From Archivesica marissinica (taxonomy: Eukaryota; Mollusca; Bivalvia; Venerida; Vesicomyidae), in assembly GCA_014843695.1 (NCBI GenBank), contig CM026400.1, forward strand, positions 47,742,221 through 47,806,220: 64,000 bases of DNA, given 5' to 3'. Positions 1-64,000 of this stretch are shown here, one piece after another (the stretch's first letter is position 1; every line of letters begins with the position of its first letter). The notes beneath the pieces are model-generated. The model was not told the DNA's origin. It worked only from the letters and a program-made list of their open reading frames with translations, and did no database searches. Both the position numbers and the translations under genes were made by a program.

Positions 1-3000
1 ATGTCCATTATCCGAGTATTTACATAACATAGCCTCATGGCAATGTCCATTATCCAAGTATTTACATAACATAACCTCATGGCATTGTCCATTATCCAAG
101 TATTTACATAACATAACCTCATGGCAATGTCCATTATCCGAGTATTTACATAACATAACCTCATGGCAATGTCCATTATCCAAGTATTTACATAACCTCA
201 TGGCAATGTCCATTATCCAAGTATTTACATAACATAACCTCATGGCATTGTCCATTATCCGAGTATTTACATAACATAACCTCATGACATTGTCCATTAT
301 CCGAGTATTTACATAACATAACCTCATGGCAATGTCCATTATCCAAGTATTTACATAACATAGCCTCATGGCAATGTCCATTATCCAAGTATTTACATAA
401 CATAACCTCATGGCAATGTCCATTATCCAAGTATTTACATAACATAGCCTCATGGCATTGTCCATTATCCGAGTATTTACATAACATAACCTCATGGCAA
501 TGTCCATTATCCGAGTATTTACATAACATAACCTCATGACATTGTCCATTATCCGAGTATTTACATAACATAGCCTCATGGCAATGTCCATTATCCAAGT
601 ATTTACATAACATAACCTCATGGCAATGTCCATTATCCGAGTATTTACATAACATAACCTCATGGCATGTCCATTATCCGAGTATTTACATAACATAACC
701 TCATGGCATTGTCCATTATCCAGTATTTACATAACATAACCTCATGGCAATGTCCATTATCCGAGTATTTACATAACATAACCTCATGGCATTGTCCATT
801 ATCCAGTATTTACATAACATAACCTCATGGCATTGTCCATTATCCGAGTATTTACATAACATAACCTCATGGCATTGTCCATTATCCAAGTATTTACATA
901 ACATAACCTCATGGCAATGTCCATTATCCGAGTATTTACATAACATAACCTCATGGCAATGTCCATTATCCGAGTATTTACATAACATAACCTCATGGCA
1001 TTGTCCATTATCCGAGTATTTACATAACATAACCTCATGGCAATGTCCATTATCCAAGTATTTACATAACATAACCTCATGGCAATGTCCATTATCCGAG
1101 TATTTACATAACATAACCTCATGGCAATGTCCATTATCCGAGTATTTACATAACATAACCTCATGGCATTGTCCATTATCCGAGTATTTACATAACATAA
1201 CCTCATGGCAATGTCCATTATCCGAGTATTTACATAACATAACCTCATGGCAATGTCCATTATCCGAGTATTTACATAACATAACCTCATGGCATTGTCC
1301 ATTATCCGAGTATTTACATAACATAACCTCATGGCATTGTCCATTATCCAAGTATTTACATAACATAACCTCATGGCATTGTCCATTATCCGAGTATTTA
1401 CATAACATAACCTCATGGCAATGTCCATTATCCGAGTATTTACATAACATAACCTCATGGCATTGTCCATTATCCAAGTATTTACATAACATAACCTCAT
1501 GGCAATGTCCATTATCCGAGTATTTACATAACATAGCCTCATGGCAATGTCCATTATCCAAGTATTTACATAACATAACCTCATGGCAATGTCCATTATC
1601 CGAGTATTTACATAACATAACCTCATGGCAATGTCCATTATCCGAGTATTTACATAACATAACCTCATGGCATTGTCCATTATCCGAGTATTTACATAAC
1701 ATAACCTCATGGCATTGTCCATTATCCGAGTATTTACATAACATAACCTCATGGCATTGTCCATTATCCGAGTATTTACATAACATAACCTCATGGCAAT
1801 GTCCATTATCCGAGTATTTACATAACATAACCTCATGGCATTGTCCATTATCCGAGTATTTACATAACATAACCTCATGGCAATGTCCATTATCCGAGTA
1901 TTTACATAACATAACCTCATGGCATTGTCCATTATCCGAGTATTTACATAACATAACCTCATGGCATTGTCCATTATCCAAGTATTTACATAACATAACC
2001 TCATGGCAATGTCCATTATCCGAGTATTTACATAACATAACCTCATGGCAATGTCCATTATCCGAGTATTTACATAACATAACCTCATGGCATTGTCCAT
2101 TATCCGAGTATTTACATAACATAGCCTCATGGCATTGTCCATTATCCAAGTATTTACATAACATAACCTCATGGCATTGTCCATTATCCAAGTATTTACA
2201 TAACATAACCTCATGGCAATGTCCATTATCCGAGTATTTACATAACATAGCCTCATGGCAATGTCCATTATCCAAGTATTTACATAACATAACCTCATGG
2301 CATTGTCCATTATCCGAGTATTTACATAACATAACCTCATGGCAATGTCCATTATCCGAGTATTTACATAACATAACCTCATGGCAATGTCCATTATCCG
2401 AGTATTTACATAACATAACCTCATGGCAATGTCCATTATCCGAGTATTTACATAACATAACCTCATGGCAATGTCCATTATCCGAGTATTTACATAACAT
2501 AACCTCATGGCATTGTCCATTATCCGAGTATTTACATAACATAGCCTCATGGCAATGTCCATTATCCGAGTATTTACATAACATAACCTCATGGCAATGT
2601 CCATTATCCGAGTATTTACATAACATAACCTCATGGCATTGTCCATTATCCAAGTATTTACATAACATAACCTCATGGCAATGTCCATTATCCGAGTATT
2701 TACATAACATAACCTCATGGCATTGTCCATTATCCAAGTATTTACATAACATAACCTCATGGCATTGTCCATTATCCGAGTATTTACATAACATAACCTC
2801 ATGGCACTGTCCATTATCCGAGTATTTACATAACATAGCCTCATGACATTGTCCATTATCCGAGTATTTACATAACATAACCTCATGGCATTGTCCATTA
2901 TCCAAGTATTTACATAACATAGCCTCATGGCATTGTCCATTATCCAAGTATTTACATAACATAACCTCATGGCAATGTCCATTATCCGAGTATTTACATA

Positions 3001-5025
3001 ACATAACCTCATGGCAATGTCCATTATCCGAGTATTTACATAACATAACCTCATGGCAATGTCCATTATCCGAGTATTTACATAACATAACCTCATGGCA
3101 ATGTCCATTATCCGAGTATTTACATAACATAACCTCATGGCATTGTCCATTATCCGAGTATTTACATAACATAACCTCATGGCATTGTCCATTATCCGAG
3201 TATTTACATAACATAACCTCATGGCAATGTCCATTATCCGAGTATTTACATAACATAACCTCATGGCAATGTCCATTATCCGAGTATTTACATAACATAA
3301 CCTCATGGCATTGTCCATTATCCGAGTATTTACATAACATAACCTCATGGCAATGTCCATTATCCGAGTATTTACATAACATAACCTCATGGCATTGTCC
3401 ATTATCCGAGTATTTACATAACATAACCTCATGGCAATGTCCATTATCCGAGTATTTACATAACATAACCTCATGGCATTGTCCATTATCCGAGTATTTA
3501 CATAACATAACCTCATGGCATTGTCCATTATCCGAGTATTTACATAACATAACCTCATGGCATTGTCCATTATCCGAGTATTTACATAACATACCTCATG
3601 CATTGTCCATTATCCGAGTATTTACATAACCTCATGGCATTGTCCATTATCCAAGTATTTACATAACATAACCTCATGGCATTGTCCATTATCCGAGTAT
3701 TTACATAACATAACCTCATGGCAATGTCCATTATCCGAGTATTTACATAACATAACCTCATGGCAATGTCCATTATCCGAGTATTTACATAACATAACCT
3801 CATGGCAATGTCCATTATCCGAGTATTTACATAACATAACCTCATGGCATTGTCCATTATCCGAGTATTTACATAACATAACCTCATGGCAATGTCCATT
3901 ATCCGAGTATTTACATAACATAACCTCATGGCATTGTCCATTATCCAAGTATTTACATAACATAACCTCATGGCATTGTCCATTATCCGAGTATTTACAT
4001 AACATAGCCTCATGGCATTGTCCATTATCCAAGTATTTACATAACATAACCTCATGGCATTGTCCATTATCCAAGTATTTACATAACATAACCTCATGGC
4101 ATTGTCCATTATCCGAGTATTTACATAACATAACCTCATGGCAATGTCCATTATCCGAGTATTTACATAACATAACCTCATGGCATTGTCCATTATCCAA
4201 GTATTTACATAACATAACCTCATGGCATTGTCCATTATCCGAGTATTTACATAACATAGCCTCATGGCATTGTCCATTATCCAAGTATTTACATAACATA
4301 ACCTCATGACATTGTCCATTATCCAAGTATTTACATAACATAACCTCATGGCATTGTCCATTATCCGAGTATTTACATAACATAACCTCATGGCATTGTC
4401 CATTATCCGAGTATTTACATAACATAGCCTCATGGCATTGTCCATTATCCAAGTATTTACATAACATAACCTCATGGCAATGTCCATTATCCGAGTATTT
4501 ACATAACATAACCTCATGACATTGTCCATTATCCGAGTATTTACATAACATAGCCTCATGGCATTGTCCATTATCCAAGTATTTACATAACATAACCTCA
4601 TGGCAATGTCCATTATCCAAGTATTTACATAACATAACCTCATGGCATTGTCCATTATCCAAGTATTTACATAACATAACCTCATGGCATTGTCCATTAT
4701 CCGAGTATTTACATAACATAGCCTCATGGCATTGTCCATTATCCAAGTATTTACATAACATAACCTCATGGCATTGTCCATTATCCAAGTATTTACATAA
4801 CATAACCTCATGGCAATGTCCATTATCCAAGTATTTACATAACATAACCTCATGGCAATGTCCATTATCCGAGTATTTACATAACATAACCTCATGGCAA
4901 TGTCCATTATCCAAGTATTTACATAACATAACCTCATGGCAATGTCCATTATCCGAGTATTTACATAACATAACCTCATGGCAATGTCCATTATCCGAGT
5001 ATTTACATAACATAACCTCATGGCA
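1..5025. repeat. 42-bp satellite array, about 120 copies
   Basis: Head-to-tail repeat of a 42-bp unit that begins ATGTCCATTATCCGAG and ends CCTCATGGCA; the array is cut by the window start. Copies differ almost only at a few positions (CGAG/CAAG, GGCAATG/GGCATTG, CATAACC/CATAGCC, ATGG/ATGA). Rare length changes occur, for example near 197, 666, 722, 805 and 3592-3630. Because 42 is a multiple of three, several frames on both strands stay open for hundreds of codons; this is not coding evidence. It lies in or upstream of the intron preceding the exon at 5525. Confidence 0.97.
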
Positions 5026-5046
5026 TACAGTGTAAGTTTATTAGTT

Positions 5047-5230
5047 TAGTTTATACAAATTTATTTTAGCTCGATTGCAAAACAAGTTCTTTCAACTTAT
5101 ATTAATCACTCTCAAGACCTCAATCATGATGGAATCCCTCTCCACAAGGGAGAGAGAAGAGGCAATGTGGAATTTAAATGCCTTGCCTAAGAGTACAATC
5201 GTAACCACTCCAGCGGGGCTCGAACTCCGG
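5047..5230 (-). mobile_element. SINE, family 4 (5'-truncated copy)
   Basis: Read on the minus strand it has the family-4 body: GGAATTTAAATGCC region inverted, a GAGAGAG tract, then TTAATATAAGTTG-like and CGCAATCGAGCTAAA-like tail. Matching copies are at 12075, 21222, 24578 (most complete, with tRNA-like head), 22930 (-), 47103 (-) and 56823. The tRNA-like head is mostly missing here; the copy ends soon after the GGGCTCGAACTCCGG box-B-like stretch. Confidence 0.8.
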
Positions 5231-5302
5231 TTGGAGCCGTTACATGTAAGCTTATCAGTACTTCACTTATCTTCCAGTAGTTTTTCAATATTAATTAACA
5301 GC

Positions 5303-5484
5303 TACAATCAAACCTGTCTTAAGCAGCCAGCCAAGGGAGTCAGAGAAAGTGGCTGATTAGCACAGATGACTGCCTAATAGAGATCAAATATATTATAAAA
5401 CAACCGATTGGGAATCTGGAAACTGGCTGCTTAATACAGGTTGACTGCTTAATGGAGGTGACCACTAACACAGGTTTGACTGTA
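5303..5484. mobile_element. MITE with CAGTCAAACCTGT-type TIRs (Tc1/mariner-pogo-like)
   Basis: The left end reads TACAATCAAACCTGTCTTA and the inverted right end TACAGTCAAACCTGTGTTA, both starting at TA, as expected for a TA target site. About 180 bp, with no coding capacity. It ends only about 40 bases before the splice acceptor of the 5525 exon. Single right ends of the same kind occur near 20025-20045 and 43935-43950. Confidence 0.75.
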
Positions 5485-5524
5485 TAATTTATTACTGTAC
5501 AGTCTTTTTTTTATATCATTCCAG

Positions 5525-8263
5525 GCCCAATCATTGCAAAGAATTCCTCAACTGCAGCATAAACCAGGAGATATTACCCACAATGCTTTGATGAAAGCTC
5601 CCAATATATCCACTGAGCAGCTACAAAAGGTCCCTTCACCTGCTCTTCTGGGTATACATCCTTCTATTGCTGGAGGTCAAGGTCATTTGCATCCAGTTCA
5701 AGGTCAAACAGTCATGCTCCAGCCTCCTCCACAGTATGGAGTGAACCAGTCGAGCATTACGAGACAATGGAACCAGTCTCAATGTCCACTTCCTGTAAAT
5801 GTGTCCCAGCCAAATTACATGTTGACTGGGGACCAGCAGGTGGTTCCAGTTATTCCTGTGTTTAAACATGGTTCAGATGGCGTGATGGTTCCTGGCAATA
5901 TACAAGTAGTAGACACAAATAACCAAACTATCAATCAACCCCAACCAATGCACATTCTTTCAACTCCACACGAGAGTATTCATACTTCAGAACAAGGTTC
6001 AGAAAACCAAAACAGCAGAGGGTATACGCATGAAATGGCAGCAGAATTCTCAAATGTTTCCAAAGTACAGACAGTAAATCAGACAATTATATCCAGCAGT
6101 AACCTACCGCAAGGCCAAGTTTTGAGACAGTATCAAATTTTAACCGACCAAGGAACGATACAGTTTCAAGTTCCAGCACTTGAACCGAATGTTGAAGAGA
6201 ACGCAGTTAGTGCACACCAGTCCATAGAAAATTCCACACAATACGTCTCAATTCCCGGAAACAATACACAGAGCAATAATTCAAATCCAAACATGTATTT
6301 CCACATCTTGCCAGAAAATACAGCGAAAATAGATACATTACAAACTGAGCAAAGTGCTGGTTTGAACAACCTTTCTAAGAAACATACTGAAACTAGTAAT
6401 TCGGAACTTATTGCCCAGCCAATGCCTCCTGTGGAACTAAACATGCAAAACCACCAGGCAGTAACTTCAGATGTACAAAGCAAACAGTTAATACATACTT
6501 TTCAAAGGAAAGGTGATAGAAACGGGAACACATTTCAGTCAGATCATTTTCATAATAATAATACTAATAAATGTATTAATCAAACTGCGACTGTGAATTC
6601 AATAAGCACATCTACTGATCATCCTGAAAATATAAAAAGACTGGAACATGGTTCCACTGTTATGCAGGATAGTGTTTCTAATATAAATCAAGTGGACCAC
6701 ACTTCTCAGCCAGTAAATCAACCACAGCTGATTGTTCCCGTTAGTTATATTCCAGCTTCTCACCAAAATGGAACGGGAAATGAACAAGTTCTGTCGCAGA
6801 TTCAAATAAGCTTGGAAACGTATCCGACAGAGAATAACCAGCCAAGTTTCACACAACAGATCATTTTACCACATGGTAATGTTGTGACTTTACCGTTGAT
6901 GCCAGGAACCACTAAAGATATTAATGGTTCAAAATCACAGCTCATAAAGAATTACAGAGACAACATTGATACTGCAAATTATTCCGTTACTTCAGAAAAT
7001 AGTGCTATTCAAAATCTTTCCAGAGAAAATCTGCAGCTACATGCATTGAACCAGAAAGACAATAATACCGTTGTTGACAGTCGGAGTAACACGAATATTA
7101 AATCTGCCAAATCGAGAAATTCTAGTGGCAATTCTAAGAAATCGAGAAATTCTAGCGGTTCATCAGAAAAATCTCGGAAATCGGTGCTTCAGTTTTCTAA
7201 CCTAAGCAGAAATGAGACTCATCAAGAATTAGGGCACTCGAGTTTAAGACCTGAACACTTAACTGAAAGTCATTTTCTATCAAAACTAAACAAAAGCAGA
7301 CATAGGCAATTTAGTGGCAACTCCGAATATGGAGACCGGTCAAGAAAGTCGAGTGGAAATTCTATGATTAGTGAAACAAGTCAAACAAGCGGCCTTACGT
7401 TGTCAAATTTGGCATCACCTAACATTTTTCTTGACAAGGATAAAGGAATATTCTTTATTCAGTCAATGGATGGATTAGAATTTAATGAAATAGACAGTAA
7501 TCATTTAGCCGATTTTATCCAAGCAGTAGAAGCTGACCAGGCTGGAACTGTTGATGACAAACATTCACATCGGAACCAGTCTGATAATATTAGGAGTGAC
7601 AGTGAAATACAGATGTTGAATCAGTCTGGTTTACTGGAAGCAGAAATTGTGAACAAGTCTAGAAGGACTGACTGTGAAATTCTGACACAGTCTGGGAGAA
7701 TGGGTGGGAATATTCAGAATGAGGCTGTAGCAATTGTAGACAATTTTGAAACACAGTCTGCAAACTTCTTAAAATGTCATCATGACATTGAATCTCAGAC
7801 TGGAAAATCAAGTACAAACTTGCGAATGCCTGGACCTACTGAAGGGAAAACATACAGAGAGGTGAATGATGAAAAACATAACGAAGATATAATAGAACAA
7901 ATAGGTGATGTAAGAATACATTCACAAGCTCGCAGTCCTGAGAAAAGAAAGAGTAAAGAAACAGGAAAGAAACATGCAGCAAATCGGCCCAACAAACCAT
8001 CACAAACAGCAAGGTTTAATAACAATGAAATGAATGCTGATGCAAGTGTTCCATCAGCTGAAGATTGCGTTCCACAGAATAGAAGCACCGTCATGTCGAG
8101 ATCATTTATTCCGATTGCCCCGAAAGGTGCGACGAGGTCATGGAGTCTAGATGCACCAACTGCAACCATAAATACCAAAAAGACGTCTCATAACACGCCA
8201 ATACTGAGTAGTTTACTTGCCAGACAGCCGATGAGACACTGTACGAGTAATCCTATAGTATAA
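5525..8263 (+). CDS. 3'-terminal exon of an unrecognised Asn/Ser/Gln-rich protein
   Basis: A 2739-base open stretch in unique, non-repetitive sequence, ending in TAA with an AATAAA signal 10 bases later. It is preceded by a pyrimidine tract and a good acceptor (TATCATTCCAG before 5525). The frame stays open back to the acceptor and has no ATG at the start, so I call it the last coding exon; upstream exons lie beyond the 42-bp satellite. The roughly 912 encoded residues are low-complexity and hydrophilic, with Gln/Asn/Ser-rich segments. A basic serine cluster with repeated SRNSSGNS/SRKSSGNS motifs falls near residues 525-615, and a short more ordered acidic-hydrophobic patch (FFIQSMDGLEFNEIDS) near residue 645. 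There are no transmembrane segments and no catalytic motif. The composition resembles regulatory or transactivation regions, but I do not recognise the family and assign no function. Confidence 0.7.
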   Translation, partial: AQSLQRIPQLQHKPGDITHNALMKAPNISTEQLQKVPSPALLGIHPSIAGGQGHLHPVQGQTVMLQPPPQYGVNQSSITRQWNQSQCPLPVNVSQPNYMLTGDQQVVPVIPVFKHGSDGVMVPGNIQVVDTNNQTINQPQPMHILSTPHESIHTSEQGSENQNSRGYTHEMAAEFSNVSKVQTVNQTIISSSNLPQGQVLRQYQILTDQGTIQFQVPALEPNVEENAVSAHQSIENSTQYVSIPGNNTQSNNSNPNMYFHILPENTAKIDTLQTEQSAGLNNLSKKHTETSNSELIAQPMPPVELNMQNHQAVTSDVQSKQLIHTFQRKGDRNGNTFQSDHFHNNNTNKCINQTATVNSISTSTDHPENIKRLEHGSTVMQDSVSNINQVDHTSQPVNQPQLIVPVSYIPASHQNGTGNEQVLSQIQISLETYPTENNQPSFTQQIILPHGNVVTLPLMPGTTKDINGSKSQLIKNYRDNIDTANYSVTSENSAIQNLSRENLQLHALNQKDNNTVVDSRSNTNIKSAKSRNSSGNSKKSRNSSGSSEKSRKSVLQFSNLSRNETHQELGHSSLRPEHLTESHFLSKLNKSRHRQFSGNSEYGDRSRKSSGNSMISETSQTSGLTLSNLASPNIFLDKDKGIFFIQSMDGLEFNEIDSNHLADFIQAVEADQAGTVDDKHSHRNQSDNIRSDSEIQMLNQSGLLEAEIVNKSRRTDCEILTQSGRMGGNIQNEAVAIVDNFETQSANFLKCHHDIESQTGKSSTNLRMPGPTEGKTYREVNDEKHNEDIIEQIGDVRIHSQARSPEKRKSKETGKKHAANRPNKPSQTARFNNNEMNADASVPSAEDCVPQNRSTVMSRSFIPIAPKGATRSWSLDAPTATINTKKTSHNTPILSSLLARQPMRHCTSNPIV

Positions 8264-8272
8264 TAATACGGT

Positions 8273-8278
8273 AATAAA
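8273..8278 (+). promoter_or_regulatory. Poly(A) signal AATAAA
   Basis: Canonical AATAAA hexamer 10 bases after the stop codon of the 5525-8263 exon. This gives a very short 3'UTR if used; AT-rich sequence follows. Confidence 0.5.
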
Positions 8279-8324
8279 TGTATACTAGTAGGGCCTACTA
8301 GAGTACTATATCAATTTGTTCTCT

Positions 8325-8650
8325 TAAGACTTTCCGTTCCCCCTGTCTGAATTTTTGTCTGCGCCACTTCTGTCGCAAATTGAACAAAACTGGAGCCAAT
8401 TAAGAGCCATATAGTTCACAAATATATATTTGAAGCCATTTGACAAAAAATGGTGCGCCCCAAAAATTATTTTTTTAAAGTTGCCACAAATATTTTTGCC
8501 AATTCACAGAATTTAGTGCCAGTATTTCTTTTGTTGTCGCAATTTGACATTTTTCACAGATAAATATTTAAAGCCATGTTGTGCCAAATATATTAGCCAA
8601 TTCACAAAATTTAGCACCAGTACCGGTATTTGTTAATTGTCGCAAAAGTA
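8325..8650 (-). mobile_element. Decayed hAT-like MITE, same family as 59136-59366
   Basis: Contains GTCTGCGCCACTTCTGTCGC, CATATAGTTCACAAA and AATTCACAAAATTTAGC blocks in the order seen, inverted, in the better preserved copy at 59136-59366 (TIR CAGGGTTCCCTCTG). Ends are eroded, with an internal duplication of the GCCAATTCACA block (8500 and 8600). Confidence 0.55.
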
Positions 8651-9104
8651 CTGCTGTGACTAGATTATGATTACATGTAATTGATTATTAGAATGTAACT
8701 AGATGTTTGTTTTTATATGAAGAATAATCATAATCCAATCAGAACGCTCATTTCAACGCGAACTGCGCCGCTTGAGAAATTTTCAAAACAAATTGAAAAA
8801 TTCTCTGAAATCTCTTTTTTGACGTACATTTTTGACGAATAAACCTACACGTTAGTGGAAACACATTTTATTGATAATGTTATTCACTGTTAAAACTCTC
8901 CCGTCGAAGATTTGTTGTTGTTGCTGACAGAACCCGTGTCCTAGTATGGAAATGTGACCTGCTATGGCCAATGTCTGTGGCAATTGTTTGCAAAGTATAC
9001 ATGTACGCAGCTTAAAGTTGTGTTTTATTTGAAGAACAATATAAAGACTCGGGATAAGCGTTATATTTGAACAGATGTGTACAAAATTGTTTCAGATATG
9101 GCCA
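8651..9104. other. Unannotated intergenic stretch
   Basis: AT-rich sequence with no long open frame, no recognisable repeat and no RNA gene that I can support. Confidence 0.5.
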
Positions 9105-9196
9105 TTTTACTGATCGATGCGAAATCTGACATCCCACAGAGTAGAATCCCTTTTACTGATCGATGCGAAATCTGACATCCCACAGAGTAGAATCCC
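9105..9196. repeat. 46-bp direct tandem duplication
   Basis: The block starting TTTTACTGATCGATGCGAAA occurs at 9105 and again at 9151, identical across the 46 bases. Confidence 0.9.
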
Positions 9197-9278
9197 TGTA
9201 CTTAAATATATATACTAGTACCCCCAAACGTGCCGAATCCCTGTGTGTCCGCATGCACAAAAGATCGCTCGTGCAGTT

Positions 9279-9730
9279 ACCAGCATGGTGGTTGAGTGGA
9301 TTAGATCGTTGACTCAAAATCACGCCCCTCCTCGGTGTAGGTTCGAATCCCACTGGGGGTATCGAATTATTTCATGTGAAGAAGCTATCCAGCTGGCTTA
9401 TGGAAGGTAGGTGATTCTACCTGGGTTCCATTCCGTGCCTAAAATTCTGTCCGGAGAGGCACTCGGGGGTGGGGAGGTCTTCGTCGTATGACACAAGCTG
9501 TTGGTGCCACTTTCAACACCAAAACCTGAAAAGCTATCTAAAGTAGGGTCCTGATTTTACTAGATATGTCAAAACTTGAGTTAGGGTGCCATAGTCCAGG
9601 CAACTTGCCAGCAATTAGTGGTGGTTGAAGACCCCAGGTGCCCCTTCGAGCAGTATTTCACTCTTACACCGACACCCCTAGCCTGTGAACAGGCGTACAT
9701 ATAGCTTGCCTGGTCAGTCAAATAAATATA
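9279..9730 (+). mobile_element. SINE, family 2, with tRNA-Leu/Ser-like head
   Basis: The head at 9279-9360 looks like a class II tRNA: GGTTGAGTGGATTAGATCG (box A region), an anticodon-loop-like GACTCAAAATC, a long variable arm, and GGTTCGAATCC (box B). The body carries AGCTATCCAGCTGGCTTATGG and GGTGCCCCTTCGAGCAGTAT and ends in AAATAAATATA. Fragments of the same family lie at 10280 (-), 19195 (-), 22785 (+) and 41755 (-). A working tRNA is unlikely because the stems are imperfect and the body follows directly. Confidence 0.75.
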
Positions 9731-9738
9731 GTTTAACA

Positions 9739-10023
9739 GACGGATCTGTAGCCCAGTGGTAAAACGCTGGACTGGTAATCCAGGGATCGCAGGTTCGATC
9801 CCCCGTCTGAGCCTAATAAAATTAACAGTCTTTCAGATAGGACGTTAAACCGAGGTCTCGTGTCGGTGCTTTACACCGTGCACGTAAAAGAACCAGAGGA
9901 GATTCTGGAATGGGTCTCTATCATTGCACTATCCTCCATAAATCTAAAATGGCTAATCTCTTCAGGAGGCGTCGCTCATATGGGCAACCGGTAGCGACGA
10001 TAAATAAACGTAAAACACACATA
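9739..10023 (+). mobile_element. SINE, family 1, copy 1, with target-site duplication
   Basis: Full copy of the window's commonest SINE. It has a tRNA-derived head with box A-like GGATCTGTAGCCCAGTGG and box B GGTTCGATCCC; the 7-nt loop CTGGTAA gives a Thr-like GGT anticodon. The central block runs AAACCGAGGTCTCGTGTCGG...CACGTAAAAGAACC, and the tail is GATAAATAAACGTAAAACAC. It is flanked by a near-direct repeat of about 14 bp (AATATAGTTTAACA before, AATATATTTTAACA after). The central block looks like the widespread conserved SINE core of invertebrates (Nin-type), from memory only. Confidence 0.93.
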
Positions 10024-10096
10024 ATATATTTTAACACCGAGACTATTAATTGGGCCGTATTGACTTTCTGATCATGTCATTTTGCCAGAAGTTAAA

Positions 10097-10239
10097 TCGT
10101 GCCTGTTTGGCGATTTCCGATAGAATTCCGTTTCTATATTTAGCGGAGATAGAAGAGTTGTCGTTCTTCAAATATACACCCTCATAAACGAGGGTGTAAG
10201 TAGATGGCGCTACGATCGGAAATCCAGTTTCCCCAGGCT
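10097..10239. mobile_element. MITE-like insertion between 21-bp direct repeats
   Basis: The block GTCATTTTGCCAGAAGTTAA occurs at 10076 and 10240, flanking 143 bp whose ends are inverted copies of GCCTG..GATTTCCGAT. Inside is a short hairpin (CACCCTC/GAGGGTG). The paralogous sequence at 15575-15590 lacks the insertion. Confidence 0.65.
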
Positions 10240-10279
10240 GTCATTTTGCCAGAAGTTAAAGTGAAAAATCGACAGACTG

Positions 10280-10365
10280 GAACCCATGCTACGACGCCCC
10301 ACAAGCAAGCTGGATTTCTTCCTCATGAAATAAGTCGACACCCCTAGTGGGATTCCAACTTACAA
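10280..10365 (-). mobile_element. SINE family 2 fragment
   Basis: Minus strand reads GGAATCCCACTAGGGGTGTC then TTTCATGAGGAAGAAATCC and CAGCTTGCTTG, matching the box B/body junction of the copy at 9279. Confidence 0.65.
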
Positions 10366-10723
10366 CAATGAGGGACTTGAAGTCGTGTAGTATACTGTAA
10401 GAAGGTATGCAACAGATGACGTCGGCATATTCCCAAATCCTCTGATATAAACTGTATAAAACACTCCCAAACACCAGAACTATTGCTACATTTGGTAGTC
10501 CTGATAAATTTCACGTCATTTAAAAAACATTTTCCCGCCTGAACTATGGACTCGCGATACATGGCGATAGATCAAACGCCAATGATAGGGCGTATGTCTT
10601 TGAAAAATCGATCTAAACCTGTCCCCTGGATTTCAGTCGATTTTCTGCGTGCTTCCTCAGAGAATGTATTGTTTGCTTGAATATATATGTAATCCTGTGT
10701 TGACAGATGTGTGGATTGTATGC

Positions 10724-11075
10724 GATTGGATCAGTTGGAACATACTGCCATCTCATGTAGTCAGTGCTGACTCTATCGCAGTATTTAAGTCAGCGCTGGC
10801 TGCATCGATGATGAAGCCATAACAGAACACAGTTGTTTTTATCTTGTTCTTAACAACTACTAACCTCTCTTTGCACACTTCTAGTATATGTACATATTGT
10901 AGGCTTAATGGCTTTTAAGGTGTTAGGTTTTTGCACCTTTTTTTTATCACACTACCAGTGTCCTCTTTGGTGGAATTATAGTAGCTGAGGAGGCCTGGTA
11001 GCTCACTTTTCTAACCCCAACGCATGGCCATAATAGCTCAATTATTGACTGTTAGCCATTAACAGAGAAGAAGAA
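10724..11075 (+). pseudogene. 5'-truncated LINE: reverse-transcriptase ORF C-terminus plus 3'UTR
   Basis: 10724-10822 encodes 32 residues ending in a stop and including WNILPSHVVSADSIAVFKSA, the classic C-terminal end of non-LTR retrotransposon ORF2 (WN-x-LP...VV-x-A-x-S...FK-x-x-L). It is followed by an AT-rich 3'UTR and an (AGA)n-like tail (AGAAGAAGAAG) near 11070. The rest of the ORF is absent, so it is a dead 5'-truncated copy. The clade cannot be assigned from this. Confidence 0.7.
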
Positions 11076-11113
11076 GATTTCCTCAACATTAGCAGAACTA
11101 GAGGTTCGAGACA

Positions 11114-11393
11114 GACGGATCTATAATGCAGTGATTAACATGTTGGACTGGTAATCCAGGGATCGCAGGTTCGATCCCCTGTCTGACTCTAATAAAATTA
11201 ACATTCTTCCAGATGGGAGTTTAAACCGAGGTCTCGTGTCGGTGATTTACACCGTGCACATAAAAGAACCAGAGGAAACTGTAATGTGTCTCTGTCTGTA
11301 TCATTGCACTAATTCTAAAATGACTAATCTCGTCAGGAGGCTTTGCTCATATGACCAACCGGTAGCGACGATAATTAAACGTAAAACACACAC
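11114..11393 (+). mobile_element. SINE, family 1, copy 2
   Basis: All parts are present: tRNA-like head with GGTTCGATCCCC, AAACCGAGGTCTCGTGTCGG core, and GTAAAACACACAC end. It is more diverged than most copies (ATCTATAATGCAGTGATTAA in the box A region). Confidence 0.92.
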
Positions 11394-11639
11394 AGCGTTT
11401 CGAGGGTTATCAGAGCTGTCTCCATTGCATTATGTAAGCAAACTCGCAGGTACATTAACTTTCCAAAGGGTAATGAGGTACATATATGTACAAATGGGTT
11501 TCTGACATGGGACAATTTTTTCAAATGTGATTGGAGCTGTAGATGGTAAGCAAAATAGATCTTAAACTCTTTGAAACCTAGGCTTAAACTCTTTGAAACC
11601 CCGCAATCTCCGTGTGTGTTTTACTTTTATTTATCGCGC

Positions 11640-11775
11640 CAATTAGAGTGATTAAAATTAATATAACAACAACAATAATTTATTGCATAAAACATAGTCA
11701 TATGCTTATAGCAAATTAATTAATATAAAATGTTACAACTTGTTTCGCAATCGTTATAAAATAAATAACGTTTAA
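11640..11775 (+). mobile_element. SINE tail remnant (family 3/4 type)
   Basis: ACAACTTGTTTCGCAATCG followed by TTATAAAATAAATAA is the shared 3' end of families 3 and 4. Upstream it is interrupted by AT-rich sequence and the head is lost. Confidence 0.5.
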
Positions 11776-12074
11776 ACTAACTTAAGTCGAAGCTAAGATG
11801 TGTTCATGAAACAAAACCATTGGTGGCTAATTTTACAGCACACCCAAGTGTATGTGTAATCGCGCGGAATAGGAAGCATGTCATATCGTTCAACCATTTC
11901 TAACGTGTGATGCGCACGCATGCCATGTTGTAGTGACATGTAATACTAACCAGTATATTCAATCCTTTATGAATCCGAGCAGAAATGTTGTAAATAATAT
12001 TTATTTTGTTCTATCCTACATTCCTAGGCGGAAGTGAACTGTCTAGGATAGGAATGGTCACTTCGGGTGTCTTA

Positions 12075-12205
12075 ATGCCTCTTCTCTCTCTCCTTCATGG
12101 CGATGGATTCCATCAGGAATGAGGTCTCGAGAGTGATTAATATAAGTTGAAAGAACTTGTTTCGCAATCGAGCTAAAATAAATTTGTATAAACTAATAAT
12201 CGAAA
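12075..12205 (+). mobile_element. SINE family 4, 3' half
   Basis: CTTCTCTCTCTCCTTCATGG, ATTCCATCAGGAATGAGGTC, TCGAGAGTGATTAATATAAG and CGCAATCGAGCTAAAATAAA in family order; head missing. Confidence 0.85.
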
Positions 12206-12409
12206 GAGATGTTGACAATAAACATCTAAGCTTGTTTGTCTCTGGCTTAAAACTGCACCGACAGCTAGCGACTCTTCCAGGGGGGGGGGAGTAATTCAGG
12301 CACATAGGGATAAACCACCGACCCTCCGCAAGCAAGCTGAATAGCGTTCTCGCATGGAAGGAGTAGACGCCTAGGGGACATGGATGCACAGCGATGAATG
12401 TTATGTTAT

Positions 12410-12612
12410 GTTATATTTCGGGTTTTACGCCTGCATCAGCACCATTTTGGGCTATATAGCCGGCGGGCAGTTTACCTAACAACACCTTTCCTGGGCAGGC
12501 TCCAGCGGTTAACCAGTACTTGATGCACCAACCTCCATAAGAAACTGCCAACTGTTTCATATAAATGAGACACGACCCGAGCGGGGCTCGAACCCATGAC
12601 CATCAGTGAACT
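12410..12612 (-). mobile_element. SINE family 5, inverted copy
   Basis: The minus strand has a GGTTCGAGCCCCGCTCG-like box B, ATGAAACAGTTGGCAGTTTC, GGTTAACCGCTGGAGCCTGC and an end GGCGTAAAACCCG. The best copy is at 63017-63269; another is at 14889. Confidence 0.8.
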
Positions 12613-12652
12613 AAGAACATATTTTTATTTTGAGTCGGCAAGATATAAACAG

Positions 12653-12959
12653 CACGCGCGTAGCTAGGCCTAAATATGGATTATGCATCATTCTAGGGGT
12701 CCGGGGTCATGCCCCATCCGGAGATTTTTCCCCGCTATATGGTCTCAGGTGACGTTTGCCTACTATGAACATCAGCTACATTCAATATATGTTGGCATTT
12801 CGTTCATGTCTGCTTTCTAGTGAATGGTCAGTGTCCCCCCCTACAGCCTTACGATCCAGTTTTTATTGCATTTTTCGCATTTATTTAATTTAATTTTCAG
12901 GAACTGTCCAAATTAATCTTACGCGCGTGCGTACATGCGTAAGCATAGCTACACGCCTG
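12653..12959. mobile_element. Non-autonomous DNA transposon, CGTAGC-TIR family
   Basis: The left end CACGCGCGTAGCTAGGCC and inverted right end CAGGCGTGTAGCTATGC are imperfect TIRs. The interior carries TAGGGGTCCGGGGTCATGCC and a GCGTGCGTACATGCG end motif. Relatives are at 16726-17191, 17458-17669, 29279-29593 and 55960-56149 (-). No transposase. The superfamily is unproven; CAG-starting TIRs fit hAT-type elements. Confidence 0.65.
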
Positions 12960-13596
12960 AACAGTACAACACAAGCTCTGGGTTAGCTTTTCAACCAACT
13001 ATATAACATTCAGTATAATGGTAACAATTGTACACCAGCTATAAAATTAGAATCACTGATAATTAATAATATGCATATTTATTTAATCCTATTTCTAAGA
13101 GAAATGTTGAAAAATGTTAAAACATAACTAAGTTTTGTATGTATGGGTCTATGGTTCATATTGCCACTTTTATCGTTAATCCATTCACTCACTTATATAC
13201 TGTAATGGTGTAGATATCATGATAAAATATGTTCTTATCCAATTACTAGAATCTTAGTCAAATCTATATATGTATACATTTTTATTTATATTTCCATATA
13301 TTATTGTCATGGGGAAATGTTTTAAATTGCATCTGTAATTGTGAAGCACAATAGAATAGTATTTAATTTTTGCGCTATATAAATGCTATGTATTTGTATT
13401 TATGTGTAAGACCAGTGTGCTTGTTAATTTAATGTGTAATATCATTGACTGACAAGAGTTCGACTGTAGGACTGTAATGTTCCTAGACATACGTCCCCCC
13501 TCCCCCGTGTTGTGTGACACAGGCGGACATAATCCCGTACCCCCCCCCCCCGCACCCTAAACATCACCAATATAATTCTCGTCTTCAATCTTAATG

Positions 13597-13885
13597 AAGG
13601 ATCTGTAGTCCAGTGGACTGGTAATCCAGCGATCGCAGGTTCGATCCCCTGCCTGACCCTAATAAAATTAACAGTCTTTCAAGTGGGACTTTAAGCGAAA
13701 GTCTCGTGTCGGTGCTTTACACCGTGCACGTAAAAGAACCAGAGGAGACTCTGGAATGGGTCTCTGTCTGTATCATTGCACTATCCTCAAAACATCTAAA
13801 ATGACTAATCTCTTCAGGAGGCGTCGCTCATATGGGCAACCGGTAGCGACGATAAATAAACGTAAAACACACACACACACACACT
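13597..13885 (+). mobile_element. SINE, family 1, copy 3
   Basis: Core and tail are complete. The head lacks the anticodon-arm segment: GTCCAGTGG is followed directly by ACTGGTAATCCAG, as if deleted between short repeats. It ends in (CA)n. Confidence 0.92.
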
Positions 13886-14193
13886 CTTAATAAATCTCAT
13901 ATAGGTTACGACTATCATACCTGAAGGATAACTCAGTCGACTTAAATTAGAACACATTTGCTTGTTATTTCCCCTTTATCGTTTATTGTGACATAGCGGT
14001 AACTAACATTGTGTTAAACTGAATGATGTTTACGAGATGTGTACAGTTGTGGATAAATTAATGATCTATCCCTCCCTGTGTGCGTTTAATGAATAAATAT
14101 TTTGACGTGTATTGTCATGACCCTGTGCTGTTTATTAAATAGGGCGTTTGACATTATTGATATATAGGTATTTTATTTTTCTAAATTCGTGCA

Positions 14194-14400
14194 GACGGAT
14201 CTGTAGTCCAGTAGTAACACGCTAGACTGGTAATTCATTGATCGCAGGTTCGATCCCCCGTCTGACCCTAATATAATTAACAATCTTTCAAATGGGACAT
14301 TAAACCGAGGTATCGTGTTGGTGCTTTACACCGTGTACGTAAATGAACTAGAGGAGACTTAGGAATGGGTCTCTGTCTGTATCATGCACTATCCTCCAAA
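14194..14400 (+). mobile_element. SINE, family 1, copy 4 (3'-truncated)
   Basis: Head and core as in the family; it stops at CACTATCCTCCAAAA where an inverted copy begins. See the copy at 14401. Confidence 0.9.
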
Positions 14401-14672
14401 ATCGTCGCTACCGGTTGACCATGTGAGCGACGCCTCCTGAAGAGATTAGTCGGTTTAGATGTTTGGAGGATAGTGCAATGATACAGACAGAGGCCCATTC
14501 TAAAGTCTCTGGTTCTTTTACATGCACGATGTACAGCACCGACACGAGACCTCGGTTTAACGTCCCATCTGGGGAAAAAACTGTTAATTTGATTAGGGTC
14601 AGACGGGGGGTCGAACCTGCGATCCCTGGATTACCAGTCCAACGTATTACCACTGGACTACAGATCCGCCCG
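14401..14672 (-). mobile_element. SINE, family 1, copy 5, tail-to-tail with copy 4
   Basis: Full inverted copy (tail side ATCGTCGCTACCGGTTGACC, head side GGACTACAGATCCG). Together with copy 4 it forms an inverted repeat of roughly 200-bp arms with almost no spacer. Confidence 0.92.
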
Positions 14673-14888
14673 TAAAGGTTCAGTACGTGCAGTATAGGCC
14701 TAACTAACATATACACGGTAGGTGTGACATTTAACATAGTTGCGGCCTCTGTTGTTATTTAATATCTTTTGTTGTCTGGGATACATAAACTGCACCTGGA
14801 ATATAGGTTACGTATGATAAAGCAAGCACTTAATTAATCACTCCCCGAATATTCAGCATCTGAAACAGTCCATTACATATTCATATAG

Positions 14889-15075
14889 ACCGCCTCCGTC
14901 GTCGAGTTTTTAAGGTCGCTGACTGATGGTCAGGGGTTCGTGCCCCGCTCAGACCGTGTCTCTTTATATGAAAAAGTTGGCAGTTTCTTACGGAGGTTGG
15001 TGCACCAAGTACTAGTTAACCGCTGGAACCTACCCAGGAAATGTGTTTTAGGTAAATTGCCCGTCGGCGATGAAG
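14889..15075 (+). mobile_element. SINE family 5
   Basis: CCGCCTCCGTCGTCGAG head, box B-like GGTTCGTGCCCCGCTC, AAAAAGTTGGCAGTTTCTTA body, ending after TTGCCCGTCGGCGAT. 3' end truncated compared with 63017-63269. Confidence 0.8.
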
Positions 15076-15178
15076 ACGTAGAACACGATCAAACAAATAT
15101 TCTTGTAAATTCTTTGTTTTCGGATGTATAACAAGAAAATACAGCAGGGAAATGTTGAAAATACATTGCTCATTCACA

Positions 15179-15444
15179 GACGGATCTGTAGTCCAGTGGT
15201 AACACGCTGGATTGGTAATCCAGGGATCGCAGGTTCGATCCCCCGTCTGACCCTAATAAAATAAAGTCTTTCAGATGGGACGTTAAACAGAGGTCTCGTG
15301 TCCGTGCTTTACATCGTGCACGTAAAAGAACCAGAGGATATTCTGGAATGGGTCTCTGTCTGTAGCATGCACTATTCTCCAACATCTAAAATAACTAATC
15401 TCTTCAGGAGGCGTCGCTCATATAAATAAACGTAAAACACACAC
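15179..15444 (+). mobile_element. SINE, family 1, copy 6
   Basis: Complete head and core; the tail has lost the GGGCAACCGGTAGCGACG segment before TAAATAAACGTAAAACAC. Confidence 0.92.
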
Positions 15445-15450
15445 GCTCAT

Positions 15451-15600
15451 TGTAGCTTAGGGAACAGGCGTGGATATAGTTTGCCTGGTCAGTCAAATAA
15501 ATATATTTTAACACCGAGTCTATTAATTGGGCCGTATTGAGTTTCTGATCATATCATTTTGCCAGAAGTTAAAATCGACAGACTGGCTATGCTCATTGAT
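15451..15600 (+). repeat. Uninterrupted paralogue of 9680-10280 (empty site)
   Basis: From AACAGGCGTGGATATAG through GTTAAAATCGACAGACTGG this matches the sequence around copy 1, but without the family-1 SINE (9739-10023) and without the 143-bp insertion (10097-10239). Short segmental duplication or shared older repeat. Confidence 0.75.
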
Positions 15601-16394
15601 AAAGGTTTGAGAAGTCACACATGTTAATAATATTAATCAATCTACTATACTCTGTCTCTCCAGTAAAGTTTCATAAAATAGTACATTAGGATGTTCTAAT
15701 TGTGTAGGCCTACATACACTATGAATATTTCCAATAAACAAGCCATCAAGGTGAACTGTATACGCGCGTCCTCAAATGTTATTAACAGTGCGTCCGCTAC
15801 TAGTTGTAACACGTCACAATGGAGTCGTCGATATATCATTGCCTTACTTACTGCTTGCGTCATTTGCTGAACCGAAGAACATATTTCTTGGCAGCCCATT
15901 CCGGAAGAAAACAACCAAAAAGGAACATAGATTAATTTACTAATGCGTATTTACAGTTGTTTACCGTTGTACACAGAATAACATGCAGGAAGTACTTAAC
16001 TTTTTCGATGAAATTTGTTTGAAAAACATAGAGCAGACGACAAAGAATGTCGATGTAAACACAAACCCTTTAGGCGCCTCTTATCCAGGATTGGTTGAAT
16101 GAAAAATACCACGTGGGATGATTATTAGTCCACTGACCCATATTTTTCGTTCAGTAAACAGCTGGTTCCCGTTAGCGTAGGCCTATAATGTCCCCGGCCA
16201 AATAATGGAGGAACCAGATACAGTAGGCGGATATATTATGTGCTTTGTAAACTTCCGCGTTATGTAACTACGGTAGCAGCCGGATGAAGTGAACGGAAGT
16301 GGGGCGGACACAACAAATTGATTCTTGTGTAAAACGATATTCTAAAACTGTTTAGCCATTTTTCTATTATCTTTTGATCGATCAGTTTTGGAGA

Positions 16395-16510
16395 ACACAT
16401 GGTTATCATGCCATGTACAGACGCTTGGGGGTCTGTACAGTTGTTTGCGGGTTCAAACCCACACAACTAACTATTGGGGGGGGATAAGAACACTATGCTA
16501 CACTATAGCA
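16395..16510 (-). repeat. Dispersed repeat, inverted copy
   Basis: GACGCTTGGGGGTCTGTACA, TTTGCGGGTTCAAACC and GAACACTATGCTACA match, inverted, the stretch 17215-17350. Related pieces are at 29700-29830 (+) and 42538-42640 (-). Probably part of a larger unclassified mobile element. Confidence 0.6.
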
Positions 16511-16513
16511 CAT

Positions 16514-16650
16514 GAACTTGAAATGTTATCCATAAGCCACCAACGGTCTCGTACCTCTATCCTAGGACACCCCCTCTTTTTTTAATAGAGGGGGTGTCCT
16601 AGGATAGAGGTACGAGACCGTTGGTGGCTTATGGATAACATTTCAAGTTC
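16514..16650. repeat. Perfect inverted repeat, 64-bp arms, 9-nt loop
   Basis: Left arm 16514-16577 (starts GAACTTGAAATGTTATCCAT) and right arm 16587-16650 are exact reverse complements by base-by-base reading; the spacer is nine A/T bases. It could be a recent foldback MITE, a hairpin-RNA locus or an assembly/read fold-back artefact. Confidence 0.95.
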
Positions 16651-16725
16651 CTGTGACTATATGCATGACACAATACATATACTGATAGCCTTGATAGTGA
16701 CGGGATGTCATTTTTAACTTGCTTG

Positions 16726-17191
16726 CAGGGCCGTGGCTGGAGCTATTTTGATGATACGCACGGCCAAACATGCTTGCTTGTCGAGTGAGCATAGCGAGCG
16801 AGTATGTTAGGGGGTCCGGGGGCATGCCCCCCTAAGATTTTTTGAAATGAGGAAGCAATTTCCTGCATTTCAATGCATTTTGTAACATACACTTGCAGGA
16901 CTAAAGTTCTTACGACAATCCGTATAAAGGTATAAATTAAGGCTAGATGTAATATACATGATCTATCGCCCTTATCAATTAAACAAGCACGTAAAATAGC
17001 ACACACTAAATTTCGAGATGCACCATATTTGCAATGGGCTCAATTATTCCACCACTCCACACACCACGGCTCCTATGTATCCCTACTACCCCCCGGGGGG
17101 TTTTATTGCATTTTTGGAGTTTTCATTTTTTTCATTTTCTGAGACCAATGATACGCACGTGCGTACTTGCGTATGCCCAGCGACGGGCCTG
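16726..17191. mobile_element. Non-autonomous DNA transposon, CGTAGC-TIR family
   Basis: The left end CAGGGCCGTGGCTGG and inverted right end CAGGCCCGTCGCTGGGC form TIRs. Internal TAGGGGGTCCGGGGGCATGC and right subterminal GCACGTGCGTACTTGCG match the copy at 12653. Confidence 0.7.
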
Positions 17192-17214
17192 GCTTGGCAT
17201 GGCGTAAGCATGTT

Positions 17215-17350
17215 TTGTGTATAGTGTCATGCCTATATTGTAGCATGGTGTTCCTAAAAACTAGAAAAAGAAAAAGTTTCTTAGTGTTGTGGTTTTGAAC
17301 CCGCAAACATTTGTCCAGACCCCAAGCGTCTGTGTTTTCCTGTACATTCA
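17215..17350 (+). repeat. Dispersed repeat, direct copy
   Basis: TGTATAGTGTCATGCCTATA, TTTTGAACCCGCAAACATTT and GTCCAGACCCCAAGCGTCTG; the inverted partner is at 16395-16510. Confidence 0.6.
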
Positions 17351-17457
17351 TTATAAGTACATGTATAACAAATGCTGTTCCAGGGTTTTAGACTTGTTTG
17401 TTTGTCTGTGAGAGGGTGAGGTGGGGGGTGGCTTAACTGGCCGTTTATAAATACGAG

Positions 17458-17669
17458 CAGTGGCGTAGCCAGCAGAAAATGATGTGCGAGCCCGTTTGAA
17501 CCAAATTAAGCACGGTAGGGTGGTCTGGCACCTTTTACGGGGAATTTATACACTAACAAACACATAAGAATTTATTTATTTTATATCTAATACTGTATAC
17601 CCAGCAAATGAAATCCTGAAAATAATATGCAAGCCCCGGCGTTGTGGCGTAAAGGCAACTACGCGCCTG
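17458..17669. mobile_element. Short TIR element, CGTAGC-TIR family
   Basis: Left end CAGTGGCGTAGCCAG, inverted right end CAGGCGCGTAGTTGCC; 212 bp, non-coding. Confidence 0.6.
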
Positions 17670-18504
17670 ACTAGGGTCCGGATGCATACTAGTTCTACAC
17701 CAGAACACTATTTTTGGGATGGAATTACACTTTGTGCACCGGGCACCTATTTTCGTAAGAATGCATTCTGCACCCCATGTTGGTCATCCCCCCTCCCCCA
17801 CCAACCATAATCCGGCTAGTGTAATACATCTATACCCACAACCCCACTGCACTACGTCTTTGTCATTAATGCATGCTCGCCAAAACGTGGGCAATATCCG
17901 TAACTAGGCGTGCGCATACTAACATTTGCATTACAAAGAATTATATTGTACAGTGTTATAATGTATTTACCGCCCGTATCAAATGCATTGGAAACATATT
18001 ACCGTTTCACTGGGTTTTATATTCTGTGCATGTTTACAACATGCACAAACTAAAATAGTGTCAAGTATTAATGTTGATACGAGTGAACCGTATAAAGTTG
18101 CCCCACCCTGAAGTGGTCTAATGGAGTCAAGCACCAAATGAGTGTTTGTTTGTTTGTTTGTTTATATTTGTGGTTGAAAGTCGCACCAACAGATAGTGGG
18201 CCATGTGACGACTCTTGTCATGGATGCTCTATGAAGCTATCTATAGCTTTTGAGTTTTGACTGAAGAGGCCAATCGTAGTATTTTACGGTTATGGATCAT
18301 TAATTAATTATCGAGGAGAAACGGTGCCACTAACAAGCGCAAGTCTAAACAAGTTAGTGTCTTTAAACCGACTTAGTGACCTAGTTTTCTGACGGGAAAT
18401 TCCCATTTGTTAATGTTATATATATTGTGAAACTACATGTACAATATTCAATGTATTTGTGAAATGAAATGTTACTCTAAATAGCATAGAAAACTTCCGG
18501 CAGT
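17670..18504. other. Unannotated stretch
   Basis: No supported gene. Only a short (GTTT)n run near 18148 and generic AT-rich sequence; open frames here are short and lack coding character. Confidence 0.5.
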
Positions 18505-18830
18505 GACGGATCTGTAGTCCAGTGGTTACACGCTGGGTCCAGTGGTTACACGCTGGACTGGTAATCCAGGGATCGCAGGTTCGATCCCTCGTCTGACCCT
18601 AATAAAATGAACAGTCTTTCAGATGGGACATTAAACCGAGGTCTCGTGTCGGTGCTTTACACCGTGCACGTAAAAGAACCAGAGGAGACTTTGGAATGGG
18701 TCTCTATCTGTATCATTGCACTATCCTCCAAAAATCCTCCACATATCTAAAATGACTAATCTCTTCAGGAGGCGTCGCTCATATGGGCAACCGGTAACGA
18801 CGCTAAATAAACGTAAAACGCACGCACGCA
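18505..18830 (+). mobile_element. SINE, family 1, copy 7, with duplicated anticodon arm
   Basis: Full copy. The segment GTCCAGTGGTTACACGCTGG occurs twice in direct tandem in the tRNA-like head (18517 and 18537), lengthening it by 20 bp. Confidence 0.93.
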
Positions 18831-19190
18831 AGCGGTACAAAACAGTTCGAAGGTGTTGAATTGCCAGTGGGTTTGTTTTGGGATATAAAGTCACACAAAT
18901 ACCATATATCTTTTTCTTTAGTCCTTTGAATGATTTTATTTTCATTCTTTTTTGTGGTTTCTTTTCTGGAAAAAAACGTAGCTATTTAGTTTATTCAAAC
19001 GCTATCTTGACTTCCTGGTGCGGGCCGTTGTCTAATGTTGTTAAAACTTGTGGCCCAAACCATTTGCATGTTCATATTATGTATTATATCTATTTATGCA
19101 TGACATATATAATAATGATTTGCAATAAAATATGATTAAACTAAAACACAAATACCTAAGGGTATTTAGCGACGATACATCTATAAGTTG
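18831..19190. other. Unannotated AT-rich stretch
   Basis: No repeat or gene that I can support. Confidence 0.5.
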
Positions 19191-19194
19191 CGGA

Positions 19195-19330
19195 GAGAGA
19201 CCAACATATGTGCCCATTCGAGCATCATTTCAGACGGGTGGGCGGCCGTAGAGTAGATCTACCGACTCTCCCCAAGTCATGGCTGGAGATCAAGTGATTT
19301 AAAGCCAACGACCGTAACAATATGACCGCG
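19195..19330 (-). mobile_element. SINE family 2-like head fragment
   Basis: Minus strand: CCGCGGTCATATTGTTACGG then GGTAGATCTACTCTACGG, in the layout of the family-2 copy at 41755 (GTGGCCGAATGC...GGTTCTACCC). Strongly diverged. Confidence 0.45.
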
Positions 19331-19339
19331 GAGTACACA

Positions 19340-19470
19340 AGTGTACCGATTAGCGCGCTCGCTTCTCACCAATGCAACCCGGGTTCGATCCTTGGACCGG
19401 GAAGTGTGTGAGATGGTGTTTAATATAAGTTGTTAAAACTTGCTTCGCAATCGTTGTAATATAAAGAGTT
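19340..19470 (+). mobile_element. SINE family 3 (internally deleted)
   Basis: Head GATTAGCGCGCTCGCTTCTC and GGGTTCGATCCTTGGACCGG, then directly the tail AATATAAGTTGTTAAAACTT, CGCAATCGTTGTAATATAAA. The middle (GGGTTTTCTCCGGGTACTCC) seen in the copies at 42883 and 43568 is deleted. Confidence 0.75.
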
Positions 19471-19483
19471 TTTAAACAAATAC

Positions 19484-19622
19484 TAGTTCACCGCCTCGCA
19501 TACCGGAAGTTACCGGAGTAAACTGCGTGTTGGTATACAAGTTCACCGCCTCGCATACCGGAAGTTACCGGAGTAAACTGCGTGTTGGTATACTAGTTCA
19601 CAGCCTCGCATACCGGAAGTTA
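19484..19622. repeat. 55-bp tandem repeat, about 2.5 copies
   Basis: Unit begins AGTTCACCGCCTCGCATACC; copies at about 19484, 19539 and 19594 (partial). Confidence 0.9.
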
Positions 19623-19663
19623 GGACCGTTGCGTTATATGAATTGCATTTGTTGAAAGGTTAA

Positions 19664-19734
19664 ATACCGTCTCCGTGGCCCAGTGGTTAAGGCGTCAGAA
19701 ATGGCTGGCCCTTTAAATAGGGTAAACAAACACA
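19664..19734 (+). mobile_element. tRNA-like SINE head fragment
   Basis: GTCTCCGTGGCCCAGTGGTT then AAGGCGTCAGAAATGGCTGG and CCCTTTAAATAGGGT. The same pieces, inverted and split, occur at 27785-28090. Only box A is seen. Confidence 0.45.
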
Positions 19735-19934
19735 TTTTTACCTTTATTGGGAGGCCACCTGACATCCAAACACCTTATATATATAATGTTTGGATGTAAA
19801 ATACAGTGAGAGATATATATAATATACAATTATACTTACATATATATACAATCAACACTATCTATAAAGGCCACCCTCTGGAAAGTCAAATAGTGGCCTT
19901 TGTTGACAGGTGGCCTCCCAATAAAGGGTTAAAA
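19735..19934. mobile_element. Foldback MITE
   Basis: TTTATTGGGAGGCCACCTG near 19743 is repeated inverted as CAGGTGGCCTCCCAATAAA near 19907. About 200 bp, with an AT-rich centre. Confidence 0.7.
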
Positions 19935-20045
19935 TGCATTGAAAATGGCTCGACGGGAGAGAAAAATGGTGGTCTTTAGAGACGTGTTTTTTCATATGCG
20001 GCCTTTATTCGGAGGTGGCCTTCAGCACAGGTTTGACTGTATATA
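19935..20045. mobile_element. MITE right-end remnant (CAGTCAAACCTGT family)
   Basis: Ends GCACAGGTTTGACTGTATA, the right end seen at 5484. The interior GTGGTCTTTAGAGACG and GCGGCCTTTATTCGG resemble that family; the left end may have been split by the foldback MITE. Confidence 0.5.
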
Positions 20046-20294
20046 TATAGGCAATATGTAAGTATAATTGCCACGTTTACAATGATGACGTGAATATTTT
20101 TACTTTTATTTCATTTTAAATGTTACAAGTATGGTTGAAGCAATCAAATTAGTCGAGCGTCAAGTAGCATGCATATTTTCGTTTAATGTGGGCATATTTT
20201 TTCCTCCAAAAAACCGCAAATATGTACAATGTGATAATGCAGATTAATCATTAATCTTATATAACTAGTAATGAATCAGCTCTTTCATAATACA

Positions 20295-20568
20295 GACGGA
20301 TCTGTAGTCCAGTGGTAATACGCTGGACTGGTAATCCAGGGATCGCAGGTTCGATCCACCGTCTGACCCTAATAAAATTAACAGTCTAAACCGAGGTCTC
20401 GTGTTGGTGATTTACCCCGTGTACGTAAAAGAACCAGAGGAGACTTTGGAATTGGTCTCTGTCTGTATCATTGCACTATCCTCCGAAAATCTAAACTGAC
20501 TAATCTCTTCAGGAGGAGTCGCTCATATGGGCAACCGGTAACGACGATAAATAAACGTAAAACACACA
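20295..20568 (+). mobile_element. SINE, family 1, copy 8, with 12-bp target-site duplication
   Basis: Complete copy between perfect direct repeats CTCTTTCATAAT (20280-20291 and 20569-20580). Slight internal loss after AACAGTCT. Confidence 0.95.
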
Positions 20569-20619
20569 CTCTTTCATAATGATAAACTATTCCAATACAG
20601 AAATGATGTCACAACCGAT

Positions 20620-21170
<551 letters not shown>

Positions 21171-21221
21171 TGTTAACATACAGTACACATATCTAGAATA
21201 GAAATTACTATTGCAACTGTG

Positions 21222-21440
21222 AAGTGGCAGCCGTGGTCGCGCGTTACCTTCCGGTGTGAACGAGCCGGAGCTCGTGCCTAGCTGTAGCCCCTTAGTCAAG
21301 ACATTTAAATTCCACATTGCTTCTTCTCTCTCCTTCGTAGGCGATGGGTTCCATCAGGAATGAGGTCTCGAGCGTGATTAATATAAGTTGTAGGAACTTG
21401 TTTCGCAATTGAGCTAAATAAATTTGTATAAACTATTGCA
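21222..21440 (+). mobile_element. SINE family 4
   Basis: Head remnant GGTCGCGCGTTACCTTCCGG, then TTTAAATTCCACATTGCTTC, TTCCATCAGGAATGAGGTC, GTGATTAATATAAGTTG and CGCAATTGAGCTAAATAAAT. Confidence 0.85.
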
Positions 21441-21526
21441 ATCAGTCTGTTGTAGAGTTGTGTTTTATTTAATGTGTCATGTTTTGTATTCACATGTATA
21501 TGTAAAACGAATCGAGCAATAAAAAA

Positions 21527-22490
21527 ATGGATTGTCCATTGAGTTGGATTGAGTTTATTCCAACCCAAAACGGAACCCGTTATGTTTGGATTGATTGTCC
21601 GAGTGTGTTCCAACCCGGAACGGAACCCGCTATGTTTGGATTGATTGTCCTGAGTTTGTTCCAACCCGGAACGGAACCCGCTATGTTTGCATTGATTGTC
21701 CTGAGTTTATTCCAACCAGGAACGGAACCCGCTATGTTTGGATTGATTGTCCTGAGTGTGTTCCAACCCGGAACGGAACCCGCTATGTTTGCATTGATTG
21801 TCCTGAGTGTGTTCCAACCCGGAACGGAACCCGCTATGTTTGCATTGATTGTCCTGAGTGTGTTCCAACCCGGAACGGAACCCGCTATGTTTGCATTGAT
21901 TGTCCTGAGTGTGTTCCAACCCGGAACGGAACCCGCTATGTTTGGATTGATTGTCCTGAGTGTGTTCCAACCCGGAACGGAACCCGCTATGTTTGCATTG
22001 ATTGTCCTGAGTGTGTTCCAACCCGGAACGGAACCCGCTATGTTTGCATTGATTGTCCTGAGTGTGTTCCAACCCGGAACGGAACCCGCTATGTTTGCAT
22101 TGATTGTCCTGAGTTTGTTCCAACCCGGAACGGAACCCGCTATGTTTGGATTGATTGTCCTGAGTTTATTCCAACCCGGAACGGAACCCGCTATGTTTGG
22201 ATTGATTGTCCTTAGTTTGTTCCAACCCGGAACGGAACCCGCTATGTTTGCATTGATTGTCCTGAGTTTATTCCAACCAGGAACGGAACCCGCTATGTTT
22301 GGATTGATTGTCCTGAGTTTATTCCAACCCGGAACGGAACCCGCTATGTTTCGATTGATTGTCCTGAGTTTATTCCAACCCGGAACGGAACCCGCTATGT
22401 TTGGATTGATTTTCCTGAGTTTGTTCCAACATGCACGGACCGGAACCTGCTATATTTGGATTGAGTGTCCTGAGTTTGTTCTGAGTTTGT
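21527..22490. repeat. 51-bp minisatellite, locus A
   Basis: Unit TTCCAACCCGGAACGGAACC followed by CGCTATGTTTGCATTGATTG and TCCTGAGTGTG; about 18 copies. Codon-multiple length makes three frames open. It ends against GTTTTCACTGATGTAATTTC and CGCTTTAA, the right end of the TTAA-type MITE (see 44679). Confidence 0.95.
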
Positions 22491-22529
22491 ATAAATTTGC
22501 GTTTTCACTGATGTAATTTCGCTTTAATA

Positions 22530-22780
22530 CAAAGAGGAAAACACATATTCACATGAAAGTGATGCACTGTATCTCATTGTACGTAGGAAATTAATCATAA
22601 ATGCACCTATATTATAAAGGACTTGTGGTGAACGTGGTTTTCCTTTCTCATTGAAAGCTTCATCGCGCACTTAAACATATGGTTATATATATATATATAC
22701 TTATATACAAGGAGTGACACGTTATTAAGGAAATGAGAAATAAATAGTTCGGCCTGATATAGGGCATACAGAGGAGGGTG
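22530..22780. other. Unannotated stretch with (TA)n
   Basis: AT-rich, with a short (TA)n at about 22685; nothing else supported. Confidence 0.5.
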
Positions 22781-22784
22781 GGGT

Positions 22785-22915
22785 TTAAAGTCCTCTACAA
22801 CAGCTTAGGTCATGTTGCGAGTATCCAGTTATTAGTGATGGAGTAAGACCCCGGGTGCCCCTCCGAGCAGTATGGACGGGCATCCGAGTAGAACCACCAA
22901 CCCTCCGGTCCATCT
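22785..22915 (+). mobile_element. SINE family 2 fragment
   Basis: TTATTAGTGATGGAGTAAGA and GGGTGCCCCTCCGAGCAGTA match the 3' body of the copy at 9279. Confidence 0.6.
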
Positions 22916-22929
22916 GTAGCCGATTATAT

Positions 22930-23062
22930 CGGACATATTTTTTTTTTATTTATACAAATTTAATTTAGCTCGATTGCGAAACAAATTATTTCAACTTATA
23001 TAAATCACTCTCGAGACCTCATTCCTGATGGAATCCATCGCCACGAGGGAGAGAGAGGCAAT
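22930..23062 (-). mobile_element. SINE family 4, 3' half
   Basis: Inverted tail TTTAGCTCGATTGCGAAACA and AATCACTCTCGAGACCTC, then GAGGGAGAGAGAGGCAATGT; truncated head. Confidence 0.8.
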
Positions 23063-23363
23063 GTGGAAGTGGACATTGTTTGTGGATAGGTGCGGTTATG
23101 ACCGGTGATGTGTATTGCACAACTAGAAGACGCCATTGATTCTCAAGTTTAGAATGTTGACCAAGTTACGAACTATTAATGCGGACCGATGTGACTAAAT
23201 GTCGATAACATTATGCGGTAATTATGTGAGTCATGAAACACGTAGATCATTTTACTGTTCGAATTTTGCTTTGTTATGTTTCCAGTTTGATATAAAGGTG
23301 TGTCAATGGTTTGTCAGCAACATATGTCGACATTCATTATACATGTATAATTGTATAAACATG

Positions 23364-23873
23364 TACACTAGAGGACATAGAAAACGTACACCTACATTAT
23401 ATGATTATTATTAATTGAAAACGAAATACGAAGGATTCCATCAAAGATATACATTTTTGTTTTGTTTAATCATATTATATTGCTTATTTATATACAATAC
23501 AATTACAAATATAAACATGGTAAATATATAAGCAAAATGATACAACTGCAATGCTATGCTTATACTTGCACAGTGCACGAATACAATCTAGAAGCAAATG
23601 GGTTGCTGGGCAACAAGTTTTACCAACATTAGCTAGTGCCCTCCCCAAATATACATGTATCACCTCTTTATTACAAAACACAAAATGAACAATTACAAAA
23701 CACAAAATGAACAATTACAAAACACAAAATGAACAATTACAAAACACAAAATGAACAACTAAAAATATTCCAGAATGATTAAAACTATGTATTTATATAG
23801 TTATTGTTTTTCATGTGAATACATACTTATCCGAAGTGTGCGTTTTCTATGTCCTTTAGTATACAAATGTTAT
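23364..23873 (+). mobile_element. Complete copy of the GGACATAGAAAACG-TIR transposon
   Basis: The left end TACACTAGAGGACATAGAAA and inverted right end TATACTAAAGGACATAGAAA form TIRs of about 28 bp beginning at TA. About 510 bp, non-coding. The interior has GAAAACGAAATACGAAGGAT near the left end, a 22-bp tandem (CAATTACAAAACACAAAATG..) near 23690-23755, and TTATATAGTTATTGTTTTTC near the right end. Here each TIR is single copy. The same TIR is massively tandem at 33299-39563 and 45254-45440. It fits a TA-inserting Tc1/mariner-like MITE, but that is inference. Confidence 0.8.
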
Positions 23874-23997
23874 AGATCTACTAATTAAGTCATTCATGTA
23901 GGCCGCAAGATAATATTAGTGTAGATCAGCCAAGCGCGCAGACGAACTGTTTCATTGTATACTTATCTATGCATAATAAGTGGTGATAAAATGTGTC

Positions 23998-24240
23998 TGG
24001 TAATCCAGTGATCGCAGGTTCGATCCCCCGTCTGACCCTAATACAATTAACAGTCGTTCACATGGGACATTAAACCGAGGTCTCGTGTCGGTGCTTTACA
24101 CCGTATACGTAAAAGAAAACCAGAGGAGACTCTGGAATGGGTCTCTGTCTGTATCATTGCACTATCCTCCAACAATCTAAAATGACTAATCTCTTCAGGA
24201 GGCATCGCTCGCTCGCACGTACGCACGCACGCACGCACTA
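23998..24240 (+). mobile_element. SINE, family 1, copy 9 (5'-truncated)
   Basis: Starts in the anticodon arm (CTGGTAATCCAGTGATCG), then the full core. The tail ends in (GCAC)n. Confidence 0.9.
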
Positions 24241-24254
24241 TACATAATAACAAT

Positions 24255-24425
24255 CACAAGGCTTGTTTGGACGGGCCAGTCCAATGGTGAACACGTTGGA
24301 CTGCGAAACCAGGGAGCGCATCACTGGTAGGTTCGAAACCGAGGTCTTGCGTATCGGTGCTATAAACCGGGCATGTAGAAGAAACAGGCATGCTTCTGGA
24401 ATGGGAGCGGAGCGTCTTCTGCACA
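24255..24425 (+). mobile_element. SINE family 1 variant
   Basis: Head GGGCCAGTCCAATGGTGAAC and core AAACCGAGGTCTTGCGTATC, GGGCATGTAGAAGAAACAGG, CTTCTGGAATGGG. Its core is intermediate between family 1 and the 71-bp array unit at 49776. An inverted variant is at 40202-40445. Confidence 0.7.
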
Positions 24426-24431
24426 CGCCTT

Positions 24432-24560
24432 GTTCAGATATGGTGAACTACCAAAGAGCAGTCTTAATGTATAAAACTCTAATTTCCCTAGCACCGATCT
24501 ATCACTAAGAATCATTTATCTGTATCAGATCCCAAAGCTCGGTTTATCTTGTTATTAAAT
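24432..24560 (+). pseudogene. LINE reverse-transcriptase C-terminal fragment
   Basis: Reads VNYQRAVLMYKTLISLAPIY before a stop: the YK-x-L-x-x-LAP-x-Y motif of non-LTR retrotransposon ORF2 C-terminal regions. Very short; degenerate and non-functional. Confidence 0.55.
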
Positions 24561-24577
24561 AAATTAATGTTTAATTG

Positions 24578-24805
24578 TGGAAGACGTGATAGCACAGTTC
24601 GCTTCAGGTGCGAAAGGTTCGGAGTTCGAGCCCCGCTGGAGCCGTTACGATTGTGCCCTTAGGCAAGGCATTTAAATTCCACGTTGCCTCTTCTCTCTCC
24701 CCCGTGGCGAAGGATTCCATCAGGAATGAGGTCTCGAGAGTGATTAATATAAGTTGTAAGAGCTTGTTTCGCAATCGAGCTAAAATAAATTTGCATAAAC
24801 TAAAT
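24578..24805 (+). mobile_element. SINE family 4, best copy
   Basis: tRNA-like head GTGATAGCACAGTTCGC (box A region) and GGAGTTCGAGCCCCGC (box B). The body is TAGGCAAGGCATTTAAATTC, CTTCTCTCTCCCCCGTGG, ATTCCATCAGGAATGAGG, and the tail GATTAATATAAGTTG, CGCAATCGAGCTAAAATAAA. Confidence 0.88.
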
Positions 24806-24885
24806 AAATTAATACATGTAGTGAACCTGTACAATGGACTATAAGTCTATTATAACCGTGCCAAAAACGTTCTATGTAATAAGTA

Positions 24886-26009
24886 TGTGAAATACTAGGT
24901 AGTGTCGGGAAATACTAGGTAGTGTCAGGGTGATACTAGGTAGTATCGGGAGATACTAGGTAGTGTCGGGAAATACTATTACCTAGTGTCTGGAAATACT
25001 AGGTAGTGTCGGGAAATACTAGGTAGTGTCGGGAAATACTAGGTATAGTGTCGGGAAATACTAAGTAGTGTCGGGAGGTACTAGGTAGTGTCGGGAGATA
25101 CTAGGTAGTGTCGGGAAATACTAGGTAGTGTCGGGAGGTACTAGGTAGTGTCGGGCGATACTAGGTAGTGTCGGGAGATACTAGGTAGTGTCGGGAGATA
25201 CTAGGTAGTGTCGGGAGGTACTAGGTAATGTCGGTAGGTACTAGGTAGTGTCGGAAAATACTAGGTAGTGTCGGGAAATACTTGGTAGTGTCGGGAGGTA
25301 CTAGGTAGTGTCGGGAGATACTAAGTAGTGTCGGGAGGTACTAGGTAGTGTCGGGAGGTACTAGGTAGTTTCGGGAGATACTTGGTAGTGTCGGGAGGTA
25401 CTAGGTAGTGTCGGGAGATACTAGGTAGTGTCGGGAAATACTAGATAGTGTCGGGAAATACTAGGTAGTATCGGGAGGTACTAGGTAGTGTCGGGAAATA
25501 CTAGGTAGTGTCGGGAGATACTAGGTAGTATCGGGAGGTACTAGGTAGTGTCGGGAAATACTAGGTAGTGTCGGGAAATACTAGGTAGTGTCGGGAAATA
25601 CTAGGTAGTGTCGGGAAATACTAGGTAGTGTCGGGAGGTACTAGGTAGTGTCGGGAGATACTAGGTAGTGTCGGGAAATACTAGGTAGTGTCGGGAGATA
25701 CTAGGTAGTGTCGGGAGATACTAGGTAGTGTCGGGAAATACTAGGTAGTGTCGGGAGATACTAGGTAGTGTCGGGAAATACTTGGTAGTGTCGGGAAATA
25801 CTAGGTAGTGTCGGGAGATACTAGGTAGTGTCGGGAGGTACTAGGTAGTGTCGGGAAATACTTGGTAGTGTCGGGAAATACTAGATAGTGTCGGGAGATA
25901 CTAGGTAGTGTCGGGAGGTACTAGGTAGTGTCGGGAAATACTAGGTAGTGTCGGGAAATACTAGGTAGTGTCGGGAAATACTAGGTAGTGTCGGGAAATA
26001 CTAGGTAGT
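24886..26009. repeat. 20-bp minisatellite, about 56 copies
   Basis: Unit GGGAAATACTAGGTAGTGTC with GGGAGA/GGGAGG/GGGAAA variants. The middle is exactly 20-periodic; the first few copies are irregular. It abuts the 51/52-bp array. Confidence 0.97.
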
Positions 26010-26016
26010 ATTTGTT

Positions 26017-26782
26017 CGATTCCGGAACGGAATCGGAACGGAACCCACTACGTTTGGATTGATTGTCCTGAGTGTGTTCCAACCGGACTTGAACCCGCTA
26101 TGTTTGGATTGATTGTCCGAGTGTGTTCCAACCCGGAACGGAACCCGCTATGTTTGGATTGATTGTACTGAGTTTATTCCAACATGCACGGACCGGAACC
26201 CGCTACGTTTGGATTGATTGTCCTGAGTTTGTTCCAACCCGGAACGGAACCCGCTATGCTTTGGATTGCTTGTACTGAGTTTGTTCCAACCAGGAACGGA
26301 ACCCGCTACGTTTTGGATTGCTTGTCCTGAGTTTGTTCCAACCCGGAACGGAACCCGCTACGTTTGGATTGATTGTCCTGAGTTTGTTCCAACCCGGAAC
26401 GGAACCCGCTATGCTTTGGATTGCTTGTACTGAGTTTGTTCCAACCAGGAACGGAACCTGCTATGCTTTGGATTGCTTGTACTGAGTTTGTTCCAACCAG
26501 GAACGGAACCCGCTATGCTTTGGATTGCTTGTACTGAGTTTGTTCCAACCCGGAACGGAACCCGCTATGCTTTGGATTGCTTGTACTGAGTTTGTTCCAA
26601 CCAGGAACGGAACCCGCTATGTTTGGATTGATGTCCTGAGTTTGTTCCAACCAGGAACGGAACCCGCTATGTTTTGGATTGCTTGTACTGAGTTTGTTCC
26701 AACCCGGAACGGAACCCGCTACGTTTTGGATTGATTGTCCTGAGTTTGTTCCAACCCGGAACGGAACCCGCTCCGCTTAGTT
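26017..26782. repeat. 51/52-bp minisatellite, locus B
   Basis: Same unit as locus A (TTCCAACCCGGAACGGAACC...), many copies with an extra T (ATGCTTTGGATTGCTTGTAC). About 15 copies. Confidence 0.95.
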
Positions 26783-27258
26783 TGTCCAGATCGCTATTCC
26801 TACTGTATATACAGGTGTATCTCTCCACGAGATAATAACTTTATTAGTGCATATTGTCTGGTCGGCTGAGCAATCTAAAACTCTCACATGAATTGTGCTA
26901 CTATTTAATTCCTGCCTGTATGTAGAGTACGATTGAGCTCTCCTCCGCATCTTCACAACTTAATAGGAATTTTTTTATAGATAAAATGTAAGGGATTGGT
27001 TTTTATGGAACTCGCCTTTGGCATTTTGTAATATGTGTAGGCACAATCTACGTCATTGGCTTTTGTTCTGTTTAACATTGATCTATCAGTGCATTCGATT
27101 ACTTGAGATGCCTTTCAATGGCGTCTGAGATAAATCTGTACCTATTTAGAGTGTTTCTTTTCAATTTGTTTCTCTTAAAGTGGAATTTGATTCTACAACC
27201 CATATACCTAATTGACATCTCCAGTCGTCATAGAGAAACACGTTTGCACGTTTACATG
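26783..27258. other. Unannotated stretch
   Basis: Ordinary AT-rich sequence; no gene or repeat that I can support. Confidence 0.5.
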
Positions 27259-27523
27259 TGTGTGTTTTACGTTTATTTATCGTCGCTACCGGTTGCCCAT
27301 ATGAGCGACGCCTCCTGAAGAGATTAGTCATTTTAGATTGTTGGAGGATAGTGCAATGATACAGACAGAGATCCATTTCAGAGTCTCCTCTGGTTCTTTT
27401 ACGTGCACGGTGTACAGCACCGACACGAGACCTCGGTTTAATGTCCCATCTGAAAGACTATTAATTTTATTAGGGTCAGACGGGGGATCGAACCTGCGAT
27501 CCCTGGATAACCAGTCCAACGTT
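27259..27523 (-). mobile_element. SINE, family 1, copy 10 (5'-truncated)
   Basis: Inverted tail GTTTTACGTTTATTTATCGT through GGGGGATCGAACCTGCGATC; stops inside the anticodon arm. Confidence 0.92.
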
Positions 27524-27784
27524 TACAAAAAATGTGGCAGATTATAGGCTTTATCCAGTGGAGAAAGACGCATGCGCAATGAGACCCCTCTCAATTCCTT
27601 TCGAACATTGATGCAGAACACAATTTCGCACACAAACAAACTCGTCATCAGAAATAATCGGGTGCTTATATTAGTCCTTGGACCTACCAACATGTGATTG
27701 ACAGCCCCAAATCGCCGAATTGAAAACGCTAATTGTCCATAGTTTTAATTGATGTTCGATGTATACTAGTAGTGTTTGTTTATT

Positions 27785-28090
27785 ATAGTGTCACCCCTAT
27801 TTAAAGGGCCAGTCATTTCTGACTTATGAGACACCTCTTTTTTATGAACTTCAATACTTCCCGAATCCTATGCTTGTATGCCAGGTGCCAGGCTGGTAGG
27901 CAATCGGTAACCATTATTTAACTAGCTGGCGGCTCACCAGCCGGAACATCAGTACTTCCCGAATCCTATGCGTGTATGCCTGGTAGGCAATCGGTAACCA
28001 TTATTTAACTAGTTGGCGGTTCACCAACCGGCCATATCATCGACCTCCCGCTCCGTAGGAGGACGCCTTAACCACTAGGTCACGGAGACT
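27785..28090 (-). repeat. Split tRNA-like SINE fragment plus ~100-bp tandem duplication
   Basis: At the right edge GCCTTAACCACTAGGTCACG and GAGAC is an inverted GTCTCCGTGACC-type tRNA head; at the left GGGCCAGTCATTTCTGAC matches 19690 inverted. Between them ATACTTCCCGAATCCTATGC and CGGTAACCATTATTTAACTA occur twice (27850-27925 and 27952-28015). Confidence 0.55.
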
Positions 28091-28161
28091 AGTATTACGC
28101 AGGGTTACTAAGAGTTTAGAACACAATACAAATATACACTTGTTTCTTAATTTCTAAATCT

Positions 28162-28612
28162 GAATAAACACCTGGCTGTGTATTCGCGAATTAACATCTG
28201 AATAAACATCTGAATAAACACCAGTTTGTGTATTCGCCAATTAACATCTCAATAAACATCTGAATACACACCTGGCTGTGTATTCGCCAATTAACATCTG
28301 AATAAACATCTGAATAAACACCAGTTTGTGTATTCGCCAATTAACATCTCAATAAACATCTGAATACACACCTGGCTGTGTATTCGCCAATTAACATCTC
28401 AATAAACATCTGAATACACACCTGGCTGTGTATTCGCCAATTAACATCTCAATAAACATCTGAATACACACATGGCTGTGTATTCGCCAATTAACATCTC
28501 AATAAACATCTGAATACACACCTGGCTGTGTATTCGCCAATTAACATCTCAATAAACAACTGAATACACACCTGGCTGTGTATTCGCCAATAAACCACTC
28601 AATAAACATCTA
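28162..28612. repeat. 50-bp minisatellite, about 9 copies
   Basis: Unit CACCTGGCTGTGTATTCGCC, AATTAACATCTCAATAAACA, TCTGAATACA. A solitary relative (TGTATTCGCGAATTAACATC) is at 29117. Confidence 0.93.
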
Positions 28613-29278
28613 GGTAGTTGTTTTAATCTTTATTAAAGTCTCATCTATGTACATACATGTAATGCAAACACAAATGTAAATAATCAGATTAAAAGTACAT
28701 AGCCATTCTGAATAGAATTATAAGAGACATATTGCAACAAAACATATCACATTATAAAATCCCACACTACTATTAGTTAATGCTTATTTACATTCTAAAG
28801 CCAAGAAACAGTTGCTAATTTATATTTAAATACGAAATAAACCAAAATGGTATAAAACACTGAATCGAAAAACAAGCACTAGTGCGCTATTAAGAAATAT
28901 CTTACAAAATCAGTTATCACCCAGGATCAGATCGAGAATGACCTAATTAGCAGCTGCTTCTTGTAGTCTGTAAAATCATAGATATATAGTAATTAACACA
29001 AAAAGGGCATTATTTACAAAGGTAAAAGTAACGACGCTGTAGTATATCAAAACAGGTTTTGGCACAAAGTCTTATCACTGATTGATTACTGAATAGAAAT
29101 TGATCACGTATAGGTATGTATTCGCGAATTAACATCTGAATAAACACCCAAAAAAAAAAACCCCCAAAAAAACAACAAAAAACAACAAATATACACTTGT
29201 TTCTTAATTTTGACAAGCCAACGGATAAGAATGAATGTCCATGAGTCAGTCTACGCATGAAACTATAATGGTATGGTA
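28613..29278. other. AT-rich stretch with solitary minisatellite unit
   Basis: No gene. At 29117-29150 lies one unit of the 50-bp repeat, then A-rich sequence and TATACACTTGTTTCTTAATT, which also flanks the array at 28135. Confidence 0.5.
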
Positions 29279-29593
29279 CAGGTCCGTAGCCAGTTTTTTA
29301 TGAGGGGTCGTTTCGAGGGACCGATGTCGCTAGGGGGTCCGGAGGCATTTACCCCCATTAAATTTTGAAATCTAGATGATCTGAAAAGTCATGTCCAGCA
29401 TTTGTACATAGTTAAAAAGCGACAGCATATAGAGAAAGTTCAGAGAAACCCTCTTATAAACTATTCCCAGGTGTAGCTTGCATCAATATTATTATAGTAA
29501 CTGTGTAAACATTCTGATAAGAGTGCATGAAAAAGTGGACCTCGGGGGAATTATTGGGGGGGGGGGTGCGTCTGACCCCCCTAGCTGCGGACC
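29279..29593. mobile_element. Short TIR element, CGTAGC-TIR family
   Basis: Left CAGGTCCGTAGCCAG; inverted right GGGTCCGCAGCTAGGGGG; interior TAGGGGGTCCGGAGGCAT as at 16809. Confidence 0.6.
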
Positions 29594-29830
29594 CGAAGCT
29601 TGGGGTCTGAATAAATGGCGTTGGGTTCAAAACCAAATAAATGACCTTGATAGTGACGGAGTGTCATTTTTAAAATTGCTTGGAATGATCTAAAAATGTG
29701 TATGTATAGTGTCAAGCCTATGGTGTATCATAATGTTCTTACAAAAACATTTTTTGGTTTTGAATCCGAAACTATTTGTCCAGACCCCAAGCATCTGACT
29801 GTGGTAGGCTATAGTATAAAGAATTGTGTG
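29594..29830 (+). repeat. Dispersed repeat, direct copy
   Basis: CTTGATAGTGACGGAGTGTC, TGTATAGTGTCAAGCCTATG and GTCCAGACCCCAAGCATCTG match 16690-16720, 17215 and 17320. Confidence 0.55.
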
Positions 29831-29939
29831 CATCCAAGCTAGCATTGCCACCATGTATGTGCCTCTTCGTGCGATGTAGCCACGAGTTCGATAAATGATC
29901 GTGGAACATTTGCACGGCACTTTGTTCATAACGTACTAA

Positions 29940-30360
29940 TGCAGTACATGTATAAACCCAACCGACTTATTAAAGTGCAGCGTCGCTATGTTATTTGTAA
30001 ACACAAATATCATTCAGGCGGGATTTAAATGCCAAATTCAGAAGCCGCGTCCGTTTTCCGCGCCTCCAGTAAATATGTTTACATACTTTACATATAAACA
30101 ATATAAATCTGTATATGTATCAACAATCTCATTTTCCGTTCCCAGGACAAATTATTCATGAATAAGTTGTTCAGACAAAAAGGCCAACCTCTGTACTGCC
30201 AGGACTATTAAAACAAGTCATAGACCGATATTTATATTTGACATATTACCAATATACGCAGCAAACAAGCAAACAGAAACTGCAACGGAAATCTATAAAT
30301 AACCATGCGTCTCTGTTATGACAACGATAGGTAACCGAGTGCTCTCTGTGTCACGTGATA
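29940..30360. other. Unannotated stretch
   Basis: No supported gene or repeat. Confidence 0.5.
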
Positions 30361-30365
30361 CTAGT

Positions 30366-31377
30366 ATTCTTGCCTTAGAATCAGTAGGACAACGTGATTT
30401 CTTGCCTTAGAACCAGTGGGACAACGTGATTTCTTGCCTTAGAACAGTAGGAAGTTATTTCTTGCCTTAGAACCAGTGGGACAACGTTATTTCTTGCCTT
30501 AGAATCAGTAGGATAATGTTATTTCTTGCCTTAGAACCAGTAGGACAACGTGATTTCTTGCCTTAGAACCAGTAGGACAACGTGATTTCTTGCCTTAGAA
30601 CCAGTGGACAACGTGATTTGCTTAACCAGTAGGACAACGTGATTTCTTGCCTTAGAACCAGTAGGACAACGTGACTTCTTGCCGTAGAACCAGTAGGACA
30701 ACGTGATTTCTTGACTTTAAACCAGTGGGACAACGTTATTTCTTGCCTTAGAACGTGATTTCTTGACTTAGAACCAGTAGGACAACGTGACTTCTTGCCT
30801 TAGGCCGTGATTTCTTGTCTTAGATAGTGATTTCCTGACTTAGAACCAGTGGGACAACGTGACTTCTTGCCTTAGGTCGTGATTTCTTGCCTTAGAACGT
30901 TATTTCTTGCCGTAGAACGTGATTTCTTGCCTTAGAACCAGTGGACAACGTGCTTCTTGCCTTAGGGTGATTTCTTGTCTTAGATAGTGATTTCCTGACT
31001 TGAACCAGTGGGACAACGTGACTTCTTGCCTTAGGTCGTGATTTCTTGCCTTAGAACGTTATTTCTTGCCGTAGAACGTGATTTCTTGCCTTAGAACCAG
31101 TGGGACAACGTGACTTCTTGCCTTAGAACCAGTGGGACAACGTGATTCTTGCCTTAGGTCGTGATTTCTTGCCTTAGAACGTGATTTCTTGCCTTAGAAC
31201 CAGTGGGACAACGTGATTTCTTGCCTTAGAATGTTATTTCTTGCCTTAGAACCAGTGGGACAACGTGACTTCTTGCCTTAGGTCGTGATTTCTTGCCTTA
31301 GAATGTTATTTCTTGCCTTAGAACGTTATTTCTTGCCTTAGAACGTGATTTCTTGCCGTAGAACCAGTGGGACAACA
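30366..31377. repeat. Irregular minisatellite, 32-bp and 20-bp forms
   Basis: Long unit GTGATTTCTTGCCTTAGAAC + CAGTGGGACAAC (32 bp) mixed with a short form lacking the second part (20 bp). Variants and small deletions are frequent, unlike the clean arrays elsewhere. Confidence 0.93.
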
Positions 31378-31538
31378 AGAGACATGAATATAAAGTTGTC
31401 GCACCACAACACAATTGACCTATATATACATGTATATATAACCTATTGTAAATACACATCTTCTGCTCTCTGATGGTGATGATGATGATTCACGTTCTGC
31501 TCTCTGTCTCCGTCATTATTGTACTGGTATTCCAACAC

Positions 31539-31837
31539 GTGTGTATGTGTCTTACGTTTATTTATCGTCGCTACCGGTTGTCCATATGAGCGACGCCTCC
31601 TGAAGAGATTAGTCATTGTAGATTTTTGGAGGATAGTGCAATGATACAGACAGAGACCCATTCCAGAGCCTCCTCTGGTTCTTTTACGTGCACGGTGTAA
31701 AGCACCGACACGAGACCTCTACTTAAAGTCCAATCTGAAAGACTGTTAATTGTATTAGGATCGGACGGTGGATCGAACCTACGATCCCTGGATTACCAGT
31801 CCAGCGTGGTACCACTGGACTGCAGACCTGTCTGTAA
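31539..31837 (-). mobile_element. SINE, family 1, copy 11, with 11-bp target-site duplication
   Basis: Full inverted copy between direct repeats TATTCCAACAC (31528-31538 and 31838-31848). Confidence 0.95.
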
Positions 31838-31848
31838 TATTCCAACAC

Positions 31849-32298
31849 ATTCAAGACAATGTATTACATACACACAACCATTGTTCTCCGATATAATCCG
31901 CACTAAATGGCACCATTTTATCTTGTATGTAGCTTCCTCCAATGTCTGGAGAACCGTTCACCGACAGCAAACGTAGTAGTGGTTCCTAGAAGAATCGTCG
32001 CGCACACGTATAATGTTCTAATTCGGTTGATATAGGCTTGAAAAAATGTGGGTGTATGGGATTATAAATGTGGACCCTACTGACCCGACCCTTGATAGTA
32101 GTAGCTATTACAGTTACATTTCCTAAACTTTTTTGGTTTGTTTATTGTTGTTTTTTGTTTCTAAATTCTTATTACCTAAAATGCTGCTTATTCTCTTAAT
32201 CATTTTACCCTTTTTCTATTAGTATCATTATATTAGTAAAGTACTAGCACAACTCTTGTATTCAAGTATACAATCTAGTCTTATGGGGAGGGCCGTAA
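31849..32298. other. Unannotated stretch before gap
   Basis: Unique-looking sequence. It does not contain the 36-bp satellite, so the satellite's left boundary falls inside the gap. Confidence 0.5.
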
Positions 32299-33298
32299 NN
32301 NNNNNNNNNNNNNNNNNNNNNNNNNNNNNNNNNNNNNNNNNNNNNNNNNNNNNNNNNNNNNNNNNNNNNNNNNNNNNNNNNNNNNNNNNNNNNNNNNNNN
32401 NNNNNNNNNNNNNNNNNNNNNNNNNNNNNNNNNNNNNNNNNNNNNNNNNNNNNNNNNNNNNNNNNNNNNNNNNNNNNNNNNNNNNNNNNNNNNNNNNNNN
32501 NNNNNNNNNNNNNNNNNNNNNNNNNNNNNNNNNNNNNNNNNNNNNNNNNNNNNNNNNNNNNNNNNNNNNNNNNNNNNNNNNNNNNNNNNNNNNNNNNNNN
32601 NNNNNNNNNNNNNNNNNNNNNNNNNNNNNNNNNNNNNNNNNNNNNNNNNNNNNNNNNNNNNNNNNNNNNNNNNNNNNNNNNNNNNNNNNNNNNNNNNNNN
32701 NNNNNNNNNNNNNNNNNNNNNNNNNNNNNNNNNNNNNNNNNNNNNNNNNNNNNNNNNNNNNNNNNNNNNNNNNNNNNNNNNNNNNNNNNNNNNNNNNNNN
32801 NNNNNNNNNNNNNNNNNNNNNNNNNNNNNNNNNNNNNNNNNNNNNNNNNNNNNNNNNNNNNNNNNNNNNNNNNNNNNNNNNNNNNNNNNNNNNNNNNNNN
32901 NNNNNNNNNNNNNNNNNNNNNNNNNNNNNNNNNNNNNNNNNNNNNNNNNNNNNNNNNNNNNNNNNNNNNNNNNNNNNNNNNNNNNNNNNNNNNNNNNNNN
33001 NNNNNNNNNNNNNNNNNNNNNNNNNNNNNNNNNNNNNNNNNNNNNNNNNNNNNNNNNNNNNNNNNNNNNNNNNNNNNNNNNNNNNNNNNNNNNNNNNNNN
33101 NNNNNNNNNNNNNNNNNNNNNNNNNNNNNNNNNNNNNNNNNNNNNNNNNNNNNNNNNNNNNNNNNNNNNNNNNNNNNNNNNNNNNNNNNNNNNNNNNNNN
33201 NNNNNNNNNNNNNNNNNNNNNNNNNNNNNNNNNNNNNNNNNNNNNNNNNNNNNNNNNNNNNNNNNNNNNNNNNNNNNNNNNNNNNNNNNNNNNNNNNN
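32299..33298. other. Assembly gap (1000 N)
   Basis: Exactly 1000 N, a conventional placeholder length. Any reading frame drawn across it is meaningless. Confidence 0.99.
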
Positions 33299-36200
33299 CC
33301 TACATTATATACTAGAGGACATAGAAAACGCACACCTACATTATATACTAGAGGACATAGAAAACGCACACCTACATTATATACTAGAGGACATAGAAAA
33401 CGCACACCTACATTATATACTAGAGGACATAGAAAACGCACACCTACATTATATACTAGAGGACATAGAAAACGCACACCTACATTATATACTAGAGGAC
33501 ATAGAAAACGCACACCTACATTATATACTAGAGGACATAGAAAACGCACACCTACATTATATACTAGAGGACATAGAAAACGCACACCTACATTATATAC
33601 TAGAGGACATAGAAAACGCACACGTACATTATATACTAGAGGACATAGAAAACGCACACCTACATTATATACTAGAGGACATAGAAAACGCACACCTACA
33701 TTATATACTAGAGGACATAGAAAACGCACACCTACATTATATACTAGAGGACATAGAAAACGCACACCTACATTATATACTAGAGGACATAGAAAACGCA
33801 CACCTACATTATATACTAGAGGACATAGAAAACGCACACCTACATTATATACTAGAGGACATAGAAAACGCACACCTACATTATATACTAGAGGACATAG
33901 AAAACGCACACCTACATTATATACTAGAGGACATAGAAAACGCACACCTACATTATATACTAGAGGACATAGAAAACGCACACCTACATTATATACTAGA
34001 GGACATAGAAAACGCACACCTACATTATATACTAGAGGACATAGAAAACGCACACCTACATTATATACTAGAGGACATAGAAAACGCACACCTACATTAT
34101 ATACTAGAGGACATAGAAAACGCACACCTACATTATATACTAGAGGACATAGAAAACGCACACCTACATTATATACTAGAGGACATAGAAAACGCACACC
34201 TACATTATATACTAGAGGACATAGAAAACGCACACCTACATTATATACTAGAGGACATAGAAAACGCACACCTACATTATATACTAGAGGACATAGAAAA
34301 CCACACCTACATTATATACTAGAGGACATAGAAAACGCACACCTACATTATATACTAGAGGACATAGAAAACGCACACCTACATTATATACTAGAGGACA
34401 TAGAAAACGCACACCTACATTATATACTAGAGGACATAGAAAACGCACACCTACATTATATACTAGAGGACATAGAAAACGCACACCTACATTATATACT
34501 AGAGGACATAGAAAACGCACACCTACATTATATACTAGAGGACATAGAAAACGCACACCTACATTATATACTAGAGGACATAGAAAACGCACACCTACAT
34601 TATATACTAGAGGACATAGAAAACGCACACCTACATTATATACTAGAGGACATAGAAAACGCACACCTACATTATATACTAGAGGACATAGAAAACGCAC
34701 ACCTACATTATATACTAGAGGACATAGAAAACGCACACCTACATTATATACTAGAGGACATAGAAAACGCACACCTACATTATATACTAGAGGACATAAA
34801 ACGCACACCTACATTATATACTAGAGGACATAGAAAACGCACACCTACATTATATACTAGAGGACATAGAAAACGCACACCTACATTATATACTAGAGGA
34901 CATAGAAAACGCACACCTACATTATATACTAGAGGACATAGAAAACGCACACCTACATTATATACTAGAGGACATAGAAAACGCACACCTACATTATATA
35001 CTAGAGGACATAGAAAACGCACACCTACATTATATACTAGAGGACATAGAAAACGCACACCTACATTATATACTAGAGGACATAGAAAACGCACACCTAC
35101 ATTATATACTAGAGGACATAGAAAACGCACACCTACATTATATACTAGAGGACATAGAAAACGCACACCTACATTATATACTAGAGGACATAGAAAACGC
35201 ACACCTACATTATATACTAGAGGACATAGAAAACGCACTCCTACATTATATCTAGAGGACATAGAAAACGCATACCTACATTATATACTAGAGGATATAG
35301 AAAACGCACACCTATATTATATACTAGAGGACGTAGAAAACGCACGCCTACATTATATACTAGAGGACATAGAAAACGCACACCTACATTATATACTAGA
35401 GGACATAGAAAACGCACACCTACATTATATACTAGAGGACATAGAAAACGCACACCTACATTATATACTAGAGGACATAGAAAACGCACACCTACATTAT
35501 ATACTAGAGGACATAGAAAACGCACACCTACATTATATACTAGAGGACATAGAAAACGCACACCTACATTATATACTAGAGGACATAGAAAACGCACACC
35601 TACATTATATACTAGAGGACATAGAAAACGCACACCTACATTATATACTAGAGGACATAGAAAACGCACACCTACATTATATACTAGAGGACATAGAAAA
35701 CGCACACCTACATTATATACTAGAGGACATAGAAAACGCACACCTACATTATATACTAGAGGACATAGAAAACGCACACCTACATTATATACTAGAGGAC
35801 ATAGAAAACGCACACCTACATTATATACTAGAGGACATAGAAAACGCACACCTACATTATATACTAGAGGACATAGAAAACGCACACCTACATTATATAC
35901 TAGAGGACATAGAAAACGCACACCTACATTATATACTAGAGGACATAGAAAACGCACACCTACATTATATACTAGAGGACATAGAAAACGCACACCTACA
36001 TTATATACTAGAGGACATAGAAAACGCACACCTACATTATATACTAGAGGACATAGAAAACGCACACCTACATTATATACTAGAGGACATAGAAAACGCA
36101 CACCTACATTATATACTAGAGGACATAGAAAACGCACACCTACATTATATACTAGAGGACATAGAAAACCACACCTACATTATATACTAGAGGACATAGA

Positions 36201-38884
36201 AAACGCACACCTACATTATATACTAGAGGACATAGAAAACGCACACCTACATTATATACTAGAGGACATAGAAAACGCACACCTACATTATATACTAGAG
36301 GACATAGAAAACGCACACCTACATTATATACTAGAGGACATAGAAAACGCACACCTACATTATATACTAGAGGACATAGAAAACGCACACCTACATTATA
36401 TACTAGAGGACATAGAAAACGCACACCTACATTATATACTAGAGGACATAGAAAACCACACCTACATTATATACTAGAGGACATAGAAAACGCACACCTA
36501 CATTATATACTAGAGGACATAGAAAACGCACACCTACATTATATACTAGAGGACATAGAAAACGCACACCTACATTATATACTAGAGGACATAGAAAACG
36601 CACACCTACATTATATACTAGAGGACATAGAAAACGCACACCTACATTATATACTAGAGGACATAGAAAACGCACACCTACATTATATACTAGAGGACAT
36701 AGAAAACGCACACCTACATTATATACTAGAGGACATAGAAAACGCACACCTACATTATATACTAGAGGACATAGAAAACGCACACCTACATTATATACTA
36801 GAGGACATAGAAAACGCACACCTACATTATATACTAGAGGACATAGAAAACGCACACCTACATTATATACTAGAGGACATAGAAAACGCACACCTACATT
36901 ATATACTAGAGGACATAGAAAACGCACACCTACATTATATACTAGAGGACATAGAAAACGCACACCTACATTATATACTAGAGGACATAGAAAACGCACA
37001 CCTACATTATATACTAGAGGACATAGAAAACGCACACCTACATTATATACTAGAGGACATAGAAAACGCACACCTACATTATATACTAGAGGACATAGAA
37101 AACGCACACCTACATTATATACTAGAGGACATAGAAAACGCACACCTACATTATATACTAGAGGACATAGAAAACGCACACCTACATTATATACTAGAGG
37201 ACATAGAAAACGCACACCTACATTATATACTAGAGGACATAGAAAACGCACACCTACATTATATACTAGAGGACATAGAAAACGCACACCTACATTATAT
37301 ACTAGAGGACATAGAAAACGCACACCTACATTATATACTAGAGGACATAGAAAACGCACACCTACATTATATACTAGAGGACATAGAAAACGCACACCTA
37401 CATTATATACTAGAGGACATAGAAAACGCACACCTACATTATATACTAGAGGACATAGAAAACGCACACCTACATTATATACTAGAGGACATAGAAAACG
37501 CACACCTACATTATATACTAGAGGACATAGAAAACGCACACCTACATTATATACTAGAGGACATAGAAAACGCACACCTACATTATATACTAGAGGACAT
37601 AGAAAACGCACACCTACATTATATACTAGAGGACATAGAAAACGCACACCTACATTATATACTAGAGGACATAGAAAACGCACACCTACATTATATACTA
37701 GAGGACATAGAAAACGCACACCTACATTATATACTAGAGGACATAGAAAACGCACACCTACATTATATACTAGAGGACATAGAAAACGCACACCTACATT
37801 ATATACTAGAGGACATAGAAAACGCACACCTACATTATATACTAGCGGACATAGAAAACGCACACCTACATTATATACTAGAGGACATAGAAAACGCACA
37901 CCTACATTATATACTAGAGGACATAGAAAACGCACACCTACATTATATACTAGAGGACATAGAAAACGCACACCTACATTATATACTAGAGGACATAGAA
38001 AACGCACACCTACATTATATACTAGAGGACATAGAAAACGCACACCTACATTATATACTAGAGGACATAGAAAACGCACACCTACATTATATACTAGAGG
38101 ACATAGAAAACGCACACCTACATTATATACTAGAGGACATAGAAAACGCACACCTACATTATATACTAGAGGACATAGAAAACGCACACCTACATTATAT
38201 ACTAGAGGACATAGAAAACGCACACCTACATTATATACTAGAGGACATAGAAAACGCACACCTACATTATATACTAGAGGACATAGAAAACGCACACCTA
38301 CATTATATACTAGAGGACATAGAAAACGCACACCTACATTATATACTAGAGGACATAGAAAACGCACACCTACATTATATACTAGAGGACATAGAAAACG
38401 CACACCTACATTATATACTAGAGGACATAGAAAACGCACACCTACATTATATACTAGAGGACATAGAAAACGCACACCTACATTATATACTAGAGGACAT
38501 AGAAAACGCACACCTACATTATATACTAGAGGACATAGAAAACGCACACCTACATTATATACTAGAGGACATAGAAAACGCACACCTACATTATATACTA
38601 GAGGACATAGAAAACGCACACCTACATTATATACTAGAGGACATAGAAAACGCACACCTACATTATATACTAGAGGACATAGAAAACGCACACCTACATT
38701 ATATACTAGAGGACATAGAAAACGCACACCTACATTATATACTAGAGGACATAGAAAACGCACACCTACATTATATACTAGAGGACATAGAAAACGCACA
38801 CCTACATTATATACTAGAGGACATAGAAAACGCACACCTACATTATATACTAGAGGACATAGAAAACGCACACCTACATTATAT
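33299..38884. repeat. 36-bp satellite, about 155 copies, derived from a transposon TIR
   Basis: Unit CCTACATTATATACTAGAGG + ACATAGAAAACGCACA. Nearly all units are identical. Changes cluster at 35235-35350; the same one-base loss (AAAACCACACC) recurs near 34301, 36169 and 36455. The unit contains the TIR of the transposon complete at 23364-23873, and the array runs directly into that element's subterminal sequence at 38885 (ATTATATGATTATTATTTAC, GAAAACGAAATAC). The array is cut by the gap, so the copy number is a minimum. Confidence 0.97.
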
Positions 38885-39563
38885 GATTATTATTTACATG
38901 AAAACGAAATACTATTACATGTTTAGTTTAGGCTATTAAATTCCAGTTGGCTTTCAAGCCCATGAGGACATACATACATAATATATACAGTTAGCGAACA
39001 GTGCAAACATAATGCATACATACATTTATACAAATGAGCTCCCACAATCATAGCCATTTATATCTATGTGTAAATACTAAATACATGTAATATTTATCTG
39101 ATATGTGTCTTATAATTAAAGCAAAACAAGTCTTTATTTCTAACACGGAGAAGGTCAAAAGACGCAACAAAACACAAAACCAAACATACAAAATTGAAGT
39201 TGTTGCAAAGTTACATGAACACGAAATACGAAGGATTCCATCACAGATATATCACATCTTTATTATAAAACACAAACTAAACAACTAAACATATTCCAAA
39301 ATGTTTAAAACTATGTATTTATATAGTTATTGTTTTTCATGTAAAACACACACTTATCCGAAGTGTGCGTTTTCTATGTCCTCTAGTATAGTGTACTTAT
39401 CCGAAGTGTGCGTTATCTATGTCCTCTAGTATAGTGTACTTATCCGAAGTGTGCGTTTTCTATGTCCTCTAGTATAGTGTACTTATCCGAAGTGTGCGTT
39501 TTCTATGTCCTCTAGTATAGTGTACTTATCCGAAGTGTGCGTTTTCTATGTCCTCTAGTATAG
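38885..39563 (+). mobile_element. Body and right end of the GGACATAGAAAACG-TIR transposon, with insertion and tandem right TIR
   Basis: 38885-38912 is the left subterminal region. A 298-bp insertion (38913-39210) is bounded by 19-bp direct repeats TTACATGAAAACGAAATAC / TTACATGAACACGAAATAC. The body resumes (GAAGGATTCCATCACAGATA, TATATAGTTATTGTTTTTCA) to the right TIR. There a 43-bp unit (ACTTATCCGAAGTGTGCGTT, TTCTATGTCCTCTAGTATAG, TGT) is tandem about 5 times (39352-39563). With the array at 33299 this is one element whose two ends have both been amplified. Confidence 0.78.
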
Positions 39564-39755
39564 TAAACACTTGGTGCACAAACCAGGATACCCGACAAAG
39601 CTGACGATTAGACCTATATCACAAACACGAGTAGGTTATTTTTGGTAATCCAGGAAGATGTCCCAATCTCGATAAATTACATCCGAGCTACACCAACAAT
39701 GCAGGGGGAAGTGTTGGTGTTTTTACTTCGTATCCGAACATAACCAGGGAAAATA

Positions 39756-40150
39756 CGTTACCGGTTGCCCATATGAGTGACGCCTCCTGAAGAGATTAGT
39801 CAATTTAGATTGTTGGAGGATAGTGCATGATACAGATAGAGGCCCCTTCGAGGGTCGCCTCTGGTTCTTTTACGTGCACCGTGTAAAGCACCCACATGAG
39901 ACCTCTATTTAAAAAAAAGTTAAAACTTTATTTATTAAACAACGATTGCGAAACAAGTTTTAGCAACTTGTGTTAATCACTCTCGTTAAATCTCGTAATA
40001 TAGGAAATGTCCTACTCATATAAGACCACGGTTTAACGTTCCATCAGAAATACTGTTAATTGTATTATGGTCAGACGGGGGATCGAACTTGCGATCCCTG
40101 GATTACCAGTCCAACGTGCACAGTTAACAACTGGACTACAGATCGTCTGT
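39756..40150 (-). mobile_element. SINE, family 1, copy 12, split by a SINE tail
   Basis: Inverted family-1 copy (CGTTACCGGTTGCCCATATG to GGACTACAGATCGTCTG) interrupted within the AAACCGAGGTC core by about 105 bp (about 39910-40030) reading, inverted, as CGCAATCGTTGTTTAATAAA, a family-3 tail. Confidence 0.88.
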
Positions 40151-40201
40151 ATATATATATATATATATGGAAATAAGGGGGTGATTTCTTGTTGTTTTAT
40201 A

Positions 40202-40445
40202 TTCGTTTATTTATCGTCGCCCCCTGGTTAATCGGGGCGACGCCCCATATGTGTATTAGTCATTTTATTGTTTGGAGGATAGTGTAAGACACAGAAGATG
40301 CTCCAATTCCAGAAGCATCCCTGGTTCTTTGTCAACCCTGGTGATTAGCATGCACCGATCGATATATGACGCCTCGGTTTCATGTCCCATCTGGAAAAAC
40401 TGGGGCATCGAACCTGCGATCATTGGATTCGCAGACCAACGTGTA
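40202..40445 (-). mobile_element. SINE family 1 variant, inverted
   Basis: Tail TTCGTTTATTTATCGTCGCC, core GCATCCCTGGTTCTTTGTCA and head CGAACCTGCGATCATTGG in family order. Shares GAAGCAT with the variant at 24255. Confidence 0.7.
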
Positions 40446-40533
40446 TCATCAGTACTAGTATTGTGTACCGACACGGTTCATTTCGAGCTTAGGACATATA
40501 ACTTAGGCAAGCAGCGTACTCATTTACCGCGTG

Positions 40534-40831
40534 ATAATCCAGGGATCGCAGGTTCGATCCCCCGTCTGACCCTAATAAAATTAACAGTCTTTCATATGGC
40601 ACTTTAAACCGAGGTCTCGTGTCGGTGCTGTACACCGTGCACGTAAAAGAACCAGAGGAGACTCTGGAATGGGTCTCTGTCTGTATCATTGCACTATCCT
40701 CCAAAACTCTAAAATGACTAATCTCTTCAGGAGGCGTCGCTCATATGGGCAACCGGTAGCGACGATAAATAAACGTAAAACACACACACACGCACGCACG
40801 CGCGCACGCGCGCACACACACACACACACAC
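40534..40831 (+). mobile_element. SINE, family 1, copy 13, 5'-truncated, 16-bp target-site duplication
   Basis: Begins at ATAATCCAGGGATCGCAGG. Flanked by perfect ACTCATTTACCGCGTG at 40518-40533 and 40832-40847. Ends in a (CACG)n/(CA)n tract. A clean example of insertion of a 5'-truncated copy. Confidence 0.96.
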
Positions 40832-40847
40832 ACTCATTTACCGCGTG

Positions 40848-41754
40848 TGTTACATGCACACTATTCCAACCGAGCAAGACATGTACATGGACTATGTCGG
40901 AGTTAACAGCCCACCATTTCCGTGCCCTTGGGGACCCAAGGCTACATTTAATCTAAAAGCTTTATAGTAAGTAAGTAAATATTTTATTATAGTGACATGT
41001 GCATCCGACATTATATATACTACAGATAATAAATATACAAACAAGCACCCGGCCCAGTGGACCTATATGTCATAATATAATATAAAATCGTGATTATGTA
41101 CAAAATTGATACAGGTATACATGAAATTCAGAATTAAGTATTCATTTATATTCATATTCGTATATACTTTGTTTTAATTGGCTAACAGGTATTACGTGTA
41201 TTTAAATTAGTGATTCAACGACGCTGTACCATTTATCCATAGCATTAAATAACAACACCCGGTGCGCAACACCGAGCGTGGGTACACGAATATCTATCAA
41301 CAATATGCGACGATGTTATTCGGGCTTGCGGTTTGAATCAGTCAGTGATGTATCTATGCTATAAATCGGAACTGACGTAATCATGTAATCGCTGTATATA
41401 GGTAAACTGTGTACCCGTGACTTGTACACCTACGCTCTATATATCACGCTGTATACAGTCATTCATACGATTTAGATATTAGAGTCACACATGCACCATT
41501 GGTGACGTAGTTCTGGACTGGGTCCAGTGTGTCGGATTGAAAAAATCACCTTGTGTGTTGCGATATTTTCTCTAGTTGGTCATCAGGTTACATCATGAAT
41601 ATTTCTAGCTCAGTCCATTTGAGACTAGTTTAGCTTAGTTTATAATACACGTTATTTTATTAAATTGTGTATTCGTTTCTTTGTTCATTTTTGAGGTGTG
41701 TTTTAAGTCGCATATATAAACAGCTTAGGACTCTCCAGCTACTATTGGTCCAAC
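40848..41754. other. Unannotated stretch
   Basis: No gene or clear repeat supported. Confidence 0.5.
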
Positions 41755-41911
41755 TAAACACCGTCCGATCAGGACCGATATTTGGGTAGAACCACAGACC
41801 GTCCACTAACCAGTTGCATAGCTTCCTCAAATTAAATCATTCTAAATCCTCAGTGGTGAGGAGTAAGTGATTTGAGGTCAACGCCCATAAGCATTCGGCC
41901 ACGGATGCCAC
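41755..41911 (-). mobile_element. SINE family 2, inverted
   Basis: Minus strand: GGCATCCGTGGCCGAATGC head, GTTGACCTCAAATCACTT, then TGAGGAAGCTATGCAACTGG and GTGGTTCTACCC. Confidence 0.65.
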
Positions 41912-42537
41912 TTTATTGAGGGAGAGATAATAGTGACTGTGGATTCATATGTATCAATATAAAAGTAAAATTGGGAAAATATGGCCACACACGAACCTGC
42001 TTTTGTGAAATTACAATTTGTAAATTACCTCCCTTTATGCGTATTTTATAGCATTATATTTCCAACTGAGGAAAAAACGCATACAGAGACTGTAAACTAC
42101 AAGGTCAGGGTTGCATATTCACCTCTAGCAATTGCAAACTTGCATTATTTTCATAATACAATGACATTCAGAGGGTATACCAATTTACTAAAGTTAAATC
42201 TTTCGCAATAAAATACTCGTGAACCCGGAACATTACATATGACTTAATCAAATGACATGTTCTTTTTTTGGGGGTAGACTAGGTATTATATGGTATATAG
42301 TACACGGAAAACAGATAAAGGTGGCACGTGGCCAAATTTGAGGTCAACTTCTTAAAAATTGTCTTGTTCGAATAACGTACTAGTTATATAATATACACAC
42401 GTATACGCTTGGGTCTTGACAAAATGACAACATTTTAATGGTTTCGTTTTTTAAAAAAAATATTTATTTTTCCGGCGCGATATAGCCTGAACTATGCTGA
42501 AGCGCCGTTAAACCAAATACTCACTAAATATGTATAT
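41912..42537. other. Unannotated stretch
   Basis: The open frame from 41981 (76 codons) has no recognisable domain and sits in AT-rich sequence; I do not call it. 42467-42520 resembles a SINE family 5 tail (GCGCGATATAGCCTGAAC). Confidence 0.4.
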
Positions 42538-42640
42538 AAGAACATTATGATACACCATAGGCTTGACACTATACATATATACATTTTTAGGTCGTATCAA
42601 AGACAGTTTAAGAATGACACCCCGTCACTACCAAATGCCA
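42538..42640 (-). repeat. Dispersed repeat, inverted copy
   Basis: AAGAACATTATGATACACCA, TAGGCTTGACACTATACAT and AATGACACCCCGTCACTA are the inverse of parts of 29640-29760. Confidence 0.6.
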
Positions 42641-42882
42641 TACATAACTATATCGGCAGAGGGTATAGCTGCCTTTACCCCCATAACGCCCTGCTTGCAC
42701 ATTCTCCTGGATTGTATTGCCGTTTGCTGTTTGCTGTGGCTGAATGCATAATTTCGAAACCCCACTAACACTGGGGTTGCACATTCCCTCATGGCCAGCT
42801 ACGCCATTGATCGGTTAGCGTCATGACCATCCCCACGACGTGTATCTTAAGAACTCGTTCTTTTACTTATGCAATTATGAAG

Positions 42883-43050
42883 TATGTGAGATGGTACGAT
42901 GGTCGCCAGATCGGACAGGTGGGTTTTCTCCGGGTACTCCGGTTTCCTCCCACACGAATGACCACATATACGCTTTCATCCGAGCCAACGAGAGTGATTA
43001 ATATAAGTTGTTAAAACTTGCTTCGCAATCGTTGTAAAATAAATAAAGTA
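42883..43050 (+). mobile_element. SINE family 3 (5'-truncated), V-domain-like centre
   Basis: CGGACAGGTGGGTTTTCTCC, GGGTACTCCGGTTTCCTCCC, then ACGAGAGTGATTAATATAAG and CGCAATCGTTGTAAAATAAA. The central block resembles the conserved V-domain known from vertebrate SINEs (by memory). Confidence 0.85.
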
Positions 43051-43194
43051 TATAAAAAAAAAAATTATGTCTATTTCTTATTTGCCCAAAACACATTACA
43101 AAACTCAAAAACAACGAACTAATTATTGTAATTAACTTCCGTTATAGACCCGTGCTAAAATCCTCGTGTCAGGGCGATGTTTAAAGCTCGATGT

Positions 43195-43471
43195 GTGTGT
43201 TTTACATTTATGTATCGTCGCTACCGGTTGCGACGCCTCCTGACGAGATTAGTTATTTTAGATTTTTGGAGGATAGTGCAATGATACAGACAGAGACCAA
43301 TTCCAGAATCTCCTCTGGTTCTTTTACGTGCATGGTGTAAAGCACCGACACGAGACCTCGGTTTAACGTCCCATCTGAGAGACTGTTAATTTTATTAGGG
43401 TCAGGCGGGGGATCGAACCTGCGATCCCTGGATTACCAGTCCAGCGTGTTACCACTGGACTACAGATCCGC
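43195..43471 (-). mobile_element. SINE, family 1, copy 14, with 8-bp direct repeats
   Basis: Inverted full copy; CTCGATGT at 43187-43194 and 43472-43479. A short deletion removes CCATATGAG before CGACGCCTCC. Confidence 0.94.
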
Positions 43472-43567
43472 CTCGATGTAACTGTTCTGATCATATATAT
43501 GTTACATGTTTGTATGCTCTTCAATATTGGAGGATAAATAAAGAATATACTTTGTATATTTTGAAAT

Positions 43568-43772
43568 CTAGCGCGCTCGCTTCTCACCAATACATCCTGG
43601 GTTCGGTCCTCGGACCGGGAAGTATGTGAGATGGTATGGTGCTCGCCAGATCGGACAGGTGGGTTTTCTCCGGGTACTCCGGTTTCCTCCCACAGGAATG
43701 ACCACATTTACGCTTTCATCCGCGCCACCGACAGTGATTAATATAAGTTGTTAAAACTTGCTTCGCACTCGC
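43568..43772 (+). mobile_element. SINE family 3, fullest copy
   Basis: Head TAGCGCGCTCGCTTCTCACC, box B-like GGGTTCGGTCC, centre GGTGGGTTTTCTCCGGGTAC, tail GTGATTAATATAAGTTG and AACTTGCTTCGCACTCG. Confidence 0.87.
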
Positions 43773-43978
43773 AAATGTGAGATATTCTAAGAAAGAGATG
43801 AGTATCTGATTACTCTTGCTTAGTCATCAATACTAACATCTGCACACTCACGCTAAATATATATATTCTTTTTAATCTCTCAAAATTATTGGGTATTATT
43901 ATATTGGGTATAACAATACGTTGTTTTATTAAGACAGGTTTGACTGTATTCATACTCGTCCCCGCCTCTGACCGAGCC

Positions 43979-44047
43979 GATGAATAAATTGCGAACATAC
44001 CTTCATATAAGCACCCTCTATTTCAGCAATAGTTGTGTCAAACTCGT
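43979..44047 (-). pseudogene. Partial duplicate of the SSNA1 exon 3' end with its donor site
   Basis: About 68 bases match 44322-44389 with two or three changes: the last about 45 coding bases, the GTATGT donor and about 20 intron bases. No acceptor or 5' part. It lies 343 bp downstream of the true exon on the minus strand and could act as a decoy donor or exon remnant. Confidence 0.88.
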
Positions 44048-44111
44048 ATATTTATATGACTGACCAGGCAAAATATATCAACGCCTGTTTCCAGGCTATC
44101 TAGGCTATCTG

Positions 44112-44316
44112 CTTGAGAGAGAGAGGAAGAGAGGGAGAGGGGGAGATTGAGAGGGAGAGGAATGGAGGGAGAGGAGGGAGAGTGCGAGGGTATGCGGGAG
44201 AGAGGGCGGGAGGGAGAAGAGGGAGAGAGGGGAGGTGAGATGGAGGGAAGGAAGGAAGGAAGGAAGGAAGGAGGGAGGGAGGGAGGGAGGGAGGGAGGGA
44301 GGGAGGGAGGGAGAAG
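44112..44316. repeat. Purine-rich low-complexity tract, (GGGA)n/(GGAA)n
   Basis: GAGA, GGGAGAG, then (GGAA)n and (GGGA)n; it separates the true SSNA1 exon from its partial duplicate. Confidence 0.95.
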
Positions 44317-44343
44317 AAGCCAATGAATAAATTGCGAACATAC

Positions 44344-44543
44344 CTTCATATAAGCACCCTCTGTTTCAGCAATAGTTTTGTCAAACTCGTTTCTCGAGGC
44401 CATTTTCTGACTCAAACTCTCGTTGACCTTGGCGAGTTTCTCCGTCAATATTCTGATATCATTCTGAAGTTTCTGTTTTTCCTCCTCTTCTTGCATGATC
44501 TGCTTGTGAAGTTCATCTCTCTTCCCACACAGGTCATTGATAC
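44344..44543 (-). CDS. SSNA1: SSNA1 (microtubule-associated coiled-coil protein), internal exon
   Basis: On the minus strand an acceptor (TAACTTGCAG) precedes 200 exonic bases and a GTATGT donor follows. The exon starts with two bases of a split Cys codon and encodes 66 residues including [36 protein letters not shown] and [20 protein letters not shown]. The order and sequence match the central part of human SSNA1 (NA14; 119 residues), roughly residues 19-84, by recollection of the family. SSNA1 is a short, almost entirely coiled-coil protein that forms fibrils, binds microtubules and sits at centrosomes and ciliary basal bodies. The heptad-rich charged composition is visible here. The first exon (about 18 residues) and the last (the KILESSQTLL part) were not found in the window. 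Odd: a partial duplicate of its 3' end at 43979, and a transposon end only about 50 bases from its acceptor. Confidence 0.93.
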
Positions 44544-44595
44544 CTGCAAGTTACCAGTCGCTATATATTATCCTTATTATTATCCAAAACCCGAG

Positions 44596-45442
44596 GACAT
44601 AGAAAACGCACACTTCGGATACGTGTATTTTTACATGAAAAACAATAACTATATAAATACATATATGCATTTTCTTAAAGCGACATTACCTTGCAAAAAG
44701 CAAATAAAATGCATTTTTTCACTTATAAATGCATTGCTACTACACATTATTTCGAACACTAACATTGAATCAATAAACAGTGTTTTTTGGATTGAAAGTA
44801 GAATTTCATATAACGGTCATCAATGCTCCTGAATTGAGGTTTGTTTGTCATCGGAGTCAATTCTAAACGCGAGATAATGTCGTTTAGAGATAATTTAACT
44901 AAGAATAGTCTACAAATAAATAGGCACAACTACGAGATATAACGGTAAATATCTACCATAAATCGTGTTATTCAGGATACACGAGTATTACGCATGGATG
45001 TTTTTATGTCAACAAACTGCGTATATGACGATTGTTTATTAGTTGAAATACTCAGTATGTGAGGCAAATATTTGGGGAAATATTATACCATATAATAGGA
45101 AAATAAATTATGTAGACATTTGTGTTTTCACTGATGTAGTGTCGCTTTAAAGTTCTTCAGTTTGTGTTTTGTAACTTTTGTAATAAATATATGATATATC
45201 TTTGATGGAAGCCTTCGTATTTCGTTTTCATGTACATAATAATCATATAATGTAGGTGTGCGTTTTCTATGTCCTCTAGTATATAATGTAGGTGCGCGTT
45301 TTCTATGTCCTCTAGTATATAATGTAGATGTGCGTTTTCTATGTCCTCTAGTATATAATGTAGGTGTGCGTTTTCTATGTCCTCTAGTATATAATGTAGG
45401 TGTGCGTTTCTATGTCTCTAGTATATAATGTAGGTGGTGCGT
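44596..45442 (-). mobile_element. GGACATAGAAAACG-TIR transposon, inverted, with nested MITE and 6-copy TIR array
   Basis: One end at 44596 (GAGGACATAGAAAACGCACA, single TIR); the other, at 45254-45442, is the inverse 36-bp unit (ATAATGTAGGTGTGCGTTTT...) about 6 times, decaying outward. Between are the same subterminal blocks as at 23364. A 468-bp TTAA-flanked MITE (44679-45146) is inserted. Confidence 0.82.
44679..45146. mobile_element. TTAA-target MITE (piggyBac-like), nested
   Basis: TTAA at 44675-44678 and 45147-45150; ends AGCGACATTAC and, inverted, AGCGACACTAC. Sister copy at 46541-46990; right-end fragments at about 22500 and 56936. TTAA targets are the hallmark of piggyBac-type elements. 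No transposase. Confidence 0.82.
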
Positions 45443-45499
45443 TTTTAGGTCCTAATTGTCGTATTTTATAAATCCATTGTACTATTATAATCATGTACT

Positions 45500-46040
45500 A
45501 TATATAATCCAATGTACTATATATAATCCATGTATATAATAATACCAATGTAGTATATATAATCCAATGTACTATATATAATCCAATGTACTATATATAA
45601 TCCAATGTACTATATATAATCCAATGTACTATATATAATCCAATGTACTATATATAATCCAATGTACTATATATAATCCAATGTACTATATATAATCCAA
45701 TGTACTATATATAATCCAATGTACTATATATAATCCAATGTACTATATATAATCCAATGTACTATATATAATCCAATGTACTATATATAATCCAATGTAC
45801 TATATATAATCCAATGTACTATATATAATCCAATGTACTATATATAATCCAATGTACTATATATAATCCAATGTACTATATATAATCCAATGTAGTATAT
45901 ATAATCCAATGTACTATATATAATCCAATGTACTATATATAATCCAATGTACTATATATAATCCAATGTACTATATATAATCCAATGTACTATATATAAT
46001 CCAATGTACTATATATAATCCAATGTACTATATATAATCC
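45500..46040. repeat. 19-bp minisatellite, about 27 copies
   Basis: Unit AATGTACTATATATAATCC, very uniform; first copies irregular. Confidence 0.96.
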
Positions 46041-46205
46041 AATATGCAGTTTTCACTTATAGTCCTATCTTTCGATTGCATTTGATTTGTATATATGTTG
46101 AGGGCCTCAATATATATATATATATTAACTTTTGTTAAATAAGATCTCTTGTAAAATAAAGTCTTTATTATTATTATTATTATTACTATTATTATTATTA
46201 GTATT
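46041..46205 (+). mobile_element. Retroelement 3' end with (TTA)n tail
   Basis: AATATGCAGTTTTCACTTAT, TTCGATTGCATTTGATTTGT, GTAAAATAAAGTCTTTATTA then (TTA)n. A second copy is at 48412-48552, where a single 19-bp unit precedes it. Confidence 0.7.
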
Positions 46206-46530
46206 AGTATTGTTTATTTATTTTAATGCGTGGGGGATACAACTTATGAATCTGCCATAAGCTTCACAATTAAAATGTATCTATAAAATCATATTTAGTT
46301 CAGACTCGCATACAATTTAGTTACTGCACCAAGGGAGAGAAGAAGCATGCGTGTCCGGACAGGATCGCAAGAGTTACAGTTACTGGTAGGGAAAGAAGTA
46401 ACTAATGTATGTCGGATTTTACTTTCATGCGACCAGCAAATATCATGGTTGAATACGTGTATTTTTGAATATTCCAAGCATTGCTATATACCCGTACTCT
46501 TAATAAAATTAATATAATACAATTAATCCT
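46206..46530. other. Unannotated stretch
   Basis: Nothing supported. Confidence 0.5.
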
Positions 46531-46540
46531 TCTATTTAAA

Positions 46541-46990
46541 GCGCCACTACATCGGTGAAAAGTCAAACGTTCTACATTGTATATGGTATAATTGTTTTGC
46601 TTTTTTAATATTTGTCTCGTATACCACGTTTGTTGGCATAACAAAATAATGTATACATAGGGTCAACATGCATGCGTAATACAACGTGTGTATTTTGAAT
46701 AACACGATTTGTGGTACATATTTACCGTTATATCTCACAGTTCTGCCTATGCATATTTAATTGTTTACACATCTGATTAGATTTTCTCCAAATGTCAGTA
46801 TCGGACTCCAATAATAAAAACAAACGTAAATTCAGGAGCGTGGCTGACCGCTATATGAAATCCTACTTTCGCTTGTGATAGTTTATAGACTACAAAAGCA
46901 CAGTTTATTGATTCGATGAATTTGTAGCAGCAATATATTTGTACGAAAAAAACCCGCATTTTTTTTGCTTTTTGCGATGTAATGTCGCTT
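46541..46990. mobile_element. TTAA-target MITE (piggyBac-like)
   Basis: TTAA at 46537-46540 and 46991-46994; ends AGCGCCACTACATCG and, inverted, AAGCGACATTACATCGC. Opposite orientation to the nested copy at 44679. Confidence 0.85.
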
Positions 46991-47102
46991 TTAAGCGTTG
47001 TAGTAATCAACAGTAAACTAACTCATAAATGACGGACACACCCATTGCAAGGTGACGGGCAATTGTCGGCCCCCCTCGTCAACAAACCGATCACGGAAAC
47101 TC

Positions 47103-47318
47103 CTGTTTTAGTTTATTTATACCAATTATTTTAGTTCGATTGCAATTCCAGTTCTTAAAACATTATAGTGTTCGCTTTCGAGACCTAACACATGATGGAA
47201 TCCGTGTGGAATTTAAATGCCTTGCCTATCGACACAAAATGTAGCAGCTAGAGCTGGGCTCGAACTCCGGACCTATCACACCTGAAGCGCACGCCCTAGC
47301 ACTACGCTATCACGACGG
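47103..47318 (-). mobile_element. SINE family 4, inverted, diverged
   Basis: Tail TTTTAGTTCGATTGCAATTC, body GTGGAATTTAAATGCCTTGC, and head GGGCTCGAACTCCGGACC and GCACTACGCTATCACGAC. Confidence 0.82.
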
Positions 47319-47327
47319 TTTTATTTT

Positions 47328-47600
47328 TATACTATGTATTGTTCTCTATTACGTATATAATATACATTGTATAAGTATGTATTGTTCTCTATTACGTATA
47401 TAATATACATTGTATAATATGTATTGTTCTCTATTACGTATATAATATACATTGTATAATATGTATTGTTCTCTATTACGTATATAATATACATTGTATA
47501 ATATGTATTGTTCTCTATTACGTATATAATATACATTGTATGATATGTATTGTTCTCTATTACGTATATAATATACATTGTATAATATGTATTGTACTCT
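47328..47600. repeat. 42-bp AT-rich minisatellite, about 6 copies
   Basis: Unit TATTGTTCTCTATTACGTAT + ATAATATACATTGTATAATA + TG; unrelated in sequence to the 42-bp satellite at 1. Confidence 0.95.
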
Positions 47601-47628
47601 TATCAAGCTCTACACATATAGTATGACA

Positions 47629-47835
47629 TACAGTCTACATCCGCTATGTCGAATTCCGTCGGACCGAACAAACTACTTCGACATAACCGAAGTTTCACTT
47701 AACGAAATTCGACATGAACGGAGCCGGTTATACATGTATGTAAAATGGTAGTGTCTGAAACGGGACTTTGATCCGACTTCGAGATATCCGGAGAATTCGA
47801 CATAACCCACTTTGACATAACGGATGTAGACTGTA
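47629..47835. mobile_element. MITE, pogo/Tigger-like TIRs
   Basis: Left TACAGTCTACATCCGCTATG and inverted right TACAGTCTACATCCGTTATG; starts and ends at TA. 207 bp; interior has several TTCGACATAAC-type inverted motifs. Confidence 0.85.
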
Positions 47836-47849
47836 TATACTCTTAACTC

Positions 47850-48360
47850 TCAATTAGATGGCTTTCCCTTCTTAATGTTTAAAACACTCGGTGGCCTAGC
47901 ACCTGTCTATCTGCAGAGTCATTCAGATTTATATCCGATGTTCGAACTCAAAACTTGCGATCATCCGCCACTCTCCAACTTTACCCTCCTAAACCGACTA
48001 CTGAACTTTTCAGTAGACAATCGGTCTTATACTCAGGGTCACACGTGTGGAATTCCCTCCCTTATCATATCGAAACAGCACATTCTGTTCCACAGTTCGA
48101 AGATTTATACATCAGGTGGTGCACAGAACATACCAATAACCTTATAAACTGATACTAGTACATTATAATTATACATGAATATAAGTATTAGTTCTTGCAG
48201 CTTATATCTTATTTCCTATGAAAGTTTTACTGGTTACTGTTTACATGATTCATTATGCTATTTCATGTTTTAATTTGTTGAGGTAGATTGACTTAATTGT
48301 TCAAATGAGTTCTATCGTTAAATAAAATCTCTACTAGTATTATTATTATTATTATTATTC
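47850..48360 (+). pseudogene. 5'-truncated LINE with frameshifted RT C-terminus
   Basis: The first frame reads MFKTLGGLAPVYLQSHSDLY; a second frame, after a shift near 47950, reads SGSHVWNSLPYHIETAHSVP. LAP-x-Y-L...(frameshift)...WNSLP is the C-terminal signature of non-LTR ORF2. It is followed by a stop, a 3'UTR and GTTAAATAAAATCTCTACTA with (TTA)n at about 48340-48358. Not functional. Confidence 0.75.
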
Positions 48361-48411
48361 AATCGCAATCGTATATAAATGTGTATAAATTATTTTCAGC
48401 TTTAGCATTAC

Positions 48412-48552
48412 AATGTACTATATATAATTCCAATATGCAGTTTTCACTTATAGTCCTATCTTTTGATTGCATTTGATTTGTATATATAGATAGCTTAACT
48501 TTTGGTTCTCTAGTAAAATAAAGTCTTTATTATTATTATTATTATTATACGT
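48412..48552 (+). mobile_element. Retroelement 3' end, second copy
   Basis: Carries one AATGTACTATATATAATTCC unit, then AATATGCAGTTTTCACTTAT and AGTAAAATAAAGTCTTTATT with (TTA)n. Source model for the 19-bp array at 45500. Confidence 0.72.
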
Positions 48553-48607
48553 CCATTGCTGCATGTGCTAATTTGATTACCACTATGCTGGGTACTTTAT
48601 TGTGGCA

Positions 48608-48878
48608 GGTGTACTGTGTGACGTCTCGTGGACTGTGTGACGTCTCGTGGAATGTGTGTCGTCTCGTGGACTGTGTGACGTTTCGTGTACTGTGTGACGT
48701 CTCGTGGACTGTGTGACGTCTCGTGGAATGTGTGTCGTCTCGTGGAATGTGTGTCGTCTCGTGTACTGTGTGACGTCTCGTGGACTGTGTGACGTCTCGT
48801 GTACTGTGCGACGTCTCGTGGACTGTGTGACCTCTCTTGTACTGTGTGACGTCTCGTGGACTGTGTAACGTCTCTTGT
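48608..48878. repeat. 19-bp minisatellite, about 14 copies
   Basis: Unit GTGTGACGTCTCGTGGACT with GTACT, GAATG and CTCTTGT variants. Many copies contain GACGTC. Confidence 0.94.
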
Positions 48879-48884
48879 GTTGTT

Positions 48885-49261
48885 AGAGGGACTATAACAT
48901 TCCTAATTAATTAGCACGTGCTATACCTATTACCATCTCTATTTGCGTACGTCAGTCCAGTTGCTAACTTGATGCACTTACAGTGTACTTTATAATGTCA
49001 CAACATGATGTACTTTTATTGTTTGAACACTGGGCTTAGCCAGAGCTCCAGATAAGCTTTTAGCGTAAAGAGTATTTTACCCCCTGAAATTATATTCAAT
49101 TCTGATTTCTAAATTTCAAATAGTATTTTCACCCCCTGAAAATTTAGTCAATGCTGATTTCTCAATTTTACCATCGACAACCATGAACTGTGTACATGTT
49201 ACGTATTTAATCTATTACTGTTGTTACTTGTACTTTGTTAATAAAAATATACCACGATACC
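48885..49261. other. Unannotated; short duplicate at 49065-49165
   Basis: TATTTTACCCCCTGAAATTA and TATTTTCACCCCCTGAAAAT, each followed by TCAATTCTGATTTCT-like sequence, form a diverged tandem pair; otherwise nothing supported. Confidence 0.5.
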
Positions 49262-49712
49262 GCGAGAACTTTCTGTAAGCCGCTTGGCAAACGATAGTAT
49301 AACCGCAGCAACTCAGCATCTATGTTCACACTTGGTCCTATTTCAATCCCATTACGTAAATCATGACGTACATCTATAGCATTTACGTCTAGAATGAAAT
49401 TCTTATCATAGACTGGTTGTGCAGTTGTTAACAGTATAACCACAGAAACATTGCCTCTCTGTTCACACTTGGTCCTATTTCAATCCCATTACGTAAATCA
49501 TGACGTACATCTATAGCATTTACGTCTAGAATGAAATTCTTATCATAGACTGGTTGTGCAGTTGTTAACAGTATAACCACAGAAACATTGCGTCTCTGTT
49601 CACACTTGGTTCTATTTCAATCCCATTACGTAAATCATGACGTACATCTATAGCAGTTACGTCTAGAATGAAATTCGTATCATAGACGGGTTGTGCAGAT
49701 GTTAACAGTCGA
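49262..49712. repeat. 137-bp tandem repeat, about 3 copies
   Basis: TTCACACTTGGTCCTATTTC starts at 49325, 49462 and 49599, exactly 137 apart. The minus-strand frame of each copy reads QPVYDKNFILDVNAIDVRHD with few changes, but there is no wider ORF. Confidence 0.92.
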
Positions 49713-49775
49713 ACTGCGAATCCAGGAATCATTGGCCTGGACCCTAATAGCATTCCGGTAGTCTTTCATATTGGA
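49713..49775 (+). mobile_element. SINE family 1 variant, 5' part leading into the 71-bp array
   Basis: CGAACTGCGAATCCAGGAAT, TGGACCCTAATAGC and GTCTTTCATATTGGACTAGA keep the family-1 order (GACCCTAATAAAATTAACAG, TCTTTCAGATGGGAC) and pass straight into AAACCGAGGTC, the first array unit. Confidence 0.7.
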
Positions 49776-52700
49776 CTAGAAACCGAGGTCTTCTGTATTG
49801 GTTATGTACACCGGACACGTTAAACAACCAAGAATGTTTCTGTAATCTATAAACCGAGGCCTCCTGTATTGGTTATGTACATCGGACACGTTAAACAACC
49901 AAGACTGTTTCTGGAATCTATAAACCGAGGTCTCCTTTATTGGTTATGTACACCGGACACGTTAAACAACCATGAATGTTTCTGAAATCTATAAACTGAG
50001 GTCTCCTGTAGTGGTTATGTACACCGGACACGTTAAACAACCAAGAATGTTTCTGTAATCTATAAACCGAGGTCTCCTGTAGTGGTTATGTACATCTGAC
50101 ACGTTAAACAACCATGAATGTTTCTGTAATCTATAAACCGAGGTCTCCTTTATTGGTTATGTACACCGGACACGTTAAACAACCATGAATGTTTCTGAAA
50201 TCTATAAACCGAGGCCTCCTGTATTGGTTATGTACACCGGACACGTTAAACAACCAAGAATGTTTCTGTAATCTATAAACCGAGGTGTCGTGTATTGGTT
50301 ATGTACACCGGACACGTTAAACAACCAAGAATGTTTCTGTAATCTATAAACCGAGGTGTCGTGTATTGGTTATGTACACCGGACACGTTAAACAACCATG
50401 AATGTTTCTGAAATCTATAAACCGAGGTCTCCTTTATTGGTTATGTACACCGGACACGTTAAACAACCAAGAATGTTTCTGTAATCTATAAACTGAGGTC
50501 TCCTGTAGTGGTTATGTACATCGGACACGTTAAACAACCAAGAATGTTTCTGTAATCTATAAACCGAGGTATCCTGTATTGGTTATGTACACCGGACACG
50601 TTAAACAACCAAGACCGTTTCTGTAATCTATAAACCGAGGTGTCGTGTATTGGTTATGTACACCGGACACGTTAAACAACCAAGACTATTTCTGGAATCT
50701 ATAAACCGAGGTGTCGTGTATTGGTTATGTACACCGGACACGTTAAACAACCAAGAATGTTTCTGTAATCTATAAACCGAGGTCTCCTGTAGTGGTTATG
50801 TACATCGGACACGTTAAACAACCAAGACCGTTTCTGTAATCTATAAACCGAGGTATCCTGTATTGGTTATGTACACCGGACACGTTAAACAACCAAGACT
50901 ATTTCTGGAATCTATAAACCGAGGTGTCGTGTATTGGTTATGTACACCGGACACGTTAAACAACCAAGACTATTTCTGGAATCTATAAACCGAGGTGTCG
51001 TGTATTGGTTATGTACACCGGACACGTTAAACAACCATGAATGTTTCTGTAATCTATAAACCGAGGTCTCCTTTATTGGTTATGTACACCGGACACGTTA
51101 AACAACCATGAATGTTTCTGTAATCTATAAACCGAGGTCTCCTTTATTGGTTATGTACACCGGACACGTTAAACAACCAAGAATGTTTCTGTAATCTATA
51201 AACCGAGGTCTTCTTTATTGGTTATGTACACCGGACACGTTAAACAACCAAGAATGTTTCTGGAATCTATAAACCGAGGTGTCGTGTATTGGTTATGTAC
51301 ACCGGACACGTTAAACAACCATGAATGTTTCTGAAATCTATAAACCGAGGTCTCCTTTATTGGTTATGTACACCGGACACGTTAAACAACCAAGAATGTT
51401 TCTGTAATCTATAAACCGAGGTCTCCTGTAGTGGTTATGTACATCGGACACGTTAAACAACCAATAATGTTTCTGTAATCTATAAACCGAGGTATCCTGT
51501 ATTGGTTATGTACACCGGGCACGTTAAACAACCAAGACCGTTTCTGTAATCTATAAACCGAGGTGTCGTGTATTGGTTATGTACACCGGACACGTTAAAC
51601 AACCAAGACTATTTCTGGAATCTATAAACCGAGGTGTCGTGTATTGGTTATATACACCGGACACGTTAAACAACCAAGAATGTTTCTGTAATCTATAAAC
51701 CGAGGTCTCCTGTAGTGGTTATGTACATCGGACACGTTAAACAACCAAGAATGCTTCTGTAATCTATAAACCGAGGTATCCTGTATTGGTTATGTACACC
51801 GGGCACGTTAAACAACCAAGACCGTTTCTGTAATCTATAAACCGAGGTGTCGTGTATTGGTTATGTACACCGGACACGTTAAACAACCAAGACTATTTCT
51901 GGAATCTATTAACCGAGGTGTCGTGTATTGGTTATGTACACCGGACACGTTAAACAACCAAGACTGTTTCTGGAATCTATAAACCGAGGTGTCGTGTATT
52001 GGTTATGTACACCGGACACGTTAAACAACCAAGACTATTTCTGGAATCTATAAACCGAGGTGTCGTGTATTGGTTATGTACACCGGACACGTTAAACAAC
52101 AATGAATGTTTCTGTAATCTATAAACCGAGGTCTCCTTTATTGGTTATGTACACCGGACACGTTAAACAACCATGAATGTTTCTGTAATCTATAAACCGA
52201 GGTCTCCTTTATTGGTTATGTACACCGGACACGTTAAACAACCAAGAATGTTTCTGTAATCTATAAACCGAGGTCTCCTTTATTGGTTATGTACACCGGA
52301 CACGTTAAACAACCAAGAATGTTTCTGGAATCTATAAACCGAGGTGTCGTGTATTGGTTATGTACACCGGACACGTTAAATAACCATGAATGTTTCTGAA
52401 ATCTATAAACCGAGGTCTCCTTTATTGGTTATCTACACCGGACACGTTAAACAACCAAGAATGTTTCTGTAATCTATAAACCGAGGTATCCTGTATTGGT
52501 TATGTACACCGGGCACGTTAAACAACCAAGACCGTTTCTGTAATCTATAAACCGAGGTGTCGTGTATTGGTTATGTACACCGGACACGTTAAACAACCAA
52601 GACTATTTCTGGAATCTATAAACCGAGGTGTCGTGTATTGGTTATGTACACCGGACACGTTAAACAACCAAGAATGTTTCTGTAATCTATAAACCGAGGT

Positions 52701-53733
52701 CTCCTGTAGTGGTTATGTACATCGGACACGTTAAACAACCAAGAATGCTTCTGTAATCTATAAACCGAGGTATCCTGTATTGGTTATGTACACCGGACAC
52801 GTTAAACAACCAAGACTATTTCTGGAATCTATTAACCGAGGTGTCGTGTATTGGTTATGTACACCGGACACGTTAAACAACCAAGACTGTTTCTGGAATC
52901 TATAAACCGAGGTGTCGTGTATTGGTTATGTACACCGGACACGTTAAACAACCAAGAATGTTTCTGTAATCTATAAACCGAGGTCTCCTGTAATGGTTAT
53001 GTACACCGGACACGTTAAACAACCAAGAATGTTTCTGTAATCTATAAACCGAGGTGTCCTGTATTGGTTATGTACATCGGACACGTTAAACAACCAAGAC
53101 TGTTTCTGTAATCTATAAACCGAGGTCTACTGTATTGGCTATGTACGCCGGACACGTTAAACAACCAAGACTGTTTCTGGAATCTATAAACCGAGGTCTC
53201 CTGTAGTGGTTATGTACACCGGACACGTTAAACAACCAAGAGTGTTTCTGTAATCTATAAACCGAGGCCTCCTGTATTGGTTATGTACACCGGACACGTT
53301 AAGCAACCAAGAATGTTTCTGGAATCTATAAACCGAGGCCTCCTGTATTGGTTATGTACACCGGACACGTTAAACAACCAAGACTGTTTCTGTAATCTAT
53401 AAACCGAGGTATCCTGTATTGGTTATGTACACCGGACACGTTAAACAACCAACACTGTTTCTGTAATCTATAAACCGAGGCCTCCTGTATTGGTTATGTA
53501 CACCGGACACGTTAAACAACCAACACTGTTTCTGTAATATATAAACCGAGGTATCCTGTAGTGGTTATGTACACCGGACACGTTAAACAACCAAGACTGT
53601 TTCTGTAATATATAAACCGAGGTCTCCTGTAGTGGTTATGTACACCGGACACGTTAAACAACCAAGAATGTTTCTGTAATCTATAAACCGAGGTCTTCTG
53701 TATTGGTTATGTACACCGGACACGTTAAACAAC
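49776..53733. repeat. 71-bp satellite, about 56 copies, derived from a SINE core
   Basis: Unit AAACCGAGGTCTCCTGTATT, GGTTATGTACACCGGACACG, TTAAACAACCAAGAATGTTT, CTGTAATCTAT. Aligns over its length with the family-1 core (AAACCGAGGTCTCGTGTCGG, ...TTTACACCGTGCACG, TAAAAGAACCAG, CTCTGGAAT). Multi-unit blocks recur at spacings that are multiples of 71. Confidence 0.93.
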
Positions 53734-54612
53734 CAAGGTGTAAGCAAGGCACATCACACACATTGCTTAGTACCCGTTAACCACGTAGGGTCCCGGTTTC
53801 GATACTCGGTCAGGGCACGTAGTTGACGGTGTAAGCAAGCACACCACACACATTGCTTAGTACCCGTTAACCTAATAGGGTCCCGGTTTCGATACTCGGT
53901 CAGAGCACGTATTTGACGGTGTAAGCAAGGCACATCACACACATTGCTTAGTACCCGTTAACCACGTAGGGTCCCGGTTTCGATACTCGATCAGGACACG
54001 TATGTTACGGTGTAAGCAAGGCACATCACACACATTGCTTAGTACCAGTTAACCACGTATGGTCCCGGTTTCGATACTCGGTCAGGGTACGTATGTGACG
54101 GTGTAAGCAAGGCACACCACACACATTGCTTAGTACCCGTTAACCACGTAGGGTCCCGGTTTCGATACTCGGTCAGGGCACGTATGTGACGCTGTAAGCA
54201 AGGCACATAACACACATTGCTTAGTACCAGTTAACGACGTAGGGTCCCGGTTTCGATACTCGGTCAGGGTACGTATGTGACGGTGTAAGCAAGGCACAAC
54301 ATACACATTGCTTAGTACCAGTTAATCACGTAGGGTCCCGGTTTCGATACTCGATCAGGACACGTATGTTGCGGTGTAAGCAAGCACACCACACACATTG
54401 CTTAGTACCAGTTAACCACGTAGGGTCCCGGTTTCGATACTCGATCAGGACACGTATGTTACGGTGCAAGCAAGCACACCACACACATTGCTTAGTATCA
54501 GTTAACCACGTAGGGTCCCTGTTTCGATACTCGGTCAGGGCACGTATGTGATGGTGTAAGCAAGCACACCACACACATTGCTTAGTACCCGTCAACAGCT
54601 TAGGTCGGCCAA
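53734..54612. repeat. 91-bp tandem repeat, about 9.6 copies
   Basis: Unit GGTGTAAGCAAGGCACATCA, CACACATTGCTTAGTACCCG, TTAACCACGTAGGGTCCCGG, TTTCGATACTCGGTCAGGGC, ACGTATGTGAC. Begins at the exact end of the 71-bp array. GGTTTCGATACTC is box B-like, but no full tRNA fold is seen. Confidence 0.95.
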
Positions 54613-54635
54613 GTATGCCCAGGTAAAACATAGAC

Positions 54636-54927
54636 AATCGTGGTTCATTCTAGAAGGCAACATGGGCGAAATAGTCGCCCTAGGAACCATGATTTCGCCC
54701 CGGGGGCCCCACTTCTCCCTAATTTTTTGTTAATTTATTTTTACAATTTTATAATTTTACAATATAATTTTTTTTCCAGTAAGATACACTGACCCATTAG
54801 AAAGCACATTCTATATTTAATGGTCATACCGTGTATTTTAACATTGAATGTTGAACATTATTAAATAACACCATTTAAGAGCGCGCTTACTCATTCTCAC
54901 AAAAAATGTGACCTTATACTGAGCCCT
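54636..54927 (-). mobile_element. hAT-like MITE, empty-site copy
   Basis: Inverse of the outer element at 60273-61545: GTGGTTCATTCTAG...ATGGGCGAAAT...CCATGATTTCGCCC...AGTAAGATACACTGACCC...AACACCATTTAAG...TGAGCCCTG. It lacks the inner 1-kb hAT insertion. Confidence 0.75.
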
Positions 54928-55072
54928 GGCCCGGAGGTTATAAAACTTTTCTCAGATCTCAATTCCAAGTGATCTGATTTGTTGATTCTGAGTGTGACTG
55001 TCAGCTGAACCAATCAGACAATTGAGACTGAGTTGTGAGATTGGAGAAAAGTTTTATAACCTCCAGGCCTGG
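54925..55072. mobile_element. Foldback MITE
   Basis: Left CCTGGCCCGGAGGTTATAAA and inverted right CCAGGCCTGGAGGTTATAAA, extending to ACTTTTCTC on both sides; 148 bp, abutting the MITE on its left. Confidence 0.88.
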
Positions 55073-55192
55073 ACAATGTTCAATTTGCAAAATAAATAAT
55101 ATCATTTAAAATCCACATCTACATTTCACTCGCATACACACATGGTATATAAAAAACACTAAATTGTTCATAAATAGGTCATAGTTCTCCTA

Positions 55193-55950
55193 CTAGCGTC
55201 CACCTAGGCCACTATAGATCGCCATACTTGGTGTTGCTCTGCAGCTATTACATCAGGCTACATACGTATATAGGTCATATGGGGTCGCATCGTCTAGTTT
55301 GTACAGACGGATCTGTAGTCAAGTGGTAACACGCTGGATTGGTAATCCAGGGATCGCAGGTTCTATCACCCCGTCTGACCCTAATAAAATTAACAGTATT
55401 TCAGATTGGACTGTAAACCGAGGTCTCGTGTCGGTGCTTTACACCGTGCACGTAAAAGAACCAGAGAAGACTCTGGAATGTGTCTGTCTGTATCATTGCA
55501 CTATCCTCCACACATATAAAATGACTAATCTCTTCAGGAGGCGTCGCTCATATGGGAAAACGATAAATAAACGTAACACACACTCGTCTAGTTTGCTCGC
55601 TATACAGTACCAAAGGGGCCCGGAACCGTCATTCTGTGGTTTTAGAAGGGGTGCTGACCAATTATTGACTAAGTGTATCGTCCACCCAGGCCAATATAGA
55701 GAGTCATAAATTGTCTTTGCTTTGCAGCTATTCCACGAGGCTACATAATATATATCGTATATCCGGTCATATGAGGTCACATCGTCTAGTGTTCTAGCTA
55801 TTCAGTACCAAAGACGGTTTTCGAAGCGTGGTTGTCCGTTGCAGCGTCCACCCAGGGCAATATAGAGAGTCAAACTTGACGTTGCGTTGCAGCTATTGTA
55901 CCAGGCTACATACGTATACCCGGTCATATGGGGTCACATCGTATAGTACA
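55193..55950. repeat. Diverged ~200-bp tandem triplication, first unit split by a SINE
   Basis: GCGTCCACCTAGGCCACTAT / CGTCCACCCAGGCCAATATA / GCGTCCACCCAGGGCAATAT, each followed by GCAGCTATT..., CAGGCTACATACGTATA and GGTCATATGGGGTC, mark three units (about 55197, 55679, 55847). Confidence 0.8.
55306..55583 (+). mobile_element. SINE, family 1, copy 15, with 12-bp target-site duplication
   Basis: Full copy between TCGTCTAGTTTG at 55290-55301 and 55584-55595. The CAACCGGTAGCG segment near the tail is shortened. Confidence 0.95.
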
Positions 55951-55959
55951 TCGTATAAT

Positions 55960-56149
55960 ACGCATGTACGCACGTGCGTAAGATTTATTTTGACAGTTCC
56001 TGAAAATGAAAATTATAAATGCGAACAATGCAATAAAACTGAATCGTAAGGGGGACACAGACATTGGTCATTCACAAGAAAGCAGACATGATGTTCATAG
56101 TATGCAATAGTCACCTCGTAATCCATAAATAGGCATAGCTACGCACCTG
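55960..56149 (-). mobile_element. CGTAGC-TIR element, inverted partial copy
   Basis: CGCATGTACGCACGTGCGTA, CAGTTCCTGAAAATGAAAAT, GGACACAGACATTGGTCATT and the end GGCATAGCTACGCACCTG match the right half of 12653-12959 inverted. Confidence 0.65.
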
Positions 56150-56155
56150 GTCACA

Positions 56156-56822
56156 TTGCCTAGTTGGCATGATTTTCGCTACCAAATAGGCTATTGTCCT
56201 TAATTGTAATTTGGTTGTTTTATACCCAATGAATGAGATTGTCATAATAATGGAAAAATACAAGGGGAGGTAAAAATTCGTAAATTCACTTTCCCGGAAA
56301 TAGTTGGTTAGTGCTGGGCTGCAAATGAGGACATGAGGGCAGCATTGCGTTCCCTGTCAGATATACATATGAACACATGGACATACGTATTGGATAGTTG
56401 ATGGATTTGGTTAAGTAAATGCCACGCATTGATAAGGATATTTTTTCTACTGCTCAATTGCAGCCCGGCGTTACTGGTTTCCGGCGATGCTGTACATAAC
56501 AGACCTATATTAGTATATATTTTGAATGTTCATACACTGCAAACAATTTCAAGTGACAGAATAAACAACATTTTACTTTTCATTCATTAAAATCGAGTGT
56601 TACTTTTTCAAAGTTTTGGAGAAGTCTTATAAAACGGCGGCACATCGGTCCCAGTAATCCGGAATGACGTCACCAGTTTTCACCTAAGTGGAAATTGCCT
56701 CCAGCACGAGCAATAGTATCATAAGTATGTAAGCAAAACTTTTTAACAAAACGATATAAATACGGAACACTATCTTATCTATCGCGGGGATGTAGACATG
56801 TTGCGCATCAAAAACAGCAAAA
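56156..56822. other. Unique stretch upstream of POFUT1
   Basis: No repeat recognised; possible promoter region of the downstream gene. Contains TGACGTCA at 56665-56672. Confidence 0.45.
56665..56672. promoter_or_regulatory. CRE-like palindrome TGACGTCA
   Basis: Full consensus CREB/ATF site about 400 bases before the POFUT1 start codon in repeat-poor sequence. A single 8-mer; a function is not shown. Confidence 0.25.
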
Positions 56823-56935
56823 GTGGAAGTCGTGATAGCACAGTGCATCAGGTGCGAAAGATCTGGAGTTCGAGCCCCGCACTGGAGCCGTTACGATTGT
56901 GCACTTAGGCAAGGCATTTAATTTCCAAGTTCAAC
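56823..56935 (+). mobile_element. SINE family 4, 5' half
   Basis: GTCGTGATAGCACAGTGCAT, GGAGTTCGAGCCCCGC and TTAGGCAAGGCATTTAATTT; then cut. Confidence 0.8.
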
Positions 56936-57011
56936 TGTATTTCGGAAAGAATTTTAGTAGCAATGCACTTGGTACAGGGAAAAAGTGCATTTTTTGCGAT
57001 GTAATGTCGCT
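56936..57011. mobile_element. TTAA-type MITE right-end fragment
   Basis: AAAAAGTGCATTTTTTGCGA, TGTAATGTCGCT then TTAA (57012-57015); joins the truncated SINE directly. Confidence 0.65.
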
Positions 57012-57075
57012 TTAATAAACGGGTATTTTATAATTTTAACTTAAACGTTTATATGAAATACTTGCAGTAATTCTG

Positions 57076-57181
57076 ATGGATGCGACTCGGTTGTTGTTGG
57101 TTGTCGTTGGAGCAATGGTATCCATGGCTACACAGATATCCGTGGACACAAAAGGCTACATTATGTACTGTCCTTGTATGG
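57076..57181 (+). CDS. POFUT1: POFUT1 (protein O-fucosyltransferase 1), exon 1
   Basis: The ATG at 57076 opens a hydrophobic signal peptide (LLLVVVGAMVSM) followed by GYIMYCPCMG, the conserved mature N-terminus of POFUT1. The exon encodes 35 residues plus one base, with donor GGGTAGGT (phase 1). POFUT1 (glycosyltransferase family GT65) transfers fucose from GDP-fucose to Ser/Thr of EGF-like repeats in the endoplasmic reticulum and is needed for Notch signalling. A possible acceptor (ATACTTGCAG) 9 bases before the ATG suggests a 5'UTR intron. The family is about 390 residues long; this window covers roughly the first 115. Confidence 0.92.
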
Positions 57182-57224
57182 GTAGGTACACACTAACAAT
57201 GCGAAAATGGTTTCCTATATGTCA

Positions 57225-57325
57225 AGTGTACAGGTACAAGCCGGTGTACAGGTACAAGCCGGTGTACAGATACAAGCCGGTGTACAGGCACATGTCGGTG
57301 TGTACAGGTACACTCCAGCGTACAG
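57225..57325. repeat. 18-bp tandem repeat in POFUT1 intron 1
   Basis: GTGTACAGGTACAAGCCG repeated about 4 times with drift, starting about 45 bases after the exon 1 donor. Reading through it would extend exon 1 in frame. Confidence 0.9.
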
Positions 57326-57810
57326 AGCCCATATATATGTTATATCTGGGTACACATATATCTGAGTGAATGGACTACTACCATACATAAATGCCTATAA
57401 GACACGTTTTTTATCACCTGATTGTGGCCTCAACGTGGCTTTCCACGTGAGCGCGAAAAACAAAACATGTGTTAAATAGTATCCATAATTTTGTTGTGGA
57501 AAAGAAAGCACTGAAAATTTCTTTAACGTGCACTGGCCAAACGTGCAATTATGTTTGATCTGGTGTCCATATTATCAACCCGTCTTATATGCGAGTGCAT
57601 ACCAAAACCCACAGATTTCAGGACCAAAGTAGGTTTGTCGTTTTATAGGCGAGATGGCCGTATAGGCGATTGTGGACGATATATGAACAATGAAGTACCA
57701 AGCATATGGGTGTGAACGTTACAATTTTCCGGAGTGAATAATAATTTTACAAATCAATATTTATTGATTATCATTAACCCATTTCATTCTGGATACATTT
57801 AAAGGCTTTT

Positions 57811-57985
57811 GCAAACAACATAGATCCAGATCAGCCGCAGCGTAACGCTGCATGCTGATCAGGATAGATCTATGTTGTTTGCTACATAGCTAAGTGTCTT
57901 AGCAAGATCATCTGAATAGCAAACAGCATAGAGCCTGATCAGACGGAACATTCTGTCGCTGCTGATCTGGCTCTATGTTCTTTGC
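57811..57985. mobile_element. Paired-hairpin repeat element
   Basis: Hairpin 1 (57811-57882): GCAAACAACATAGATCCAGA against its inverse; hairpin 2 (57919-57985): GCAAACAGCATAGAGCCTGA against its inverse. The two hairpins are related to each other (GCAAACARCATAGA...TGATCAG). Confidence 0.85.
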
Positions 57986-58055
57986 AAATACGGTTTGAAC
58001 GGTATCCAGATTTTTTAATGTATTTCCTGGTGTTGGTTTTTGTATCATTTTTTAA

Positions 58056-58370
58056 GGGTTTATTCTAGAGTGGAAAAAAGGGCAGCGTGGGTCAGAAAAG
58101 TGGCAGTGTGCATTAAGTCGCGATGAGGTGCGGGAGGGGGGTATTTTGAGGATAGCCTCTAGAAAATTTTTGCTAATTTTCTGTGATTGATCAAAGAGGC
58201 AGTAAGGCAGTACATATTGGAGGAAAGGGCGGACGAGTTCTAAGTTATATAGGTCTGTCCGTCCGAGGGCACTCGCCTGTTGAGGCGTATATAAAAATAA
58301 TTTAAAAATATTTTTTGTTTTTAAAAAGTGCAGGGCGAGGCAGCCTGACATTCCACTCTAGAATAACCCA
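58056..58370. mobile_element. MITE with GGGTTTATTCTAGAGTGGAA TIRs
   Basis: Left GGGTTTATTCTAGAGTGGAA and inverted right TGGGTTATTCTAGAGTGGAA; 315 bp, no coding capacity. Confidence 0.85.
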
Positions 58371-58412
58371 TATATATTACCAGGCATGTTTCAGCTATTG
58401 CAATAAATGTTC

Positions 58413-58552
58413 AGGAAGAGCGCTACTTCTGGTCTGATCTGATTGTGAGGAAGAGCGCTACTTCTGGTCTGATCTGATTGTGAGGAAGAGCACTACATCT
58501 TGTCTGATCTGATTGTGAGGAAGAGCGCTACTTCTGGTCTGATCTGATTGTG
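58413..58552. repeat. 35-bp tandem repeat, 4 copies
   Basis: AGGAAGAGCGCTACTTCTGG starts at 58413, 58448, 58483 and 58518; unit ends CTGATCTGATTGTG. Leads into the 83-bp repeat through a shared CTGATTGTGAGG. Confidence 0.93.
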
Positions 58553-58831
58553 AGGTTAATAGTTCTCCTTGTTTTATTGCAGGAAGGTTTGGGAACCAAG
58601 CTGACCATTTCTTGGGAGTCTTACTTCTGATTGTGAGGTTCATAGTTCTCCTTGTTTTATTGCAGGAAGGTTTGGGAACCAAGCTGACCATTTCTTGGGA
58701 GTCTTACTTCTGATTGTGAGGTTAATAGTTCTCCTTGTTTTATTGCAGGAAGGTTTGGGAACCAAGCTGACCATTTCTTGGGAGTCTTACTTCTGATTGT
58801 GAGGTTAATAGTTCTCCTTGTTTTATTGCAG
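58553..58831 (+). pseudogene. Three tandem duplicates of the POFUT1 exon 2 acceptor and 5' end
   Basis: An 83-bp unit (TTAATAGTTCTCCTTGTTTT, ATTGCAG, then GAAGGTTTGGGAACCAAGCT and on to GGGAGTC). The exon-like start lies at 58583, 58666 and 58749, with the true exon at 58832, all exactly 83 apart. Each keeps an intact AG acceptor and the first about 38 coding bases. Use of any upstream copy runs into a stop because 83 is not a multiple of three. Confidence 0.93.
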
Positions 58832-58947
58832 GAAGGTTTGGGAACCAAGCTGACCATTTCTTGGGAGTCCTGAGTTTTGCCAAGGCGCTGGACAGAACGC
58901 TAGTACTGCCGCCGTGGGTCGAGTACCACTTTCAATCACCAAGATCT
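58832..58947 (+). CDS. POFUT1: POFUT1, exon 2
   Basis: Acceptor TTTTATTGCAG; 116 bases that complete the split Gly codon and encode [20 protein letters not shown] then [18 protein letters not shown], ending in phase 0 before GTAGGA. The GRFGNQ and LPPW-x-EY blocks are hallmark POFUT1 sequence at the start of the GDP-fucose-binding fold. This corresponds to human residues just after YCPCM. The last of four 83-bp tandem copies is the one that continues into a full exon. Confidence 0.94.
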
Positions 58948-59135
58948 GTAGGATTTTATTTCTCCATATTTACATTATTGTTATACTCGCCTTGAGCCCC
59001 CCCCCCCCCGTCCAATCAACTGGAATGTAAATGCAATCGGCCCTCGGACGTTGCTGATTGGTTAATGTTGTTGTTTGACGTCACAAATCAAACACGTCAA
59101 TAATACCCCACAGTGCATTAGTAACGTCACTGTTC

Positions 59136-59366
59136 CAGGGTTCCCTCTGTCGGTTGCCAAAGGCGAAAATTGAGCCAAAAAATAAATACTGGGGCTAAAT
59201 TTTGTGAATTGGCGAAAATATTTAGCGTAACCCTTTCCCCCCCCGGCACATAGCTTTGTGAACTATATGGCACTTAGTTGGCTCCCAAGTTTTTTAAATC
59301 GGCTCCAGTGTTTTTCAATTGGCGATAGAAGTGGCGCAGACAAACGTTCAGGCAGAGGGAACCCTG
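59136..59366. mobile_element. hAT-like MITE
   Basis: CAGGGTTCCCTCTGTCGG and inverted right CAGGGTTCCCTCTGCCTG; 231 bp in POFUT1 intron 2. No clear 8-bp target duplication. Confidence 0.78.
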
Positions 59367-59463
59367 CATACTATGCACATTTGTTACTGATATCCTTGTA
59401 GAATTTGTCTACTGCGCAGTACTTTGACTCTTCACAAATCTGAGTGGAGGTGTTGCAGATAGC

Positions 59464-59586
59464 ATACCATCATGTGATCTCTTATGGCCAATCAAAATCC
59501 CTGATGCAAAACTTGTAGAAAGATTTGACATCTTCGTTGTGGGTACAAGTTCCTTTTGACACATATTTCAAAGTGCAACCATTACT
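59464..59586 (+). pseudogene. Duplicate of the POFUT1 exon 3 acceptor region, acceptor lost
   Basis: 123-bp tandem duplicate of 59587-59709. It includes GTACAAGTTCCTTTTGACAC and TATTTCAAAGTGCAACCATT, but the acceptor reads GTTGTGG instead of TTTGTAG, so it should not be spliced. Confidence 0.9.
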
Positions 59587-59665
59587 ATACCATCATGTGA
59601 TCTCTTGTGGCCAATCAAAATCCCTGATGCATAACTTGTAGAAAGATTTCACATCTTCTTTGTAG

Positions 59666-59789
59666 GTACAAGTTCCTTTTGACAAATATTTCAAAGTTGA
59701 ACCATTACTAGAATTCCACAGGGTGATCACGATGGAGTCGTTCATGGACAACTTGGCAGAGCAGGTGTGGCCAGAAGGAAGCAGGGCTG
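59666..59789 (+). CDS. POFUT1: POFUT1, exon 3
   Basis: Acceptor ATCTTCTTTGTAG, 124 bases, donor GTAAGT. In frame with exon 2 it encodes [14 protein letters not shown], then [20 protein letters not shown] and WPEGSRA plus one base of the next codon. KYFK-x-EPL and HRVI-x-x-x-xFM match human POFUT1 order. The catalytic region and C-terminal ER-retention part lie in later exons not seen before the gap at 63270. Confidence 0.93.
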
Positions 59790-60400
59790 GTAAGTTATTA
59801 TTTATAGAACTTTTATAGTGAAAGTGCTGTTCACAGGATCCGAGTGATAGTGTGCATTATTCTAGTGGGTAATTGTACGTTGTACCGTGTATTTCCGGTC
59901 ATAAGTCGCCCTCGGCCATAAATCGAGGGCAAATTTTGGCTTGGAAATTCCGATTTAATCTGGATCCATCCATAAGTCGAGGGTACTTTGTGGACATCTG
60001 ACATTCATTTTAACAATGGTTTTTCTCTCGTTTTTGAATGAAACGGAGTTAAATTTGAGGTATCTGGTTGACTTTATTCCATTACAAATCATAGCCAATA
60101 CACTGATGCACAACAATAATTTATAAAGCTTGTTTATCAGCTTTTCTATGGTTTATAATGTAAATAATTGTCTAATTCAAATAAAACAAACATACACAAA
60201 TAAAGTTCCAACAAATAAAATATAAATTCAACTTTTCTTCAAACTGTTTTCATCCATAAGTTCACCTAGTACCAGGGTTCATTCTAGGTCAGAAATTTTG
60301 GGAGAAGTGAGAAAGCGCGTGATCGCTTCCTTAAATGGTGTTCTTTAATATACTTCTGCAAAATAGGGTTAAAATGCACAGTACAACCATTAAATACAAC

Positions 60401-61405
60401 CAGGGTTGATATAAATCATGATTTTTTTAAAAAATCCAAAAAATCGGATTGTTTTTATTTAAATCAATTTTTTTGATTTTAATTGATTTTTTTGATTTTA
60501 ATAGTAGTTATTTTAAAATATATAGTGATACTAAAATAAAACACAAAGGTAATTTCAATGCATTTATGATTTAAATATATACATTACACATAGTTTAGAA
60601 TAAGATGATTTAAATATATATGGAGAGGTTCTCCTCATCATGTGTATGAGTAGTCGGAGTATATGTAGTATGTGGAGTAGCTGGAGAGTCTGGAATAGCA
60701 TCATGCGCTTGCTGCTCAGTGTCGCGACTGTCGGCAGTGATCAGGTCGCACATACTAGTAGTGTTACTGTTACAATCTTGAACATGTTGCTTCATACGAG
60801 AGACCAGTCCCTGCATTTGTTTCGCACACTTTTTACATTTAGCCTTACATCCAGACTTTCCATGAACAGTAAACTTGTCAAAATACAACCATACACAATC
60901 TTTTTTTCTACCAGACATTGTGAAGATTGATGTGCAACTTCCCTTTATTATAATACTGATCAACAAAGTTGCTTCTTATTAACTGAAGTTTTTGAACATA
61001 TCAATATTAGGTCAAATTTGAAATAGATACATCTACAGTGTATATATATAGTCTATTAGCCATTTTAAATAATTATAGATAAATAGATCTATTTTAGGCC
61101 AATGGTCATTACTGAAATGAGTCATGGGAACTAATTGAATAGTTTTGAATAGCTTTAAAGCATAAATGACTCTGTACTACTTACTTTCTTTAATACAATC
61201 ATTACAATGCAAATAATTACCTTCAAAGCATGCCCCCAATTACCAAAACCAAAGACATGTGTGGACACTTACCTCTATACTAACTGTGACCGGCTTATAA
61301 TTATCTAATCCGTGATAAATAGTTTAATCCATTGTTTTTAACACCAATATTTTTTTTTGATTTAAATCATGATTTTTTTCAGGTGATTTAAATCATACAA
61401 CTCTG
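60401..61405 (-). mobile_element. Inner hAT element with 8-bp target-site duplication
   Basis: Ends CAGGGTTGATATAAATCATG and, inverted, CAGAGTTGTATGATTTAAAT; perfect 8-bp duplication AATACAAC at 60393-60400 and 61406-61413, diagnostic of hAT. 1005 bp; carries only a BED-finger ORF, so it is non-autonomous. Confidence 0.9.
60610..60918 (-). CDS. BED-type zinc-finger fragment of a hAT transposase
   Basis: 102 codons from the ATG at 60918 to the stop at 60610. The N-terminal 49 residues carry a BED finger: W10 and F13 (CVWLYFDKF), C28-x2-C31 (CKKC), H45 and C49 (HVQDC). BED fingers bind DNA at the N-terminus of hAT transposases and their domesticated ZBED relatives. The rest is low-complexity (Thr/His/Pro) and the catalytic hAT domain is absent. 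Probably an internally deleted element or a first exon only; its position inside TIRs with a target duplication argues against a host gene. Confidence 0.65.
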   Translation of the reverse strand: MSGRKKDCVWLYFDKFTVHGKSGCKAKCKKCAKQMQGLVSRMKQHVQDCNSNTTSMCDLITADSRDTEQQAHDAIPDSPATPHTTYTPTTHTHDEENLSIYI

Positions 61406-61606
61406 AATACAACATTTGAATAGAAGGAGTGCTCTATAATGGGCCAGTGTATCTTACTAGACAACATTTTTTTTTTTTTAAGTGGGCGAAGTCATGGTCC
61501 CTATGGCGCCAATTTCGCCCACATCGCCCTCTAAACTGATCCCTGTAGTACTTTTCATCACATTTATGAATGAGAAAAATGTTGACTTATGGCTGGGAGT
61601 ATATGG

Positions 61607-61690
61607 TAACGTGGGATAAGCAACCTGTTGCGGGGAGTGGGGACAATGCCTGCTGTAGCTCCAGTCTGTGTCTGCTTATTAGAAGTAAAA
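61607..61690. other. Short unannotated stretch
   Basis: Between the transposon nest and the 60-bp array; nothing recognised. Confidence 0.4.
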
Positions 61691-63014
61691 CTTGCAAATT
61701 GACAGTTTGTGAATCTGGAAAGTGAAGGCTTCATACAAGTAAAACTAACACTAGTATACTGGTGGTTTGTGACTCCAGAAATGCGACTGTTTCATTCATG
61801 CAACATCGGTACTGCATGTTTGTGAATCCAGAAACCGGACTGATTTTACAAGCAATACTAATATATTGGTACTGCATGTTTGTGAATCCAGAAACCGGAC
61901 TGATTTTACAAGCAATATTAATATACTGTACTGTATGTTTGTAAATCCAGAAACCGGACTGATTTTACAAGCAATACTAATATATCGGTACTGCATGTTT
62001 GTAAATCCAGAAACCGGACTGATTTTACCAGCAATACTAATATAACGGTACTGCATGTTTGTAAATCCAGAAACCGGACTGATTTTACAAGCAATATTAA
62101 AATAATGGTACTGCATGTTTGTAAATCCAGAAACCGGACTGATTTTACAAGCAATATTAATATAATGGTACTGCATGTTTGTAAATCCAGAAACCGGACT
62201 GATTTTACAAGCAATATTAATATAATGGTACTGCATGTTTGTAAATCCAGAAACCGGACTGATTTTACAAGCAATATTAATATAGCGGATTTTACAAGCA
62301 ATATTAATATAACGGTACTGCATGTTTATAAATCCAGAAACCGGACTGATTTTACAAGCAATACTAATATATCGATACTGCATGGTTGTGAATCCAGAAA
62401 CCGGACTGATTTTACAAGCAATACTAATATAACGGTACTGCATGTTTGTGAATCCAGAAACCGGACTGATTTTACAAGCAATATTAATATAACGGTACTG
62501 CATGGTTGTGAATCCAGAAACCGGACTGATTTTACAAGCAATACTAATATATCGGTACTGCATGTTTGTAAATCCAGAAACCGGACTGATTTTACAAGTA
62601 ATACTAATATAACGGTACTGCATGTTTGTAAATCCAGAAACCGGACTGATTTTACAAGCAATACTAATATATCGGTACTGCATGTTTGTAAATCCAGAAA
62701 CCAGACTGATTTTACAAGCAATTTTAATATAACTGTACTGCATGGTTGTGAATCCAGAAACCGGACAGATTTTACAAGCAATATTAATATAACGGTACTG
62801 TATGTTTGTGAATCCAGAAACCGGACTGATTTTACAAGCAATATTAATATAACGGTACTGCATGTTTGTAAATCCAGAAACCGGACTGATTTTACAAGCA
62901 ATATTAATATAATGGTACTGCATGTTTGTAAATCCAGAAACCGGACTGATTTTACAAGCAATATTAATATAACGGATTTTACAAGCACTACTAATATAAC
63001 GGTACTGCATGTTT
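61691..63014. repeat. 60-bp minisatellite, about 20 copies, in POFUT1 intron 3
   Basis: Unit GGTACTGCATGTTTGTAAAT, CCAGAAACCGGACTGATTTT, ACAAGCAATATTAATATAAC. Exactly 60-periodic in the middle, with two partial-unit insertions (62285, 62975) and degenerate starting copies (61700-61795). Frames on both strands are open because 60 is divisible by three. Confidence 0.95.
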
Positions 63015-63016
63015 GT

Positions 63017-63269
63017 GTCCGCCTCCGTGGTCGAGTGGTTAAGGTCGCTGACTTGTATACCACTGTAACCTATCATCACTGATGGTCACGGGTTCGAGCC
63101 CCGCTCAGACCGTGTCTCATTTATATGAAAAAGTTGGCAGTTTCTTACGGAGGTTGGTGCACCCAAGTACTGGTTAACCGCTGGAGCCTGCCCAGGAAAG
63201 GTGTTGTTAGGTAAACTGCCCGCCGGCGATATAGCCCGAAATGGTGCTGATGCAGGCGTAAAACCCGAC
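63017..63269 (+). mobile_element. SINE family 5, best copy
   Basis: tRNA-Leu/Ser-like head: GCCTCCGTGGTCGAGTGG (box A), long arm, GGGTTCGAGCCCCGC (box B). Body AAAAAGTTGGCAGTTTCTTA, GTTAACCGCTGGAGCCTG, GGCGATATAGCCCGAAATGG and tail GGCGTAAAACCCGAC into the gap. Fused to the 60-bp array. Confidence 0.85.
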
Positions 63270-64000
63270 NNNNNNNNNNNNNNNNNNNNNNNNNNNNNNN
63301 NNNNNNNNNNNNNNNNNNNNNNNNNNNNNNNNNNNNNNNNNNNNNNNNNNNNNNNNNNNNNNNNNNNNNNNNNNNNNNNNNNNNNNNNNNNNNNNNNNNN
63401 NNNNNNNNNNNNNNNNNNNNNNNNNNNNNNNNNNNNNNNNNNNNNNNNNNNNNNNNNNNNNNNNNNNNNNNNNNNNNNNNNNNNNNNNNNNNNNNNNNNN
63501 NNNNNNNNNNNNNNNNNNNNNNNNNNNNNNNNNNNNNNNNNNNNNNNNNNNNNNNNNNNNNNNNNNNNNNNNNNNNNNNNNNNNNNNNNNNNNNNNNNNN
63601 NNNNNNNNNNNNNNNNNNNNNNNNNNNNNNNNNNNNNNNNNNNNNNNNNNNNNNNNNNNNNNNNNNNNNNNNNNNNNNNNNNNNNNNNNNNNNNNNNNNN
63701 NNNNNNNNNNNNNNNNNNNNNNNNNNNNNNNNNNNNNNNNNNNNNNNNNNNNNNNNNNNNNNNNNNNNNNNNNNNNNNNNNNNNNNNNNNNNNNNNNNNN
63801 NNNNNNNNNNNNNNNNNNNNNNNNNNNNNNNNNNNNNNNNNNNNNNNNNNNNNNNNNNNNNNNNNNNNNNNNNNNNNNNNNNNNNNNNNNNNNNNNNNNN
63901 NNNNNNNNNNNNNNNNNNNNNNNNNNNNNNNNNNNNNNNNNNNNNNNNNNNNNNNNNNNNNNNNNNNNNNNNNNNNNNNNNNNNNNNNNNNNNNNNNNNN
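63270..64000. other. Assembly gap to window end
   Basis: All N. POFUT1 exon 4 and later exons must lie in or beyond it. Confidence 0.99.

Follow-up and report, generated by a model that had tools for sequence, protein, structure and literature searches.

A 36-bp tandem array that forms one end of a small transposon with a site-dependent number of terminal repeats

The window, the whole 64,000-nucleotide stretch that was analysed (C15:47742221-47806220), holds three copies of a small transposon bounded by terminal inverted repeats (TIRs), designated A, B and C, and an assembly gap. Their features are as follows.

23366..23861, forward strand: copy A, one TIR per end, flanked by TA on either side
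32299..33298, no strand: assembly gap of 1000 N, adjoining the copy B array and concealing its outer end
33299..38884, forward strand: left end of copy B, 36-bp array (TRF 36 bp x155.3; 155 units)
38885..39351, forward strand: body of copy B, with ~300 bp extra relative to the 170-bp family body
39352..39564, forward strand: right end of copy B, 43 bp x5.0 (TRF), TIR in inverted orientation, TA at its end
44593..45453, reverse strand: copy C in reverse orientation, left-end array and single right TIR
~44675..45150, no strand: TTAA-bounded element nested in copy C, outside the family
45245..45453, reverse strand: left end of copy C, 36 bp x5.9 (TRF)

The 36-bp unit of copy B is composed of TA, the complete 26-bp TIR and 8 bp of subterminal sequence: CTACATTA. 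The innermost unit runs on at 38885 into subterminal sequence as in the single-TIR copy at 23364, and a 43-bp tandem of about five copies of the opposite TIR closes the copy on its other side. An exact 28-nt inverted repeat, TATACTAGAGGACATAGAAAACGCACAC, links the two ends and, among the pairs listed, joins several left units to four of the five right units. A preliminary description had made these three points, namely a satellite unit that is the TIR of a small transposon, an array continuous with the element and a tandem of the opposite TIR, and all of them are borne out. The array of copy B is confirmed as the left terminus of a non-coding transposon that measures 222 bp in consensus. The extra ~300 bp of the copy B body sits between near-identical 19-bp stretches (38890-38910 and 39211-39229).

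Copy B carries the largest array seen in the family. As it adjoins the 1000-N gap, its outer end is unseen and 155 units is a minimum. When the array is cut unit by unit, 145 of the 155 units are perfect, with 14 edits over 5,586 bp; a one-base deletion common to three of the ten variant units may be a sequencing or consensus error. The gap and this recurring deletion, which resembles a consensus error, are what one would expect had the assembler produced the length or homogeneity of the array. Arrays of 2-41 units with both flanks resolved at many loci make such an artefact very improbable.

Copy A has a single TIR at each end and is bounded by TA dinucleotides at 23364-23365 and 23862-23863. 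Earlier characterized as a complete single-copy element, it is in fact a composite in which ~23448-23605 is a piece of another dispersed repeat, to which the flanks of an unrelated insertion elsewhere (L059) also correspond. A 22-bp x4 tandem repeat lies inside it at 23670-23765. Copy C likewise has one single TIR and one that is about sixfold, as had been noted, but its extent is 44593-45453 and includes the nested TTAA element. The outermost bases of its single right TIR (44593) are altered. Subterminal sequence at both ends is common to the three copies, which show 13 (A), 2 (B) and 8 (C) private differences over 186 aligned ungapped columns of shared blocks. Copies B and C, with an identical 36-bp joint, appear to be the closest pair, a relationship that three unrooted copies can suggest and cannot prove. 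Two other repeats were observed in the window: a relative of the nested TTAA element at 46535-46991, and a 71-bp array at 49776-53737 that matches the middle of a ~280-bp dispersed repeat. The latter has 13 other window copies of at least 200 bp besides the query, and a tRNA-Thr-like head is found in five.

The family is large. In the assembly searched (1,537,303,305 bases, 2,808 contigs) a 19-mer of the TIR has 37,000 + 37,887 = 74,887 exact matches and its reversed control 0 + 0. The left end extended by 18 bp of interior gives 872 + 826 = 1,698 (control 0), and an 89-mer from the right end gives 41 + 38, distributed over 17 large and 2 small contigs. The consensus body measures 170 bp from one TIR core to the other, with a mean divergence of 3.6% over 66 copies; two 26-bp TIRs bring the whole element to 222 bp, and a body of this size has no space for a transposase. 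The elements are thus short, TIR-bounded, present in many copies and devoid of coding capacity, as is characteristic of MITEs. Searches of viral and prokaryotic contig collections with the TIR 19-mer and of the viral collection with a right-subterminal 25-mer gave no match, and the translated array matched no protein at E <= 0.001 in viral and prokaryotic collections, all of which are little informative for this family. A 927-aa ORF matched three metagenomic proteins.

Three samples were examined: 16 regions drawn from the first 100 TIR 19-mer matches listed; 40 left-ascertained regions on contig C1, taken from left-end matches (38 loci after de-duplication); and, genome-wide, 40 of the 79 places of the right-end 89-mer (39 loci after de-duplication). 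A left and a right end at most 300 bp apart were counted as a pair. Duplicates (L011, L018, L019, L101), overlaps (L001-L008) and ends more than 300 bp apart were removed before counting, and copy numbers are minima for arrays cut off by the boundary of the sequence taken.

Of 61 paired elements, 52 have TA at each outer end, and array-bearing copies occupy separate TA insertion sites. The paralogous empty site for L024 (at 3905, a very short derivative) unambiguously shows one TA target duplication; the empty sites for L078 (18 left units) and L059 (4 units of 45 bp) show TA duplication inside TATATA runs. The other of the four spanning flank matches, L041 against L024, was rejected as a match between TIRs. 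TA target-site duplication is a mark of Tc1/mariner elements, and by its target site the family is classed as a non-autonomous TA-target MITE of putative Tc1/mariner type. Foldback elements, to which the preliminary description had likened it, have long, internally repetitive TIRs at both ends. Membership in that group is ruled out by the TA target, by the 26-bp TIR and by the scarcity of arrays at both ends, found in just 2 of 28 and 0 of 30 pairs. The Foldback target duplication is given as ~8-10 bp in the available text of PMC4079207.

The two ends behave differently. Among 28 left-ascertained pairs on C1 an array is present at the left end only in 16, at the right only in none, at both in the two already mentioned and at neither in 10 (sign test p 3e-5). 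The 30 right-ascertained pairs give 15, 3, 0 and 12, respectively (p 0.0075). It follows that expansion belongs to one end of a many-copy family, and the suggestion that both ends become tandem holds for copy B without being a rule for its relatives. Counts of TIR copies per end and locus range on the left over 1-41 (left-ascertained) and 1-29 (right-ascertained) and on the right over 1-7 and 1-5, several of the largest being minima. The right end is usually single despite having the same TIR. In roughly half of the copies sampled, or more, the left TIR takes the form of a hypervariable minisatellite.

Long homogeneous tandem arrays of satellite type are found in copy B (155 units) and at L010 (121 units). 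The latter is without element interior in 7.5 kb, as would be expected if an older 36-bp satellite had been taken over to form the MITE ends. This order of events is very unlikely. TIRs flank both sides of elements with single ends (10 of 28 and 12 of 30 pairs) in exact inverted orientation and at TA sites, and units of 29, 36, 40 and 45 bp share the TIR while differing in the length of subterminal sequence included. Nor, among the arrays sampled, do most lack the transposon body, an outcome that had been named as counting against a transposon origin: in the 16 regions from the first 100 TIR matches listed, five of the six arrays of at least 8 units sit on element interior, L010 being the exception. 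One count does weigh against the main reading. Mean left copy numbers of ~12 and ~7 in the two samples, multiplied by 1,698 left ends, fall well short of 74,887 TIRs, so that a large share of the TIR copies must reside in unsampled long arrays, which could be without bodies. Among the first 100 matches listed, the 45-bp and mixed arrays cluster on the 100.7-Mb contig C1, in the interval 48.65-50.64 Mb.

The joints between units bear on how the arrays began. In 73 arrays, 1,363 of 1,404 joints show, within the tolerance of the script, subterminal sequence that passes straight into the terminus TATACTAGA; the remaining 41, of which 40 were inspected, are mostly indel variants or pairs flanking a degenerate unit. 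A few other bases stand at the joint in two cases, the 43-bp right array of the window (ACAC) and L085 at the right end. The same 36-bp joint is present at 51 of the 93 sources examined, which means that the first TIR duplication did not arise at the window locus. Left joints lie at offsets 29 (1 locus), 36 (51), 37 (1), 40 (3), 42 (1), 45 (8) and 52 (1), with single left joints additionally at 43 and 44; right joints lie at 36 (1), 38 (3), 48 (L038, L083, L069) and 43 (window). Interior TA dinucleotides occur on the left at 29, 34, 36, 42, 45 and 48, and on the right at 34 and 46 and, in some copies, 38. Left joints 29, 36, 42 and 45 coincide with such a TA and 37, 40 and 52 do not; on the right, 43, 48 and, strictly, 36 do not.

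These positions bear directly on self-insertion, in which an element lands at a TA in the subterminal region of another copy and the nested remainder is lost, leaving a second tandem TIR that then expands. The four left joints on an interior TA agree with it, and nested insertion is proposed for duplicated TIRs of plant MULEs in the available part of PMC3310237. TA is frequent in the region, however (6 of 41 offsets tested), so that chance agreement is easy. No intact nested intermediate came up incidentally among the loci examined. Pure TA self-insertion fitted the first joints and was weakened by left 37, 40 and 52 and right 43 and 48, which are not at a consensus TA and make it insufficient alone; as a general account it is doubtful. 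That nearly all joints start at the transposon end is a hint that transposase or end repair was involved. At L022 and L088, left-type units lie outside a right end, an arrangement that suggests exchange between ends via the shared TIR.

Copy number carries no sign of age. It is unrelated to body divergence (Spearman rho 0.10, p 0.45, 66 elements), and single-TIR and array elements are equally diverged in both samples; a series of 1, 6 and more than 155 copies, earlier proposed as a route from MITE to satellite, finds no support in this result. In copy B the units are 0.13% from consensus and the body 2.35%, so the array is far younger than the body and grew after this insertion. Across 32 loci, half the within-array pairwise diversity averages 1.55% versus 2.9% for the body (lower in 21, Wilcoxon p 0.0017) and unit divergence from consensus is 1.98% (below that of the body in 20, p 0.043), in a comparison biased against younger arrays, since at ~10 right-end-ascertained loci the search pattern itself dictates 70 of the 170 body bases and so depresses the body divergence. 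At 11-12 of the 32 loci the arrays are as old as the body or older; hence not all arrays are recent local products. Some short arrays (L037, L041) are more diverged than their own body, consistent with their having been carried along with the element. Units within a locus differ by 1.16 per 36 bp versus 1.35 when shuffled, a modest effect that 0 of 200 shuffles reach. Amplification in place, as first claimed, therefore describes the long array and not the first duplication with its widely shared joint. The best reading is that the left-end duplication is old and shared, that multi-TIR copies are mobile, that local growth and loss are repeated and that the burst here is recent.

A more general process would be ordinary minisatellite growth, in which the genome turns any short sequence into arrays and a transposon end is one substrate among others. 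The window is rich in arrays, the 19 listed spanning 23,099 of its 62,269 known bases, and the 71-bp array belongs to a tRNA-like (SINE-like) dispersed repeat, not to a TIR. It is mainly because arrays also arise from such non-TIR dispersed elements that no TIR-specific pathway is claimed. Ordinary growth predicts neither the asymmetry of two ends with the same TIR nor units that start at the transposon terminus and not in flanking DNA, and as a sufficient explanation it is improbable.

The reading that we favour, and regard as probable, is that the array makes up the left terminus of a TA-target MITE, the left TIR of which varies as a minisatellite through terminus-anchored duplication, mobility and local copy-number change. 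Such duplication would have arisen several times, giving left units of 29, 36, 40 and 45 bp and right units of 36, 38, 43 and 48 bp. Its source could be a TIR that inserts into its own subterminal TA, or repair of the excision gap with a switch of template at the TA end. Multi-TIR copies would then transpose along with their extra TIRs, and copy number would later go up or down locally via unequal exchange or slippage, with a recent runaway to at least 155 units at the window locus. More tentatively, the transposon end may be a self-renewing minisatellite, in which transposase or cut repair adds a further copy to the terminus, always exactly at the cleavage end. Any unit could then serve as the outer end, copy number would be reset at each jump and grow between jumps, and one end would be favoured by its subterminal sequence; a range from 1 to more than 155 with no age trend would be accounted for.

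The long array is a large instance of a tendency seen throughout the family for a transposon end to become satellite-like, with copy numbers from 1 to at least 155 depending on the site. Accounts of how transposons give rise to satellites usually rest on a handful of end states. In this family one body recurs at many separate insertions with a number of end repeats that varies freely; there are several independent unit lengths and there are empty sites, and the other end, which has the same TIR and stays single, serves as a built-in control. Terminus duplication and local growth are thereby separately testable in one genome.

A TA-target MITE with one terminus as a minisatellite across many insertions was not found in a survey of titles and abstract openings that covered few subscription papers and is weak evidence of absence. 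Several components of the phenomenon are already known, namely TIR-repeat satellites (Tetris), variation in end repeats (Galileo), tandem whole TIRs (MULEs) and MITE-linked arrays (Xenopus). According to the available text of PMC4079207, Tetris (TIR-220) of Drosophila virilis is a non-autonomous TIR element whose end repeats vary, up to 66 copies, forming kb-size satellite-like arrays as in the window family. Its repeats are, however, internal to long TIRs, ~220 bp in size, and its target duplication is 8-10 bp, whereas here the terminus itself is repeated, in 36-bp units, at TA and mostly at one end. In Galileo of Drosophila mojavensis, a P superfamily element, the number of tandem repeats also changes independently at the two ends, but these are internal to long TIRs, ~210 bp, and in 2-3 copies (accessible part of PMC3573991). 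A review table lists the TIR as array source for Tetris and Xstir (PMC9659126, in part). In Xenopus, Xmix/Xstir and miDNA4, the latter a Tc1/mariner MITE, are likewise linked to tandem arrays; the repeat is internal to the MITE, as far as the available portions of PMC12628747 and PMC6004289 go. In the plant tandem-TIR MULEs the whole TIR is tandemly duplicated and the copies are mobile, as in the present family, and nested insertion and slippage are both considered as sources; these Mutator-family elements differ in having few copies of long TIRs, and satellite arrays are not described in the available part of PMC3310237.

A satellite of 71-bp units (about 56 copies) occupies window 49776-53737. 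Its source is the middle part of a dispersed SINE-like repeat, which carries a tRNA-Thr-like head, and at its left edge the satellite runs on into SINE-like sequence. A 51-bp array at 21550-22481 is flanked on both sides by 120-bp inverted repeats that are 88% identical. As these repeats enclose it, the array lies inside a second TIR-like element:

Window 21310-23068: second TIR-like element, recognized by the 120-bp inverted repeats around the 51-bp array.

A related array is found at 26034-26772. At the window edge (2-5026) there is also a 42-bp array of 120 copies, with no dispersed copies within the window.

The MITE copy at 44593-45453 is adjoined by an open frame on the minus strand (44038-44550). 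Its product may resemble the coiled-coil protein SSNA1, a putative name; Pfam gave a single weak match, under the cut-off, and a PDB search no match.

Elsewhere in the genome, units of 29 bp (the TIR plus one base) adjoin a very short, nearly palindromic element interior at locus L014. On contig C1 the spacings of matches at 281-285 kb recur at 330-334 kb, and likewise those at 3320 kb recur at 3405 kb, indicating duplicated segments or unmerged haplotypes of the assembly. Among the matches listed, 45-bp units and 45/36-bp mixtures cluster at C1:48.65-50.64 Mb (loci L059-L064), near the middle of this 100.7-Mb contig, possibly marking a centromeric or pericentromeric block.
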